Positions 1-64,000 of a stretch of DNA of 64,000 bases are shown one piece after another. The translations under genes and the position numbers were made by a program. Origin of the DNA: Pseudomonas poae (GTDB lineage Bacteria > Pseudomonadota > Gammaproteobacteria > Pseudomonadales > Pseudomonadaceae). Position 1 is the stretch's first letter. Every line of letters starts with the position of its first letter. The notes under the pieces are model-generated. The model saw only the letters and a program-made list of their open reading frames with translations, had not been told where the DNA came from and did no database searches. The DNA is taken from the NCBI GenBank assembly GCA_028869255.1, contig CP110972.1:5122001-5186000 (forward strand). The letters run 5' to 3'.

Positions 1-523
1 GTTGTACAACCACACCCACATCCTGCAATTGCTCGAAGACTGCAGCTTCCGCGCCCGCCGCGAGAACAAGCCGCTGAGCTTTGCCATGCTCGACATCGAC
101 CACTTCAAACGAGTCAATGACAGCCACGGCCACCCGATGGGCGACCGTGTGATCAAGAGCCTGGCGCTGTTTCTCAAACAGCGTTTGCGCAAGACCGACT
201 ACATCGGGCGCTACGGCGGTGAAGAGTTCGCCATCGTGATGCCCGACACCGACCTCGAATCGGCCTGCAAGGTGCTGGATGAAATCCGCGGACGCTTTGC
301 CGAAATCCACTACCCGGCCCAGCCGCAGGATTTGTGGTGCACCTTCAGCGCCGGCCTGGTGGAGCTGTGCGACGGCTCCGACAGCCTGATGATGGCCGCC
401 CAGGCCGACGAGGCGCTGTACCGCGCCAAGGATGCCGGACGCAATCGCGTACAGGCCGCACGCACATCAAAGCAAAGTGCCATCTTTTCACCGGAATCGA
501 GTGATTCCGTCATAACCCTGTAA
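1..523 (+). CDS. gcbA: Diguanylate cyclase, GGDEF C-terminal domain (5' partial; GcbA-like)
   Basis: This is the C-terminal catalytic domain of a diguanylate cyclase, which makes c-di-GMP from two GTP. The gene enters from outside the window, so the TTG at base 2 is not its start. The active-site loop reads RYGGEEFAIV. An RKTD motif ends five residues before GGEEF and fits the RxxD inhibitory I-site, so both catalysis and product inhibition look intact. The preceding LDIDHFKRVND stretch is the usual metal/GTP-binding segment. From memory, PAO1 has gcbA (PA4843, with receiver domains upstream of GGDEF) next to the chemoreceptor gene ctpL, matching this order. The receiver part cannot be seen here, so the symbol rests on synteny. 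The domain call is firm. Confidence 0.85.
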   Translation, partial: LYNHTHILQLLEDCSFRARRENKPLSFAMLDIDHFKRVNDSHGHPMGDRVIKSLALFLKQRLRKTDYIGRYGGEEFAIVMPDTDLESACKVLDEIRGRFAEIHYPAQPQDLWCTFSAGLVELCDGSDSLMMAAQADEALYRAKDAGRNRVQAARTSKQSAIFSPESSDSVITL

Positions 524-576
524 TGAAAACGCAATAACTTCAGGCACTTATCTTTTGCTGTCGGTTGAAACCACGC

Positions 577-2538
577 ATGCGCCTGAAGCTGCTGACCAAT
601 CTCAACACCCTTCTTCTGGTGGCCGTGTGCCTGGCGCTGGGGGCGACGCTGTGGTGGTCGCAGCGGGCGCTGGAGCGCCCTTACTTGCTGATGGAACGCT
701 ACCTCGGCCTGTCGCAGACTTTCCAGAACCAGGCCGCCCGCAATATCGACGACTACCTCGCCAGTGGCGACGCGCTGCGCTTGAGCAGCGCCAGCCAAAG
801 CCTCGAAAACCTGCTGCAACATCTGGATGAACTGCCCGCCGACCTCGCGCAGAGCCTGCGCCCCAGTCTGGCCAACCTGGACACCTTCAGCAAAACCGAC
901 CTGCTCGCGGCCGGCAAATTGGCCGGCGACCCACAAGCCTTGCTGCTGCAAGCCGAGCGAGAACTGGGCGCCAACCTGGATCAGCTGAGCCAGTACGCAA
1001 CCGGCGTAAATACCCCGGAAGCGGCGCGCTACCTGCCGCCGCTGCTGGCGGCTTCCCAGCACCTGAGCAGGCTGTCGCTGGCCCGCGACAAGCTGGTCAG
1101 CAGCGGGCGTGCGGAACTGGCCGACGACGTGGAGCGTGAAGTCGGCAATATCCGCAGCCAGGCCGACCTGCTGGAGCAACTGCCGCTGCTGGGCGTCAAG
1201 GCCAGCGCCGAATCCAGCGCCGATGATTTTTCCGCGCTGATGGGCCTGGAAAACAGCCAAAAAACCGAAGCCCAGGACACCGGCGTCGACCTCAAGCGCG
1301 AACTCAATAGCCTGCTGACCCGCTACCCCGCCGAACTCAAGCGCACCCGCGAGCAGATCCAGCAACGCGCCGACCTGGCCGCCGCCACGCACCTGAAAAT
1401 CAACGCCGTGCAACAAGCCATCGCCGGGCTGGAACCGGTAGTACGCGCCCAACACGGCAAGATCCAGGGTGAAGTGCGCCTGATGCAAGGGGTAATGATC
1501 GGCCTGATTCTGCTGATCGCGCTGCTGATCGACACCCTGCAAAGGAAGCTGGCCCGCGTGCTCACCAACCTCGCACCGGCCCTGTCGACATGGGCCGAAG
1601 GCGACTTCGGCCAGCCGATTGCCCTGGGCAAGACCAACCGCGAATTGCGCGATATCGAAGCTTCTCTCAACCGTTTACGCGCCTACCTGGTCGACCTGGT
1701 GGGCACCATTCGCGGGAATGCCGAGGAGGTCGCCGGCAGCAGCCGCGCCTTGGCTGAACTGAGCAGTGGCTTGCACGATGGTGCCGAGCGTCAGGCCGGG
1801 GACACTGCGCAGATCCGTGATTCACTGGGTGAACTGGAGGCGACCATCCAGCAAGTGGCTGGCGATGCCAGCCAGGCCGCCAGTGCCAGCCGCAGCGCCG
1901 GCCAGGCGGTGGAGCAAGGCCAGCGGGTGATCGGCCTGAGCCTGACCGGGCTGCATGCCCTGGTGGGCGAAGTGCAGCAAAACGCGCAAATGATCGAAAA
2001 ACTCGCCGAAGAATCCGCCACCATCGGCGGCGTACTGACAGTGATTCGCGCCATTGCCGACCAGACCAACCTGCTGGCCCTCAATGCAGCAATTGAAGCC
2101 GCCCGCGCCGGTGAGGCCGGCAGAGGGTTTGCCGTGGTCGCCGACGAGGTCCGTTCCCTGGCCCAGCGCACCGCCGGTGCCACCGCAGAAATCCAGACCT
2201 TGATCGCCGGCCTGCAAAGCGCCGCGCACCAATCGGTGCAAGGCATGCGCGCCCAGGTCGAGCACGCCGAAGCCACCGCCCAGCAAGCCCAGGCGGCGGA
2301 TGGTGCGCTGGATGAAATCGTCGGTGCGATCCAGACCATTTCCGACACGGCCGTGCGCATCGCCGATGTGACCGCACAGCAAAGTGGTGCCGTCAGTGAG
2401 ATTCGCGATAACAGCGAGCGGATTCACCAGTTGGGTGAAGATAATTTGCTGCGTATCGGCCAGGGTCGCAGCCAGGGGGAGCACTTGCTGGTGCTGGGCG
2501 GGCAGCTCAATACGGCGGTCCAGGCGTTTCGCGTCTGA
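577..2538 (+). CDS. ctpL: Methyl-accepting chemotaxis protein (CtpL-like)
   Basis: Transmembrane chemoreceptor that signals to CheA/CheW. It has a membrane segment at about residues 4-26, a mostly helical periplasmic region, a second membrane segment at about 302-325, a HAMP region and a long cytoplasmic signalling coiled coil. The conserved hairpin tip ([20 protein letters not shown], then [15 protein letters not shown]) lies near residues 495-530. I chose the ATG; an in-frame TTG 12 bases upstream would add four residues, and neither start has a strong ribosome-binding site. The place next to a GcbA-like gene matches PAO1 CtpL, but the ligand-binding domain is divergent in this family, so the ligand is not predicted. 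An extended REPIN palindrome follows directly and may stop transcription. Confidence 0.88.
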
Positions 2539-2558
2539 CCCGATCTCGCGCCAAGTGA

Positions 2559-2700
2559 GTGACCGTGAGTCTGACTTTGGTCAGTGTGGGAGCGGGCTTG
2601 CTCGCGAATGCAGTTTGTCAGCTGATACATGAGGTGACTGACCCAGCGCATTCGCGAGCAAGCCCGCTCCCACACTGACCAAAGTCAGACTCACGGTCAC
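2559..2700. repeat. REPIN with extended 53-bp perfect inverted-repeat arms
   Basis: Two inverted REP cores (GTGGGAGCGGGCTTGCTCGC and its complement) surround a short spacer, as in a Pseudomonas REPIN. Here the inverted repeat continues about 26 bases beyond each core (GTGACCGTGAGTCTGACTTT on the left arm), giving two 53-base arms with no mismatch and a loop of 36 bases. It lies between the chemoreceptor stop and the aroQ promoter region. Confidence 0.9.
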
Positions 2701-2819
2701 AAATTTCGCGCTATCCTCGCTAATCGTGCTGGCTACTGCATAGAACTGGACAGTCACAAAGGCTTTGCGGCATAGTCGCCGGGTTCTGTCGTACCCACAT
2801 CAATAACAAGGAACAGCCG

Positions 2820-3275
2820 ATGGCGACCTTACTGGTTCTTCACGGACCCAACCTGAACCTGCTCGGCACTCGTGAACCGGGCGTCTACGGGGCAGTTACC
2901 CTGGAACAGATCAACCTCGATCTGGAACGACGGGCACGTGAAGCCGGCCACCATTTGCTCTACCTGCAAAGCAATGCCGAGTACGAATTGATTGATCGCA
3001 TCCATGCCGCGCGTGGCGAAGGCGTGGACTTTATCCTGATCAATCCCGCCGCTTTTACGCATACAAGCGTTGCATTACGTGACGCGCTGCTGGCGGTGAG
3101 CATCCCATTCATCGAAGTGCATTTGTCGAACGTGCACAAACGCGAAGCTTTCCGCCATCACTCCTACTTCTCCGATGTAGCGGTAGGTGTGATCTGCGGC
3201 CTTGGCGCCAGCGGTTACCGACTGGCCCTGGAGGCCGCCCTGGAACAACTTGAACAACCGGCCAAGCGCCCCTGA
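2820..3275 (+). CDS. aroQ: 3-dehydroquinate dehydratase, type II
   Basis: Cytosolic shikimate-pathway enzyme that dehydrates 3-dehydroquinate to 3-dehydroshikimate. Type II identity is clear from the N-terminal [16 protein letters not shown] (with the catalytic Tyr of the flexible loop), [28 protein letters not shown] and [11 protein letters not shown], followed by FRHHS. At 151 residues it is a normal dodecameric type II enzyme. An AAGGA sits a few bases before the ATG. accB begins 24 bases after its stop, so aroQ-accB-accC probably form one operon, a common arrangement in gammaproteobacteria. Confidence 0.97.
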
Positions 3276-3299
3276 CCGACCCTTGGGAGTTGATGATTC

Positions 3300-3761
3300 A
3301 TGGATATCCGTAAAGTTAAGAAACTGATCGAGCTGCTGGAAGAATCCGGTATCGACGAGCTGGAAATCAAGGAAGGCGAAGAGTCCGTACGGATCAGCCG
3401 TCACAGCAAGACCCCGGCCCAACAGTTCTACGCGCCACAAATGCAAGCACCGGCGCCTGCTGCTGCTCCGGCCGCCGCGCCTGCTGCTGCAGCTGCACCA
3501 GCCGCCCCGGCTGCTCCAGTGCTGAACGGTTTCGTGGTCAAGTCGCCAATGGTCGGTACTTTCTACCGCACCCCGGCACCGACCTCGCCAGCCTTCGTTG
3601 AAGTCGGCGCAACCGTGAAAGTGGGCGACACCATCTGCATCGTTGAAGCGATGAAGATGATGAACCACATCACGGCTGAAAAAGCCGGTGTCATCGAATC
3701 CATCCTGGTAGAAAACGGTCAGCCGGTTGAGTACGACCAGCCGCTGTTCACCATCGTTTGA
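3300..3761 (+). CDS. accB: Biotin carboxyl carrier protein of acetyl-CoA carboxylase
   Basis: Carrier subunit of acetyl-CoA carboxylase, the first step of fatty-acid synthesis. The biotinylation motif is EAMKMMN with the acceptor lysine at about residue 119. The N-terminal segment ([20 protein letters not shown]) is followed by an Ala/Pro-rich flexible linker at about residues 45-75 and then the biotinyl domain with the thumb-containing segment typical of AccB. Length (153 residues) is normal. It lies between aroQ and accC, and accC starts 17 bases after its stop. Confidence 0.97.
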
Positions 3762-3778
3762 ACCGCGGAGCGCCTTCG

Positions 3779-5140
3779 ATGTTGAAACCTGCGAAGAAAC
3801 TGCAAAAAGTCCTGATCGCCAACCGCGGCGAGATCGCGCTGCGTATCCTGCGCGCCTGTAAGGAAGAGGGCATCAAGACCGTCGCTGTTTACTCGACGGC
3901 CGATACCGAATTGATGCACGTGAAACTGGCGGACGAAAGCATCTGCATCGGCCCGCCACTGGCCACGAACTCGTACCTGAAAGTCTCGAACATCATCGCC
4001 GCTGCTGAAGTGACCGGCGCTGATGGCATCCACCCGGGCTACGGCTTCCTCGCGGAAAACGCCGATTTCGCCGAACAGGTGGAAAAATCCGGGTTTGCCT
4101 TCATTGGTCCGAAAGCCGAAACCATTCGCCTGATGGGCGACAAGGTGTCGGCCAAGGACGCCATGATCGCCGCCGGCGTGCCAACCGTGCCTGGCTCCGA
4201 CGGCCCACTGCCGGAAGACGAGGCAACCGCCCTGCGCATTGGTCGTGAAGTCGGTTACCCGGTGATCATCAAGGCCGCCGGTGGCGGTGGTGGTCGCGGC
4301 ATGCGTGTGGTGCACAAGGAAGAAGACCTGATCGAAGCCGCCAAGCAGACCCGCTCCGAAGCGGGCGCCTGGTTCGGCAACCCGATGGTCTACCTGGAAA
4401 AGTACCTGACCAACCCACGTCACGTGGAAGTTCAGGTACTGTCCGACGGCCAGGGCCACGCCATCCACCTGGGCGACCGCGATTGCTCGCTGCAACGTCG
4501 TCACCAGAAGGTGTTGGAAGAAGCGCCGGCACCGGGCCTGGATGAAACCGCTCGCCAGGAAGTGCTGGCTCGCTGCGTCAAGGCGTGCATCGACATCAAC
4601 TACCGTGGCGCCGGTACCTTTGAGTTCCTGTACGAGAACGGCCGTTTCTACTTCATCGAGATGAACACTCGCGTGCAGGTAGAGCACCCGGTGTCGGAGA
4701 TGGTTACCGGTATCGACATCGTCAAGGAGATGCTCAGCATCGCCGCCGGCAACGTGCTGTCCTTTACCCAGGACGACGTGAAGCTCCACGGCCACTCCCT
4801 GGAGTGCCGGATCAACGCCGAAGACCCGAAAACCTTTATCCCAAGCCCTGGCCTGGTCAAGCATTTCCACGCGCCCGGCGGCAACGGCGTACGTGTGGAT
4901 TCGCACCTGTACAGCGGCTACAAGGTTCCGTCCAACTACGACTCGCTGATCGGCAAGCTGATCACCTGGGGCGCCACCCGCGACGAGGCGATGGCCCGCA
5001 TGCGCAATGCCCTGGACGAAATCGTGGTAGACGGCATCAAGACCAACATCCCGCTGCATCGGGACCTGGTTCGTGATGAAGGCTTCTGCGAAGGTGGTGT
5101 GAACATTCACTACCTGGAACACAAGCTGGCCAACCAGTAA
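3779..5140 (+). CDS. accC: Biotin carboxylase subunit of acetyl-CoA carboxylase
   Basis: ATP-dependent carboxylation of the biotin on AccB. The N-terminal [20 protein letters not shown], the ATP-grasp glycine loop [14 protein letters not shown], the [11 protein letters not shown] stretch and the active-site [15 protein letters not shown] are all present; 453 residues is the normal length. I chose the ATG just after a GCGGAG ribosome-binding site rather than a longer in-frame extension that would reach back into the end of accB. It is the last gene of the aroQ-accB-accC operon and is followed by a strong terminator. Confidence 0.97.
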
Positions 5141-5150
5141 GTGCTCCACC

Positions 5151-5180
5151 CAACAAAACCGCCTTCGGGCGGTTTTGTTG
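5151..5180 (+). terminator. Rho-independent terminator after accC
   Basis: A perfect 13-bp stem (CAACAAAACCGCC paired with GGCGGTTTTGTTG) closes on a TTCG tetraloop ten bases after the accC stop. The U-rich 3' arm fits an intrinsic terminator for the aroQ-accBC operon. Confidence 0.9.
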
Positions 5181-5220
5181 TTTGTGCGGCACCCCCTTTT
5201 CTGGATGGATGCATTCCCCC

Positions 5221-5309
5221 TGTGGGAGCGGGCTTGCTCGCGAATGCGGCGTGTCAGTCACGGATATATTGACTGGCCCAGCGCATTCGCGAGCAAGCCC
5301 GCTCCCACA
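5221..5309. repeat. REPIN
   Basis: Two inverted REP cores of the GTGGGAGCGGGCTTGCTCGC class, each followed by GAATGC, enclose a spacer of about 35 bases. It lies in the accC-prmA gap. Confidence 0.9.
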
Positions 5310-5420
5310 TTTTGTTCTGTGTACACCCGCAGTACAGTCGTCTTATGCCCGCCGCTCGCGTAAACTTGCGCCCTTTCGCGACCCACTCGTCGCACATTCA
5401 TTTTTTCAAAGGTGCCCGCC

Positions 5421-6299
5421 ATGCCTTGGCTGCAAGTCCGTCTCGCCATCAGCCCAGAACAAGCCGAAACCTACGAAGACGCTTTCCTCGAAGTCGGCGC
5501 CGTGTCGGTGACCTTCATGGACGCCGAAGACCAACCGATTTTCGAACCGGAACTCAACACCACACCGCTGTGGTCCCACACCCACCTGCTGGCCCTGTTT
5601 GAAGACGGCACCGATGCCGCCGCCGTCCTGGCCCATATGGAACTGCTCACCGGCGGCCCGCTGCCCGAGCATCACAGCGAAATCATCGAAGATCAGGACT
5701 GGGAACGCAGCTGGATGGATAACTTCCAGCCGATGCGTTTCGGCCAGCGCCTGTGGATCGTGCCGAGCTGGCACGCCGCACCGGAACCGGATGCCGTCAA
5801 CCTGCTGCTGGACCCGGGCCTGGCCTTCGGCACCGGCACCCACCCCACCACCGCACTGTGCCTGGAATGGCTCGACGGCCAGGACCTGACCGACAGCCAC
5901 GTGCTGGATTTCGGCTGCGGTTCGGGGATCCTGGCGATTGCCGCGCTGCTGCTGGGCGCCAAGGAAGCCGTCGGCACCGACATCGACGTGCAAGCCCTGG
6001 AAGCCTCCCGCGACAACGCCGGGCGCAACCACATTCCTGAAGGCAAATTCCCACTCTACCTCCCGGAGCAATTGCCCCAGGTGCAGGCCGATGTACTGGT
6101 GGCGAATATCCTCGCCGGGCCGCTGGTGTCGCTGGCGCCGCAGCTGTCGAGCCTGGTCAAGCCGGGCGGCCGCCTGGCCCTGTCGGGCATCCTCGCCGAA
6201 CAGGGTGACGACGTGGCGGCGGCGTACGCCAAGGATTTCGAATTGGACCCGATCGCTAACCGTGATGGCTGGGTACGCATCAGCGGGCGTCGGCGCTAG
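5421..6299 (+). CDS. prmA: Ribosomal protein L11 methyltransferase
   Basis: SAM-dependent enzyme that methylates ribosomal protein L11. The N-terminal substrate-binding domain starts [11 protein letters not shown]. The SAM-binding motif I is [19 protein letters not shown] at about residue 160, and VANILAGPL is the post-motif region. At 292 residues it is normal. A GTG nine bases upstream is in frame, but the ATG matches the family N-terminus. Its place after accC is conserved in many gammaproteobacteria. Confidence 0.96.
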
Positions 6300-6329
6300 A
6301 ATGAGCGCTTGCCTGAATCGGATGGCCGC

Positions 6330-7520
6330 ATGACCGACAGTTTTGTCACCCAGTGCCCGCATTGCCAAGCGCGCTTTCGCGTCAGCCACGCTCAGTTGAG
6401 CGTGGCGCGTGGCGTGGTGCGCTGCGGCTCATGCCTGCAAGTGTTCAACGCCGCTCGCCAGTTGCTGGAGCAGCGCGCCCAGGCGCCTGCGCAGCCTGCC
6501 GCTGCCGAGCCGGTCGCTGAGCTGACGCCTGAGTTGCCGCGCGCCATCAGCCAGAAACAGTGGAGCGCCGAAGAGCTGGACCTGGACAACCTGGACCTGG
6601 ACGAAGAGCTGGCCAAGCTGGAACGCCGCCAGGCGAGCACCGACCGTCGGCAACCTGAAGATTCCCTCAGCGCCACTCGCGGCACCGTCAAGGCCGAGGA
6701 AGAAAAATGGGCCGCTAGCCTGTTCAGCGAGCCGCCCGAGGAGCGCCCGCAAGCGCCCGAAGACGAACCTGCGACACGTCAGCGCACCGAACCGTCGATG
6801 TCCTTTCGCCTCGACGACATCGACGATGAGCCGCCGCTGCGCTCAGCCCCTGACGATCACGATGACGACATCGACCCGCCGTTCACGCCCTTGACCAAGG
6901 CTGCGGACGAGCCGGAACCCGAAGAGCGCCCCCAACCCCGTCGCAAGCGCCCGCGCCCCGAAGCCGGTGTCCACGACGACATGCTCCAGGACCTGGAAGA
7001 CGACCCGCTGCACCTCTACGCGCAGAAGCGCCCCTCGGGCTGGGGCCGTCGCCTGATCTGGCTATTGTTGGTACTGATCGCCGCTGGCGGCCTTGCCGGC
7101 CAATACATCGCCTACCAATTCGACGACCTGGCCCGCCAGGACGCCTACCGCCCCTGGTTTCAGGAACTGTGCCCCACACTGGGCTGCACCGTGCCGTCGC
7201 GGGTCGATATCGCCCACATCAAGAGCAGCAACCTGGTGGTGCGCAGCCACCCGGAGTTCGCCGGAGCGTTGGTGGTGGATGCGATCATCTACAACCGGGC
7301 GACTTTCTCCCAGCCCTTTCCGCTGCTGGAGCTGCGTTTTGCCGATTTGAACGGCGGCCTGATCGCCAGTCGTCGCTTCAAACCCGCCGAATACCTGAGC
7401 GGCGAGCTGGCCGGCGTAAGCGAAATGCCATCGCAGACCCCGATCCATATCTCCCTGGACATTCTCGACCCGGGCAACAAAGCCGTGAATTACAGCCTGA
7501 GCTTTCACTCGCCCGAGTGA
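6330..7520 (+). CDS. Zinc-ribbon / DUF3426 single-pass membrane protein
   Basis: The N-terminus is a finger-like zinc ribbon with two CxxC pairs (CPHC at residue 9, CGSC about 25 residues later). A long acidic, proline-rich and low-complexity region covers about residues 50-235. One membrane helix follows at about 242-264 and then a folded C-terminal domain of about 130 residues with a DUF3426-like pattern. By topology the zinc ribbon should be cytoplasmic and the C-terminal domain periplasmic. The biochemical role is unknown. The start is the ATG 28 bases after the prmA stop. It sits between prmA and dusB, as in other pseudomonads, and is probably cotranscribed with prmA. Confidence 0.85.
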   Translation: MTDSFVTQCPHCQARFRVSHAQLSVARGVVRCGSCLQVFNAARQLLEQRAQAPAQPAAAEPVAELTPELPRAISQKQWSAEELDLDNLDLDEELAKLERRQASTDRRQPEDSLSATRGTVKAEEEKWAASLFSEPPEERPQAPEDEPATRQRTEPSMSFRLDDIDDEPPLRSAPDDHDDDIDPPFTPLTKAADEPEPEERPQPRRKRPRPEAGVHDDMLQDLEDDPLHLYAQKRPSGWGRRLIWLLLVLIAAGGLAGQYIAYQFDDLARQDAYRPWFQELCPTLGCTVPSRVDIAHIKSSNLVVRSHPEFAGALVVDAIIYNRATFSQPFPLLELRFADLNGGLIASRRFKPAEYLSGELAGVSEMPSQTPIHISLDILDPGNKAVNYSLSFHSPE

Positions 7521-7705
7521 GCTGACCGATGCCGTGAGGCTTGACGGCGGATTCTTGACTGGGCTTTGCGCAACCAAACCGGCGGCGATAAAGAAATAAC
7601 TGTTCAGATTTTATCCAATTCAGCCTTTATCCAGTCATCGAGAGCGGGTATCATGCCAACCCTTTTTCGAACTCTAATGATCCGGCCCCACAACAGGGAA
7701 GTCCT

Positions 7706-8719
7706 ATGTCGGCGGTACGCATCGGCCCATACACATTGCACAATGGCTTGATTCTCGCCCCCATGGCGGGCGTCACCGACCAGCCCTTTCGTCAGCTGTG
7801 CAAGCGTTTGGGCGCGGGTCTAGTAGTCTCGGAAATGGTCACCAGCGACATGAGCTTGTGGAACACCCGCAAATCACGGATGCGCATGATCCACGAAGGT
7901 GATCCCGAGCCCCGCTCGGTACAGATCGCCGGTGGTGATGCACAGATGCTGGCGGATGCGGCCCGGGCCAACGTGGAGTTGGGTGCACAGATCATTGATA
8001 TCAACATGGGCTGCCCGGCCAAAAAGGTCTGCAACAAGGCCGCCGGTTCCGCGCTGTTGAAAGATGAGCAATTGGTAGCCGAGATCCTGCAGGCCGTTGT
8101 CGGCGCAGTGGATGTACCGGTCACCCTGAAGATTCGTACCGGCTGGGACCGGGACAACAAGAACGGCCTGACGGTGGCGAAGATCGCCGAACAGGCAGGT
8201 ATTACAGCGCTGGCGGTGCATGGCCGCACCCGCGCCGATCTGTACACCGGTGAAGCCGAGTACGACACCGTCGCCGCGATCAAGCAGGCGGTGTCGATGC
8301 CGGTGTTTGCCAATGGCGATATCGATTCAGCCGAGAAAGCCCGGCGCGTGCTGCACGCCACCGGTGCCGATGGTTTGTTGATTGGCCGGGCCGCCCAGGG
8401 GCGACCGTGGATTTTTCGTGAGATCGACCACTTTCTGCGTACCGGCGAAGTCTTGCCGGCACCGGAGCTGATCGAGGTGGAACGTATTCTGCTAGAGCAT
8501 CTGGCCGCCCTGCACGCCTTCTACGGAGACGTGATGGGAGTACGCATTGCTCGCAAGCATGTCGGCTGGTATCTCGCAACCTTGCCGGGCGCCAGGGAGT
8601 TTCGCGCCCACTTCAATCGTTTGGATGATACGCAAGCACAGGTCGCCACCGTTCGAGAGTTTTTCAGCGAGCGTGAAAAGAGCCTGGGGACAGGGGACGG
8701 AGAGGGGGTGGCCGCATGA
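7706..8719 (+). CDS. dusB: tRNA-dihydrouridine synthase B
   Basis: FMN enzyme that reduces specific uridines of tRNA to dihydrouridine. Seen: the N-terminal [15 protein letters not shown], the active-site segment [20 protein letters not shown] with a cysteine at about residue 103, KIRTGWD, HGRTR and the FMN-phosphate motif ANGDI, then [13 protein letters not shown]. Length (337 residues) is normal. It overlaps the next gene, fis, by four bases (ATGA), the classical dusB-fis operon. The 185-base gap upstream should hold the operon promoter; I see no operator in it that I can name. Confidence 0.96.
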
Positions 8720-9036
8720 CGATGATGACCGAGACTTTAGTGAGTGGAACAACACCCGTGAGCGACAACGTCAATTTGAAACAGCACCTCAACACGCCGA
8801 GCGAAGAAGGCCAGACCCTTCGCGGGAGTGTCGAGAAGGCGCTGCACAATTATTTCGCCCACCTTGAGGGCGCTTCCGTCACGGACGTGTACAACCTGGT
8901 GCTCTCCGAAGTCGAGGCGCCCTTGCTCGAAAGCGTGATGAACTACGTCAAGGGCAACCAGACCAAAGCCAGTGAGCTGCTGGGCCTCAACCGTGGCACC
9001 TTGCGCAAAAAGCTCAAGCAATACGATTTGCTGTAA
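8716..9036 (+). CDS. fis: Nucleoid-associated DNA-binding protein Fis
   Basis: Small homodimeric DNA-bending protein that acts on rRNA promoters, recombination and global transcription. The C-terminal helix-turn-helix is intact ([20 protein letters not shown], then [10 protein letters not shown]) and 106 residues is usual for Pseudomonas Fis. The ATG overlaps the dusB stop, so it is translationally coupled to dusB. A terminator-like hairpin follows 17 bases after the stop. Confidence 0.96.
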
Positions 9037-9053
9037 GCATTCAATCAAACCAG

Positions 9054-9086
9054 AAAGGCGCCCGCGTAAAACCGGTCGCCTTTTTT
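9054..9086 (+). terminator. Terminator after dusB-fis
   Basis: AAAGGCG pairs with CGCCTTT; a bulge and an inner CCG/CGG pairing lead to a loop around CGTAAAAC, and the arm runs into a TTTTTT tract. It fits an intrinsic terminator and ends about 30 bases before purH. Confidence 0.8.
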
Positions 9087-9117
9087 GCTGACTCCTTTGC
9101 TTTTGATGGAAATTGAA

Positions 9118-10725
9118 ATGACCGACCAGACTACCCGCCTGCCGATCCGCCGCGCCTTGATCAGCGTCTCCGACAAGACCGGGATCCTCGAATTTGCCCG
9201 GGAGCTGGAAGCCCTCGGCGTGGAAATCCTCTCCACAGGCGGGACCTTCAAACTGCTGCAGGACAACGGCGTGGCCGCAGTGGAAGTCGCGGACTACACC
9301 GGTTTCGCAGAAATGATGGACGGTCGGGTCAAGACCCTGCACCCGAAAATCCACGGCGGCATCCTCGGCCGTCGCGGTATCGACGACGCCATCATGACCG
9401 AGCACGGCATCAAGCCGATCGACCTGGTGGCCGTTAACCTCTACCCGTTCGAAGCCACCATCAACAAGCCAGGCTGCGACCTGCCGACCGCCATCGAAAA
9501 CATCGATATCGGCGGCCCGACCATGGTTCGCTCCGCCGCCAAGAACCACAAAGACGTGGCCATCGTGGTCAACGCCAGCGACTACGCCCAAGTGCTCGAC
9601 AGCCTGAAAGCCGGCGGCCTGACCTACGCCCAGCGTTTCGACCTGATGCTCAAGGCGTTCGAACACACCGCCGCCTACGACGGCATGATCGCCAACTACA
9701 TGGGCACCGTGAACCAGGCGGCTGAAACCCTCAGCACCGAAGGCCGCAGCCAGTTCCCGCGCACCTTCAACAGCCAGTTCATCAAGGCCCAGGAAATGCG
9801 CTACGGCGAGAACCCGCACCAGAGCGCGGCGTTCTACGTGGAAGCCAAACCGGCCGAAGTCGGCATCGCCACTGCGACCCAGCTGCAAGGCAAAGAGCTG
9901 TCCTACAACAACGTGGCCGACACCGATGCCGCGCTGGAATGCGTGAAGAGCTTCGTCAAGCCGGCCTGCGTGATCGTCAAGCACGCCAACCCGTGCGGCG
10001 TGGCGGTGAGCCCGGACGCTGAAGGCGGTATCCGCCAGGCGTACGAACTGGCCTACGCCACCGACACTGAGTCCGCGTTCGGCGGCATCATCGCATTCAA
10101 CCGTGAGCTGGATGCAGAGACCGCTAAAGCGATCGTCGAGCGTCAGTTCGTCGAAGTGATCATCGCCCCTAGCGTCAGCGAAGAGGCTCGCGCCATTGTC
10201 GCCGCCAAGGCCAATGTGCGCCTGCTGGCCTGCGGCGAGTGGTCGGCTGACCGCGCTGCTGCCTGGGACTACAAGCGCGTCAACGGCGGTTTGCTGGTAC
10301 AGAGCCGCGACATCGGCATGATCGGCAGCCAAGACCTCAAAGTGGTGACCAAGCGCGCACCGACCGAGCAAGAGATCAACGACCTGATCTTCGCCTGGAA
10401 AGTGGCCAAGTACGTTAAATCCAATGCCATCGTCTACGCCAAGAACCGCCAGACCATCGGTGTCGGCGCCGGCCAGATGAGCCGAGTGAACTCGGCGCGT
10501 ATCGCTGCGATCAAGGCGGAACACGCCGGTCTGCAGGTAGTGGGCTCGGTGATGGCTTCCGATGCGTTCTTCCCGTTCCGCGATGGCCTGGATAACGCCG
10601 CGAAAGCCGGTGTTACCGCAGTGATCCAGCCAGGCGGCTCGATGCGTGATGCAGAAGTGATTGCAGCGGCTGATGAAGCCGGCATCGCCATGGTCTTCAC
10701 CGGCATGCGCCACTTCCGTCACTGA
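9118..10725 (+). CDS. purH: Bifunctional AICAR transformylase / IMP cyclohydrolase
   Basis: Last two steps of IMP synthesis. The N-terminal IMP cyclohydrolase domain has [25 protein letters not shown] and [16 protein letters not shown]; the C-terminal transformylase domain has the [10 protein letters not shown] motif and [18 protein letters not shown]. At 535 residues it is normal. I chose ATG-ACC-GAC over two upstream in-frame starts because the protein then begins, as in relatives, just before the [15 protein letters not shown] core. purD follows after about 200 bases holding a palindromic repeat. Confidence 0.97.
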
Positions 10726-10748
10726 TCCAAATGTGGAAGGGGGCTTCT

Positions 10749-10881
10749 TGTGGCGAGCGGGCTTGCCCGCGTTGGGCTGCGCAGCAGTCCCCCTCAAGAA
10801 GCACAGGGTTTATCAGTCAGCCCGCGGTGCTTGGTGTTGGGGCCGCTTCGCAGCCCGACGCGGGCAAGCCCGCTCGCCACA
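10749..10881. repeat. Palindromic REP-like pair (TGTGGCGAGCGGGCTTGCCC class)
   Basis: Two 33-base inverted arms (TGTGGCGAGCGGGCTTGCCC followed by GCGTTGGGCTGCG) match with one mismatch and enclose about 67 bases. The core differs from the GTGGGAGCGGG class elsewhere in the window and represents another Pseudomonas REP family. It fills the purH-purD gap. Confidence 0.8.
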
Positions 10882-10928
10882 CGAGTCCGGCGCCACGTTA
10901 GCGCCCTATAGAATTCGAGGTTTTTGAA

Positions 10929-12221
10929 ATGAATGTTTTGATCATTGGCAGCGGTGGCCGTGAACACGCCCTGGCCTGGAAAGTTGCCCAGGACCCACGC
11001 GTCCAGAAGGTTTTCGTGGCGCCCGGCAACGCCGGTACCGCCATTGAAGCCAAGTGCGAAAACGTCGCCATCGACGTGCTGGCGCTTGAGCAGTTGGCAG
11101 ACTTTGCCGAGCAGAACGTGTCCCTGACCATCGTCGGCCCGGAAGTACCGCTGGTTGCCGGCGTGGTGGACCTGTTCCGCAGCCGTGGCCTGGACTGCTT
11201 CGGCCCGACCGCCGGCGCTGCCCAGCTGGAAGGCTCCAAGGCATTCACCAAGGATTTCCTGGCACGCCACAAGATCCCGACCGCCGACTACCAGAACTTC
11301 ACCGAGATCGAGCCCGCCCTGGCTTACCTGCGTGAAAAAGGTGCGCCGATCGTGATCAAGGCCGACGGCCTGGCCGCCGGTAAAGGCGTGATCGTGGCGA
11401 TGACCCTGCAGGAAGCCGAAGACGCCGTGCGCGACATGCTCGCCGGCAATGCTTTTGGTGAGGCCGGTTCGCGGGTAGTCATCGAAGAGTTCCTCGACGG
11501 CGAAGAAGCCAGCTTTATCGTGATGGTCGACGGCAAGAACGTGTTGCCGATGGCCACCAGCCAGGACCACAAACGCGTCGGCGACGGCGACAGCGGCCCG
11601 AACACCGGCGGCATGGGGGCTTACTCCCCTGCCCCGGTGGTCACCAGCGAAGTGCACAAACGCGTGATGGACCTGGTGATCTGGCCGACCGTGCGCGGCA
11701 TGGCCGACGAAGGCAATGTGTACACCGGTTTTCTGTACGCAGGCCTGATGATCGACAAAGCCGGTAACCCGAAAGTCATCGAGTTCAACTGCCGCTTCGG
11801 CGACCCGGAAACCCAACCGGTGATGCTGCGTCTGCAGTCGAGCCTGGTACTGCTGGTGGAAGCCGCGCTGGCACAGGCCCTGGACAAGGTGGAAGCGCAG
11901 TGGGACCCACGCCCAAGCGTCGGGATTGTGCTGGCGGCCGGCGGTTACCCTGGCGACTACGCCAAGGGCGACGTGATTGAAGGCCTGGACGCGGCGGCTA
12001 CGCTGGAAGGCAAAGTGTTCCATGCGGGCACTGCGCTCAAGGATGGCAAAGTTGTAACCGCAGGTGGCCGTGTATTGTGCGCCACTGCAATGGGTGCCAG
12101 TGTCGATGCCGCGCAGCAACAGGCGTACAAGCTGGCCGCGAAAATCGATTGGAAAGGCTGTTTCTACCGCACCGACATCGGCTATCGCGCGATTGCCCGC
12201 GAACGTGGCGAGAACCAGTAA
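10929..12221 (+). CDS. purD: Phosphoribosylamine-glycine ligase
   Basis: ATP-grasp enzyme of the second step of purine synthesis. The N-terminal NVLIIGSGGREHALAWK, the ATP-grasp loop VIKADGLAAGKGVIVA, SQDHKRVGDGDSGPNTGGMG and EFNCRFGDPETQPV are characteristic, and 430 residues is normal. purH-purD order is conserved in proteobacteria. It is followed after about 30 bases by a GC-rich hairpin and then by the RetS-like kinase gene. Confidence 0.97.
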   Translation: MNVLIIGSGGREHALAWKVAQDPRVQKVFVAPGNAGTAIEAKCENVAIDVLALEQLADFAEQNVSLTIVGPEVPLVAGVVDLFRSRGLDCFGPTAGAAQLEGSKAFTKDFLARHKIPTADYQNFTEIEPALAYLREKGAPIVIKADGLAAGKGVIVAMTLQEAEDAVRDMLAGNAFGEAGSRVVIEEFLDGEEASFIVMVDGKNVLPMATSQDHKRVGDGDSGPNTGGMGAYSPAPVVTSEVHKRVMDLVIWPTVRGMADEGNVYTGFLYAGLMIDKAGNPKVIEFNCRFGDPETQPVMLRLQSSLVLLVEAALAQALDKVEAQWDPRPSVGIVLAAGGYPGDYAKGDVIEGLDAAATLEGKVFHAGTALKDGKVVTAGGRVLCATAMGASVDAAQQQAYKLAAKIDWKGCFYRTDIGYRAIARERGENQ

Positions 12222-12253
12222 GCAGCTGTAGTCCGTAGCTATCCGTTCGGTTA

Positions 12254-12276
12254 GGCAAGGGCCTCTGGCCCTTGCC
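12254..12276 (+). terminator. Hairpin after purD, possible terminator
   Basis: A perfect 10-bp GC-rich stem (GGCAAGGGCC / GGCCCTTGCC) closes on TCT. No U tract follows, so intrinsic termination is uncertain. Confidence 0.5.
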
Positions 12277-12335
12277 GTACACATGCCACCCCGCGCATAG
12301 TTAACCCGTGCATCAACCTACGAAGGGATTTCGCC

Positions 12336-15107
12336 GTGCGCTGGCTCAGGATCGCCATAGGTTTTACTGTCAGCCTGCTGACACTGCTCTGCTTGTTCCC
12401 GGCCCAGGCCGCCGCGCAAGGCAGTGGCTGGGCAGTATTGCTTGATGAACAGGCCGACCTGCAACTGAGCGACATCCGCTCCTCGCGCTACACCAACCAA
12501 TTCAGCCCCATTGAACTTGACCGCATTACCGCAGCCGAACCTGACGGTGCGTTGTGGGTACGCTTCAAGCTGCAACCCGGCAAGCACGAGCAAGTGCTGC
12601 GTATCTTTGCCCCGGACCTGTCCCACCTGAGCCTTTACGTGCTGGACGGCGACACCCTGGTCGAGCAACAAACCACCGGCACGCGCCAACCCCAGGCGGA
12701 ACGCCCGTTGCCCAGCAGCGACTTCATGCTGCCGATGCCACAGAGCCAGAAACCCCTCGAGGTCTACCTGCGCCTGGTTTCGGAACATGAACTGCGCCCC
12801 TACATAACCCTGGAACCGGCCGTACTCGCCGCCGCTGACCAGACCCAGACGCTGATCTACGGCCTGCTGTTCGGCTGCCTGCTGATGCTGATCCTGCACA
12901 ACCTCACGCGCTTCGCCTACCACCGCTCACGCAGCAGCCTGTGGCTGGCCGCCTGTGAAGTGCTGTTGATGCTCAGCCTGGCGTTGTTGCTCAACCTGCT
13001 GGGCCCGTGGCTGCCGAACTGGCACGCGATCCAGACCCCCGGCGCCTACCTTGCGCTGCTACTGACCGCGCCGTGCGGGCTGATGTTTGCCTACCGTTTC
13101 TTCATGCCGTTGGGCCCGCACCCGCTGAACAAGCTGTTGATGGCCGACATCCTGTTGATCGTGCTGTGCGGCCTGTTGCTGTTGTTCGTCAACACCCTGC
13201 CGCTGAACATCATCACCTACGCCCTGGTGGCCCTGGCCGGCTTGAGCATGCTGTTTGTCTCGGCCTGCCACTGGCAAAAAGGCTACCGCCCGGCGCGTTT
13301 GTTCGTGGCGGCAATGGTGGTGTTCAACATCGGCACGCTGATCATCCTGCCTGCCCTGCTGGGCCTGACGATGGTGTCGCCGCAAGGCTTGATCATCACG
13401 CTGCTCGCCTTTATCTGCCTGAGCGGCCTGTTAATGAGCCTGGCCCTGGGCGAACGCCAACGGGCGATTGTCGAGGCGCGGTTCAGCCTCAGCCGTGACC
13501 TGGCGGCCAGCAATGCCGAAATCGCAGCAAAGGCCGAGTTCCTGGCGAAGATCAGCCACGAGATCCGCACCCCCATGAACGGCGTGCTGGGCATGACCGA
13601 GCTGCTGCTGGGCACGCCGCTGTCGGTGAAGCAGCGCGACTACGTGCAAACCATCCACAGTGCCGGGAATGAACTGCTCACCCTGATCAACGAGATCCTC
13701 GATATCTCCAAGCTCGAGTCGGGGCAGATCGAGCTGGACGACGTGCAATTCGACCTCAACGCGCTGATCGACGATTGCCTGAGCATCTTCCGCGCCAAGG
13801 CCGAGCAGCAGAATGTCGAGTTGATCAGCTTTATCCAGCCCCAGGTACCCCGCGTGATCAGCGGCGACCCGACGCGCTTACGCCAAGCGCTGCTGAGCCT
13901 GCTGGAAAACGCCCTGCAAAAGACCGACGAAGGCGAAGTGCTGATCGTGGTCGCCCTGGATGACCGCAGCACCAAACCGCGCCTGCGCATTGCCGTACAG
14001 GACAGCGGCCTGCCGATGGAAGCCGCCGAGCGCGACGCCCTGTTGCACAGCGAACTGCACAGCAAGAACTTCCTCTCGGCCACCCGTTTGAGCGGCCACC
14101 TGGGTCTGGTGATCGCCCGCCAACTGATCCTGTTGATGAACGGCGAGTTCGGCATCAAGAGCGGCGCCCACCAGGGCAGCACCCTGTGGCTGACCCTGCC
14201 GCTGGACCCGGAACGCCTGGAACACCCGACGTCCGACCTCGACGGCCCGCTCAAGGACGCCCGCGTGCTGGTGGTGGACGACAACGACACCTGCCGCAAA
14301 GTGCTGGTGCAACAATGCACCGCCTGGGGCCTGAACGTCAGCGCCGTGCCCTCGGGCAAGGAAGCTCTGGCGCTGCTGCGCACCAAGGCGCACCTGCGCG
14401 ACTACTTCGACGTGGTGCTGCTGGACCAGAACATGCCCGGCATGACCGGCATGCAACTGGCCGCCAAGATCAAGGAAGACCCAAGCCTGAACCACGACAT
14501 CCTGTTGATCATGCTCACCGGCATCAGCAATGCGCCGAGCAAGATCATCGCACGCAATTGCGGGATCAAACGCATCCTCGCCAAGCCAGTGGCGGGTTAT
14601 ACGCTCAAGACCACCCTGGCTGACGAACTGGCCCAGCGCAACAAAGGCGCAACCCAGCCCCGCGTGGCACCCATTGCACCGGCAGCCGTCACCGTGCCCG
14701 CCGATTTCCGCATCCTGGTAGCCGAAGACAACAGCATTTCCACCAAAGTGATCCGTGGCATGCTCGGCAAGCTCAACCTCAACCCGGACACCGCCAGCAA
14801 TGGCGAGGAAGCGCTGGAGGCGATGAAGTCCCAGCGCTATGACTTGGTGTTGATGGACTGTGAGATGCCGATCCTCGATGGTTTCTCCGCCACCCAGCAG
14901 CTGCGGGCGTGGGAAGTCAGCCATCAGCGCATTCGCACGCCGGTGGTCGCGCTCACGGCGCATATTCTGTCGGAACACAAAGAGCGCGCACGCCAGGCCG
15001 GGATGGACGGGCACATGGCCAAGCCGGTGGAGCTGTCACAGTTGCGCGAGTTGGTGGAGTTTTGGGTGGCGCAGCGTCAACAGCGACCGGAACATGCGTC
15101 TTCCTGA
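12336..15107 (+). CDS. retS: RetS-type hybrid sensor histidine kinase with two receiver domains
   Basis: Inner-membrane hybrid kinase. Signal peptide at about residues 1-26, then a periplasmic 7TMR-DISMED2-type domain, seven membrane helices (about 172-365), HisKA ([15 protein letters not shown], His408), an ATPase domain, and receivers with phospho-acceptors Asp697 (VLLDQNMPG) and Asp841 (VLMDCEMPI). As I recall, P. aeruginosa RetS uses His424, Asp713 and Asp858, offsets of 16-17 residues, and lies directly after purD, as here. RetS represses the Gac/Rsm pathway by binding GacS. The ATP-binding boxes are weak: VQDSGLPM replaces a DxGxG G1 box and GHLGLVIAR replaces GLGLAI, which fits signalling by heterodimerisation. 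The start is GTG, with AAGGGA nine bases before it. No HPt domain is present. Confidence 0.9.
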
Positions 15108-15120
15108 ACGGAAATACTGC

Positions 15121-15214
15121 CCCATATGGGAAGAGGCTTGCCTCCGATTGCGAACTGTCAGCCAACCAATGTGTGACTGATACACGCTATCGGGGGCAAG
15201 CCCCCTCCCACATT
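15121..15214. repeat. Degenerate REPIN
   Basis: An imperfect inverted pair (TGGGAAGAGGCTTGCCTCCG and ATCGGGGGCAAGCCCCCTCC) matches the REPIN layout with several mismatches. It lies between retS and the MarC-family gene. Confidence 0.7.
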
Positions 15215-15269
15215 TGAACCCTGCCGCCTGATAGACTCTCAACACTTTTTCCGCCCGCGAGCCTCCCCC

Positions 15270-15866
15270 ATGCTCCACGTGTTATTCAGCGTCTACCTGA
15301 AAATGCTGGTGCTCTACAGCCCCTTCTTTGTGCTGTCCTGCTTTATCAGCCTGACCCGTGGCTACTCCAGCAAGGAACGTCGGCGCCTGGCCTGGAAAGT
15401 CGCGTTGGCCACCCTGGTCTCGAGCGTGTTGCTCTACCTGTTCGGTCGGGTGATTTTCAGTGTGTTCGGCATCACCGTGGACGCGTTCCGCATCGGTGCC
15501 GGCAGTGTGCTGTTTATCTCGGCCCTGGGAATGGCCCAAGGCAAGTCGGCGGTGCAGACCGACAATGTGCAGCAGGACGTGACCATCGTGCCGCTGACCA
15601 TCCCTCTTACGGTCGGCCCCGGCACCATCGGTGCGCTGCTGGTGATGGGCGTCAGCCAGCCGCATTGGGATGACAAGATCACTGCCATACTCAGCATTGC
15701 CCTGGCCAGCCTCACGGTGGGCGTGGTGCTGTACCTGTCCAACCGGATCGAACGGATTCTCGGCGACCAGGGCTTGCAGATTGTCAGCCGGTTAATGGGG
15801 TTGTTCGTGTGCGCACTGGCCGCGCAAATCATCTTTACCGGGGTGCGTGGTTACCTGGTGCCCTAG
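15270..15866 (+). CDS. MarC-family integral membrane protein
   Basis: UPF0056/MarC-family protein with six predicted membrane helices and the family signature TIPLTVGPGTIGALLVMG near residue 110. At 198 residues it is normal. MarC proteins were named for the mar locus, but a drug-efflux role has not held up; the function is unknown. The stop overlaps the stop of the next gene, which lies on the other strand. Its position after retS agrees with the core-genome order of pseudomonads. Confidence 0.9.
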   Translation: MLHVLFSVYLKMLVLYSPFFVLSCFISLTRGYSSKERRRLAWKVALATLVSSVLLYLFGRVIFSVFGITVDAFRIGAGSVLFISALGMAQGKSAVQTDNVQQDVTIVPLTIPLTVGPGTIGALLVMGVSQPHWDDKITAILSIALASLTVGVVLYLSNRIERILGDQGLQIVSRLMGLFVCALAAQIIFTGVRGYLVP

Positions 15867-16642
15867 ATCCGATACTTGGTAATTGCCGACTGCACCTTGT
15901 CACCCGCGCTCTCACGCATCAGCTGCAGCGTCTTTTCGTTGACCACCGAGGTATTCAGCACCAGACAGGTCTGCCCGCTGAAAGCCTCGAATGATGAACT
16001 GTCCCACTCCAGAAACGGCAGCCCCACCTGCTTGCTCACCCCATAGGAGCTGTAGGTCACCAGCACCATCGTCACCTCGCCCTCGGTTTCGGCACAGGAC
16101 GCCAAGCCGAAATCACCGCCCTGGTGCACTGTGCTGTTGCGTTTGAACAGTTCGAAAGAGGCGGGGTGCTGCTTCATGGCCTCCAGTGCGTCAGCCGCCA
16201 ACTTCGGCAATGCGCCAAGCAAGGGCCCGGCCAGAGAGGACGACGCCAGCATCGCCGCAATCATATTCAGCGCCGCCAGTTGCACCGTCAGGCCCTTGCC
16301 CGAGCGTTTGACCCGTTCAAAACTGTTACGCACCGGCAACCAGCCCAGGCTGACCATCACCTTGATAAATTCGTCGTACCACACCTCCGTACCGCGCTGC
16401 ATCCTCAACACATCGCTGACATAGCTACTGGCAAGCAGGTAGCTCTTGCGGATGTACTCGCGGTTCAGCACGGACACCCCCTCGATAAACGAGATCACCC
16501 CGTTGTTCACCACCGCCCCATTGCAATCATCCTCAGTGCCCAGGGGCATGGCAGGGCTGGCGCCCGGTGCCCCTGGCAGCTTATAGGCGGCAATCAGCTT
16601 GCGCCTTTTCGCACTGATGATCCTTTTGTGATGTCGCTCCAT
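15863..16642 (-). CDS. Hypothetical protein with a hydrophobic central segment
   Basis: Unrecognised 259-residue protein. I chose the ATG at MERHHKRIISAKRRK because GGAG lies ten bases upstream; a longer in-frame form would add 26 residues. The N-terminus is basic. A hydrophobic stretch at about residues 135-165 (LNMIAAMLASSSLAGPLLGA) could be a membrane or amphipathic helix. The C-terminal third is predicted beta-rich. No signal peptide and no known catalytic motif are visible. The stop overlaps the marC stop tail to tail, and the gene stands alone between the retS region and the cob operon, so it is a likely accessory gene. It could be a membrane-active effector, but nothing seen proves that. 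Confidence 0.7.
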   Translation of the reverse strand: MERHHKRIISAKRRKLIAAYKLPGAPGASPAMPLGTEDDCNGAVVNNGVISFIEGVSVLNREYIRKSYLLASSYVSDVLRMQRGTEVWYDEFIKVMVSLGWLPVRNSFERVKRSGKGLTVQLAALNMIAAMLASSSLAGPLLGALPKLAADALEAMKQHPASFELFKRNSTVHQGGDFGLASCAETEGEVTMVLVTYSSYGVSKQVGLPFLEWDSSSFEAFSGQTCLVLNTSVVNEKTLQLMRESAGDKVQSAITKYRI

Positions 16643-16813
16643 TTTCAGTTCTCCACAACCACCCCACACAGGGCTCACCCCCACACTAGTCCAGTGGCCG
16701 GTGGGCTTTCCAGACGACAAACATCGCTTGGAGAGGCGCCCGAAAAAACGCCCTCCAGCAATAGCGAGGCGCGCCTGTGGGCCTTCCGTATTTCAACCCT
16801 GAAAAAAGAAAAA

Positions 16814-16858
16814 GCCCCGAGTAACAGCAGGTTTTCACCCAACATCACTCGGAGCTTT
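16814..16858 (-). terminator. Terminator of the cobGHIJ operon (minus strand)
   Basis: On the minus strand AAAGCTCCGAGT pairs with ACTCGGGGCTTT (one mismatch) around a loop of about 21 bases, and the descending arm runs into TTTTTC. It lies just beyond the cobJ stop. Confidence 0.75.
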
Positions 16859-16879
16859 CCGGCTGGCGGCAGGCCGTTT

Positions 16880-18517
16880 TCAGGAGGCTGGTTTTTCGCC
16901 GTACCAACGCGGGGTGTACACCCAGTCACCGCCCCCGGCACGCGGGAACGCACAGGTGGTGGATGAACCGATCAGCACCATGGTGCGCATGTCGACTTGC
17001 TCGGGCGTCAGTTGCCCCAGCGTGGTGACGCGCAGCGTCTGGCCCGGGCGACCGATGTCACGCCCCAGCACCACCGGTGTTTCAGGGGTGCGATGCAGCG
17101 CGACGATTTCCAGGGCACGCCCCAATTGCCAGGGCCGCGAGCGCGAAATAGGGTTGTAGAACGCCAGCGCCAGATCGGCCTGGGACGCGAGATCCAGGCG
17201 CTTTTCGATGATCGACCAGGGCTTGAGGTTGTCCGACAGCGACATCACGCAAAAGTCATGGCCCAGCGGCGCACCGGCCTGGGCGGCGGTGGCCAGGGAG
17301 GCCGAGACGCCCGGCAGGATTTCCAGGTCGACCTGGTGCCACGCAGGGTCGCTGGACTCGTGCAAGGCCTCGATCACCGCCGCCGCCATGGCGAACACAC
17401 CCGGGTCGCCGGACGACACCACCACCACCGAACGCCCCAGGGCGGCCAGCTCAAAGGCGTGGCGGGCGCGCTGCATTTCTTCGCGGTTATCGGTGCAGTG
17501 CTGCACTTGGTCGTCACGGAACGGCCCGGCCATGCGTACATAAGTTTCGTAGCCCAGCACATCGGTGCAGCGCGCCAGTTCGGCCTTCACCGCCGGCACC
17601 ATCAACTCGGCGGCGCCCGGGCCCAGGCCGATCACAGCAAGGCGGCCACGCGGGCGGCCAACCTGCGACAGGTCCAGAGGCTGCTCGGCAACCGTGATCG
17701 TGATGTCCGCGTCAGGCGCCACATCGGCGAAACGCAGCGGTACGCCCAACGCCAGCGCGGCTTCATGCAGTGAGGGCTCGGCCATCTGCGTCGCGCTGGC
17801 CAACAGGCAGGCCAGGGATTGCACAGCGATCCCCGCTCCGTGCAAGGCCGTGCGCACACGCTGCGCCAACTCCGCGCCCGGCTGGCAGGTCACGCACACC
17901 GTCTTCGGGTAAATCAGCAATTCATTGGCCGCCGGCGTGCGCTCGGCGCTGCCCACGTGGATCGCCAGGCGCGCCTGCTGATCCTGTGGCAGGTTGGCCT
18001 GGTCCAGCCACGGCGCCGCGCCCTCGATGCGCACGCTTTCGCCGGCCAACAGGTCCGAGACAAACCGCTTGCCCAGTTCCAGGTCAGCCAGCTGATAGCC
18101 CTCAGGCGGATTGAGCAGGCAGGTGCCGAAACGCACTTCACCGCTGGTGGTGATCGCAGCGGCCACACCGAGCGCGGCAGCAATATCCCGGGCCATGATG
18201 TTCACCCCGCCCAGGCCACCCAGCAACGGCACCACAGCGCTGCCGTCTTCGGCCACGGCCAGCACAGCGGGCTCTTCGCCTTTTTCCAGCAACAGCGGCG
18301 CCAGGGTGCGGATCACGATGCCGGCCGCGCACAGCGCAATCAGCGGCGTGCCGTGTTGATACAGCTGGCGCAGGGTTGCGCCGAATTCGTTGTAGGGCTG
18401 GTCTGCGCCCTCTACCCGTCCGGCCAGGCCGTGGATCAGCGCGCCGGGGTACACCTGTTGGATCCTGCGCGCAGTGGCCAGGCTGCCCTGCCCCAGAATG
18501 ACAATCGCCGGGCGCAT
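16880..18517 (-). CDS. cobJ: CbiG-CobJ fusion: cobalamin protein / precorrin-3B C17-methyltransferase
   Basis: Two-domain corrin-ring enzyme of 545 residues. Residues 1 to about 275 resemble CbiG (VILGQGSLATARRIQQVYPG, then LLGGLGGVNIMARDIA and a CobE/CbiG C-terminal part). From about residue 285 a full CobJ domain begins (GRLAVIGLGPGAAELMVPAV, VVVVSSGDPGVFAMA, LPGVSASLATAAQAGAPLGH). CobJ methylates C17 with ring contraction. Such fusions are known in pseudomonads. I chose the ATG whose first base is shared with the cobI stop (TGATG); a GTG start four codons upstream also exists. It is the last gene of the cobG-H-I-J operon and is followed by a terminator. Confidence 0.92.
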   Translation of the reverse strand: MRPAIVILGQGSLATARRIQQVYPGALIHGLAGRVEGADQPYNEFGATLRQLYQHGTPLIALCAAGIVIRTLAPLLLEKGEEPAVLAVAEDGSAVVPLLGGLGGVNIMARDIAAALGVAAAITTSGEVRFGTCLLNPPEGYQLADLELGKRFVSDLLAGESVRIEGAAPWLDQANLPQDQQARLAIHVGSAERTPAANELLIYPKTVCVTCQPGAELAQRVRTALHGAGIAVQSLACLLASATQMAEPSLHEAALALGVPLRFADVAPDADITITVAEQPLDLSQVGRPRGRLAVIGLGPGAAELMVPAVKAELARCTDVLGYETYVRMAGPFRDDQVQHCTDNREEMQRARHAFELAALGRSVVVVSSGDPGVFAMAAAVIEALHESSDPAWHQVDLEILPGVSASLATAAQAGAPLGHDFCVMSLSDNLKPWSIIEKRLDLASQADLALAFYNPISRSRPWQLGRALEIVALHRTPETPVVLGRDIGRPGQTLRVTTLGQLTPEQVDMRTMVLIGSSTTCAFPRAGGGDWVYTPRWYGEKPAS

Positions 18518-19248
18518 CAACCTTGCCACCTTTCACCCGGCACAATGATCAGCGAGAAATACGGCGAAGACGCCGGGTCAACCTGATCCAGCGCGACGAT
18601 TTTCTGGTTGGCCATGGTGGCGCGCTCCACATACAGCGCACGCTCGGCCAGGCCGAGTTCTTCGAGCACCTGGCGCACCTTGGGGAAGTTGCGGCCCAGC
18701 TTCATGATCACCGCCGCGTCGGCATCCGCCAGGCGGCGCTTGAGGTCCTCATGCGGCAGAACGCCCGAGAGCACCGACAGGCTCTGGTTGCGATACACCA
18801 GCGGCGCGCCAAGCACCGAGGCGCCGCCGAGCATCGAGCACACGCCCGGGATAACCTGAGCCTCATAGCGCTCGGCCAGGCGGTCATGCAGGTACATGTA
18901 GGAGCCGTAGAAGAACGGGTCACCTTCGCAGATCACCGCCACATCGCGGCCGGCGTCCAGGTGCGCGGCCACGTCGAGGCTGGCGTTGTCGTAGAAGTCA
19001 CTGATGATTTGTTCGTAAGACATCGGTGCCGGCAGCACTTCAGTGGTCACCGGGTACACCAGTGGCATCAGGGTTTGCTGGGGTACCAAGTGGTCCTCGA
19101 TGATGCCGAAGGCGTTGCCCTTCTTGCCTTTGGCCACGAAGTACGCCACCACCGGCGATTCGCGCAGCAGGCGCAGAGCCTTGAGGGTGATCAGTTCCGG
19201 GTCACCGGGGCCCACGCCCAGGCCGATCAAACGTCCGCGTGCCGGCAT
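18517..19248 (-). CDS. cobI: Precorrin-2 C20-methyltransferase
   Basis: SAM-dependent tetrapyrrole methylase that methylates C20 of precorrin-2. The N-terminal [38 protein letters not shown] and [19 protein letters not shown] are family motifs. At 243 residues it is normal. The ATG overlaps the cobH stop by one base (TAATG), so translation is probably coupled. The same frame stays open upstream into cobH, but the family N-terminus fixes the start. Confidence 0.95.
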
Positions 19249-19874
19249 TATTCGACCTCCGTGGCCAAGGCGTTGACCGCAGCGGCGGCCATCGCACTGC
19301 CGCCCAGGCGGCCTTGCATGATCACAAACGGCACGCCACGGCTGTCGGCCGCCAGCATTGCCTTGGATTCGGCGGCGCCGACAAACCCCACCGGAAAGCC
19401 GAGGATCAACGCCGGTTTCGGCGCACCGGCGTCGAGCATTTCCAGCAGGTAGAACAAGGCGGTCGGCGCATTGCCGATCACCACCACGCTGCCTTCCAGA
19501 TGCGGGCGCCACAGCTCAAGGGCGGCGGCGGAACGCGTGTTGCCCAACTCCCGCGCCAGTTCCGGCACGCTGTCGTCGCGCAGGGTGCAGATCACCTCGT
19601 TATTGGCCGGCAGGCGCGCACGGGTCACGCCTTCGGAGACCATCCGCGCATCACACAGAATCGGCGCGCCGGCTGCCAGCGCATCGCGCCCGGCTTTGCC
19701 CGCGCCCTCGGAAAACTGCAGGCCGTCGATCGCCTCGACCATGCCGCACGCATGAATCACCCGCACCGCGAGTTGTTCCAGGTCGGCCGGGATGCGCTCC
19801 AGGTTGGCTTCCGCGCGAATAATGGCGAAGGAGTTGCGATAGATCTCCTGACCGTCGCGGATGTAATCAATCAT
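19248..19874 (-). CDS. cobH: Precorrin-8X methylmutase
   Basis: Moves the C11 methyl group of precorrin-8X to C12, giving hydrogenobyrinate. The protein starts [38 protein letters not shown] contains the usual active-site histidine, and [14 protein letters not shown] with [13 protein letters not shown] are strong family markers. Length is 208 residues. The start lies eight bases inside the end of cobG and the stop overlaps cobI, as in a tight operon. Confidence 0.95.
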
Positions 19875-21155
19875 CGGTGTTGCTCCGTGGGCGAGCGCGC
19901 AGCAGGGCGCCCGCCGCTTCAATAGAAAGAGTGCGTGCGTGCAGCCGGCCGAAACCGGGTTGGGCTGCGTCGCGAAAATAGAGGTCGTAGTGGCCGGGGC
20001 TCACCGCCAGCAAGGTGGCCGGCGCCACGTGCGCGGCGGCGCAGGAGCGCGGGCAGCCGGACAGGTGCACCTCGATGCCGGGTTGCAGCGCGGCCAATTG
20101 CACCGCGTCGGCTTTGGTGTCCGCCAGGCCTTTGCCGCAGCCGCTGGAACCGGTGCAGGCGATCATGCGTGCCAGGGGTTGGTCGGGCGAGCAGAGGAAG
20201 CCCAGTTGCTCCAAACGTTGAGTAACGGCCTCAGGCTTGTTGACGTTGGGCAGCAGCACGCCCTGCCAGGGCGTGAAGCGCAACGTGCCGTCGCCGAACT
20301 CGCTGGCCAGCTGCGCGACGCCTCTGAGCATGTTCGAGTCCAGGCGACCCAACGGCGCAACGGCAGCGACGTAGAACTGATCTTTTTGGTGCTGTGGATA
20401 AGTCCCCAGGTGCAGCAAAGCGCCACTGGCCGAGCGTTTGAAGCCCTCCACCGGCAGCAACGGCAGACGCAGCCGGCTCACGAAGTTATCCACAGCCAGA
20501 TGGCGCATACGGGTTTGCGCTGGGGTCGCCAGGCCCAGAAACAGCTCCAGCACCGCGACCACCAAGGCATGGCCCTGCTCCAGTGGCACCGCCGCCAATG
20601 GCGCATTCAGCCCAGGGCAGCCGGCCAGGCCGAAGGCCAATACTATTTCGCCGTCGCGCTCAAACGCCGACAGCCACACGTCGTGGTGATGCTCGAGCAT
20701 CGCCAGGGCCTCGCCACCATCCAATTGCACGGCAAACTTGGCCGACAGTTCATGGAAGCGTGGGTGGTTTTGCAGCGTGGTCAGGATCTGCTCGGCCAGC
20801 GGGCGGGTGTCGAACAGCATCTGCGGGTCGATCCCGGCGCTGGGGCTGAGCATCAGGTTGCGCACGTCGTCGCCGGCGGCGTTGCTCGGCCCGAGGTCGG
20901 CGGCCAACAGCATGGCGATCAAGGCGTCCTGCTCGGCACCAATCCCGCGAATCTGCAGGTTGGCGCGGTTGGTCGCCTCGATCACCCCGCCCGCATGGGC
21001 CTGGGCGGCGTCTGCCACTGCAATCGCCTGGGCGGCGCGGATAGCCCCCCGGCCAGTTTGATCCGGCAAATTCCGCCATCCAGCGCCTGGACGATACGCA
21101 GCAACCCCGGACAAGCCGAGGGGCGCAAGGTGTTCAGAGCAGGCGTTGGGTTCAC
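19867..21155 (-). pseudogene. cobG: Precorrin-3B synthase, frameshifted
   Basis: CobG is the oxygen-dependent siroheme/Fe-S enzyme that makes precorrin-3B. The N-terminal codons (from a GTG: NPTPALNTLRPSACPGLLRI ... ICRIKLAGG) and the rest (AIRAAQAIAVADAAQA onward) are in different frames. They meet at a run of six C on the plus strand (21045-21050); one more C restores AGG-AIRAA and an ORF of 429 residues, close to the family length. The cluster-binding cysteines (CTGSSGCGKGL and LSGCPRSCAAAHV) are intact, and apart from the shift the sequence is undamaged. It may be a recent mutation, a slippage-prone switch or a sequencing error. It is first in cobG-H-I-J. The downstream frame also has its own start, but that would lack the N-terminus. 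Confidence 0.85.
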
Positions 21156-21250
21156 GGGGCTACCGGTTGACGGGTAAAGGCGCGGTATTATGCCTGCTTT
21201 GTCCGGCGGCATGAAAAGCCTGCCCGTCGGATGTCGTTCAAGGAATTGAT

Positions 21251-22456
21251 ATGTCGCCCTGGCTGACGGTTGTAGGCATCGGTGAAGACGGCTTCAAGGG
21301 GCTGGGCAGAAACGCCCGGCATGCCCTGTTGCGCGCCACGTGGATTATAGGCGGCCAGCGCCAGTTGGACCTGCTGCCGGTGTGTATCCGGGGTGAGCGG
21401 CAGGTGTGGCCGAGCCCGTTTTCCCTGGAGCCGGTGCTGGCGCAGCGCGGTACACCGGTGTGCGTGCTGGCCAGCGGCGATCCGATGTTCTACGGCGTGG
21501 GCGCCAGTCTGGCGCGCCAGGTGCCGGCTGAAGAATTGCTGATCTTGCCGGCGCCGTCCTCGGTGTCGCTGGCAGCGGCGCGGCTGGGCTGGCCGTTGCA
21601 GGAGGTGGTGACGTTGTCCGTGGTGGCGCGGCCATTGGCGGCGATTAATGCGCATCTGGCCAGTGGCGTGCGGTTGCTGGTGTTGAGCAATGACGGTCGC
21701 AGTCCTGCCTTGATTGCCTCGTTGTTGGCTGACGCCGGGTTCGGGCCCAGCCGGTTGAGCGTGTTTGAACACCTGGGCGGCGCGGATGAGCGGCGTGTCG
21801 AGGGGCTGGCTGCTGATTGGCAACACGCTTCAGTCGCCGACTTGAACCTGGTCGCCATCGACTGCCTGGCTTCCAGCGAAACACCACGCCTGTCACGCCT
21901 GGCGGGCCTGCCCGACTCGGCCTTCAAACACGACGGCCAACTGACCAAACGCGATGTACGCGCCATGACCCTCGCCCGCCTTGCCCCGATGCCCGGCGAA
22001 CTGCTATGGGACGTGGGCGCAGGCAGCGGCGCCATCGGTATCGAATGGATGCGCGCGCACCCGAGCTGCCGTGCACTGGCGATTGAAGCCGATGCAGGCC
22101 GCCAGGGCCTGATCGAACACAACCGCGACGCCCTCGGCGTGCCCGGCCTGCAACTGATTCGCGGCAAGGCCCCGGACGCGTTGCACGGCCTGGAAGCTCC
22201 CGACGCCATCTTCATCGGCGGCGGCGTCACCCGCGACGGCGTGCTCGACACCTGCTGGCAGCACCTGCGCCCCGGTGGCCGCCTGGTCGCCAACGCCGTG
22301 ACCCTGCAAAGTGAAATGACCCTGATGAACTGGCGCGCCGAGCATGGCGGCGAGCTGACCCGCATTCATGTGGCCCAGGCTCAGCCATTGGGAGCGTTCG
22401 ATACATGGCGCCAAGCGTTGCCGATCACGCTGCTGGAAGTGGTCAAGCCGCTATGA
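21251..22456 (+). CDS. cobL: Precorrin-6Y C5,15-methyltransferase (decarboxylating)
   Basis: Bifunctional CbiE-CbiT fusion that methylates C5 and C15 and decarboxylates the ring-C acetate. The N-terminal CbiE part has [20 protein letters not shown] and [17 protein letters not shown]; the C-terminal CbiT part has the SAM motif [19 protein letters not shown]. At 401 residues it is full length. It is transcribed divergently from cobG across a 95-base gap, which must hold both promoters; I see no cobalamin riboswitch there. cobK overlaps its stop by four bases. Confidence 0.95.
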
Positions 22457-23178
22457 AACGCATCCTGTTGCTGGGCGGCGTGACGGAAGCGTTGGCCATT
22501 GCCCGCACCCTTGGCCCGGAGCATATCTACAGTTTGGCGGGGGTTGGGCGGGTGCCTACCGACCTCACCTGTCAGGTGCGGGTTGGCGGCTACGGCGGGG
22601 CTGAGGGGTTGGCGGCGTTTGTTCGGGATGAGGGGATTGGCCTGATTCTCGACGCAACCCATCCCTACGCGGCGCAGATCAGCCGCAATGCCGCAGAGGC
22701 TGCGCGGTTGAGTGGCATCCCTTGCTGGGCATTGCGCCGACCGGCGTGGCAGCCGCGGGCGGGGGATGACTGGCGCGAGGTCGGTGATTGGGCTGAGTTG
22801 ATTACGGCGTTAAAGCCCTTCAAGCGTCCCTTGTTCACGCTGGGCCGCGAACCGTTGCAACACCTCGATGAAATCCCCGCCGGCCAGTTCTGGACGCTGC
22901 GTGCGCTGGATGTGTATCCCGGCAACGAGCGTTGCGAAGTGATCGGCGCACGTGGGCCGTTTTTGATCGAAGACGAGCGGGTGTTGTTTGAACGGCGCGG
23001 GATTGATGTGCTGATCAGCAAGAACAGCGGCAGTGCGGCCACTGAGCCGAAGCTGGAAGTGGCGCGGGAACGGGGGCTGCCGATGTTGGTGTTGAAGCGG
23101 CCGGTGTTGGTTCAAGTAGATCGGGAACTCTTGTCGCCTGAAGAAACACTCATCGCGTTGGCAAATTTCATTCGATAA
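22453..23178 (+). CDS. cobK: Precorrin-6A reductase
   Basis: NADPH-dependent reduction of precorrin-6A. The Rossmann-like N-terminus [20 protein letters not shown], the [19 protein letters not shown] motif and the [11 protein letters not shown] stretch identify CobK/CbiJ; 241 residues is normal. The ATG overlaps the cobL stop (ATGA). No cbiD or cobF gene follows, although the pathway needs a C1-methylating deacetylating enzyme at this stage. The next gene lies on the other strand. Confidence 0.94.
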
Positions 23179-23248
23179 ATCAGGATCGTTCGCTTGCTTG
23201 ATTAGTAACCTATTTATTACCTTCAAGACGGCTAATGATTGAGGCGGA

Positions 23249-23271
23249 CTGTGCCGACGCGGTCGGCACAG
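23249..23271. terminator. Palindromic hairpin between convergent cobK and the DUF6124-like gene
   Basis: A perfect 10-bp stem (CTGTGCCGAC / GTCGGCACAG) with a GCG loop lies between the two convergent stops. It lacks a clear U tract on either strand, so it may work as a bidirectional but weak terminator. Confidence 0.5.
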
Positions 23272-23322
23272 CTGGCGGATCGTTCCTCCGGGTGAGCACA
23301 GGAACGCTCAGGCATCAGGCCC

Positions 23323-23574
23323 TTAATTCACCGTGGCGTTCGGTTGTGCAACACCATCCTGCACTCGATCAGCCAGCAACAGCGCCAGCTCAATCAACTG
23401 TGCAACGCCCAGCAATTCCTCTCGTTTCGAACCTTCAAGGTTAAATGCAAGATCGCAACTCAGCGCATTGGCCGAGGCGAGTGTTTCGCTGAGATTGACC
23501 AACAGGTCTTCGGTGCTGACTCCATCGGCTACGGTGAATAGCCGGACGGGGGGATTTGGGGTGGGTTTAATCAT
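23323..23574 (-). CDS. Small DUF6124/DUF3077-like protein
   Basis: An 83-residue protein starting MIKPTPNPPVRLF. The N-terminal KPTPNPP motif and the middle (STEDLLVNLSETLASANALS, then LEGSKREELLGVAQLIELA) match small pseudomonad proteins that I recall as DUF6124/DUF3077; their function is unknown. It should be mostly helical, with no signal peptide or membrane segment. The start is fixed by a CCGGAG ribosome-binding site eight bases upstream. It is preceded by about 290 bases of highly structured leader with two terminator-like hairpins, so its expression is probably conditional. Confidence 0.75.
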   Translation of the reverse strand: MIKPTPNPPVRLFTVADGVSTEDLLVNLSETLASANALSCDLAFNLEGSKREELLGVAQLIELALLLADRVQDGVAQPNATVN

Positions 23575-23860
23575 TGTGAAGCTCCGGAGAAGTAAAAAGG
23601 AGCTGCCACTGATCGCCGCGACGCGATGGGGGTGGCAGCTGTACGCAGGTTCGCGGACCGATTCTCCAGAACACCGGCATACCCGAAGGTATCCCGCGCA
23701 CAGCCGCCATAGCGCCGCACAGTAGACGATAAAAAAGCGCCAACTGAAAGGAGACGATGACGCTTTTGCGTCTGAAGAAATCCGGGCCGCGACACCCGAC
23801 CGCTGAGTTTGCAGCGGTGTACGGAGACTAGAGATTGAGTGTCCTAGGGACAACCTCAAA
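23575..23860 (-). promoter_or_regulatory. Structured leader with terminator-like hairpins
   Basis: On the minus strand, upstream of the DUF6124-like gene, there is: a dyad TTGAG-GTTGTCC-CTA-GGACA-CTCAA (23835-23859); a hairpin CCGCTG/CAGCGG (23800-23817); GACGC-AAAA-GCGTC (23759-23772), whose bases overlap an alternative AAAAGCG/CGCTTTT stem ending in a U6 tract (23731-23767); and AGCTGCCAC/GTGGCAGCT with an inner ATCGC/GCGAT stem followed by CCTTTTTA (23593-23640), ending 19 bases before the start codon. Mutually exclusive stems and U tracts suggest attenuation or a riboswitch-like switch. A 47-codon frame (ATG at 23710) ends eight bases inside the gene with ATGATTAA and could be a leader peptide. 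No ligand or regulator is known to me. Confidence 0.5.
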
Positions 23861-24071
23861 GACTTGTCGGAAATTTCTGTTTGTACGAATCCCCTCCCAA
23901 CGGTCACCGATTTTGTCTTTTCTTAAAAAGGCGAATCCCCCTACAAGCACTTCCGAACCAACTGGCTGGTTCAGCCAAAAGCCCCCGCCCTAACCTCCCC
24001 TCTCGCGGTTTCGCGTCAGCCATCCGCGATGGGGATGCCTGTTTTTGCAGCGCATCGCGACTTGCCAATCT

Positions 24072-24087
24072 GTATCCCAAGGAATAC
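24072..24087 (+). promoter_or_regulatory. Possible operator of the toxin-antitoxin operon
   Basis: An imperfect palindrome GTATCCCAAGGAATAC (12 of 16 bases symmetric) sits just upstream of the toxin ATG, where type II antitoxins usually bind to repress their own operon. The rest of the gap from about 23861 holds AT-richer sequence with short open frames that I do not believe. Confidence 0.35.
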
Positions 24088-24095
24088 GATCCGAG

Positions 24096-24398
24096 ATGAT
24101 TCGATTCAAGAGATCCGACCAGTTTCAGGAATGGCTTGATTCGTCCCGCGGTAAACCTGCCCGTGGACGAGTGTTGACAAGATTAGATAACGCAACACGG
24201 GGCAATTTTGGAGACTGCGAAACCGTAGGAAGTGGCGTATTGGAAATGCGTATCCACTACGGTCCTGGATACCGGGTGTATTTCACGCGCATAGGTGAGG
24301 TGGTTTACCTGCTGTTGATAGGTGGTGATAAATCAACTCAAAAACGCGACATCCAGCGCGCTAAAGAAATTGCCGATGAATTAGGCAAAGAGGACTGA
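24096..24398 (+). CDS. RelE/HigB-type toxin (HI1419 family)
   Basis: A 100-residue toxin of the addiction-module killer family (TIGR02683-like). Markers are MIRFKRSDQFQEWLDSS, the basic RLDNATRGNFGDCETVGSGV and the strand LEMRIHYGPGYRVYFTRIG, then LIGGDKSTQKRDIQRA. Such toxins are usually ribosome-dependent mRNA interferases or gyrase poisons; which one cannot be told here. I chose the ATG at MIRFKR, not a longer frame. Toxin first, antitoxin second, with a three-base gap, is the HigBA-like order. Base composition is lower in GC than the neighbours, which suggests acquisition. Confidence 0.88.
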   Translation: MIRFKRSDQFQEWLDSSRGKPARGRVLTRLDNATRGNFGDCETVGSGVLEMRIHYGPGYRVYFTRIGEVVYLLLIGGDKSTQKRDIQRAKEIADELGKED

Positions 24399-24401
24399 CC
24401 C

Positions 24402-24689
24402 ATGACTCAATTTAAAGATTTCGACATAGCCGAGCACCTCAAGACCCCCGAGGACATGACCGAGTATCTTGAAGCCTCTTTCGAAGAGGATTCTGGTGAT
24501 GGACTACTGATTCGTTCAGCCCTAAACAATATCGCCCGCGCCCAAGGCATGACCCAAATCGCCCGCGACGCCGGCCTTGGACGCGAAAGTTTATACAAAG
24601 CCCTCTCCAGCACTGGCAATCCCGAGTTCGCGACTATCATGAAGGTCATGAAAGCTCTGGGCCTCAAGCTTCACGCCACTGCGATCTGA
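24402..24689 (+). CDS. Antitoxin, HTH family (HI1420 type)
   Basis: A 95-residue antitoxin with an XRE-like helix-turn-helix in its C-terminal half (MTQIARDAGLGRESLYKALS) and the ending TIMKVMKALGLKLHATAI usual in the TIGR02684-like family. The acidic N-terminal half (FDIAEHLKTPEDMTEYLEAS) probably wraps the toxin. It neutralises the toxin and represses the operon. Three bases separate it from the toxin stop. Confidence 0.88.
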   Translation: MTQFKDFDIAEHLKTPEDMTEYLEASFEEDSGDGLLIRSALNNIARAQGMTQIARDAGLGRESLYKALSSTGNPEFATIMKVMKALGLKLHATAI

Positions 24690-24786
24690 TAGCACTGCGA
24701 CACCAAACCACACCGGCCCTTTTTACTTATCCCCACCGATCAGGCTAAATACCCACCTGATCGTTTAACCCTACGGATTGTCCGCC

Positions 24787-25182
24787 ATGGCCCGTCAACG
24801 CTTTGCAATTGCCTGGATCGCCTGCCTTGCAGTGCTGTTCAACGCCTTTGCCATGCCGATGGCCAGTGCGATGCAGCAGTCCCAGAACCCCGTACAGCAA
24901 TTGCTGTGGGGCAGCTTCTGTTCCTCCAATGGCGCCAGCTTGAAGGCGATTGCCCTGGGCACGCTGGAGATTCCGGCGCCGCAGCAAGACGAGCACTCCA
25001 CCATGCAACATTGCTGGTGTTGCTCGGGCTCGGCGCCGCTGGTGGCGTTGCCGGGGCATGTGCCGCAGTTGTATGTGACGCGGTTCGATGCGTTCCAGAA
25101 TCTGCCGGTGCCTTCGCTACAGCCGCCCACCCCGCGCCAGCAATGGCCTAGCCTCAACCCCCGCGCTTCTCCGACGGTCTGA
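24787..25182 (+). CDS. DUF2946 family protein (copper-block protein 1)
   Basis: A 131-residue exported protein. The N-terminal membrane or signal segment is RFAIAWIACLAVLFNAFAMP. It carries the CWCC motif of DUF2946 proteins (MQHCWCCSGSAPLVAL, about residues 75-90) and several His/Met residues in between, which suggests periplasmic metal handling. The start is the ATG; a TTG nine bases upstream is in frame. It opens a run of five same-strand genes for copper handling, 46 bases ahead of the PCu(A)C gene. Confidence 0.8.
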   Translation: MARQRFAIAWIACLAVLFNAFAMPMASAMQQSQNPVQQLLWGSFCSSNGASLKAIALGTLEIPAPQQDEHSTMQHCWCCSGSAPLVALPGHVPQLYVTRFDAFQNLPVPSLQPPTPRQQWPSLNPRASPTV

Positions 25183-25228
25183 TTTCTTCGCAAGTGAACT
25201 GCGTTTAGAACCGTTCTGGAGAACTGCC

Positions 25229-25711
25229 ATGCTCAAATCTTCCCTGCTTCTGGCTGCGTTGTTGCTGCCGGTGTTCAGTGCTGCGAATGCCGAGGACTAC
25301 AAGGCCGGCGACCTGCTGGTCAGCGATCCCTGGTCCCAGGAGTTGCCGCCGAATGCGCCGACTGTGGCGGCGTATTTTGTGATTCATAACACCGGCGTTA
25401 GCCCGGACCGCCTGCTCAGCGTCGAGACGCCCGTGGCGGACAAGGCCGAGCTGCATGAGCATGTGATGCAGGGCGACCTGATGAAGATGCAACAAGTGCC
25501 CAGCGTGGCTGTACCGGCCAACGGTGATCTGACCTTCGCGCCCATGGCGTACCACGTGATGCTGCTGGGCCTCAAGGACCGCAGCCTGATGGCCGACCGC
25601 AAGCAGTTCCCGCTGACCCTGACCTTCGAAAAAGCCGGCAAGGTTGAGGTCGAAGTGTCAGTACAGAAAGTGCCGCCGATGGCCACCCACGAGCATAAAC
25701 ACGCCCAGTAG
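25229..25711 (+). CDS. Periplasmic copper chaperone PCu(A)C
   Basis: A 160-residue DUF461/PCu(A)C chaperone that binds Cu(I) in the periplasm and hands it to cuproproteins such as cytochrome oxidase. The signal peptide is MLKSSLLLAALLLPVFSAAN. The metal motif is present: H and M in ELHEHVMQGDLMKMQQV and then AYHVMLLGLK, the H(M)X10MX21HXM pattern. The C-terminus ends THEHKHAQ, a further histidine cluster. CTGGAG eight bases before the ATG supports the start. It lies between two DUF2946 genes. Confidence 0.92.
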   Translation: MLKSSLLLAALLLPVFSAANAEDYKAGDLLVSDPWSQELPPNAPTVAAYFVIHNTGVSPDRLLSVETPVADKAELHEHVMQGDLMKMQQVPSVAVPANGDLTFAPMAYHVMLLGLKDRSLMADRKQFPLTLTFEKAGKVEVEVSVQKVPPMATHEHKHAQ

Positions 25712-25722
25712 GCCAACACTCG

Positions 25723-26112
25723 ATGGGCGCCCCTCGCGCCAGGTTGTCCCCCCACCACCGCCTGATGCGCGGCAGTTGGATCAGCCTGTTCGCCATGCTG
25801 ATGATCTTTATCGGTCCGCTGATTTCCCAAGCGATGCCGATGGATCATCACGCCGGTATGTCCATGGACATGCCCGAGTGCCATGGTGAGCCCAAGCCCG
25901 TCAAAGCCCCGGATGAGCACCACGTCCTCTGGGAAAAATGCGGCTATTGCAGCCTGTTGTTCAGCTGCCCGGCCCTGCCCGGCAGCGTGTCCCATGTCAC
26001 CCTTGGCACCCCGCCGCCGGCCAATGCAATCGCCCCCGCCCCGCGCCTGGGCCATGCCCGGCAGAGCATCTTCCCCGGCGCCCGTAGCCGCGCCCCGCCC
26101 ATCGCCGCGTAA
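25723..26112 (+). CDS. DUF2946 family protein (copper-block protein 2)
   Basis: A 129-residue protein with an N-terminal hydrophobic segment (SWISLFAMLMIFIGPLISQA), a Met/His-rich patch (MPMDHHAGMSMDMPECHGEP) and the cysteine motif KCGYCSLLFSCPALPG of DUF2946. The Met/His patch is typical of Cu(I) binding. It starts 12 bases after the PCu(A)C stop, so the two are cotranscribed. The C-terminus is Ala/Pro/Arg-rich and probably unstructured. Confidence 0.8.
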   Translation: MGAPRARLSPHHRLMRGSWISLFAMLMIFIGPLISQAMPMDHHAGMSMDMPECHGEPKPVKAPDEHHVLWEKCGYCSLLFSCPALPGSVSHVTLGTPPPANAIAPAPRLGHARQSIFPGARSRAPPIAA

Positions 26113-26205
26113 GCACCTGACACCGTTACTTCACCCCGGCCGACTTTAGACAGACAGCCGCAGGCTGCTGGCCGTGTTGTTTACGATTGATTGATGGAAT
26201 TTGTC

Positions 26206-28266
26206 ATGTCCAGGTTTTCTGCTGACACCCGTTTGGGATGCACCCCCGTGCTCGCCGTTTTATGCGGCGCACTCCTGGCGCCACAGGCCCAGGCGGATGA
26301 ACACGAACTGAGCCCCACCGTGATCACCGCGATCGCCCCCAGCTCGCCACTGACCGTGGTCACCAACCCCAAGGACCCGCGCCAGCCGGTACCCGCCAGC
26401 GATGGTGGCGACTACCTCAAGACCGTCCCCGGCTTCGCCCTGGTGCGCAATGGCGGCACCAATGGTGACCCGGTACTGCGCGGCATGTTCGGCTCGCGCC
26501 TGAATATCCTCACCAATGGCGGCCAGATGCTCGGCGCCTGCCCCGGCCGCATGGACGCGCCCACCTCGTACATCTCGCCGGAAACCTACGACAAACTGAC
26601 GGTAATCAAAGGCCCGCAAACCGTGCTCTGGGGCCCCGGCGCGTCGGCCGGCACGGTGCTGTTCGAGCGCGAACCGGAGCAATTCGGTGAGTTGGGTACA
26701 CGGGTCAATGCCAGTGTGTTGGCGGGCTCCAACGGGCGTTTCGACAAAGTCATCGATGCCGCTGCCGGCGGGCCGCTGGGCTATGTGAGCGTGATCGGCA
26801 ACCAGGCGCACGCCGACGATTACAAGGACGGCAATAACCACACCGTCGCCTCACGCTACGACAAGTGGAATGGTGATCTGGCCGTCGGTTTCACCCCCGA
26901 TGCCGACACCTTGCTGGAACTCACCGCCGGCCGTGGCGACGGCGAAGCACGCTACGCCGGGCGCGGCATGGACGGCTCGCAGTTCCTGCGCGAAAGCCTC
27001 GGGCTGCGCTTTGAGAAGTCCAACATCGGCGAAGTGCTGGACAAGGTCGAAGCCCAGGTCTACTACAACTACGCCGACCATGTGATGGACAACTACAGCC
27101 TGCGCGTGCCCTCCGGCACCGGGATGATGGCCGGCCCCATGGCCGCCAACGTCGACCGGCGCACCCTCGGTGCACGGGTCAAGGCGACCTGGCGCTGGGC
27201 CGATGTGCAGCTGATCGGCGGCCTCGACGCGCAGACCAACGAGCACCGCGAGCGCAGCAGCATGGGCATCGACACCTACAAGGAACTGCCCCGGGTCAAG
27301 GACGCCAACTTCCACAACTACGGCGCCTTTGGCGAACTCACCTGGTACGCCGCCGAGCGTGATCGCCTGATCACCGGCGCACGCCTGGACCGTGCCTCGG
27401 CCAGGGACTTTCGGCAAACCATCGGCTCCGGGATGAGCGCCAGCGCCAACCCGACCGCCGACCACACGCGCGCCGATACGCTGCCATCCGGTTTCGTGCG
27501 TTATGAACATGACCTCGCCGCCAGCCCTGCCACGCTCTACGCGGGTCTGGGCCATGCGGAACGCTTCCCGGATTACTGGGAGCTGTTCTCCCCCAATACC
27601 GGCGCCGCCGGTTCGGTGAATGCCTTCGACGGTGTGAAGCCGGAGAAAACCACCCAGCTCGACTTCGGCGCGCAGTACAAAACTACCGACCTCGAAGCTT
27701 GGGCTTCGGGTTACATCGGCCGGGTGCAGGACTTCATTCTGTTCGACTACCAGCCGGGCATGATGGGCACCACCTCCCAGGCGCGCAATGTGAATGCGCG
27801 GATCATGGGCGGTGAACTCGGCGCGGCCTACAAGCTGACCCCCAACTGGAAGGCGGATGCCACCCTGGCCTACGCCTGGGGCAAAAACAGCAGCGACGGC
27901 AAGGCGCTGCCGCAGATGCCGCCGCTGGATGCGCGTTTTGGCCTGACCTACAGCGAGGACGACTGGAGCGCCGGTGCCTTGTGGCGTGTGGTCGCCGCGC
28001 AAAACCGCATCGACCAGAACAAGGGCAACGTGGTCGGCAAGGACTTCGACAAGAGCGGCGGCTTTGGCGTGTTCTCGCTGAATGCGGCCTACCGCATCAA
28101 TAAACACTTCAAGGTCAGCACCGGCGTCGACAACCTGTTCGGCAAGGCCTACGCCGAGCACCTGAACCTGGCCGGCAACGCCGGGTTCGGCTACCCGGCC
28201 AACGACCCGCAAGCCATCAAGGAGCCGGGGCGCACCCTTTGGACCAAGGTGGATATGAGCTTCTAA
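26206..28266 (+). CDS. oprC: TonB-dependent copper receptor (OprC family)
   Basis: Outer-membrane receptor of 686 residues. After a signal peptide (cleaved near AQA) come a plug with VLRGMFGSRLNILTNGGQML and a barrel ending KVDMSF with terminal Phe. The copper site reported for OprC is CxxxM plus HxM. Here CPGRM is at 112-116 and HVM at 292-294, a Cys-His spacing of 180, the same as I recall between Cys143 and His323 of P. aeruginosa OprC. This strongly supports copper uptake. I chose the ATG with GGAA seven bases upstream; an ATG 12 bases earlier is in frame. It follows the DUF2946/PCu(A)C genes. Confidence 0.93.
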   Translation: MSRFSADTRLGCTPVLAVLCGALLAPQAQADEHELSPTVITAIAPSSPLTVVTNPKDPRQPVPASDGGDYLKTVPGFALVRNGGTNGDPVLRGMFGSRLNILTNGGQMLGACPGRMDAPTSYISPETYDKLTVIKGPQTVLWGPGASAGTVLFEREPEQFGELGTRVNASVLAGSNGRFDKVIDAAAGGPLGYVSVIGNQAHADDYKDGNNHTVASRYDKWNGDLAVGFTPDADTLLELTAGRGDGEARYAGRGMDGSQFLRESLGLRFEKSNIGEVLDKVEAQVYYNYADHVMDNYSLRVPSGTGMMAGPMAANVDRRTLGARVKATWRWADVQLIGGLDAQTNEHRERSSMGIDTYKELPRVKDANFHNYGAFGELTWYAAERDRLITGARLDRASARDFRQTIGSGMSASANPTADHTRADTLPSGFVRYEHDLAASPATLYAGLGHAERFPDYWELFSPNTGAAGSVNAFDGVKPEKTTQLDFGAQYKTTDLEAWASGYIGRVQDFILFDYQPGMMGTTSQARNVNARIMGGELGAAYKLTPNWKADATLAYAWGKNSSDGKALPQMPPLDARFGLTYSEDDWSAGALWRVVAAQNRIDQNKGNVVGKDFDKSGGFGVFSLNAAYRINKHFKVSTGVDNLFGKAYAEHLNLAGNAGFGYPANDPQAIKEPGRTLWTKVDMSF

Positions 28267-28276
28267 CAGCACCACA

Positions 28277-28336
28277 GGCAAGCAGCTCCCACAGTTCCAA
28301 TGCATTGCCCTGTGGGAGCTGGCTTGCCTGCGATAG
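28277..28336. repeat. REP pair, inner-facing orientation
   Basis: AGGCAAGCAGCTCCCACA and TGTGGGAGCTGGCTTGCCTG form an inverted pair with the GTGGGAG ends facing inwards, the reverse of most REPINs here. It lies between oprC and the PepSY gene. Confidence 0.75.
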
Positions 28337-28378
28337 CGGTGTAACCAACACAAAAAATTCAAAGCCTTGCGGAGCCTA

Positions 28379-29764
28379 ATGATGACCACTCAAAAGATTT
28401 CCTTCTACAACCTGGCCTGGCGCTGGCACTTCTACGCCGGCCTGTTTGTCGCGCCATTCATGGTATTGCTGGCCTTGACCGGCATCATCTACCTGTTCAA
28501 ACCCCAGCTCGACCCGCTGATGTACGGCGACCTGCTGACCGTACCGCCCGCCGAGCACGCCTTGAGTGCCGATGAGCAACTGCAACGCGCCCAGGCGGCT
28601 TTCCCCCAGGGCAAGATCAGCAAATACCTGCCGCCGGCCGACGCCACCAGCAGTGCGCAATTCGTGATGCACGAGGGTGGGCGTGAAGTGACGGTATTCG
28701 TCGACCCGTATCGCGGCAGCGTGCTCGGTGAACAAGACGCAAAATACAACCTGCAAGCCATCGCCCGCGCCCTGCACGGCGAGCTGATGATCGGCACCGT
28801 CGGTGATCGCCTGGTGGAACTCGCCGCCGGTTGGGGCGTGATGCTGGTGGTGTCGGGCCTGTACCTGTGGTGGCCACGTGGCAAGTCTTCGGCGGGTGTG
28901 TTGTGGCCACGGTTCAATAGCCGTGGCCGGGTGTTCTGGCGCGATATGCATGCGGTCGCTGGTTTCTGGGGCGCGGCCTTTTTGCTGGTGATGCTGCTCA
29001 GTGGCATGACCTGGACCGGCTTCTGGGGCAAGCAATACGCTGAGCTGTGGAACAGGTTTCCGGCGGCGATGTGGAACAACGTCCCGCAGTCCGATCAGCA
29101 GGCGCGAGTGCTCAACACCGCCAGCCAACAGACCGTCCCCTGGGCCATGGAAAACACGCCGATGCCGATGTCCGGCGACCATGCCGAACACATGAAACAC
29201 GCCGGCATGCATGCCGCGCCAGCCGCACCGACCATCCGCCTGCAACAGGTGGTCGACCTGGCCGACGCACGCAAGGTCGAGCCCGGCTACAGCATCACCT
29301 TCCCCACCACCGCCGAAGGCGTGTTCACTGTCGCGGTGTTCGCCAACGACCCGCGCAACGACGCCACCCTGCATGTGGACCAGTACACCGGCAAGGTCCT
29401 GGCCGATGTGCGCTGGGAACACTACAGCACGGTCGCCCGCGCCACCGAAACCGGCGTGATGCTGCATGAGGGCAAGATGTTCGGCTGGGTCAACCAGCTG
29501 ATCGTGCTGCTGATTTGCCTGATGATTTTGCTCAGCGCCGTGAGCGGCGTGGTGATCTGGTGGAAGCGCCGCCCCGCAGGCGGGCTGGGGGTTCCACCGT
29601 TGCGCCATGACCTGCCGAAATGGAAAACCGCGATGGTGATCATGCTGGGGCTGGCGATCATTTTTCCGTTGGTGGGGGCCTCGCTGGTTGTGGTGTGGGC
29701 GTTGGATCGCCTGGTGTTGGCGCGATTCTTCAACCAAGGTGAATCTGCTTCAGGTTCTGCATGA
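28379..29764 (+). CDS. PepSY-domain membrane protein (PiuB/iron-uptake type)
   Basis: A 461-residue PepSY-associated membrane protein. It has an N-terminal helix (YAGLFVAPFMVLLALTGIIY), a periplasmic PepSY-like region, helices at about 150-170 and 195-220, a His/Met-rich loop (MSGDHAEHMKHAGMH), and two C-terminal helices. This class is linked to reduction or release of metals after TonB uptake. The His/Met loop and the place behind oprC suggest copper as the metal, which is inference. GCGGAG a few bases before the ATG decides the start. Confidence 0.85.
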   Translation: MMTTQKISFYNLAWRWHFYAGLFVAPFMVLLALTGIIYLFKPQLDPLMYGDLLTVPPAEHALSADEQLQRAQAAFPQGKISKYLPPADATSSAQFVMHEGGREVTVFVDPYRGSVLGEQDAKYNLQAIARALHGELMIGTVGDRLVELAAGWGVMLVVSGLYLWWPRGKSSAGVLWPRFNSRGRVFWRDMHAVAGFWGAAFLLVMLLSGMTWTGFWGKQYAELWNRFPAAMWNNVPQSDQQARVLNTASQQTVPWAMENTPMPMSGDHAEHMKHAGMHAAPAAPTIRLQQVVDLADARKVEPGYSITFPTTAEGVFTVAVFANDPRNDATLHVDQYTGKVLADVRWEHYSTVARATETGVMLHEGKMFGWVNQLIVLLICLMILLSAVSGVVIWWKRRPAGGLGVPPLRHDLPKWKTAMVIMLGLAIIFPLVGASLVVVWALDRLVLARFFNQGESASGSA

Positions 29765-29830
29765 AGCAGGCGAGATGCCCAAGCCAGAGGGCTTCTGTAG
29801 CCTTGCGCGACTTTTGCCCCGCAGCCAATA

Positions 29831-29849
29831 AGTGTTAACTTATAACACT
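29831..29849 (+). promoter_or_regulatory. Zur-box-like palindrome
   Basis: AGTGTTAACTTATAACACT has perfect 7-base arms (AGTGTTA / TAACACT). Against a gammaproteobacterial Zur consensus as I recall it (ATGTTATAATATAACAT), 12 of 17 positions match. It lies 67 bases before the receptor ATG, where an operator would be expected. It does not resemble a Fur box. Confidence 0.55.
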
Positions 29850-29915
29850 TTCTGCGTTATCGTTGCTCGCCGCTCCCTGCGGCGAGCACCCTTCCAAGAA
29901 GCGATTGATCGAGCG

Positions 29916-32024
29916 ATGAACAAGTACCTTGCGTCCGGCCTGTGCCTGCTCGCCCTGCACCACAGCGCCCAGGCCCTGACCCTGCCCGCCAGCCCCGTGA
30001 CCGCGCCTGCCGTGGATGACGCACACGTCGACCTGCACACCCCGTCCACCGCCGGCTCGCGCCTGAACCTCACGGCCCTGCAAACCCCCGGCAGTGTCGA
30101 AAGCCAGACCGGCGCGCAGATCCGCGAACGTGGCGATGCCAGCGTGCAGGACGCGATTTCCCGCGCCACCGGCATCAGCCGCACCGGCTCGCCGGGCGAC
30201 GGCGGCACCTCGCTCTCGGCCCGGGGGTTTACCGGCCAGGGCTCGGTGATGCAGCTGTACGACGGTAACCGCATGTACATGGGCATGGGCACCTCGACCT
30301 TCCCGGTGGACACCTGGTCGGTGGAACGCGTGGACGTTTTGCGTGGCCCGGCCTCGGTGCTGTACGGCGAAGGCGCCACCGGTGCGGTGGTCAACACCGT
30401 GCCGAAAAAACCCTTCAGCGGCGACATCGAAAACCATATCCGCCTGGGCTACGGTTCCTATGATCGCCAGCAAGAGGCCCTGGACAGCGGCGGTTCGCTG
30501 ACCGACACCTTGAGCTATCGCCTGAACCTCAACCGCCTGCGCAGCAATGGTTTTATCGACCGGGGCAACTCCAGCAGCGACTTCGTCAGCGGCGCCCTGC
30601 GCTGGCAGCCAGCGGACAACCTGAGCTTCACCCTGGCCAGCGACTATGGCGACCAGCGCCCGCAGAACTACTTCGGTACGCCGCTGATCAACGGCCAGTT
30701 GCACAAGGGCCTGCGCGACAAGAACTACAACGTCAGTAACGACACCCAGCACTACAACGACCAGTGGACGCGCCTGACCAGCGAGTGGCAAATCAACGAC
30801 AGCGTCAGTGCCACCAACGAGCTGTACTACCTGAAAAACCAGCGCCGCTGGCAGAATGCCGAGAACTACACCTTCACCAACGGCCAACTGACCCGCAGCG
30901 GCAACTACGGCATCAAGCACAACTAGGAACAGGTCGGCGACCGCCAGACCTTTACCTTCAAGCACACCCTGTTCGGCCTCGACAGCCAGACCGTGACCGG
31001 CGTGGAATACAACCGTATCCGCTTCCGCCTGGCCAGCAACTCCCCATTTGAAGACACCTTCCCCAGTGGCCAACCCATTGACGTGAACCACCCGGCGCCC
31101 GGGCAGTTCGCCAGTAACGACCCGTTCAAACCGGTGTTCGCCAGCACCACCAAAACCGTCGCCGGCTTCGCCGAGAACCGCCTGCAACTCACCGACCAAC
31201 TGTCGTTGATCACCGGCATCCGCCGCGACTACGCACACATTGACCGCGATGATTTGCGCGACGGCAGCCAAAACGACAAGACCCTCACCGGCAATAACTG
31301 GAAGGCCGGCCTGGTCTACGCGATCACCCCGGACACCTCGGTCTACGGCCAGTACGCCACCAGCACCGACGGCGTCGGTGGCCTGATTTCCCTGAGTAAA
31401 AGCCAGCAGCAATTCGACCTGTCCACAGCCAAGCAGACCGAGATCGGCATCAAGCAAGCCTTCTGGGACCAGCGCGGCGAATGGACCCTGGCGGCTTACC
31501 ATATCGTCAAGAAAAAACTGCTCACCGACGTACCGGGCGACCCGGACCAACAACAGCAGGTCGGCCAGCAATCCTCCAGCGGCCTGGAAGCCAGCCTCGA
31601 CCTGCAACTGCCGAACGCCTGGCAGCTGCAAGCCAACGCGGCGATCGTGCGTGCGCAATACGACGACTTCAAACAGGACGTCGACGGCGTGCAGGTATCC
31701 CGCGACGGCAATCGCCCGGTGGACGTACCGCGTCGCACCGCCAACCTATGGTTGAGCAAGGCGGTGACCGACGATATCCGTGCCGGTGCGGGTGTGCGTT
31801 ATGTCGACGCCCGTTATGCCGACATGGCCAACCAGAACGAGCTGCCGAGCTACACCGTGGTTGATGCCAGTGTGTCGTGGAAAGCCATGCGCAACACCAC
31901 TCTGGGCCTGCAACTGAACAACCTGTTCGACCGCACCTATGCCGTGAGCCAATACAACGACGGCCAGCAGTGGATTTTGGGTGAGCCGCGCTCGTTCTTC
32001 GTAACAGCGGACTACACCTTCTAA
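29916..32024 (+). pseudogene. TonB-dependent siderophore-type receptor with an internal amber codon
   Basis: A 702-codon receptor interrupted by one TAG (30924-30926, codon 337). Both halves are in the same frame and otherwise undamaged: signal peptide (MNKYLASGLCLLALHHSAQA), plug with DAISRATGISRTGSPGDGG and VLRGPASVLYGEG, and a C-terminal barrel ending TADYTF. The codon sits in a barrel strand (GIKHN-stop-EQVGDR), where Tyr or Gln would be one base away. It heads an operon with an ABC importer in the order receptor-ATPase-binding protein-permease, which I recall from PAO1 PA2911-PA2914, reported as zinc-responsive. The substrate is therefore perhaps a zinc chelate or cobalamin-like compound, not certainly iron. 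A recent null mutation, suppression or an error are all possible. Confidence 0.85.
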
Positions 32025-32045
32025 CTGAACCAACACCGATGAAAA

Positions 32046-32136
32046 ATGTGGGAGGGGGCTTGCCCCCGATGGCGGTGAGCCAGTCTATACACCTGTCACT
32101 GACCCACCGTTATCGGGGCAAGCCCCTCCCACATTT
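32046..32136. repeat. REPIN
   Basis: Inverted cores GTGGGAGGGGGCTTGCCCCC and its near complement (GGGGCAAGCCCCTCCCAC) enclose about 45 bases. It lies between the receptor gene and the ABC ATPase gene. Confidence 0.85.
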
Positions 32137-32162
32137 GACCTGTGTTGGACTTGAGAATATTG

Positions 32163-32951
32163 ATGACCTCACTCACCCTCGCCGACCTGACTTGGACACC
32201 GTCCGATCACGGCCACTGTCACCATCACTTCCAGCTGCGCAACGCCAGCCTGCAGGTCGGTGCCGGGGAGTTCGTGGGGTTGATCGGGCCCAATGGCAGC
32301 GGCAAGACCAGCCTGTTGCGCTGCGCCTATCGGTTCAGCAAACCGGCACAGGGTGAGGTGTTGCTGGAGCATCGGAATGTCTGGAAGCAGACATCGAAAT
32401 GGTGTGCGCAACGCATCGCCGTGGTGCTGCAGGAGTTCCCCGACGCCTTTGGCCTGCGCGTGGATGAAGTGGTCGCCATGGGCCGCACGCCGCACAAGGG
32501 TTTGTTTGATGGCGACACGCTGCACGACCGGCAGCTGATTCAAACCGCGCTCGAATCCGTCGGTATGCAGGGCTTCGACGCGCATGCGTTCGCCACACTG
32601 TCAGGCGGAGAAAAGCAGCGCGTCATCCTCGCCCGCGCCCTGGCCCAGCAACCGCAATTGCTGATCCTCGACGAGCCGACCAACCACCTCGACCCGCGCT
32701 ATCAGCTGGAGTTGCTGCGGCTGGTCAAGCGCCTGAACATCGGCACCCTGGCCAGCATCCACGACCTGAACCTGGCCGCTGCGTTTTGCGATCGTCTCTA
32801 CGTGATCGACCACGGGCGCATCGTCGCCAGCGGCACGCCCCATCAGGTGCTCACCGCCGAGTTGCTGCGCGAGGTGTTCGGCGTTGAAGCATTGATCGAC
32901 ACCCATCCCTTGTCCGGCTACCCCCGAATCACTTGGATAACCCAACCATGA
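32163..32951 (+). CDS. ABC importer ATPase, FecE/FhuC/BtuD type
   Basis: A 262-residue ATPase of the iron-complex/cobalamin importer family. Walker A GPNGSGKTSL, Q-loop LQEF, signature LSGGEKQR, Walker B LLILDEPTNHLDPR and the H-loop histidine in SIHDLNL are all present, so it should be active. An unusual histidine cluster DHGHCHHHF lies at about residues 14-22, before the core domain. I chose the ATG; a TTG 21 bases upstream is in frame. It overlaps the binding-protein gene by four bases. It energises uptake of the substrate brought in by the upstream TonB receptor. Confidence 0.92.
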   Translation: MTSLTLADLTWTPSDHGHCHHHFQLRNASLQVGAGEFVGLIGPNGSGKTSLLRCAYRFSKPAQGEVLLEHRNVWKQTSKWCAQRIAVVLQEFPDAFGLRVDEVVAMGRTPHKGLFDGDTLHDRQLIQTALESVGMQGFDAHAFATLSGGEKQRVILARALAQQPQLLILDEPTNHLDPRYQLELLRLVKRLNIGTLASIHDLNLAAAFCDRLYVIDHGRIVASGTPHQVLTAELLREVFGVEALIDTHPLSGYPRITWITQP

Positions 32952-33895
32952 TCCTGCGCTCCCTGCTGTCTTTCGCTGCGCTGCTCGGCGCTTCTCAGGC
33001 ATTTGCCGAAGCGACCCATTACCCGCTGAAAATCCAGAGCTGCAACCGTGAAGTGACCTTCGCCGAGGCACCGAAACACGCGGTGAGCCACGACATCAAC
33101 ATGACCCAGATGATGCTCGCCCTGGGCCTCAAGCCACGCATGGCCGGCTACAGCGGCGTGACCGGCTGGAAGTCGGTAACCCCCGAAATGGCCCAGATCC
33201 TCGACGGCCTGCCGGAGTTGGCGAGCAAATACCCGTCGGTGGAAACCCTGCTCAATGCCAACGTCGATTTCTTCTTCGCCGGCTGGGACTACGGCATGCG
33301 CGTCGGTGGCGACCTCACGCCCAATACCCTGCAACCTTTGGGCATCAACGTGTATGAGCTGACCGAGTCCTGTGCCTTCGTGATGAAGCGCCCGGCGGCC
33401 ACGCTGGAGGACACCTACAACGACCTGCGCAACCTGGGCAAGATCTTCGACGTGCAAGACCGCGCCAATGCCCTGATTGCGCAGATGCAGGCGCAAGTGG
33501 CCGACGTGCAAAAAGACCTGCCGGCCGACAAGCCACGCGTGTTTCTCTACGACAGCGGTGAAGACCGCGCCATGACCTCCGGCCGCCTGGGCATGCCCCA
33601 GGCGCTGATCGACGCTGCCGGTGGGCGCAATATCCTCGACGACGTGGACGCCAGCTGGACCCGCATCAACTGGGAAACCGTGGTGGAGCGCAACCCGCAA
33701 GTCATCGTGATCGTCGACTACAGCGAAATCACCGCCGAACAGAAACAACAGTTCCTGCTCAACAACCCGGCCCTGCAATCGGTGGATGCGATCAAGAACC
33801 AGCGCTTTATCGTGATCCCCTATGTGCAGGCCACGCCGGGCATCGATAACGTGCTGGCAGTTGAAACCCTGGCCAAGGGGTTCCACGGCGAATGA
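32948..33895 (+). CDS. Periplasmic substrate-binding protein, BtuF/FecB type
   Basis: A 315-residue solute-binding protein. The signal peptide is MILRSLLSFAALLGASQAFA; there is no lipobox cysteine, so it is free in the periplasm. The class III (helical-backbone) fold is indicated by KHAVSHDINMTQMMLALGLK, KYPSVETLLNANVDFFFAGW and LQSVDAIKNQRFIVIPY. A Cys in KIQSCNREVTF and a second in TESCAFVMKR may form a disulfide. The ATG overlaps the ATPase stop (ATGA), and the permease overlaps its own end, so all three are coupled. Confidence 0.9.
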   Translation: MILRSLLSFAALLGASQAFAEATHYPLKIQSCNREVTFAEAPKHAVSHDINMTQMMLALGLKPRMAGYSGVTGWKSVTPEMAQILDGLPELASKYPSVETLLNANVDFFFAGWDYGMRVGGDLTPNTLQPLGINVYELTESCAFVMKRPAATLEDTYNDLRNLGKIFDVQDRANALIAQMQAQVADVQKDLPADKPRVFLYDSGEDRAMTSGRLGMPQALIDAAGGRNILDDVDASWTRINWETVVERNPQVIVIVDYSEITAEQKQQFLLNNPALQSVDAIKNQRFIVIPYVQATPGIDNVLAVETLAKGFHGE

Positions 33896-34902
33896 TCACC
33901 TCTCGCTACGCATTGCTGCTGAGTGCCCTTGGCGCGTTGCTGCTGGTCTCTTGCGTGGTGTCGCTGGGGTTCGGCTCGGCGCGGGTGCCGGTGGACCTGG
34001 TGTGGCGGATTCTGCTGCATAAAACCTTGGGCATCGGCGAGGTGAACTGGGCTGCCGGCCAGGAACATATCGTGTGGCTGATCCGCGTTCCGCGCATGCT
34101 GCTCGGGGCGCTGGTAGGGGCCGGGCTGGCGTTGATCGGCGCGGTGCTGCAGGCGGTCACACGCAACCCGCTGGCCGACCCGCACCTGCTCGGCGTGACC
34201 TCCGGCGCCACCCTGGGCGCGGTGATAGTGGTGTTGCATGTGGGGGAAGTGATCGGGCTGCTGACCCTGCCCATCGCCGCCTTTATCGGGGCGCTGGTGA
34301 GCATGCTGGTGGTGCTGGCGGTGGCCAGTCGCAATGGCCGGCTGGAGAGCGAGCGGCTGCTGTTGTGCGGTGTGGCGGTGTCGTTCGTGATGATGGCGGT
34401 GGCCAACCTGCTGCTGTTCATGGGCGACCACCGTGCAGCGTCGGCGGTGATGTTCTGGATGCTCGGCGGCCTGGGGCTGGCGCGCTGGGAGTTACTGAGC
34501 ATTCCGAGCGTCACAGTGTTGCTCGGGCTGGTGTTGCTGCTGGGCATGGCGCGCCCGCTGAACGCGCTGATGGCCGGTGAGCAGACTGCCGTGACCCTTG
34601 GCCTGAACGCACGCAACGTGCGGCTGAAGGTGTTTCTGATCGCCTCGCTGATGACCGGCGTGCTGGTCTCCATCAGCGGCTCCATCGGCTTTGTCGGGCT
34701 GATGGTGCCGCACATTGCACGGCGCCTGGTGGGCGCCGAGCACCGACGATTGCTGCCGGTGTGTGCGTTGCTGGGCAGCCTGTTCCTGGTGTGGGTCGAT
34801 GTGGCGGCCCGCACGCTGATCGCTCCGGAAGACCTGCCCATCGGCGTGGCGACAGCGGCCATCGGCGGGTTGTTTTTTATCGGGTTGATGCGCAAACGTT
34901 AA
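33892..34902 (+). CDS. ABC importer permease, FecCD/BtuC family
   Basis: A 336-residue permease with about ten membrane helices. Family motifs are IRVPRMLLGALVGAGLALIG, then AVLQAVTRNPLADPHLLGV and, near the C-terminus, GSIGFVGLMVPHIARRLVGA. Two copies form the channel together with the upstream ATPase. The ATG overlaps the binding-protein stop. The stop lies six bases from the end of the giant gene on the opposite strand; no terminator separates them. Confidence 0.93.
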   Translation: MITSRYALLLSALGALLLVSCVVSLGFGSARVPVDLVWRILLHKTLGIGEVNWAAGQEHIVWLIRVPRMLLGALVGAGLALIGAVLQAVTRNPLADPHLLGVTSGATLGAVIVVLHVGEVIGLLTLPIAAFIGALVSMLVVLAVASRNGRLESERLLLCGVAVSFVMMAVANLLLFMGDHRAASAVMFWMLGGLGLARWELLSIPSVTVLLGLVLLLGMARPLNALMAGEQTAVTLGLNARNVRLKVFLIASLMTGVLVSISGSIGFVGLMVPHIARRLVGAEHRRLLPVCALLGSLFLVWVDVAARTLIAPEDLPIGVATAAIGGLFFIGLMRKR

Positions 34903-34908
34903 GTGCGC

Positions 34909-37900
34909 TCATCGGCCTCCTTGAGCGCCTGCAACAGCCCGCGCGCCACCCGGCTCGCGCGGCTGCCAGAAATGATCGGTTTCCAGAATGCTCAGTTGGC
35001 CGGACGTCGCCAGCCGGCGGATCACCTCACTCGGCAGGACCTTCACGGCACCGGTGGTTTCGTCGATCCAGTCATCGCGTAACAACTGGCTTTCATCCAG
35101 GTGATAGCTGGGTTCATACACCATCAGTCCGCCCTGTACCGGGGTGAAGTAATACCGCGCCCCGGCCACTCGGTCCTGGCGCAACATCTCGATGAAGCCG
35201 CGGATTTCCGGCTGGGCGATAAAGTTGTGGGCCAACGCCTCTTCGTAGCGATCCGCCAGGCGCTGGCGCTGGGTGTCGAGTTTGTACAACTGCTGTACCC
35301 CCATGACCTTGTAACCGGCCGGGTAGCGGGTGGAGGTGCTGGGATAACCGAGGTTCATGACGCCTTCGAACAGGCTCTGATAGGCCGGTGTTTGCGGGCG
35401 CAGCCCTACCGCCACCGACGGCCCCGGGTCCGCCACCGGTTGCACGGCAATAAACGTGTCGCTGTCGCCATTGCCCAGGATCGCGCCCAGCCACGGGTGC
35501 GCCTTACCTGGCGCAAAACGCTGCCACACCAGCCGCGCCGCATCGTCCGGGTGGGCGCATAACGGCCCCAGGGCCAGGCGTGTATCAAACCCCGCCAGGC
35601 CCTGGGCCACGCGTACGACCCTGGGTAGCAACCCATCCCAGAACGGGCTGCTGTCGAGCACACGCAGCTCTGCAGACTCGATCAGCTTCAACAGATACCC
35701 GTCGATGCTGCCACGCTGATTGAGGCGCGCCAGGTACGCCGCCTGCCGAGTGGCGGAGGTCCAGTCGGGGTCCAACTGCGTCGCCCGAAAACGCACCAAT
35801 GACCCGTCGGGACAGGACACATACAACGGCAGGAAACGCTCGCTCGGTGCCGTCAGCACCCGCAGGAAACTCAGCGCTTCCAGCACCACGGCCGGTGCCG
35901 GCAGTTGCGCATAGCCCTCGCCTTGCGGCAGTTCCGGCGCGGCCTGTTGCGGCAAGTTCAGATAGAGGCCCTGGAGGCTGTAGCCGGTGGGCAACTGGCC
36001 GCGCAAGAAGGCGCGCTCGAGCCGAAATTGCAGGTCATCGCCCTTGATCGGCGCACACGCGACGAAGTGGCCATTATCGGAGGCTTTGAGGATCAGCCCG
36101 AAACTCAGCCGCGCCCGCTCATGGGAGTATTGATGGCCATGCCGTGCGGCGTCGTCGGCCTGCTTGAACACCGGGCTCAACGCCCGATCCGCCACGGCAT
36201 GCAGGATATCCTCCGGCGCGATATACCCCACGCCTGGCATCCAGCCCACGCGTACTCGCCTGGCAATGCCCCATAACGCACCGCCCTCAAGCACCTGCAA
36301 AGTCCCCACCCGCGCCAACTGGTTGACCCATTCGCTCGGGGTTTTACGCCCCGCACGCACTTGCTGCTCGACGGCATTGCCGTAGGGGTCATGGGCCGCC
36401 AGCTCGTTGGGCGCCAAGGCCGTTTCCAACTGGTTGAGCAACTGCATCGCTTCGTTGCGCTGCGTGCTGTTCATCAGGTTGCGCTCGGCGTCATGGGTGC
36501 TGAAGCCGATCAGTGAACCGTCCGGTGTCAGCAGGTATTCGTGGGTCCACAGGTGGCCTGACTTGAGGGCCGTCTCCAGCGTCTTGGTGGAGAACAGATT
36601 CTGGTACGTCGCATTCTCCTGGGCCTCCAGCCAGAACGGCAGCACCTGGGCAGCCCGCGACCGGTAGCGCCCGACCATCTTCCAGCCCGGAGCCAGCAGC
36701 GCCTGGCTGACGTCCAGGCCGGGCAGAATCACCTCGGGGTCGAAGTCCTCACTCAATACCGGTATCGCCAGGGTCGCGACGAATTTGCCGTTACGTTGCA
36801 ATATCAGGCCACCGTAGCGCTGGTCGCGCCGTGTGCCCAGTTGTTGGCAGGCGTAACGCACGGCATCGGCCTGGCTGCTGAACAAGGGGCTCAAGGCGCG
36901 GCGCATAAACCTGGAAAACGCACTCCAGGGTGTACGGCTGGTGTCCACTTTGCCCACCGACGCCCAGCATTCATTGGCGACCAGCACACTCAACCAGCTC
37001 AGTTTCGCCACCTCGTTGACGAACCCTACGACGGATAACTGCCCGCTGGCGATCAGGGTTTGCACATCTTCAAAGACCCCCGAAGGCTGGCGGATCGGGT
37101 TGAACAACATCGACGACAGCGGCGCTTGCACGCTCAGCAATGCCCGGTCGAGGGTCGAGATATACACCGGCAAGCCCGCCGGTGCACCCGCTTCGCGCTG
37201 ACGCTTGGCGTGGGTGAGCGCACTGGAAAGGTCGCTGGCCGAAATAAAATGCTGCGCCAACCAGCGTTCAGCGGTGGTCAAGCCCTGCGGCATCCAGCTG
37301 CGACCATAGAACAAGGCGTGCAACTGATAGCCCGGCGGGTAGAGGAACTGGCCCGCATCATCGACCGCAAAGATGCCGTTCAAGGCGAACAGCCCGGCCT
37401 TGTCCCAGGCCGGCACCCGTTCGGTGCCAACAAAAGCAGCATGCTCACGATGCTTGAGAATGACCCCGAAACAGGTCTGCGTCGGTGCACCACGGTCCAT
37501 GCCGGCATGCAAGGTCTCGGCGGCCTCAGCGGCGCTGGTGCAGACCTGCCCATAGGCAACTTGCTGCGGGCGGTCGCGCCGCAAACCCGCCAGGCGCGGG
37601 CGCCAATGTTCGGTGATCAACTCGGGGGCGCCCCACAAAGGGTTGCCCAGTATCACCCGTAAACTACCGCCCGCTGCCAATTGCCTGATCCATTGCGCTG
37701 CGGTGAGGGTGCCGTTGGCGAGGTTGCGGGCCACTGGGCTGTCTTGTTCGGAGGGCGTTACCGCCTGGCGCAAAGCTGCCAGGGCGGGCGAATCCCCCAG
37801 TTCAAAGACCAGCAACGCATCCTCGGCAACCGATAGATAGGCCACCGCAACCTGCTGGCGATTGCGGATCAACGTGTAGATATCATCAGCACTGAATATT

Positions 37901-40823
37901 TGCGCTGCCAGGTAGGCGTCGTCCCGTGTCCAGCCTGGGCGCAACAGTTGCTTGGGTGCCATCAAGGAAACGCCACGGCTGGAGCCATACACCGCCTTCC
38001 ACACGTGCCGAGACGGCAGCAGCGAGCGCCCCTTGCTGTCCTGGGGGTAGACAAACCCCAAGGCAAACCGCCCGGCGTCACTTGCGTACAACGGCTCGGT
38101 CGCCACGAACAGGCCGTCCGGGCGTTGCAGGATATAGCCGCAGTACTCACGCTCGCGCTGGCTGCCGATCTGTACGTGGGCATAGCGCGCAGCGTCTTCC
38201 TCGTGCAGAAACCCCGGGCTCAGTTGCGGTCGGACCGCCAGGGCGTACCCGTGCCAGGTGGCGCTGACCAGCCCAGGCACATCCCACAGCGTGCCCACCT
38301 GTAATACCGACAGTGCACCGGCGTCGGCGATCTTGAGGATCAGGTCGTGGGGCGCCAGTGTGCCGGCCCGCAGTTCATCCGCCAGCCCATTGTCGCCCAC
38401 ACTGCCGTCGGGCAGCACGCTGTAGAGCCCGGCTTCCTCGGCCGAGCCTGAGGCGTCATACGCGAGTTGCGCGCCGTCTGCCGTACTCACGTAGAGCGCC
38501 ACGTTGCTTTGCGGGGCGGCACGCAAGGAGGCAATCGCCTGGGCAAAGTCGACAGTGGCCATGAAGGACTCATAGAGCCAGGGCTCGCTGGCGATGCCAT
38601 CGGCAGCCGGTTCGCTGCGGCAGTACCAACCGCGCAGGGCGAAGCCTTGCGGCGGTCCGTCGTTGCCGAAGATGTGAGACAACGCGAACAGGGACTTGCT
38701 GCCCGGTATCGGCGTGGAAGGCTCGCTGACCACGTATTGCGCCAGGCTGCCGAACTGAAGGATACAGCCGACGCGCCGCCCACCCGGCGTCGCCTGCAGA
38801 CGGCCGTGGGCATATTCGGCGGCGGTGGCAAGGTCCGTGAAGACCCAGCTCAGCGGCGCATCTAAGGGGGCTGCCGGGGTGAAGGGCGTCTGCGGCGCCC
38901 AATTCGTCGGAACACGCCCCTGGACGTGGTACCAGGTGTCATCGGCCAGCAGCACCGTCAACTCACCGAGTTTCACCAGTTCTTTGATCAGGCCTTCGGG
39001 TGTACCGTCATACCCTTGCACCCGGGGCACCATCTCACCGGTACTCACTGCGTTCGACAAATACTCGCCGAACTCATGCTCAGCGCGGGAGCCGCTGAGC
39101 CCGTACTTGATCAGGGTGCCGTTAGGGCCGCTGGTGTAAAGCGTCTTGATCAGGTTCGAAAAGTGCAGCGTGAGGATAACCGAGCGCACCCCCGGCGTGC
39201 TGACCAGGAACGCCAATCGCCTGGGCGTGAATTCGGGATAGCTGGCAACCAGTTCGGCCTGATCGGGCTCAGGCCGATTGAACTGGCCAACCACGCGGTA
39301 ACCTTCCAGTTCAACACGGGTCAGGTAGTCGCCGGTGGGCGATGACGGCCCCCACGTGGCCCGCCACTCATCACCGTCCTGCAGCTTCGCGGTTACAAAC
39401 CGGCCATCGTTGCGTAACAAGATAAAGGCTTGTAGAAACTCACCGCGTGGCCGACCCGCCACCGCCATGTAATGCAGGTGGCGCGCCGCGTCATCCGCCG
39501 TGACAAAAGCCGGGCTCAGGGCCTGATGGATATGCGCGAAGGCCCGCCATTGCGGCCCCACCACGCCGGCCACGTCCCAGACCCTGCCGGTTTCCATCAC
39601 CGTCAGCGTGCCCACCGCCGCCACTTGCCGGACAAACGCCGAAGGGCTAAGCGTACCGTCCTTGAGGCGCCGGTCAATGTCCGCGCCACGGTTGGCGAAC
39701 AGTTGGGCTTGGGCGGCCGAGCCGGTGCAGCGGTACATCAACAGCGCGCCGTCGTCGGCGCGCAGGTAAAACTCAAGGTCCGGCTCGTCGGTTGCGGCCA
39801 GGGCGACCGCCGTCGCCAGGCTCGCGGCGGTAAAAAGCTCTGGGCCAACCAAGTCTCGCCGGCCACGGGTGGAATGTCCTTTCTGGCCAGCGAGGCATAG
39901 ATGCCCTGTAGATAAAAGCCACTGGACAACTTGGACCGGCCCTTGGGCAGAGACATGCCTGGCGGGGCTCTATCAAAGATGGACTTCAAGGCGGCATCCG
40001 GCAACTTCGCCACGAACTCGCCTGCATCATCCTTGAGCAGATAGCCAAAATGGCTGGCCTGAGTCGGCGCATCCAGGGGCGGCAAGGCGGAGCGGATTGC
40101 GTCCTGCCAGCGCCTGAAAACTTGAGTACTGGGCTCCGCCTGCAGGGACTGGGCAACCTCTGCAACGGCCTGGTTGATGGTCCAGGGTTCAACGATCTGC
40201 CCGGCCTTGCCGCCCAGCGCCTTGTTCGGCGTCACCACGCGCAGCACACCCACTCTTGCGGTGACATTGATCAGGAAAATCAGGTCTTCAAATTCGTCCG
40301 ATTCCCGGCTCGCCGTCAGCTTACTCAGGAAATGCTGTTCCTCCTGCGAACCGCTGCTTTCATATTTGATCAGCGAGTCATACCGGCCCGACAAATAATA
40401 AATCGGACAGAAATCGCGCTGTTCAATCACGAAGGCCAGACCTTTCATTGAAAAGAAGCTCAGTTCGAGACGCCGCTGTGCAGCGCTCCAATGGGCCACC
40501 TGGGCGGCCCGCGCCTTGGACTGCCCCGCCCGCGAGGTGAACAGCGCATAGACGCTGTACCCCTCCGGCGCCTGAAGGTCGACGTTGGCATCCTCCTTCA
40601 GGATCGAACCAAAGTGGAACCCGCCGGCGTTACCCGCCGTCGGCACTGTCGGCAGATACCTGCCATCGGCACGCTTGAGAATCACTGCGCCATACACCCG
40701 ATCGCGCTTGTTGCTGACCTGCATGTGCAGCCAAAAGGCCGCATCGTTGCCGGTGATGAACTCCGGGCCCAGGGGCGGTAAGCGCCCTGCAGCCTGGTCA
40801 TGTTGAATGTCCGTACTGTCCAT
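34909..40823 (-). pseudogene. Giant nine-module repeat protein (DUF4329-like modules), frameshifted
   Basis: About 1971 codons. One motif, roughly (Y/F)GxILxRxxGxFVATxP, recurs at about residues 38, 258, 466, 684, 893, 1116, 1336, 1573 and 1778, a period near 218. Each copy follows a (A)LSPxFxxxDDAARxxH segment and precedes a half-module with VYISTxDGALL and a WDVPGLVxxxW ending. DUF4329 resemblance is from memory and uncertain. No signal peptide, membrane helix or catalytic motif is seen. Two pieces (34909-39852 and 39738-40823) meet at AAAAA on the plus strand (39832-39836). One more A restores SFFTAASLATAV, parallel to ESFMATVDFAQAI in module 4. The start is MDSTDIQHDQ. It stands alone, convergent with the ABC importer and divergent from urtA. 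Function unknown. Confidence 0.8.
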
Positions 40824-40965
40824 GTTCCTGCCTTTGAATAAAGTGAAGACTCTGCCGTGCCCCTCCATTTCGAAGCGCGTCAGGCAGGCTTAACTTTCAA
40901 GGGTTTGGCCGCAGGCGGGCGTTAGATAGTTAAACCGGCCATGCCCCGTTCTAGCGCAGCAGCAC

Positions 40966-40998
40966 GCACCACCTTGCCGACACGCCTGCTTATGGTGC
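40966..40998 (+). promoter_or_regulatory. Possible NtrC half-sites upstream of urtA
   Basis: GCACCA and TGGTGC form an inverted pair 21 bases apart, 55-90 bases before the sigma-54 element. NtrC sites have the form GCACC-N5-GGTGC, so the sequences fit but the spacing does not. Weak candidate. Confidence 0.3.
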
Positions 40999-41051
40999 GC
41001 GACCAGAGCCCGCACAGATCAGAAAGCGTCTGGAACATGCCTCTGACCGAC

Positions 41052-41069
41052 TAGGCACACCCCTTGCAA
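41052..41069 (+). promoter_or_regulatory. Sigma-54 (RpoN) promoter of urtA
   Basis: TAGGCACACCCCTTGCAA contains the invariant GG and GC of the -24/-12 element with exactly ten bases between them, and GGCAC-N5-TTGCA is a near-consensus match. Transcription would start about 40 bases before the urtA ATG. This fits nitrogen control of urea uptake through NtrC. Confidence 0.75.
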
Positions 41070-41119
41070 TGTCTCCAGCATCAGCCCTTACAACAACATT
41101 GAGTTCTGGAGATAGCACC

Positions 41120-42385
41120 ATGAAGCGTCGCAGCTTGATCAAGGCTTTCACTCTCTCGGCATCGATTGCCGCCATGGGCCTGACCTGGACCGTGCAGGCC
41201 GCCGAGACCATCAAGGTCGGCATCCTGCACTCGCTGTCCGGCACCATGGCTATCTCCGAAACTTCGCTGAAAGACATGGCGCTGATGACCATCGACGAGA
41301 TCAACGCCAAGGGTGGTGTAAACGGCAAGATGCTCGAACCGGTGGTGGTCGACCCCGCGTCGAACTGGCCGCTGTTCGCTGAAAAGGGCCGGCAGTTGCT
41401 GACCCAGGACAAGGTCGCCGTGGTGTTCGGCTGCTGGACCTCGGTGTCGCGTAAATCGGTACTGCCGGTGTTCGAAGAACTCAACGGCCTGCTGTTCTAC
41501 CCGGTGCAATACGAAGGTGAAGAAATGTCGCCGAACGTGTTCTATACCGGTGCGGCGCCAAACCAGCAGGCGATCCCGGCGGTGGAATACCTGATGAGCG
41601 AAGAAGGCGGCAGCGCCAAACGCTTCTTCCTGCTCGGCACCGACTACGTGTACCCGCGCACCACCAACAAGATCCTGCGCTCGTTCCTGCATTCCAAAGG
41701 TGTGGCGGATAAAGATATCGAAGAGGTCTACACCCCGTTCGGCCACGCCGATTACCAGACCATCGTCGCCAACATCAAGAAGTTCTCCGCTGGCGGCAAA
41801 ACCGCTGTGATCTCCACCGTGAATGGCGACTCCAACGTGCCGTTCTACAAAGAGCTGGCCAACCAGGGCCTGAAAGCCACCGACGTGCCGGTGGTGGCAT
41901 TCTCGGTAGGTGAAGAAGAACTGCGCGGTATCGACACCAAGCCGCTGGTGGGCAACCTGGCGGCCTGGAACTACTTCCAGTCGGTGGAGAACCCGGTGAA
42001 CAAGAAGTTCGTCGCCGACTGGAAAGCCTACGCCAAGAAACACAACCTGCCGGGCGCGGACAAAGCCGTGACCAACGACCCGATGGAAGCCACCTACGTG
42101 GGCATCCATATGTGGGCGCAGGCGGCGGAAAAAGCCAAGTCCACCGACGTCGACAAAGTGCGTGAGGCGCTGGCCGGCCAGACCTTCGCCGCACCGTCGG
42201 GCTTTACCCTGACCATGGACAAGACCAACCACCACCTGCACAAGCCGGTGATGATCGGCGAGATCCAGGCGGATGGGCAGTTCTCCGTCGTATGGCAGAC
42301 CAACGAGCCGATCCGTGCACAGCCGTGGAGCCCGTACATTCCTGGCAATGACAAAAAGCCGGATTACGCGGTGAAGAGCAACTAA
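41120..42385 (+). CDS. urtA: Urea ABC transporter, substrate-binding protein
   Basis: A 421-residue periplasmic binding protein. The N-terminus MKRRSLIKAFTLSASIAAMG carries an RRSLIK motif, so Tat export is possible. After AETIKVGILHSLSGTMAISE come the urea-transporter markers FGCWTSVSRKSVLPVFEELN, FYPVQYEGEEMSPNVFYTGA and DYVYPRTTNKILR. CTGGAG ahead of the ATG sets the start. It is the first gene of urtABCDE behind a sigma-54-type promoter. A REPIN separates it from urtB, which may lower downstream expression relative to this abundant component. Confidence 0.95.
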   Translation: MKRRSLIKAFTLSASIAAMGLTWTVQAAETIKVGILHSLSGTMAISETSLKDMALMTIDEINAKGGVNGKMLEPVVVDPASNWPLFAEKGRQLLTQDKVAVVFGCWTSVSRKSVLPVFEELNGLLFYPVQYEGEEMSPNVFYTGAAPNQQAIPAVEYLMSEEGGSAKRFFLLGTDYVYPRTTNKILRSFLHSKGVADKDIEEVYTPFGHADYQTIVANIKKFSAGGKTAVISTVNGDSNVPFYKELANQGLKATDVPVVAFSVGEEELRGIDTKPLVGNLAAWNYFQSVENPVNKKFVADWKAYAKKHNLPGADKAVTNDPMEATYVGIHMWAQAAEKAKSTDVDKVREALAGQTFAAPSGFTLTMDKTNHHLHKPVMIGEIQADGQFSVVWQTNEPIRAQPWSPYIPGNDKKPDYAVKSN

Positions 42386-42400
42386 GACCAACTCGGTCTA

Positions 42401-42493
42401 AATGTGGGAGCGGGCTTGCTCGCGAAAGCGGTGTGTCAGTCGACGCATCCGAAACTGATCCACCGCTTTCGCGAGCAAGCCCGCTCCCACATT
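42401..42493. repeat. REPIN between urtA and urtB
   Basis: Inverted AATGTGGGAGCGGGCTTGCT and complement, arms of about 32 bases extending through GAAAGCGGTG, enclose about 30 bases. Confidence 0.9.
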
Positions 42494-42519
42494 GTCCGTG
42501 CACGATCAGGACATTTTGT

Positions 42520-44022
42520 ATGCCCACTGCCCTATACCGCTTCATCCTCGCCGCGCTGCTGTTGCTGCCTTTGGCCGCACACGCCGGCGACGCCGACGAC
42601 TTCCTTGCCGCCAACCCGACGCAGCAAGCCAAACTCCTGCAGGACTGGGCCGCCCAGCCCGACCCTGCGCGCATCGAGCTGGTGGACGCGCTGCAACAAG
42701 GTCAACTCACGCTAAACGGTGAAACCAAAACCGTACGCCTGAACAACCGTCTGCGTGGGCTGATCGACAACGTCCAGGCCAGCCAGCAACTGCTCGCCGC
42801 CGACCCCAAGGTACGTTTGGCCGCAGCCATCACCCTGCAAAAAAGCGCAGTTCCTGCACAACTCAAATTCCTCGACCAGCAGGTCGCCGCCGAGACCGAC
42901 GAAGGCGTGCACACCGCCCTCAGCCTGGCGCTGGCCAACCTGCAATTGGTCGACAGCGATCCCGCCGTGCGCCTCGCCGCCGTGCGTTTGCTCGGCGGCA
43001 CCGGCGACCCGCTGGCCCGTACCCGCCTCGAAGCCCTGCTCGCCCCCGGCGTGGAAACCGATGCCGCCGTGCACACCGCCGCCGAGACCAGCCTGGCCCA
43101 GGTCAAACGTAAACTGATGGTCGGCGAGGTCCTTGGCCAGGCGTTCAGCGGCATGTCCCTGGGTTCGATCCTGCTGCTGGCGGCCCTGGGCCTGGCGATC
43201 ACCTTCGGCCTGCTCGGTGTGATCAACATGGCCCACGGCGAGATGCTGATGCTCGGCGCCTACTCCACCTATGTGGTGCAGATGCTGATGCAGCGCTACG
43301 TGCCTGCGGCCATCGAGTTCTACCCGCTGATCGCGCTGCCGGTGGCGTTCTTTGTCACCGCTGCGATTGGCATGGCGCTGGAGCGCACGGTGATCCGCCA
43401 CCTGTACGGCCGCCCGCTGGAAACCCTGCTCGCCACCTGGGGCATCAGCCTGATGCTGATCCAATTGGTGCGTTTGGTGTTCGGCGCGCAGAACGTCGAA
43501 GTGTCCAACCCGGCGTGGCTCTCCGGTGGGATTCAAGTGCTGCCCAACCTGGTGCTGCCGTACAACCGCATCGTAATCATCGCCTTTGCGCTGTTTGTGG
43601 TGGTGCTGACCTGGCTGCTGCTGAACAAGACCCGCCTGGGCCTCAACGTGCGCGCCGTAACCCAGAACCGCAACATGGCCGCCTGCTGCGGCGTGCCCAC
43701 CGGGCGCGTGGACATGCTCGCGTTTGGCCTCGGCTCCGGCATCGCAGGGTTAGGCGGCGTGGCGCTGAGCCAGATCGGCAACGTCGGCCCGGACCTGGGC
43801 CAGAGCTACATCATCGACTCGTTCCTGGTAGTGGTGCTCGGTGGCGTCGGCCAGTTGGCCGGTAGCGTCATGGCCGCGTTCGGCTTAGGGATAGCCAACA
43901 AGATTCTGGAACCGCAGATCGGCGCCGTGCTCGGCAAGATCCTGATCCTCGCGCTGATCATTCTGTTTATCCAGAAACGCCCGCAGGGACTCTTCGCACT
44001 GAAAGGACGGGTGATCGACTGA
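42520..44022 (+). CDS. urtB: Urea ABC transporter permease UrtB
   Basis: A 500-residue permease with a signal-like N-terminus (ALYRFILAALLLLPLAAHAG), an extracytoplasmic helical region of about 190 residues typical of UrtB, then a LivH-like permease domain (GLAITFGLLGVINMAHGEML, TLLATWGISLMLIQLVRLVF, RNMAACCGVPTGRVD). I chose the ATG 27 bases after the REPIN; the same frame is open back into it. It overlaps urtC by one base (TGATG). Confidence 0.95.
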   Translation: MPTALYRFILAALLLLPLAAHAGDADDFLAANPTQQAKLLQDWAAQPDPARIELVDALQQGQLTLNGETKTVRLNNRLRGLIDNVQASQQLLAADPKVRLAAAITLQKSAVPAQLKFLDQQVAAETDEGVHTALSLALANLQLVDSDPAVRLAAVRLLGGTGDPLARTRLEALLAPGVETDAAVHTAAETSLAQVKRKLMVGEVLGQAFSGMSLGSILLLAALGLAITFGLLGVINMAHGEMLMLGAYSTYVVQMLMQRYVPAAIEFYPLIALPVAFFVTAAIGMALERTVIRHLYGRPLETLLATWGISLMLIQLVRLVFGAQNVEVSNPAWLSGGIQVLPNLVLPYNRIVIIAFALFVVVLTWLLLNKTRLGLNVRAVTQNRNMAACCGVPTGRVDMLAFGLGSGIAGLGGVALSQIGNVGPDLGQSYIIDSFLVVVLGGVGQLAGSVMAAFGLGIANKILEPQIGAVLGKILILALIILFIQKRPQGLFALKGRVID

Positions 44023-45089
44023 TGAACCAGCCATTGATGCTTACGGCCACGCAAAAGGCCGGCCCCAAGGTCACGATTGCAGTCGGCGCAGTGATTCTGA
44101 TCCTGCTGCTGGCGCTGCCGTTGTTTTCTCTGTTATCACCGGAAAACCCGCTGCATGTGTCGGCCTATACCCTGACGCTGGTGGGCAAGATCCTCTGCTA
44201 CGCCATCGTCGCCCTGGCGCTGGACCTGGTGTGGGGTTACGCGGGGATGTTGTCCCTCGGCCACGGCCTGTTCTTTGCGCTCGGCGGCTATGCGATGGGC
44301 ATGTACCTGATGCGCCAGGCGTCCGGCGATGAGCTGCCGGCGTTCATGACGTTTTTGTCGTGGACCGAACTGCCCTGGTACTGGGTCGGCACCGAGCACT
44401 TCCTGTGGGCCCTGTGCCTGGTGGTGCTGGCACCGGGGGTGCTGGCGCTGGTGTTCGGTTTCTTCGCTTTCCGTTCGCGGATCAAAGGCGTGTATTTCTC
44501 GATCATGACCCAGGCACTGACCTTCGCCGGGATGCTGTTGTTTTTCCGCAATGAGACCGGCTTCGGCGGCAACAACGGCTTCACCAATTTCCGCAGCATC
44601 CTGGGCTTCGGCATTACCGAACCGGGCACGCGGGCGGTGTTGTTCGTCGCCACCGTGGCCTTGCTGGTGGCGAGCCTGTTCATCGGCTGGCGCCTGGCGC
44701 AAAGCAAGTTCGGCCGGGTGCTCACCGCCTTGCGCGATGCGGAAAACCGCCTGATGTTCTGCGGCTACGACCCGCGGGGTTTCAAGCTGTTCGTCTGGGT
44801 GTTGAGCGCGGTGCTGTGTGGCTTGGCGGGGGCGTTGTATGTGCCGCAGGTGGGCATTATCAACCCCAGTGAAATGTCGCCGACCAACTCCATCGAAGCC
44901 GCCGTGTGGGTGGCCCTGGGCGGGCGCGGCACGCTGATCGGGCCGTTACTCGGCGCCGGTGTGGTCAATGGCATGAAGAGCTGGTTCACCGTGGCCTTCC
45001 CGGAATACTGGCTGTTCTTCCTCGGCGCGCTGTTCATCATCGTCACCCTGTATCTGCCCAAGGGCGTTATCGGCCTGTTGAAGAAATGA
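44022..45089 (+). CDS. urtC: Urea ABC transporter permease UrtC
   Basis: A 355-residue LivM-like permease. Markers are ALALDLVWGYAGMLSLGHGL, GGNNGFTNFRSILGF and EAAVWVALGGRGTLIGPLLG. It forms a heterodimeric channel with UrtB. Its start shares a base with the urtB stop, and urtD begins nine bases after its stop. Confidence 0.95.
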   Translation: MNQPLMLTATQKAGPKVTIAVGAVILILLLALPLFSLLSPENPLHVSAYTLTLVGKILCYAIVALALDLVWGYAGMLSLGHGLFFALGGYAMGMYLMRQASGDELPAFMTFLSWTELPWYWVGTEHFLWALCLVVLAPGVLALVFGFFAFRSRIKGVYFSIMTQALTFAGMLLFFRNETGFGGNNGFTNFRSILGFGITEPGTRAVLFVATVALLVASLFIGWRLAQSKFGRVLTALRDAENRLMFCGYDPRGFKLFVWVLSAVLCGLAGALYVPQVGIINPSEMSPTNSIEAAVWVALGGRGTLIGPLLGAGVVNGMKSWFTVAFPEYWLFFLGALFIIVTLYLPKGVIGLLKK

Positions 45090-45097
45090 GGAACGTC

Positions 45098-45919
45098 ATG
45101 CTCGAACCTATTCTTGACGCGGGCAGCGGCCGTGATGCGATCGGCATCGGCCAGGCCGCCGGCACCGGCCTCAACACCCGCCATGGCACGATCCTGACCC
45201 TGGAAGACATCAGCGTGAGCTTCGACGGTTTCAAGGCGCTCAACGAGCTGAACCTGTATATCGGCGTCGGCGAACTGCGCTGCATCATCGGCCCCAACGG
45301 CGCGGGCAAAACCACGTTGATGGACGTGATCACCGGCAAGACCCGGCCCAGCCACGGCAAGGCGTGGTTTGGCGAAACCCTGGACCTGACCAGCATGAGC
45401 GAAGTGCAGATCGCCCAGGCCGGCATCGGCCGCAAGTTCCAGAAGCCCACGGTGTTCGAAGCCCTGAGCGTGTTCGAAAACCTGGAGCTGGCGCAGAAGA
45501 CCGACAAGTCGGTGTGGGCCAGCCTGCGCGCACGCCTGAGCGGCGAGCAGAAAGACCGCATCGATGAAGTGCTCGACACCATCCGCCTCACCGCCTCGTT
45601 GCACCGCCAGGCAGGCCTGCTGTCCCACGGCCAGAAGCAGTTCCTGGAAATCGGCATGCTGCTGATGCAAGACCCGCAGTTGTTGCTGCTGGACGAACCG
45701 GTGGCGGGCATGACCGACGCCGAAACCGAATTCACCGCCGAACTGTTCAAGCGCCTGGCGGGCAAGCATTCGCTGATGGTGGTGGAACACGACATGGGGT
45801 TTGTCGGCTCGATTGCCGACCACGTGACCGTGTTGCACCAGGGCAGCGTGCTGGCCGAAGGGTCGCTGGAACAGGTGCAGGAAAACGAGCGGGTGATCGA
45901 GGTGTACCTCGGTCGCTGA
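45098..45919 (+). CDS. urtD: Urea ABC transporter ATPase UrtD
   Basis: A 273-residue LivG-like ATPase: Walker A GPNGAGKTTL, signature LSHGQKQFLEIG, Walker B LLLLDEPVAGM, H-loop VEHDM. The LSHGQ signature in place of LSGGQ is normal for UrtD. I chose the ATG with GAGGA six bases upstream; an ATG 12 bases earlier overlaps the urtC stop and is in frame. A REPIN separates it from urtE. Confidence 0.95.
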   Translation: MLEPILDAGSGRDAIGIGQAAGTGLNTRHGTILTLEDISVSFDGFKALNELNLYIGVGELRCIIGPNGAGKTTLMDVITGKTRPSHGKAWFGETLDLTSMSEVQIAQAGIGRKFQKPTVFEALSVFENLELAQKTDKSVWASLRARLSGEQKDRIDEVLDTIRLTASLHRQAGLLSHGQKQFLEIGMLLMQDPQLLLLDEPVAGMTDAETEFTAELFKRLAGKHSLMVVEHDMGFVGSIADHVTVLHQGSVLAEGSLEQVQENERVIEVYLGR

Positions 45920-45925
45920 TGCTTT

Positions 45926-46014
45926 ATGTGGGAGCTGGCTTGCCTGCGATGCAGACGACTCGGTCTTTCAGTCACACCGACGTGATGCCATCGCAGGCAA
46001 GCCAGCTCCCACAT
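45926..46014. repeat. REPIN between urtD and urtE
   Basis: Inverted cores ATGTGGGAGCTGGCTTGCCT and complement (the CTGGCTTGCCTGC subclass) enclose about 40 bases. Confidence 0.9.
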
Positions 46015-46054
46015 TTGAACCCGTTCCTTCAGGGGAATCGAGGAGGTTTTGAGA

Positions 46055-46753
46055 ATGCTGCAAGTCGACAAGCTGCACCAATACTACGGCGGTAGCCACA
46101 TCCTGCGCGGTCTCTCGTTTGACGTGAAGATCGGCGAAGTCACCTGTCTGCTCGGCCGTAACGGCGTGGGCAAGACCACCTTGCTCAAGTGCCTGATGGG
46201 TTTGCTGCCGGCCAAAGAGGGCGTGGTGAAGTGGGAAGGCAAACCGATCACCGGCTTCAAGCCGCACCAGCGGGTGCACGCAGGCATTGCCTACGTGCCC
46301 CAGGGCCGGGAGATTTTCGGGCGGCTTACCGTGGAAGAAAACCTGCTGATGGGCCTGTCGCGTTTTCCCGGCGCCGAGGCCAAGGAAGTGCCGGCGTTTA
46401 TCTACGAACTGTTCCCGGTGTTGCTGCAAATGAAGCACCGGCGCGGCGGTGACTTGTCCGGCGGCCAGCAGCAACAATTGGCGATTGGCCGGGCACTGGC
46501 CAGCCGCCCGCGCCTGTTGATTCTCGATGAGCCCACCGAGGGCATCCAGCCGTCGGTGATCAAGGAGATCGGCGCCGTGATCAAGAAACTTGCGGCACGC
46601 GGCGATATGGCGATCCTGCTGGTGGAGCAGTTCTACGACTTTGCCGCCGAGCTGGCTGACCAGTACCTGGTGATGTCCCGGGGCGAGATCGTCCAGCAGG
46701 GCCGGGGTGAAAATATGCAAAGCGAGGGTGTGCGAGGACTCGTTACCATCTAA
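46055..46753 (+). CDS. urtE: Urea ABC transporter ATPase UrtE
   Basis: A 232-residue LivF-like ATPase: MLQVDKLHQYYGGSHILRGL, Walker A GRNGVGKTTL, signature LSGGQQQQLAIGRAL, Walker B LLILDEPTEGIQPS, H-loop VEQFYDFA. A strong GAGGAGG lies upstream of the ATG; a TTG two codons earlier is in frame. It pairs with UrtD. ureD starts 30 bases after its stop, which links urea uptake with urease. Confidence 0.95.
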   Translation: MLQVDKLHQYYGGSHILRGLSFDVKIGEVTCLLGRNGVGKTTLLKCLMGLLPAKEGVVKWEGKPITGFKPHQRVHAGIAYVPQGREIFGRLTVEENLLMGLSRFPGAEAKEVPAFIYELFPVLLQMKHRRGGDLSGGQQQQLAIGRALASRPRLLILDEPTEGIQPSVIKEIGAVIKKLAARGDMAILLVEQFYDFAAELADQYLVMSRGEIVQQGRGENMQSEGVRGLVTI

Positions 46754-46783
46754 TCTGTAGCCTCCTAACGATAAGCACCAGAC

Positions 46784-47623
46784 ATGAACCTGCCCGTTAC
46801 CCCCGCCCTGTTCACCCCCAGCTGGCATGCCGAGCTGGAACTCGGCTACGCGCGTTTCGGTGACACCACGCGCCCGGTGATGCGCCGCCATCTCGGCCCG
46901 CTGCGGGTGCAAAAGCACCTGTACGCCGAAGGCCCCGAGGTGTGCCAGCACATTATCGTGCACCCGCCCGGCGGGATTGCCGGCGGCGACCGCCTGGACA
47001 TCCGCGCGCAGGTCGGCAGCGGCGCCTGGGCGCAACTCACCAGCCCCGGCGCAGCCAAGTGGTACCGCGCGGGCGGCCCGGCCTATCAAACACTCGAATT
47101 GAGCGTGCAAGCCGGCGCGACGCTGGAATGGCTACCCCAGGAAACCATCGTGTTCAGCGCCGCCCAGGCCGAACTCTCCACGCGGATCGACCTGCACGGC
47201 GATGCCCGCCTGCTCTACTGGGACGTGGTCGCCCTGGGTCGCCCGGCCAGTGGCGAGCGTTTTAACCTCGGCCACTTCCAATCGCACCTGGATATCCGCC
47301 GCGACGGCCAGTTGCTCTGGCATGAGCGCCAGCGCATCGTGGGCGACGACGGTCTGCTCGACTCGCCTATCGGCCTGGACGGCCAACCGGTGTTCGCCAC
47401 GCTGCTGCTGACCGGCGATATCGACCCCGAATTACTTGAACGCTGCCGCGCCCTGCCCCACGCCGTGCGCGGTGACCTGACCCAATTGCCCGGCTTGCTG
47501 GTGGCCCGCTGCCTGGCCAGTGAAGCGCTGCTGGCGCGGGGATGGTTGATTGATTTATGGAAACTGTTACGCCCTGGCGTACTCGGCCGGGAAGCGGTAC
47601 CACCGAGAATCTGGAGCACATGA
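46784..47623 (+). CDS. ureD: Urease accessory protein UreD
   Basis: A 279-residue cytosolic chaperone that, with UreF and UreG, helps load nickel into urease. Family motifs are [35 protein letters not shown] and [13 protein letters not shown], plus WLPQETIVF. ureE, ureF and ureG are not in the window; from memory they lie elsewhere in pseudomonads. It is first in the ureDA..BC set and is followed by a REPIN. Confidence 0.95.
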
Positions 47624-47631
47624 AGATCAAA

Positions 47632-47724
47632 AATGTGGGAGCGGGCTTGCTCGCGAATGCGGTGGGCCAGTGGCAGATGCATTGACTGACACTCCGTTTT
47701 CGCGAGCAAGCCCGCTCCCACACT
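47632..47724. repeat. REPIN between ureD and ureA
   Basis: Inverted cores AATGTGGGAGCGGGCTTGCT and complement enclose about 40 bases; the right arm ends CCCGCTCCCACACTTG. Confidence 0.9.
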
Positions 47725-47771
47725 TGATCTCTGTTGTATTTAAGAATGCTGTCTTTGAAGGACCTTGAACC

Positions 47772-48074
47772 ATGGATTTGACCCCACGGGAAAAAGACAA
47801 ACTGCTGATCTTCACCGCTGGCCTCGTGGCCGAACGGCGCCTGGCGCGCGGGGTGAAGCTCAACTACCCGGAAACCATCGCCTACATTTCCGCCGCCTTG
47901 ATGGAAGGTGCCCGCGATGGCCGCACCGTGGCCGACCTGATGCACTACGGCACCACCCTGCTCAGCCGCGAGCAAGTGATGGAAGGCATCCCGGAAATGA
48001 TCCCGGATATCCAGGTGGAAGCCACCTTCCCGGACGGCACCAAGCTGGTCACCGTCCACCAGCCCATCGCGTGA
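47772..48074 (+). CDS. ureA: Urease gamma subunit
   Basis: A 100-residue subunit of urease. [40 protein letters not shown] and the ending VTVHQPIA are characteristic. It supports the UreABC trimer. An acetyltransferase gene starts nine bases after its stop, instead of ureB. Confidence 0.97.
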
Positions 48075-48083
48075 GGCACGGCC

Positions 48084-49437
<1,354 letters not shown>

Positions 49438-49443
49438 GGCCTC

Positions 49444-49526
49444 TTCGCGAGCAAGCCCGCTCCCACATTCGACCGCATTCCAAAGGATGTACCCGGAACA
49501 AATGTGGGAGCGGGCTTGCTCGCGAA
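49444..49526. repeat. REP pair in reversed orientation between ureB and ureC
   Basis: Here the TTCGCGAGCAAGCCCGCTCC core comes first and the GTGGGAGCGGGCTTGCTCGC core second, so the GTGGGAG ends face inwards with 31 bases between them. The other three pairs in the urt/ure operons face outwards. Confidence 0.9.
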
Positions 49527-49568
49527 TACGGACTCACATTCAACATAATTTTTTCAGGGCTCACACAC

Positions 49569-51269
49569 ATGAAAATCAGCCGCCAAGCCTACGCCGACAT
49601 GTACGGCCCCACCGTCGGTGACAAAGTCCGCCTGGCCGACACCGAGTTGTTCGTCGAAGTCGAGCGGGACTTCACCGTCTACGGCGAAGAAGTGAAATTC
49701 GGCGGCGGTAAAGTGATCCGCGACGGCCAGGGCCAGAGCCAACTGCTCGCCCATGAAGTGGTCGACACGCTGATCACCAACGCGCTGATCATCGACCACT
49801 GGGGCATCGTCAAGGCCGACGTCGGCCTCAAGAACGGCCGCATCCACGCCATCGGCAAGGCCGGCAACCCGGATATCCAGCCCGGCGTGACCATGGCCAT
49901 CGGCGCCAGCACCGAAGTGATCGCCGGTGAAGGCATGATCCTCACCGCGGGCGGCATCGACTCCCACGTGCATTTCATCTGCCCGCAGCAGATCGAAGAG
50001 GCGCTGACCAGCGGCGTCACCACCATGATCGGCGGCGGCACCGGCCCGGCCACCGGCACCAATGCCACCACCTGCACCTCGGGCCCGTGGCACCTGGCGC
50101 GCATGCTGCAGGCCAGCGATTCGTTCCCGATGAACATCGGTTTTACCGGCAAGGGCAACGCCAGTTTGCCGGAGCCGTTGATCGAACAGGTCAAGGCCGG
50201 TGCCATCGGCCTCAAGCTGCACGAAGACTGGGGCACCACACCCGCCAGCATCGACAACTGCCTGAGCGTTGCCGATGATTATGACGTGCAGGTAGCGATC
50301 CACAGTGACACCCTCAACGAGTCCGGCTTCGTCGAAACCACCCTGGCCGCGCTCAAGGGCCGCACCATCCACACCTACCACACCGAAGGGGCCGGTGGCG
50401 GCCACGCGCCGGACATCATCAAGGCCTGCGGTTTCGCCAACGTGCTGCCCAGTTCCACCAACCCGACCCGGCCGTTCACGCGCAACACCATCGACGAGCA
50501 CCTGGACATGTTGATGGTCTGCCATCACCTGGACCCGAGCATTGCCGAAGACGTGGCCTTCGCCGAAAGCCGCATCCGCCGCGAGACGATTGCCGCCGAA
50601 GACATCCTGCACGACCTCGGCGCGTTCTCGATGATCAGCTCCGACAGCCAGGCCATGGGCCGCGTCGGCGAAGTGATCACGCGCACCTGGCAGACCGCCG
50701 ACAAGATGAAAAAACAGCGCGGCGCCCTGCCCGGCGACGGCCCCGGCAACGACAATTTCCGCGCCAAACGCTACATCGCCAAGTACACCATCAACCCGGC
50801 GATCACCCACGGCATCAGCCATATCGTTGGTTCGATCGAAGTGGGCAAATGGGCCGACCTGGTGCTGTGGCGCCCGGCATTCTTTGGCATCAAGCCGACC
50901 TTGATCCTCAAGGGCGGCGCGATTGCTTCCAGCCTGATGGGTGACGCCAACGCATCGATTCCGACGCCGCAGCCGGTGCACTACCGCCCGATGTTCGCCA
51001 GTTTCGGCAGCTCGTTGCACGCCACCAGCCTGACCTTTATCAGCCAGGCGGCCATGGACGCGGGCTTGCCGGAGGCGCTGGGGTTGAAGAAGCAGATCGG
51101 CGTGGTCAAGGGCTGTCGCAACGTGCAGAAAACCGACCTGATCCACAACGATTACCTGCCGGATATCGAGGTTGATCCACAGACCTATCAGGTCAAGGCC
51201 GACGGGGTGTTGCTGTGGTGCGAACCGGCCGAGGTATTGCCGATGGCGCAGCGGTATTTCCTGTTCTGA
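49569..51269 (+). CDS. ureC: Urease alpha subunit (catalytic)
   Basis: The 566-residue nickel subunit that hydrolyses urea to ammonia and carbamate. Seen: the metal-binding [11 protein letters not shown], the carbamylated lysine in [29 protein letters not shown], and the flap [20 protein letters not shown]. All active-site segments are present. It follows ureB after a REP pair. A 13-bp stem follows the stop. Confidence 0.97.
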
Positions 51270-51289
51270 TCCAAAACCAACAGAAAACA

Positions 51290-51324
51290 ACCTGTGGCGA
51301 GGAGCTTGCGCCCTCGCCACAGGT
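51290..51324. terminator. Hairpin between ureC and cbpA
   Basis: A perfect 13-bp stem (ACCTGTGGCGAGG / CCTCGCCACAGGT) with a nine-base loop lies between the convergent ureC and cbpA stops. Little U follows on either strand; it may be a terminator or a REP-like palindrome of the TGTGGCGAG class. Confidence 0.6.
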
Positions 51325-51339
51325 ATTGGTTGCTAAGCC

Positions 51340-52278
51340 TTAGAAGCTCTCACGAGGGTTGAACGCAGCCTTCTGCGCCAGCTCCTGCCACAGCGCTTTC
51401 ACGTCGTCGTCGCCCACCGGCGGCATCACCGCCTTGAGCTGCACGTACAGGAAGCCGCGCTGCCCGGCCTTGTTCAGCAAGCCATGGCCCTTGGCGCGCA
51501 TGCGCTGGCCGTTCTGGCTGCCGGCCGGCACCTTGAGGTTGATCTTGCCGGTGAGGGTCGGCACTGCCACTTCCGCACCCAGCGCCAATTCCCACGGCGC
51601 CAGGGGCAGGTTGATGATCAGGTTTTCGCCATCCACTTCGAACTTGGGGTGCGGCGCAAACTTGATGATCAGGTACAGGTCGCCATTGGGCCCACCGCCG
51701 ATGCCTGGCGCGCCTTGCCCTTTGAGGCGGATGCGCTCGCCGTCGACCACGCCGGCGGGGATCTTCACGTTCAGGCTCTTGGTGGTGTTGCTCACATGCC
51801 GGCCCGAAGGGTCGTATTGCGGCACCTGGAAGCTGATCTGCTTGGACTCGGTGGACAGCGTCTCTTCAAGGAACACCGACAGTTGCATTTCCACGTCCTG
51901 GCCTTTGCGCCCGGTGGGGCGGCGTTGGCCGCCACCAAACGCGTCGCCACGCGAGCCGAAGATCGAACTGAAGAAGTCCGAAAAATCGCCCGCGTCCTGG
52001 CCGCCGCCAAAGCCGCCACGGCTCTGCCAGCCCGGTGGGCCCTGGAACGGCTGGCCATGCTGGCCGTATTTGCGCAGTTCGTCGTATTCAGCGCGCTTGT
52101 CGGCGCTTTTAAGCGCTTCATAGGCCTCGGACGCGTCCTTGAATTTCTCTTCGGCGTCTTTTTCCTTGCTTACATCCGGGTGATATTTGCGTGCGAGCTT
52201 GCGATAGGCGGCCTTGATTTCCTTGTCATCGGCGCTCGGCTCGACACCCAATATCTTGTAGTAATCTTTGAAATCCAT
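51340..52278 (-). CDS. cbpA: DnaJ-class curved-DNA-binding co-chaperone
   Basis: A 312-residue DnaJ-like protein without zinc fingers. The J domain begins [20 protein letters not shown] and holds HPD in KYHPDVS. A Gly/Phe-rich linker and two C-terminal substrate domains follow ([20 protein letters not shown]). It stimulates DnaK and binds curved DNA. The start is the family ATG; an upstream extension of 21 codons is unlikely. A CbpM partner, often downstream, is absent: the next gene is ureC, convergent. A divergent Hsp70 gene lies on its other side. Confidence 0.93.
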
Positions 52279-52516
52279 CGGCGGTTCACCATCCTTAATC
52301 GAGATCGCACAGCCCGGGGCACAACGTGCGCTGCTTTGCACCTGTTGAGTGGTGTGGCCTGGGGGTGCGTCAAAGTGTTATCGGCGCTAGCCGTATGCAC
52401 CAGATGTGGGGGCAAATCGCCCAGTTTCAAGCACGATTTAACGGATGGTCGGCCTACGCATCCGCCCTCGACTGGCATACACTGCGCGGCCGTTTTTCAA
52501 CCGGAACCCGATAGAC

Positions 52517-53785
52517 ATGAAAAACCCATCCCCAGCCCGTGCCTGCGGCATCGACTTTGGCACGTCCAACTCCACCGTCGGCTGGATCCGCCCCGGCGAG
52601 GAGACGCTTATCGCGCTGGAGGACGACAAGATCACGCTGCCGTCGGTGGTGTTCTTCAACTTCGAGGAGCGCCGCCCGGTGTATGGTCGCCTGGCCCTGC
52701 ACGAGTACCTGGAAAACTACGAAGGCCGCTTGATGCGTTCGCTCAAGAGCCTGCTGGGTTCCAAGCTGATCAAGCACGACACCAGCGTACTGGGCACGGC
52801 CATGCCGTTCACCGACCTGCTGGCGCTGTTTATCGGCCAGCTCAAGAGCCGTGCCGAGGCCACCGCCGGCCGCGAGTTCGAGGAAGTGGTACTGGGCCGC
52901 CCGGTGTTCTTCGTCGATGACGACCCGATGGCCGACCAAGAGGCCGAAAACACCCTGGTCGACGTGGCGCGCAAGATCGGCTTCAAGGACATCTCGTTCC
53001 AGTACGAACCGATTGCGGCGGCGTTCGACTACGAGTCCACCATCGAAAAAGAAGAGCTGGTGCTGATCGTCGACATCGGCGGGGGTACGTCCGACTTCTC
53101 GCTGGTGCGCCTGTCCCCGGACCGCCGTCACAACGACAACCGCCACGATGACATCCTCGCCACCGGCGGTGTGCACATCGGCGGTACCGATTTCGACAAA
53201 CAGCTCTCGCTGGCCGGCATGATGCCGCTGTTCGGCTACGGCAGCCGCATGAAAAGCGGCGCCTACATGCCCACCAGCCACCACATGAACCTGGCCACCT
53301 GGCACACCATCAACTCGGTGTACTCGCAAAAATCCCAGCTGGCCTTGGGCAGCATGCGCTACGACATCGAAGACACCGGCGGCATCGACCGCCTGTTCAA
53401 GTTGATCGAACAACGCGCCGGGCACTGGCTGGCGATGGAAGTGGAAGAGACCAAGATCCAGCTCACCCATGAAGACAGCCGCCACGTGCTGCTGGACCGG
53501 GTTGAGCCGGGGCTGAGCGTGGACCTGAGCCGCACACTGTTCGAGTCGGCCATCGACGGCTTGCTGGAGCGCGTGCGCAACAGCGTCACTCAGTTGCTGG
53601 CGGACGCTTCGGTGGATGTGGCCCAGGTGGACACGGTGTTCTTTACCGGTGGTTCCAGCGGGATCCCGGCGCTGCGCCACAGCATCTCGGCGATGCTGCC
53701 GAATGCGCGGCATGTGGAAGGGAATATCTTCGGCAGTATCGGCAGTGGTCTGGCGATTGAGGCGAGCAAGCGCTACGGCAGCTGA
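52517..53785 (+). CDS. yegD: YegD-like Hsp70 family protein
   Basis: A 422-residue Hsp70-like ATPase lacking the classical substrate-binding tail. Phosphate 1 is GIDFGTSNSTVGW, phosphate 2 is IVDIGGGTSDFSLV and the adenosine motif FFTGGSSGIPALR. Related E. coli YegD is a Hsp70-family member of unclear client range. The start is ATG-AAA-AAC; the frame is open upstream but the family begins here. It is divergent from cbpA, so the two may work together. A bidirectional terminator follows. Confidence 0.9.
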   Translation: MKNPSPARACGIDFGTSNSTVGWIRPGEETLIALEDDKITLPSVVFFNFEERRPVYGRLALHEYLENYEGRLMRSLKSLLGSKLIKHDTSVLGTAMPFTDLLALFIGQLKSRAEATAGREFEEVVLGRPVFFVDDDPMADQEAENTLVDVARKIGFKDISFQYEPIAAAFDYESTIEKEELVLIVDIGGGTSDFSLVRLSPDRRHNDNRHDDILATGGVHIGGTDFDKQLSLAGMMPLFGYGSRMKSGAYMPTSHHMNLATWHTINSVYSQKSQLALGSMRYDIEDTGGIDRLFKLIEQRAGHWLAMEVEETKIQLTHEDSRHVLLDRVEPGLSVDLSRTLFESAIDGLLERVRNSVTQLLADASVDVAQVDTVFFTGGSSGIPALRHSISAMLPNARHVEGNIFGSIGSGLAIEASKRYGS

Positions 53786-53791
53786 AATGGC

Positions 53792-53820
53792 GAGTTGCCT
53801 CATGCACGACATGAGGCAAC
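53792..53820. terminator. Bidirectional hairpin between yegD and the thioredoxin-like gene
   Basis: A 12-bp perfect stem (AGTTGCCTCATG / CATGAGGCAACT) with the loop CACGA lies between the two convergent stops. A long U tract is missing on both strands. Confidence 0.65.
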
Positions 53821-53830
53821 TCCCGGCGGG

Positions 53831-54160
53831 TCATGACAGAGCGAGTTGATCGATCCACCCCTTGAAAAAACCCTCGTACTGATAAAACCCTACCACCACC
53901 CGCTTCAGCTCGCCGTCCCTGAAAAATAACGTCGTGGGCGCGGACTGGACGTCATAGGTTTTCTCGACGTCGCCCTCTTTGTCGAAAGCCTTATTGACCA
54001 CTTGGACAGCGCAACCCTGATCCTGGGCTGCCGCCTCCAGGCTGGCGAGCATATTTCTTGAACTGTTTTTGCTGGCGTCGCTGAACAGCACAATGACTGG
54101 GACAGTGGACTTGAGAACACTCCCTGAAAAGCTGTCGGCATCTACGGTCGTTAACGACAT
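53831..54160 (-). CDS. Thioredoxin-fold protein without the CXXC site
   Basis: A 109-residue protein. The pattern VPVIVLFSDASKNSSRNMLA, then VNKAFDKEGDVEKTYDVQSA, then PTTLFFRDGELKRVVVGF follows thioredoxin in order, including the cis-proline region (SAPTTLFF). The redox motif (normally WCGPC) reads SDASKNS, so no disulfide exchange is possible; the only cysteine is in DQGCAVQ. It may be a scaffold or a binding protein. AAAGGAG seven bases before the ATG sets the start; a longer frame adds 21 unlikely residues. Confidence 0.8.
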   Translation of the reverse strand: MSLTTVDADSFSGSVLKSTVPVIVLFSDASKNSSRNMLASLEAAAQDQGCAVQVVNKAFDKEGDVEKTYDVQSAPTTLFFRDGELKRVVVGFYQYEGFFKGWIDQLALS

Positions 54161-54316
54161 GGCATAGCTCCTTTCGAAAGACTCAACAAACGTTGAGTTC
54201 GTCATCCATGAGCAGACCAGCAAATACGCACCGGGTCTACTGTCAGAAGTAACAGGTCTCCCCGCTGGACTCTGACACTACCGACGCTTGCCCCCGCCAG
54301 GCTCTAAAGCGACAGC

Positions 54317-54895
54317 CTAGTGATGATAGATCGCCCAAATCCCAAGCAACGTCAGGCACCACATGACCACGCCCGATACGATCACCAGGCAGTTCCACAG
54401 GTTGTAGCGAGCGTTGCTCTGCCCCTCGGGGTCGCCTGCTGCGAAGTTGATCAAGCCCTGGGCCTGTTGAAGGATGTAGGCACACAGCGGAACCGCCAGG
54501 ATCACCAGAGGCTTATAGACCAGCCAGGTGTCGATCCGGTTAGCCGCCATTTCGAAAACCCTGGCGCCTACCGTCACCACCACGAATACCGTGGCCCACT
54601 GTTCGAAGTCGAAATCGAATTTTCGACCGCTGCGGGCAACGCGATCATCCGCCCGGCGATACAGCTGGTGGATAAAGAAAATAAAGAAAATGGCACGCGC
54701 CAACGGCCAGATATCCAGCTGATGGGCCTTTTTGTACAAGCTCCAGTTTTTATACGCCCAGATGTAGGTATAGAGCCCGAAACTGAGCAGGCTCAGCACC
54801 AACAGCTTGTTTTTGGAAATGACATAAAACTCAGGCGACGTTTTTACCGTCTCGGTCAGCTCCGCCGTTGGCGGAGCATAGATATTTTCGCTCAC
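54317..54895 (-). CDS. Multi-pass membrane protein (DUF4234-like)
   Basis: A 192-residue protein with GTG start and N-terminal MSENIYAPPTAELTE, a soluble tail often seen before small membrane domains. Four or five helices follow (LLVLSLLSFGLYTYIWAYKN, ARAIFFIFFIHQLY, ATVFVVVTVGARVF, LVILAVPLCAYIL, and the C-terminal IVSGVVMWCLTLLGIWA). The FGLYTYIWAYKNW segment recalls DUF4234. Function unknown. AAGGGGAA lies upstream of the start. It faces the same way as the AI-2E family gene, 43 bases away. Confidence 0.75.
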   Translation of the reverse strand: MSENIYAPPTAELTETVKTSPEFYVISKNKLLVLSLLSFGLYTYIWAYKNWSLYKKAHQLDIWPLARAIFFIFFIHQLYRRADDRVARSGRKFDFDFEQWATVFVVVTVGARVFEMAANRIDTWLVYKPLVILAVPLCAYILQQAQGLINFAAGDPEGQSNARYNLWNCLVIVSGVVMWCLTLLGIWAIYHH

Positions 54896-54938
54896 CGCTT
54901 ACTTCCCCTTAATTCCCTTTAAAGTCCATGTGACTGCG

Positions 54939-55952
54939 TCAAACCATGCCGCCGAGCTTCAACTCACTCTTCAAATACGCGTAGTAAATCGGGCCCGCCA
55001 CCACACCCGGCAGGCCGAACGCGGCTTCAAACACCAGCATCGCCAGCAGCAATTCCCACGATTTGGCACTGATCTGCCCGCCCACGATGCGTGCGTTGAG
55101 GAAGTACTCGACCTTGTGGATCACGATCAAGTACCCCAATGCTGCCACCGCCACCCAGATCGACAGCGACAGCGCGACGATGGTGATCAGGGTGTTGGAC
55201 ATCAGGTTGCCGATCACCGGCAGCAGGCCCAGCAGGAAAGTCAGCACGATCAGGGTCTTGGTCAGCGGCAGGTGGATGCCGCACAACGGCAGCACCACGG
55301 CCAGGAACACCGCGGTAAAGGCGGTGTTGAGCGCGGCGATCTTGATCTGGGCGAAGACGATATTACGAAAGGCCTGGACCAGCAGGTGCAGGCGATCGAA
55401 CAGCGCAGCGGCCAGGGGCTTGCGCTTGGTCAGGTCGGGCACGCGCTGCAGGGCGATGATCGCGCCGAGCACCATGCCGATCAGCAGGGTGACGAACATG
55501 TGGGCGGCGTCTTTGCCGACCAGTTGCAGTTCGCTCAAGTGTTTGCTCAGCCAATCGCCGATGGCCACGCGGAACTCGGCGGCGCTGGCGGGCAGGTAGG
55601 CATCGAGAAACGGCGGCAGTTGGCCGCGCGCACGGTCGACCACGCCCATGAACTTGTCGAGGGAGGCGCCGGGGTTTTCCGCTTCGTGCAGCAGGAAGCT
55701 GATGGCACCGGCGAAGATCAACGTCAGCACGCTGACGATCAGGGTGCCGAGCAAGGCCACTGCCAGCCAACGCGCACGCCGGCCTTCGATCAACCGCTGC
55801 AACTGCGGGGTGAGCATGTTGACCAGCTCATAGACCAACAGGCCGGCCAGCAGGCTGGGCAGCAACTTCAACGGCAGCACCAGCAGCAACCCGCCGAAAA
55901 TGATGATGTAGCTGGCCAGTAATATCACGTGACGCTGAGAAAACGTTGGCAT
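54939..55952 (-). CDS. AI-2E family transporter
   Basis: A 337-residue membrane protein of the AI-2E/PerM family with about seven or eight helices. Markers are the C-terminal half FRNIVFAQIKIAALNTAFTA, LLPVIGNLMSNTLITIVAL and PGVVAGPIYYAYLKSELK. E. coli TqsA exports autoinducer-2, but most members have other or unknown substrates. The ATG (MPTFSQRHVILLASYIIIF) is well placed. A REPIN lies upstream. Confidence 0.88.
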   Translation of the reverse strand: MPTFSQRHVILLASYIIIFGGLLLVLPLKLLPSLLAGLLVYELVNMLTPQLQRLIEGRRARWLAVALLGTLIVSVLTLIFAGAISFLLHEAENPGASLDKFMGVVDRARGQLPPFLDAYLPASAAEFRVAIGDWLSKHLSELQLVGKDAAHMFVTLLIGMVLGAIIALQRVPDLTKRKPLAAALFDRLHLLVQAFRNIVFAQIKIAALNTAFTAVFLAVVLPLCGIHLPLTKTLIVLTFLLGLLPVIGNLMSNTLITIVALSLSIWVAVAALGYLIVIHKVEYFLNARIVGGQISAKSWELLLAMLVFEAAFGLPGVVAGPIYYAYLKSELKLGGMV

Positions 55953-56038
55953 ACAGCCTCAAAACAAACGGCGCTAAAGGATGGGCAGTCTGCCAGCCTT
56001 GAGGGAATCAAGCGAGAGGGGTGCTGTGAATACGATCA

Positions 56039-56130
56039 AGTGTGGGAACTGGCTTGCCTGCGATAGCAGGCATCTCGGATTAACAGATAGACCGAGGCGC
56101 CTGTATCGCAGGCAAGCCAGCTCCCACATT
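56039..56130. repeat. REPIN, slightly degenerate left arm
   Basis: GTGGGAACTGGCTTGCCTGC and the complement of GTGGGAGCTGGCTTGCCTGC enclose about 45 bases, with one mismatch (GAACTGG against GAGCTGG). It lies between psiF and the AI-2E family gene. Confidence 0.85.
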
Positions 56131-56157
56131 GGATCTTGAGCGTTCGCGAAATCGTGG

Positions 56158-56457
56158 TCAGCCTTTGAGGCAGGTGCTCATAAAGGTTTTGCGTGCATCG
56201 CCGGTCAGCGCCTTGGTTTTCGCCGATGCATTGCAATCCTTCATTTTCTGCTGCTGCGGTGTGAGGGTCTTGGCGTCGTTGGCCGCCGGGGCCGACAGGC
56301 AGGTCTTCATGAACGCCTTGCGCTCATCGCCCTTGAGCGTCTTGGTGGTGGCTTCGGCGTTGCAGGTGGTCATTTTATTTTGCTGGGCAGTGGCGGCAAA
56401 ACCCTGGGAACACAGCAGCAGGCCCATCATCAACAGCGGAATACGCAGCATCTTCAT
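56158..56457 (-). CDS. psiF: PsiF repeat protein (phosphate-starvation-inducible family)
   Basis: A 99-residue exported protein: signal peptide KMLRIPLLMMGLLLCSQGFA, then two PsiF repeats (NKMTTCNAEATTKTLKGDER and QKMKDCNASAKTKALTGDAR, each followed by KxFMxTCL). Each repeat has two cysteines, so disulfides in the periplasm are likely. In E. coli psiF is under PhoB; I see no clear pho box here. Function is unknown beyond that. Confidence 0.9.
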   Translation of the reverse strand: MKMLRIPLLMMGLLLCSQGFAATAQQNKMTTCNAEATTKTLKGDERKAFMKTCLSAPAANDAKTLTPQQQKMKDCNASAKTKALTGDARKTFMSTCLKG

Positions 56458-56528
56458 GGAGTTTTCTCCCTGTTACCGTGCCGGGGGGCACGGCCTAACG
56501 AGGAGTGTAGTCAAAGCCTGTTACATCT

Positions 56529-57318
56529 TCATCGACCGCGAATATTTGCTCGTCGGTACTGCTCCGGCGTGCAGCCCGCGTGGCGCTGGAACATCGCAAT
56601 AAAAGCCGAAGCGGTGCTGTAGCCCAGGTCGAAGGCCACGTGTTGCACGCTGCGTTCGCTGTCCAGCGCCTCGATGGCGGCGAGGTAGCGCAGGCGCTGG
56701 CGCCATTCGCCGAAGCTCATGCCCAGCTCCCGCACAAATTGGCGCGCCAGGGTGCGTTCGCTCACATGCACTTGGTCGGCCCAATGGGCCAGGGGGCGGT
56801 TGTCACCGGGCTCGGCCTGCATGCCTTCCAGCACACCGAGCAGCCCAGGGTGACGGGCGTAGGGCAGGAAGCAATCGTGGATCGGCGCCTGCTTGAGCTG
56901 GTCCACCACGACCTCGGCCAGGCGCCGGTCGGCGGCACTTTGCGGGTGATTCACATCGCGCAGGGCAAAATCCCGGAGGATCGCCTTGAGGATGTCGCTG
57001 ATCGCCAGGGTGCAGGGCTGCTGGGGCAGTTGCTCACACAACTCGGGGGCCAGGCCCACCGAGTGATAGACAATCGCATGCGCATTGTAGGAGCTGTGTT
57101 CGGTATGCGGCGGCACCCACACTGCGTATTGCGGCGGCGACATAAAACGGCTGCCGGCCACTTCCATGCGCATCACGCCACTCGCCGAATAGTCCAGCGA
57201 ACCCCACAAATGCTGATGCGGGGGTGCACTCGGTATCGGGGGCGAAATCGGAGTAGCGAAAGTACACCTGGCTCGGCAGGCGGGCGAAATCCGCGAGGCG
57301 TACGGTATGTCTGGCCAT
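56529..57318 (-). pseudogene. AraC-family regulator, frameshifted
   Basis: The C-terminal DNA-binding part is intact (HVSERTLARQFVRELGMSFG, then HVAFDLGYSTASAFIAMFQR). The N-terminal cupin starts MARHTVRLADFARLPSQVYF in another frame. The two meet at GGGGG on the plus strand (57220-57224); removing one G gives ECTPHQHLWGSLDYS, with the HxH typical of this subfamily, and an ORF of 262 residues. Without that base the N-terminus is lost. It is divergent from an EamA transporter gene, and TGTCTGGAT repeats lie between them. Local regulation of that transporter is the likely role. An assembly error in the G run is an alternative. Confidence 0.85.
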
Positions 57319-57375
57319 ATTGTCTGGATTCAAAGGTCGTTTGTCTGGATCGCAGTATAGGCTTCGATCCAGACA
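57308..57375. promoter_or_regulatory. Repeated TGTCTGGAT boxes between araC and the EamA gene
   Basis: TGTCTGGAT occurs at 57321-57329 and 57342-57350, exactly 21 bases (two helical turns) apart, and as the inverted ATCCAGACA at 57367-57375. A partial copy TGTCTGG lies at 57308-57314, inside the start of araC. Direct repeats at this spacing are typical AraC-family operators. Confidence 0.65.
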
Positions 57376-57415
57376 GGGGATAATCCTGCCTCATCAACAC
57401 ACCTGGTTTCTTTCG

Positions 57416-58303
57416 ATGCAATACGCGTATCCCCTGTTGGCCATCTTTATCTGGGCCGGCAATACCGTGATCAACAAATTGGCCGTGGGTTCGATCTTCC
57501 CGGCGGAAATCGGCTTTTACCGCTGGTTGCTGGCGGCCTTGCTGTTTACCCCGTTCATGCTCAAGCCGGTGCGTGCCAACTGGTCGATCATCCGCCCGAA
57601 CCTGGGCAAGATTTTTATCCTCGGTGTGCTGGGCATGGCCGTGTACCAGAGCCTGGCCTATTACGCCGCCACGCTGACCACCGCCACCAATATGGGCATC
57701 ATCCTGTCGCTGATGCCGTTGATGGCGCTGACCGCGGCAATCATCAGCCTCGGCCAGCGCCTGACCTTCGGCGCGCTGACCGGTGCCGTACTGTCGTTCG
57801 CCGGGGTGGTTGTGGTGGTGTCGGCCGGCAGTCTGGGCGCGTTGCTGCAGCATGGGGTGAACCTGGGCGACGGCATGATGCTGGTGGCCACCCTGGCCTA
57901 TGCGGTCTACAGCACGCTGCTGAAAAAATGGCAATTGCGCCTGCCGCCGCTGGTCCTCCTGTATCTGCAGGTGCTGGTGGCGGTGGTGGTGCTGTTTCCG
58001 TTGTATGTGTTTTCGGCGAAGGCGGGCCTTGGCTGGGCGAATATCCCGCTGGTGCTGTATGCCTGCTTGCTGGCATCGATGCTCGCGCCACTGGCGTGGA
58101 TGCATTCGGTCAAAACCCTGGGGCCGAGCCGGACCACGCTGTTCTTCAACCTGCTGCCGTTGATTACCGCGCTGATTGCCGCCGTGGTGCTGAAGGAAGA
58201 ACTGGCGCTGTATCACCTGGTAGGCGGCTTGCTGACCTTGGGCGGGGTGATTCTGTCGGAGCGCTGGACCACGCCGGTTGGCCGAAAGCTCAGGGGCGCC
58301 TGA
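57416..58303 (+). CDS. EamA/DMT-superfamily transporter
   Basis: A 295-residue inner-membrane transporter with ten predicted helices in two EamA halves (AIFIWAGNTVINKLAVGSIF, FYRWLLAALLFTPFMLKP, and in the second half ACLLASMLAPLAWMHSVKTL and LLPLITALIAAVVLKEEL). Usual substrates are amino acids or metabolites for export; none can be assigned. The ATG at MQYAYPLL is the family start; the frame is open upstream through the operator region. It is probably controlled by the divergent AraC protein. Confidence 0.9.
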   Translation: MQYAYPLLAIFIWAGNTVINKLAVGSIFPAEIGFYRWLLAALLFTPFMLKPVRANWSIIRPNLGKIFILGVLGMAVYQSLAYYAATLTTATNMGIILSLMPLMALTAAIISLGQRLTFGALTGAVLSFAGVVVVVSAGSLGALLQHGVNLGDGMMLVATLAYAVYSTLLKKWQLRLPPLVLLYLQVLVAVVVLFPLYVFSAKAGLGWANIPLVLYACLLASMLAPLAWMHSVKTLGPSRTTLFFNLLPLITALIAAVVLKEELALYHLVGGLLTLGGVILSERWTTPVGRKLRGA

Positions 58304-58305
58304 GC

Positions 58306-58370
58306 CACTGCTATCGCGGGCACGCCCGGCTCCCACATTGGATCCGCGCGGGCTTGCCTGCGGTGCACCG
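58306..58370. repeat. Degenerate REP elements after the EamA gene
   Basis: CTATCGCGGGCACGCCCGGCTCCCACA resembles one REP arm and GCGCGGGCTTGCCTGCGGTG a truncated second one. The pair is decayed and does not form a long hairpin. Confidence 0.5.
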
Positions 58371-58371
58371 G

Positions 58372-59262
58372 CTAAACCCCGGCGTCCTTCAGGCGCTGGG
58401 CATGCTCGACAAACAGTCGGATCGGCTCCGCGCCCTTGCCCACCAAGCCCATGGACTGGTTGACGATATCAAAGTGGTCCAAGGCGTAGTCATCGCCGAT
58501 CACCCGCCCCAGGTGTGAGCTGTAGCGCCCGACCATGCCGTCGCACTGGCCCTTTTCGCGGACAAAACTGCGAGCGAACAACCGGCAGCTGCGGTTCGTA
58601 CCGTCCAGCAGATTGCGCCCGCGATCGGTATTGCCCGGCTGCAAGGTGCCGGACCATGAGTAATAGCGCACGCCATTGACCTCCTCCACGCCCTGCCCGC
58701 CCCAGGTCGCGGGCAAGCCTTGCGGGTATTGGCGGTTGAACAGCGCGACGCCCTGGCTGGTCAGCGACAGATGTGAGGCGTGCAGGTCGGCTTTGAAACG
58801 AGGACCGCGATAGCCGGTCTCCAGCAGGCCCATCACCCAGGCGACCAGATGAAACAGCGCGCTCATGATCCGGCCTTTGACGCTGTCAGCGGGGTAATGG
58901 GAGTGGATGTGGTCCGCCAGCTCCGAACCATGGTTGGGCCCGGCCACCGACGTCACCGAAGCCACCCACTCCGGGCGCTTGGCGGCGGCATAGCGCGCCG
59001 TCAGCGCACCCTGGCTATGGCCGATCAGGTTGACCTTGTCGGCGCCGGTTTCGCGGCGCAGCCGCTCGATCTGCGCCAGCAACTGCTCGCCACGCACCTC
59101 GCTGGAATCCAGCGGTGCCACCTGGATGGCAAACACCTGCGCCCCACCCGCCCGCAACGCCGGGACAATGCCGTACCAGTACGGGAACCACCCCAAACGC
59201 ACAAACCCGAGCATGCCGGGCACCAGCACCAGGGGGTAACGCGTGGCGAGGGGGTCGGGCAT
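58372..59262 (-). CDS. Triacylglycerol lipase, family I (P. fragi-like), no signal peptide
   Basis: A 296-residue alpha/beta hydrolase. TRYPLVLVPGMLGFVRLGWF holds the oxyanion region, LIGHSQGALTARYAA the GHSQG nucleophile elbow, VTSVAGPNHGSELADHIHSH follows, and SSHLGRVIGDDYALDHFDIV contains the C-terminal Asp and His region. The closest memory match is P. fragi-type lipase, which also lacks a normal signal sequence. The ATG is a few bases downstream of a longer open frame that overlaps azoR and is not used. No lipase chaperone gene (lif) is near. The role is lipid ester hydrolysis; the export route is unclear. Confidence 0.88.
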   Translation of the reverse strand: MPDPLATRYPLVLVPGMLGFVRLGWFPYWYGIVPALRAGGAQVFAIQVAPLDSSEVRGEQLLAQIERLRRETGADKVNLIGHSQGALTARYAAAKRPEWVASVTSVAGPNHGSELADHIHSHYPADSVKGRIMSALFHLVAWVMGLLETGYRGPRFKADLHASHLSLTSQGVALFNRQYPQGLPATWGGQGVEEVNGVRYYSWSGTLQPGNTDRGRNLLDGTNRSCRLFARSFVREKGQCDGMVGRYSSHLGRVIGDDYALDHFDIVNQSMGLVGKGAEPIRLFVEHAQRLKDAGV

Positions 59263-59342
59263 GGTGCAAAGGTCCTGATCGGGGAGGCGATAACACCATC
59301 CTAGACCAATCGACATGACCGCCCCATGACGCTCCGGCCTTT

Positions 59343-59984
59343 TTAGAAATGCCCTGCCAGGTCGTGCAGCTGGCGTTCGGCTTCTTCGCAAGCGCGCAGG
59401 AAAACGGTCTTGTCCGACTCCTCGCCCTCGGCAGCAATCACCTGGATATCGTCGATGCCAATAAAGCCCAATATCGTACGCAGGTGCGGATCGGCGTGGT
59501 TCATCGCCTCGTTTTCGCCGCCTGGGCCAAAACCGTTGCCGCCGCGACTGGTGATGATCAGAGCGCGTTTGCCCGTCAGCAACCGCTGATACTGCGCGAC
59601 GCCCTGGCTGTCTTGGAAGACATCGAACGTCAGCCCCATGCGCACGATTTGATCGATCCACGCCTTGAGGCCGCTGGGCACCCCAAAGTTGTACAGCGGC
59701 ATGGAAATCACCAGCAGTTCATGCTCGATCAGCTCGCCGACCAGTTCGTCGCTTAATTGCAGGTCGGCCTTCATCACCTTCGGCAGCGACTGCGGCTCAG
59801 GGTAGAAATTGGCCGCCACAAAGGCTTCGCTGATATGGGGAATGGCGGCGCGCCCGACTTCGCGACGGGTCAATTGAGCATTCGGGTTGGCGGTTTGCCA
59901 GGCCTCGACAAACGACTCGGCCAGGCGCCGGGAGTGGGAGCGTTCGCCACGGGGGCTGGCGTGAATCACTAGCATTTTTTTCAT
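59343..59984 (-). CDS. azoR: FMN-dependent NADH-azoreductase
   Basis: A 213-residue flavodoxin-fold oxidoreductase of the AzoR family. [20 protein letters not shown] binds the FMN phosphate, [19 protein letters not shown] is the family hallmark and [17 protein letters not shown] the second FMN loop. It reduces quinones and azo compounds by two-electron transfer. A LysR-type gene is divergent from it, which suggests local regulation. Confidence 0.93.
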
Positions 59985-60121
59985 CTGTTTAATCCTTCAC
60001 AGGCTAGACTCAGGCAACCTGGATGGCCGCCGCTGATGCCAGCGAATCTAGGGCTGAGGCCGGCTCTCGACAAATGAGCAATAGTTAATCCGGATGAGTT
60101 CATTTCACCTATGGAGCCACA

Positions 60122-61021
60122 ATGTTTGCCCCACTGCCCCTTACCGCCCTGCGCACCTTCGAATCGGCGTCGCGCCTGCTGAGCTTCAAGGCCGCCGCCC
60201 AGGAGCTGTCGGTGACGCCCACGGCGGTGTCCCATCAGATTCGCAGCCTGGAAACCTGGCTCGGGGTGCCGCTGTTCGAGCGGCTGCCGCGCCAGGTACG
60301 CCTGACGGAAGGTGGCGAGCGCTTGTTTCACAGCGTGCATGGCGCCTTGCTCGATGTGGCGCAAAGCCTCGACACCTTGCGCCCGCAACGCAGTGCCGGG
60401 CACCTCACGGTCTCCACTACGCCGGCGTTTGCCGCGCTGTGGCTGGTGCCGCGCCTGGGCCGGTTTTATAGCGCCCATCCGGATATCAACTTGCGCCTGG
60501 ATACGCAGTGCGACGTGATCGACTTGCAGCAGGACGCCAGCGTCGACCTGGCGATCCGCTACAGCCTCGGCGATTACCCCAACCTGTATGGCCAATGCCT
60601 GTTCGACGAGGCTTTTGCGGTGTACGGCTCTCCCGAACAAGTCGCCCTGGCCGCGACTCGGGTGCCCACCCTGATCAGCGTGCGCTGGCACAATTCCGAG
60701 CTGTACGCCCTGGGCTGGCAAGCCTGGTGCGAAAAAGCCGCAGAGACCTGGCTGGCTCATACCGCGCAATTGCGTGAATACGATGAAGAGCACTACGCCT
60801 TGCAAGCGGCGATTGCCGGCCAGGGCCTGGTGCTGGCGAGCAATATCCTGGTCTCGGAAAGCGTTGCCTCAGGACTGCTGGTGCCTTATCGGCCGCAAAT
60901 CAGCGTGGACGGCGCCGGCTACAGCGCCCTGTGCGTACCGGGCCGTGAACGCCACCCGCCGGTTCGAGCGTTTTTCCAGTGGGTGCGCGAGGAAGCGAAG
61001 CTGTCCGGCCAAGCGGTGTGA
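60122..61021 (+). CDS. LysR-type transcriptional regulator (GcvA-like)
   Basis: A 299-residue LysR protein. The N-terminal helix-turn-helix is FKAAAQELSVTPTAVSHQIR followed by SLETWLGVPLFERLPRQV. The effector domain has HLTVSTTPAFAALWLVPRLG and VDLAIRYSLGDYP, as in the GcvA/AmpR group. It is divergent from azoR across 137 bases; AAATGA and TCATTT about 25 bases apart are a weak operator candidate. It probably controls azoR. Confidence 0.93.
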   Translation: MFAPLPLTALRTFESASRLLSFKAAAQELSVTPTAVSHQIRSLETWLGVPLFERLPRQVRLTEGGERLFHSVHGALLDVAQSLDTLRPQRSAGHLTVSTTPAFAALWLVPRLGRFYSAHPDINLRLDTQCDVIDLQQDASVDLAIRYSLGDYPNLYGQCLFDEAFAVYGSPEQVALAATRVPTLISVRWHNSELYALGWQAWCEKAAETWLAHTAQLREYDEEHYALQAAIAGQGLVLASNILVSESVASGLLVPYRPQISVDGAGYSALCVPGRERHPPVRAFFQWVREEAKLSGQAV

Positions 61022-61119
61022 AATCCGATAAAACTTTTTGCATGGCCTGGGACTCACAACTTGGAGCGATCACGCCGGCAGAGCGTGGCGTAAAACCGGA
61101 TTAGCCCCAGGAGATTGAG

Positions 61120-61650
61120 ATGACTGAAGCAAACTTGACTGACGTTGCGACCCTGCGCAGCCGCGCCCGCCAGAACGTCGAAAACGGTGCCGTGACCGAG
61201 GGCTACGACGCCGACCGCGAAGAAATCATCCGCTTGCTCAACGGCTCGCTCGCAACCGAACTGGTCTGCGTGTTGCGCTACAAGCGCCACTACTTCATGG
61301 CCAGCGGCGTGAAAGCGCATGTGGCCGCCGAGGAATTCCTTGAGCACGCGACCCAGGAAGCCGAACACGCCGACAAACTGGCCGAACGCATCGTGCAGTT
61401 GGGCGGCGAGCCGGAGTTCAACCCGGACCTGCTGTCGAAAAACTCCCACGCTCAATACGTGGCAGGTAACTCGCTGAAAGAAATGGTCTACGAAGACTTG
61501 GTGGCAGAGCGCATCGCTGTGGACAGCTACCGCGAAATCATCCAGTACATCGGTGATAAAGACCCGACCACGCGCCGCCTGTTCGAAGAAATCCTGGCCC
61601 AGGAAGAAGAGCACGCAGACGACATGGCGGACATTCTCGAAAGCCTGTAA
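61120..61650 (+). CDS. Bacterioferritin-like / ferritin-like protein
   Basis: A 176-residue four-helix ferritin-like protein. Iron ligands are seen in TELVCVLRYKRHYFMA, EEFLEHATQEAEHADKLAER, VYEDLVAERIAVDSY and LFEEILAQEEEHADDMADIL, so a diiron centre is likely. The haem methionine of true bacterioferritin is not obvious. As I recall, PAO1 PA4880 is the counterpart. AGGAG lies seven bases before the ATG. It probably stores or detoxifies iron. A strong terminator follows. Confidence 0.9.
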   Translation: MTEANLTDVATLRSRARQNVENGAVTEGYDADREEIIRLLNGSLATELVCVLRYKRHYFMASGVKAHVAAEEFLEHATQEAEHADKLAERIVQLGGEPEFNPDLLSKNSHAQYVAGNSLKEMVYEDLVAERIAVDSYREIIQYIGDKDPTTRRLFEEILAQEEEHADDMADILESL

Positions 61651-61660
61651 ACCGCCGCAC

Positions 61661-61695
61661 AAAAAGGGGAGCTGGTCAGCCAGCTCCCCCTTTCT
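61661..61695. terminator. Bidirectional terminator between the ferritin-like and AsmA genes
   Basis: A 10-bp stem (GGGGAGCTGG / CCAGCTCCCC) closes on TCAG. TTTCTT follows on the plus strand and a TTTTT run follows on the minus strand, so it can stop both convergent genes. Confidence 0.9.
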
Positions 61696-61714
61696 TATGC
61701 CTGCCGGTTGGCGA

Positions 61715-63784
61715 TCAACCTTTGACGGTCTTCGGCGCCTTGCCTTCCCTCATCTGCTGCAACAACGGCGCACATTGGTTTGGCTCATCGCTACTTGGCG
61801 CCACCAGTGCCAGCAAGCCGGCAGCCGGGCCGGCAATCACGCCCAGCGCGACCATCCCGGCACCGCGCAGCATCAGCGGGACCGCTTTCACACCAGCATT
61901 GGGCTTGATAAACGGCCCGTTCACGTACAGCGGCGAACGCAACGAAAACAAGCGCAAGCCCTTGGATTCGGGCGTGATGGTGAGATCCAGCTGCTCCGTC
62001 GCCATATTCGCCGTGCCATCGATGTAGATGATCGCGTTCTCGGTATCGAAGACAAACAAGCGCGGGGTCGCCAGGCCCGTCTTGATGCCGAAGTCCGCCG
62101 CCGCACAGTTGATCTTCACTTCCTTGTCGCCGAACAGGCGCCCGACTACGTAGTTGCCCACGTTGAGCCCGGCGATTTCCATCAGGCCACGACTGATGGC
62201 GCCATCATTGATCAGCATTTTCAGGTCGCCGTTGGACGTGCCCAGCAGCGCCGCCACCGAGTTGCCGCGCCCGGAAATATCGGCGTCGCCGTTGAGTTCA
62301 CCAAAGCTGGTTTTCATTGGTTCGAAGGTCGGGAACAGCTGCTTGAGCTTGAAGTTACGCGCAGTGAGTTTGGCGCGGCCTTCCATCGGCGTTGTGCGGC
62401 CGTTCAGACGGATCTGGGCATCCAGCTTGCCGCCGGCCACGCCGAAACGCAGGGGCTCCAGGCTCAGTTCGCCGTCGTTAAGGACCAAGTGGGTGTAGAG
62501 GTCGGTAAAGGGCAATTCGGCACTGTGCACGATGCGCTTGCCGGTGAATTCCACATCGGCATCCATGTCGCGCCAACGCTCGGTGCGGAACTCTTCCACC
62601 GGCAGCACCTTGGTCGCCGGTTGTTTGCTTTCACCGCCACGGGCTTTTTGCTTGGCGTTGGAATCGGCGCCGATCAGGGGCGCGAGGTCAGTCATCAGCA
62701 GTTGGTTGGACACCAGCGCACCACTGAGCTTGGGCCGTGGCTGGCTGGCGACATAGCTCAGGCTGCCATGGATGTCGCTATTGCCGATCTTGCCGTTGAA
62801 GTTCTCGTAGGTGAATGAGGCACCGCTGGCTTCATGCAGTTTGGCGATCAGGTGACCGTCAGTGGAATAAGCCGGCGAATCCGGCAAGGTCACGCCGGTC
62901 AGCGGGTAAAGATTGCCCAGGCTGGTGCCGGACAGCTTCAGACGCAGGTCCAGGGCGCCGAGGTTGAGCGGGTCGGTCAGGGTGCCGGCCAAGGCGATGC
63001 GGGTATCACCAATCTTGACCTGGGCTTGCAGCGGGAACGGCTTGGCCGCGTCCTGCAGGGCCAGCAGGCCGCCGATCTTGCCGCTGCCGTCGAGTTTCTG
63101 GCCGTGATACTGGCCTTTGACCTTGAGGCCAAACGCGTAGTCCTGCGGTGCCGAGCCTTTTTCCAGGGCTTTTTTGGCATCGGCATCGCCGACGATTTCG
63201 CCGAAGGGGATGGGTTTGCCCAGGGGGTCGATGATCACGTCCAACTGAGTCTTGAGGGTCTGGTCGTCGAGGGTCACGTGGCCTTTGTCGAAGCCGATGG
63301 CACCGATGTCCACCACCCAGTTGGAGGGTTCGGCGTTGGGGTCTTTGGGGTCGAACTTGAACGTCCAGTTGGCGCGGCCGTCGGCCAGGCGCTGCAAGTC
63401 GGCGCTGGGTTCGGTGAGGTCGATACGCGGGATCACCACGCGCTGCACCAGCAACGCCAGCGGCGAAATGCGCAGCTCGACCTTTTTCAGGGTGACCATC
63501 TGCGGTTTTTTCGACCAGTCGGGGTTGCCCAGGGTCAGGTCTTCGGCAATCACATGCGGCCAGGGCACCCAGGCGCGCCAGCCACCTTCATCGGGTTCAC
63601 GCGCCCACACCACGGCCAGGTTGCCATTGATGGCAAACGGGCGATGCAATTCTTCGGAGACCTTGGCATTGAGGGGCGGCTTGATGCGGTTCCAGTCAAA
63701 GAACACCAGGACCAGCACCACCACGGCGATTAACAGAACGAAGCTGGCGCAGCTCCAAACCACGATTTTACGAGTGCGCGTCAT
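61715..63784 (-). CDS. AsmA-family protein
   Basis: A 688-residue envelope protein anchored by an N-terminal helix (VVWSCASFVLLIAVVVLVLV, residues 8-30), with a long beta-rich periplasmic body and an AsmA-like C-terminal domain (INDGAISRGLMEIAGLNVGN, then the GTANMATEQLDLTITPESKG stretch). AsmA proteins are linked to lipid transport and outer-membrane homeostasis. GAGGAG is well spaced before the ATG, so the shorter start is chosen over a frame 22 codons longer. The 216 bases upstream, to the window end, hold its promoter and no other gene that I can support. Confidence 0.88.
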   Translation of the reverse strand: MTRTRKIVVWSCASFVLLIAVVVLVLVFFDWNRIKPPLNAKVSEELHRPFAINGNLAVVWAREPDEGGWRAWVPWPHVIAEDLTLGNPDWSKKPQMVTLKKVELRISPLALLVQRVVIPRIDLTEPSADLQRLADGRANWTFKFDPKDPNAEPSNWVVDIGAIGFDKGHVTLDDQTLKTQLDVIIDPLGKPIPFGEIVGDADAKKALEKGSAPQDYAFGLKVKGQYHGQKLDGSGKIGGLLALQDAAKPFPLQAQVKIGDTRIALAGTLTDPLNLGALDLRLKLSGTSLGNLYPLTGVTLPDSPAYSTDGHLIAKLHEASGASFTYENFNGKIGNSDIHGSLSYVASQPRPKLSGALVSNQLLMTDLAPLIGADSNAKQKARGGESKQPATKVLPVEEFRTERWRDMDADVEFTGKRIVHSAELPFTDLYTHLVLNDGELSLEPLRFGVAGGKLDAQIRLNGRTTPMEGRAKLTARNFKLKQLFPTFEPMKTSFGELNGDADISGRGNSVAALLGTSNGDLKMLINDGAISRGLMEIAGLNVGNYVVGRLFGDKEVKINCAAADFGIKTGLATPRLFVFDTENAIIYIDGTANMATEQLDLTITPESKGLRLFSLRSPLYVNGPFIKPNAGVKAVPLMLRGAGMVALGVIAGPAAGLLALVAPSSDEPNQCAPLLQQMREGKAPKTVKG

Positions 63785-64000
63785 TGCACAAAACTCCTCA
63801 ATACAAGTAGCAAAACTACAGCTTATAAGGCTACGACTGGCAAACCGCACGGGGGTTTAACTCGATCGCCGATTTAGTCGCAAAAAGCCATTTTCCTGAT
63901 CGATCAGGCAGATTCCGATCATCAACGGCGCACCATTGTTACCCAGGTTCGTGTCGAAAATACCCACCTCGGTGCAAAACCGCGGGCTTGAGAGGCCCGT

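What the first reader, a model, noticed from the sequence alone, without database searches (positions are those of the whole stretch)
34909..40823. Nine-module giant protein of unknown function
One gene of about 1971 codons repeats a ~218-residue module nine times: the core motif recurs at about residues 38, 258, 466, 684, 893, 1116, 1336, 1573 and 1778. Copies are highly diverged, so the array is old and each copy has been kept under selection. There is no signal peptide, membrane helix or known catalytic motif, and no partner gene. A cytosolic scaffold, a large toxin-like effector or a polymer-binding protein are all open. No PAO1 counterpart that I recall lies at this place.
Basis: partly seen in the sequence, partly recalled or inferred. 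Interest (0 to 1): 0.78.

Follow-up and report, generated by a model that had tools for sequence, protein, structure and literature searches.

The report
Giant chain of dead JAMM domains
A very large Pseudomonas gene encodes nine linked copies of the protein fold that cuts ubiquitin-like tags in other organisms; here every copy lacks the metal-binding cutting site, although many relatives keep it in the first copy, so the chain probably works by binding, and this strain's copy also carries a reading-frame break.

Summary
The nine-module array is real, on the minus strand (34909-40823), but is not one open frame: two ORFs in different frames meet inside module 2 (about 39.80-39.85 kb). Three close orthologues are single ORFs. 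A module profile finds all nine modules. They belong to DUF4329 (PF14220); predicted structures place them in the JAB/JAMM/MPN fold (Rpn11, AMSH, EMC8, PfJAMM1). Of 85 module proteins in 74 named Pseudomonas loci, 51 carry the JAMM signature (E, HxH, S/T, D/E) in module 1. The window gene and 13 of 13 close homologues lack HxH in all nine modules, yet the window gene shows purifying selection (dN/dS 0.15-0.20). Modules resemble others at the same odd/even position, so the repeat unit looks like a two-module dyad (catalytic-derived plus inactive); proteins with just such a pair exist. Profile hits occur in 84 of 298 Pseudomonas genomes and, among 369 class-wide genomes, only in the window's own. 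No trafficking domain, immunity gene or membrane helix was found; urtA is beside the array in 60 of 74 loci. Best reading: an intracellular multivalent pseudo-JAMM scaffold derived from hydrolase-bearing arrays. Identity is well supported; function is inferred.

The parts
34909..40823 (-). whole nine-module gene, from the conserved ATG (40823) to the stop (34909); frame-disrupted in this window
39738..40823 (-). N-terminal ORF (module 1 and first half of module 2; the end of this ORF past the frame change is not module sequence)
34909..39852 (-). C-terminal ORF (second half of module 2 to module 9)
39804..39852 (-). zone in which the module-2 match passes from one frame to the other
   Evidence: domain ends; three orthologues are single ORFs
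40179..40778 (-). module 1 (odd type): position of the catalytic module of relatives; here V, TSR, S..G at the columns of E, HxH, S..D
39541..40133 (-). module 2 (even type), split by the frame change
38893..39525 (-). module 3 (odd type)
38248..38859 (-). module 4 (even type), first module of the AlphaFold model of modules 4-5
37597..38229 (-). module 5 (odd type), second module of the model; keeps E, S and D but not HxH
36925..37557 (-). module 6 (even type); pseudo-site Y.R, S, D invariant in 34 of 34 homologues
36235..36900 (-). module 7 (odd type); pseudo-site R.R
35608..36186 (-). module 8 (even type)
34945..35574 (-). module 9 (odd type), lowest dN/dS against L032 (0.03)
41069..42385 (+). 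urtA-like periplasmic binding protein (urea ABC transporter, name inferred), divergent neighbour, 245 bases away
33892..34902 (+). FecCD-type permease, convergent neighbour, 6 bases away

Best explanation
The gene encodes (or, in this strain, encoded) a cytosolic protein made of nine tandem JAB/JAMM/MPN-fold domains of the DUF4329 family, arranged as repeats of an odd (catalytic-derived) plus even (inactive) dyad with one extra odd module at the end: (A-B)4-A. In many relatives the first odd module, and in some arrays a later one too, keeps a complete zinc-hydrolase signature; the inactive modules would hold and present the substrate, as inactive MPN partners do beside the active subunit in Rpn11-Rpn8-type pairs (recalled). 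In the window's lineage HxH is gone from all nine modules, so the most likely mechanism is multivalent, metal-free binding: a pseudoenzyme scaffold or decoy for the ligand that the active relatives cut. Shown: module count, family, predicted fold, loss of the motif, purifying selection, dyad signal, locus. Inferred: zinc binding in relatives, cytosolic action, ligand binding, scaffold role. My confidence is about 0.9 for the identity and about 0.4 for the scaffold mechanism.
Against: No experiment and no ligand. No Foldseek match reached E 0.001; all VIA Z are under 8, which the tool calls middling; 4 of the 50 Foldseek rows look unrelated. In one search, 49 of 50 rows fall on the first of the two modelled modules. 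Inactive modules 4, 5, 6, 7 and 9 give no sequence-profile match to Prok-JAB (probability at most 0.05%); their membership rests on the module profile and the fold. The genome scan's single PF14220 match in the window gene is below the cut-off (25.3 bits). The catalytic columns of modules 2 and 3 are not specially conserved, so not every pseudo-site is a kept pocket. Parity fails in L062 (4 of 12) and L087 (2 of 10), seven further arrays of the 20 have shuffle p of 0.08-0.21, and direct identities differ little (L031 0.231 against 0.218). The window copy is frame-disrupted, so this strain may make no full-length protein.
Confidence: 0.6

Rival explanations
1. A delivered toxin or effector: a giant relative of Tox-JAB-2 polymorphic toxins, exported to competing bacteria or to a host, where active modules cut nucleic acid or a ubiquitin-like conjugate.
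For: DUF4329 partly overlaps Tox-JAB-2, a toxin domain of Rhs and other polymorphic toxins, proposed to be a nuclease (PMC3482391, passages), and it is a candidate T6SS Rhs effector domain in Salmonella and E. coli (PMC10469887 and PMC7216683, passages). In eight loci of the P. gingeri/P. fuscovaginae kind an array of 6-7 modules continues into a tail of about 900-1340 residues; in the one scanned, L088, it holds Ig-like Big_2.
Against: Pfam gave DUF4329 alone for the window ORFs; modules start 14-118 residues from the called ORF start in 83 of 85 proteins, leaving little room for a trafficking domain. The gaps beside the window gene are 6 and 245 bases, to a convergent permease gene and a divergent urtA-like gene, so there is no room for an immunity gene directly after it. 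Conserved neighbourhood (urtA cluster in 60 of 74 loci). No exact match in the window to one hrp-box pattern (pattern recalled). The window lineage lacks HxH.
Confidence: 0.17
2. A nucleic-acid-processing array, RadC-like: active modules are nucleases, inactive ones bind RNA or DNA; the window lineage keeps only binding.
Against: P0001 is not basic (145 K+R, 164 D+E). AMSH, Rpn11 and PfJAMM1 score as well or better in the fold list.
Confidence: 0.2
3. In this strain the gene is a recent pseudogene and the finding is the remains of a working array (not exclusive of the readings above, which concern the lineage).
For: Two ORFs in different frames, while three compared orthologues are single ORFs. 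Coding neighbours compared with L031 and L032 match in one frame, so the stretch is not generally frame-broken. Two other genomes show one stop each inside a module match (G124 and G531, in the listed rows).
Against: dN/dS on both sides of the break (0.15-0.20) is like that between L031 and L032 (0.16), so the break is young if real; a sequencing or assembly error cannot be excluded from one assembly.
Confidence: 0.35

Closest known systems
Pfam PF14220 DUF4329 / Tox-JAB-2 (Zhang et al. 2012, PMC3482391, passages seen)
   Same: Modules hit PF14220; active modules of relatives carry the listed signature E, H[ST]H, S, D (HSH in 66 of 69)
   Different: A single toxin domain of polymorphic toxins with immunity proteins there; here up to 12 tandem modules, mostly inactive, with no trafficking domain found and no immunity gene beside the window gene
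MPN+/MPN- pairs of eukaryotic complexes (Rpn11-Rpn8, CSN5-CSN6, BRCC36-KIAA0157; pairing recalled)
   Same: Same predicted fold; an active copy beside an inactive copy
   Different: Here in one polypeptide, repeated, bacterial; dimer interface not tested
Prokaryotic JAB hydrolases (PF14464, PfJAMM1, CBASS Cap3)
   Same: Fold and motif register of the active modules
   Different: Longer stretch between HSH and S..D; no ubiquitin-like or E1 family among the neighbour representatives scanned
Two-module DUF4329 proteins, many from the P. syringae group (about 460-512 aa)
   Same: E and HxH in the first, not in the second module; probable minimal dyad
   Different: No urtA match within the regions L159, L160, L162 and L164; the one in L163 (440 aa) lies inside the urt region

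Membership tests
DUF4329 (PF14220) | match above the curated cut-off | tested here: met
   P0001 45.9 bits over the whole protein, cut-off 28.6; P0002 alone 21.7, below it; single genome-scan match 25.3, below it
JAB/JAMM/MPN fold | MPN fold | tested here: met
JAMM metalloprotease | E, HxH, S..D metal and catalytic residues | tested here: not met
   no HxH in any window module nor in any of nine modules of 13 of 13 close homologues; signature met in module 1 of 51 of 85 proteins in 74 loci
JAMM metalloprotease | zinc binding and isopeptidase activity | not testable with these tools
   needs protein
Polymorphic toxin (Tox-JAB-2) | N-terminal trafficking domain or repeats | tested here: not met
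   DUF4329 alone by Pfam, nothing by NCBIfam for the window ORFs; modules begin 14-118 residues from the ORF start in 83 of 85 proteins
Polymorphic toxin (Tox-JAB-2) | adjacent immunity gene | tested here: not met
   window only: neighbours are FecCD and an urtA-like gene, gaps 6 and 245 bases; not tested gene by gene in the other loci
MPN+/MPN- heterodimer | active-inactive dimer interface | tested here: inconclusive
Known anti-phage defence system | PADLOC model match | tested here: inconclusive
   none for P0001, P0002, the L105 pair and L088; weak JAB E 0.042 for P0060

The most novel reading that the evidence does not exclude
Pseudomonas evolved a one-polypeptide counterpart of the proteasome-lid MPN+/MPN- arrangement: dyads of an active and an inactive JAMM domain, multiplied up to 12 modules, that process or read ubiquitin-like or otherwise isopeptide-tagged substrates inside the bacterium; the window's lineage turned the whole array into a pseudo-isopeptidase reader.
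Probability: 0.15. Interest if true: 0.85.

Novelty: new variant of a known kind. Interest (0 to 1): 0.6.

Why it matters
My literature searches showed no paper on long tandem arrays of JAMM/MPN domains (open-licence papers only). The arrays show how an enzyme domain is multiplied and switched off while kept under selection, with versions bearing several, one or no catalytic modules in one genus, often at the same chromosomal place. That makes the role of inactive MPN partners testable in a simple bacterium, and gives a large uncharacterised protein family a fold and a mechanism to test.

Tried and rejected
Solved-structure sequence search with both pair profiles: best E 0.059 and 1.6, nothing relevant. 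PADLOC. NCBIfam: nothing for the module proteins except intimin-type and one weak OmpL47-type match in the tail of L088. PHROGs: nothing but one E 0.14. hrp box, one recalled pattern, exact: 0 matches in the window. Sigma-70 and terminator scan of 40600-41200: none found. Literature (nine searches): DUF4329 5 papers, passages of four seen; Tox-JAB-2 2 papers, passages of both seen; PF14220, JAB domain with pseudoenzyme, tandem JAMM/MPN/JAB phrases, DUF4329 domain with Pseudomonas fluorescens: 0 papers each; two broad searches listed 15 of 176 and 12 of 91 papers, of which I saw titles and abstract starts; JAB domain with Pseudomonas and polymorphic toxin 3 papers, one of them opened, in passages. 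No paper was read whole. Considered and dropped: programmed frameshifting, because the three compared orthologues are single ORFs; a mobile island, because of the conserved neighbourhood. Families absent from the fold lists are not excluded by that.

Rows left out: alignment A1 used P0001 and 16 of 57 homologues; A2 the window piece and 49 of 54 candidate pieces; A3 two two-module proteins and 52 of 84 candidate pieces; the module tree 21 of 85 proteins plus four two-module proteins, 166 modules with more than 120 aligned positions, and the parity count the 20 of these with five or more modules. The Prok-JAB set is 21 of 25 loci, those found by a pattern that itself asks for HxH and S..D, so that side is selected for the motif. 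The 85 proteins include a single-module one, two cut by contig ends (L037_21680, L041_21757) and one counted as eight modules that is probably seven (L102). Window pieces on the two sides of the frame change were compared separately for dN/dS; module 2 was not tested singly. Gene calls in loci come from my own simple ORF picker: small genes are missed and some antisense ORFs are included.

Full report
What is in the sequence. The finding's span holds, on the minus strand, two long ORFs: 40868-39738 (376 aa, P0002) and 39852-34909 (1647 aa, P0001), in different frames. The conserved start is the ATG at 40823 (6 of 6 aligned sequences). A profile started from one module position finds nine modules across the two ORFs, module 2 being shared between them. 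The match passes from one frame to the other between about 39,804 and 39,852. So the nine modules are real, but the single 1971-codon frame is not present in this window. Three close orthologues, in records named Pseudomonas syringae PA-4-7F (L031), P. viridiflava p4.G3 (L032) and Pseudomonas sp. ATCC PTA-122608 (L033), are single ORFs with nine modules. Coding genes within about 10 kb match L031 and L032 in one frame each; the two split matches in that call are long ORFs antisense to genes (my reading).

Catalytic residues. Among 85 module proteins in 74 named loci (24 with nine modules), 51 have the signature E, HxH, S/T, D/E in module 1; 69 modules in all are active, 65 at odd positions and 4 at positions 4 and 6 of two 12-module arrays. 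Of the 57 homologues, 36 have it in the first module. The window gene has none: module 1 reads V, TSR, S..G, and no module has HxH; module 5 keeps E, S and D. The 13 nearest homologues (P0003-P0015, 62-94% identity) likewise have V and [ST]SR in module 1 and no HxH in any module, 13 of 13. dN/dS between the window pieces and L031-L033 is 0.15-0.20, and 0.03-0.27 for modules 1 and 3-9 singly. Some former sites are fixed in position-specific ways (module 6 Y.R, S, D; module 7 first R; module 9 Q and E: each in 34 of 34), others are not (modules 2, 3). I read this as loss of catalysis with kept folds and some kept pockets.

Dyad structure. In a module tree of 21 proteins and 4 two-module proteins, the nearest module within the same array has the same odd/even parity in 134 of 157 modules of 20 arrays (shuffle mean 68.2; 9 of 9 for L031). 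It fails in L062 and L087, which have 12 and 10 modules, probably because the register is shifted; seven further arrays are not significant alone (p 0.08-0.21); direct identities show the same direction but weakly (L031 0.231 against 0.218). Of 84 multi-module proteins, 72 have 5, 7, 9 or 11 modules; the other 12 have 4, 6, 8, 10 or 12. Four of four two-module proteins in the tree have E and HxH in the first module only, and a single active module of 220 aa lies at L036:3292-3954. The simplest account is an ancestral active-inactive pair multiplied as a unit.

Place and spread. An urtA-like gene lies beside the array in 60 of 74 loci (median 181 bases), and the FecCD gene, found in 33 loci, lies a median 15 bases from it. 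With the A3 profile 84 of 298 Pseudomonas genomes match, and 1 of 369 class-wide genomes, the window's own. PF14220 itself occurs in 48 of 199 Pseudomonas genomes and in 8 of 249 phylum-wide ones, own included; the nine matches outside Pseudomonas lie in open frames of 180-223 aa. No trafficking domain or immunity gene was seen for the window gene, and no defence model beyond a weak JAB match of a relative.

Mechanism. I commit to a cytosolic multivalent pseudo-JAMM scaffold in the window's lineage, derived from arrays whose N-terminal odd modules are zinc hydrolases with inactive partners. Identity is well supported; the ligand, the zinc and the scaffold role are inference. The toxin reading is weakened by missing delivery and immunity parts and by the conserved locus; a nuclease or nucleic-acid-binding reading stays open. 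In this strain the frame change may abolish the full-length protein or may be a sequence error.

Noticed in passing
window 23628-23831 (-), 24045-24689 (+): Rfam C4 antisense RNA and its a1/b1 target element in a low-GC patch, next to a Gp49-like/HI1420-like toxin-antitoxin pair and a DUF6124 ORF.
   Followed up: partly
window 49718-50001 (-): Match to the 5' ureB sRNA family (97.2 bits), in the stretch that matches the urease-alpha cluster ORF of relatives.
   Followed up: no
L088, L089, L090, L091, L092, L095, L097, L099: P. gingeri/P. fuscovaginae-type arrays of 6-7 inactive modules followed by about 900-1340 residues (Big_2 in L088, the one scanned), beside several large related ORFs (no Pfam match in the one scanned) and an autotransporter-type gene cluster.
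   Followed up: partly
L037, L033, L094: Several arrays around the urt region in one locus, three in a row in L094: the place seems prone to gain of these genes.
   Followed up: partly
L062, L064, L087: 12- and 10-module arrays whose active positions or parity are shifted, as if an odd number of modules had been inserted (L064 not in the parity count).
   Followed up: partly
G124:C7:93378-94289 and G531:C1:4861437-4862708: Two other genomes with one stop codon inside a module match.
   Followed up: no
L159, L161: Two-module genes of two diverged types lie between similar-looking neighbours at a second locus without urt matches.
   Followed up: partly
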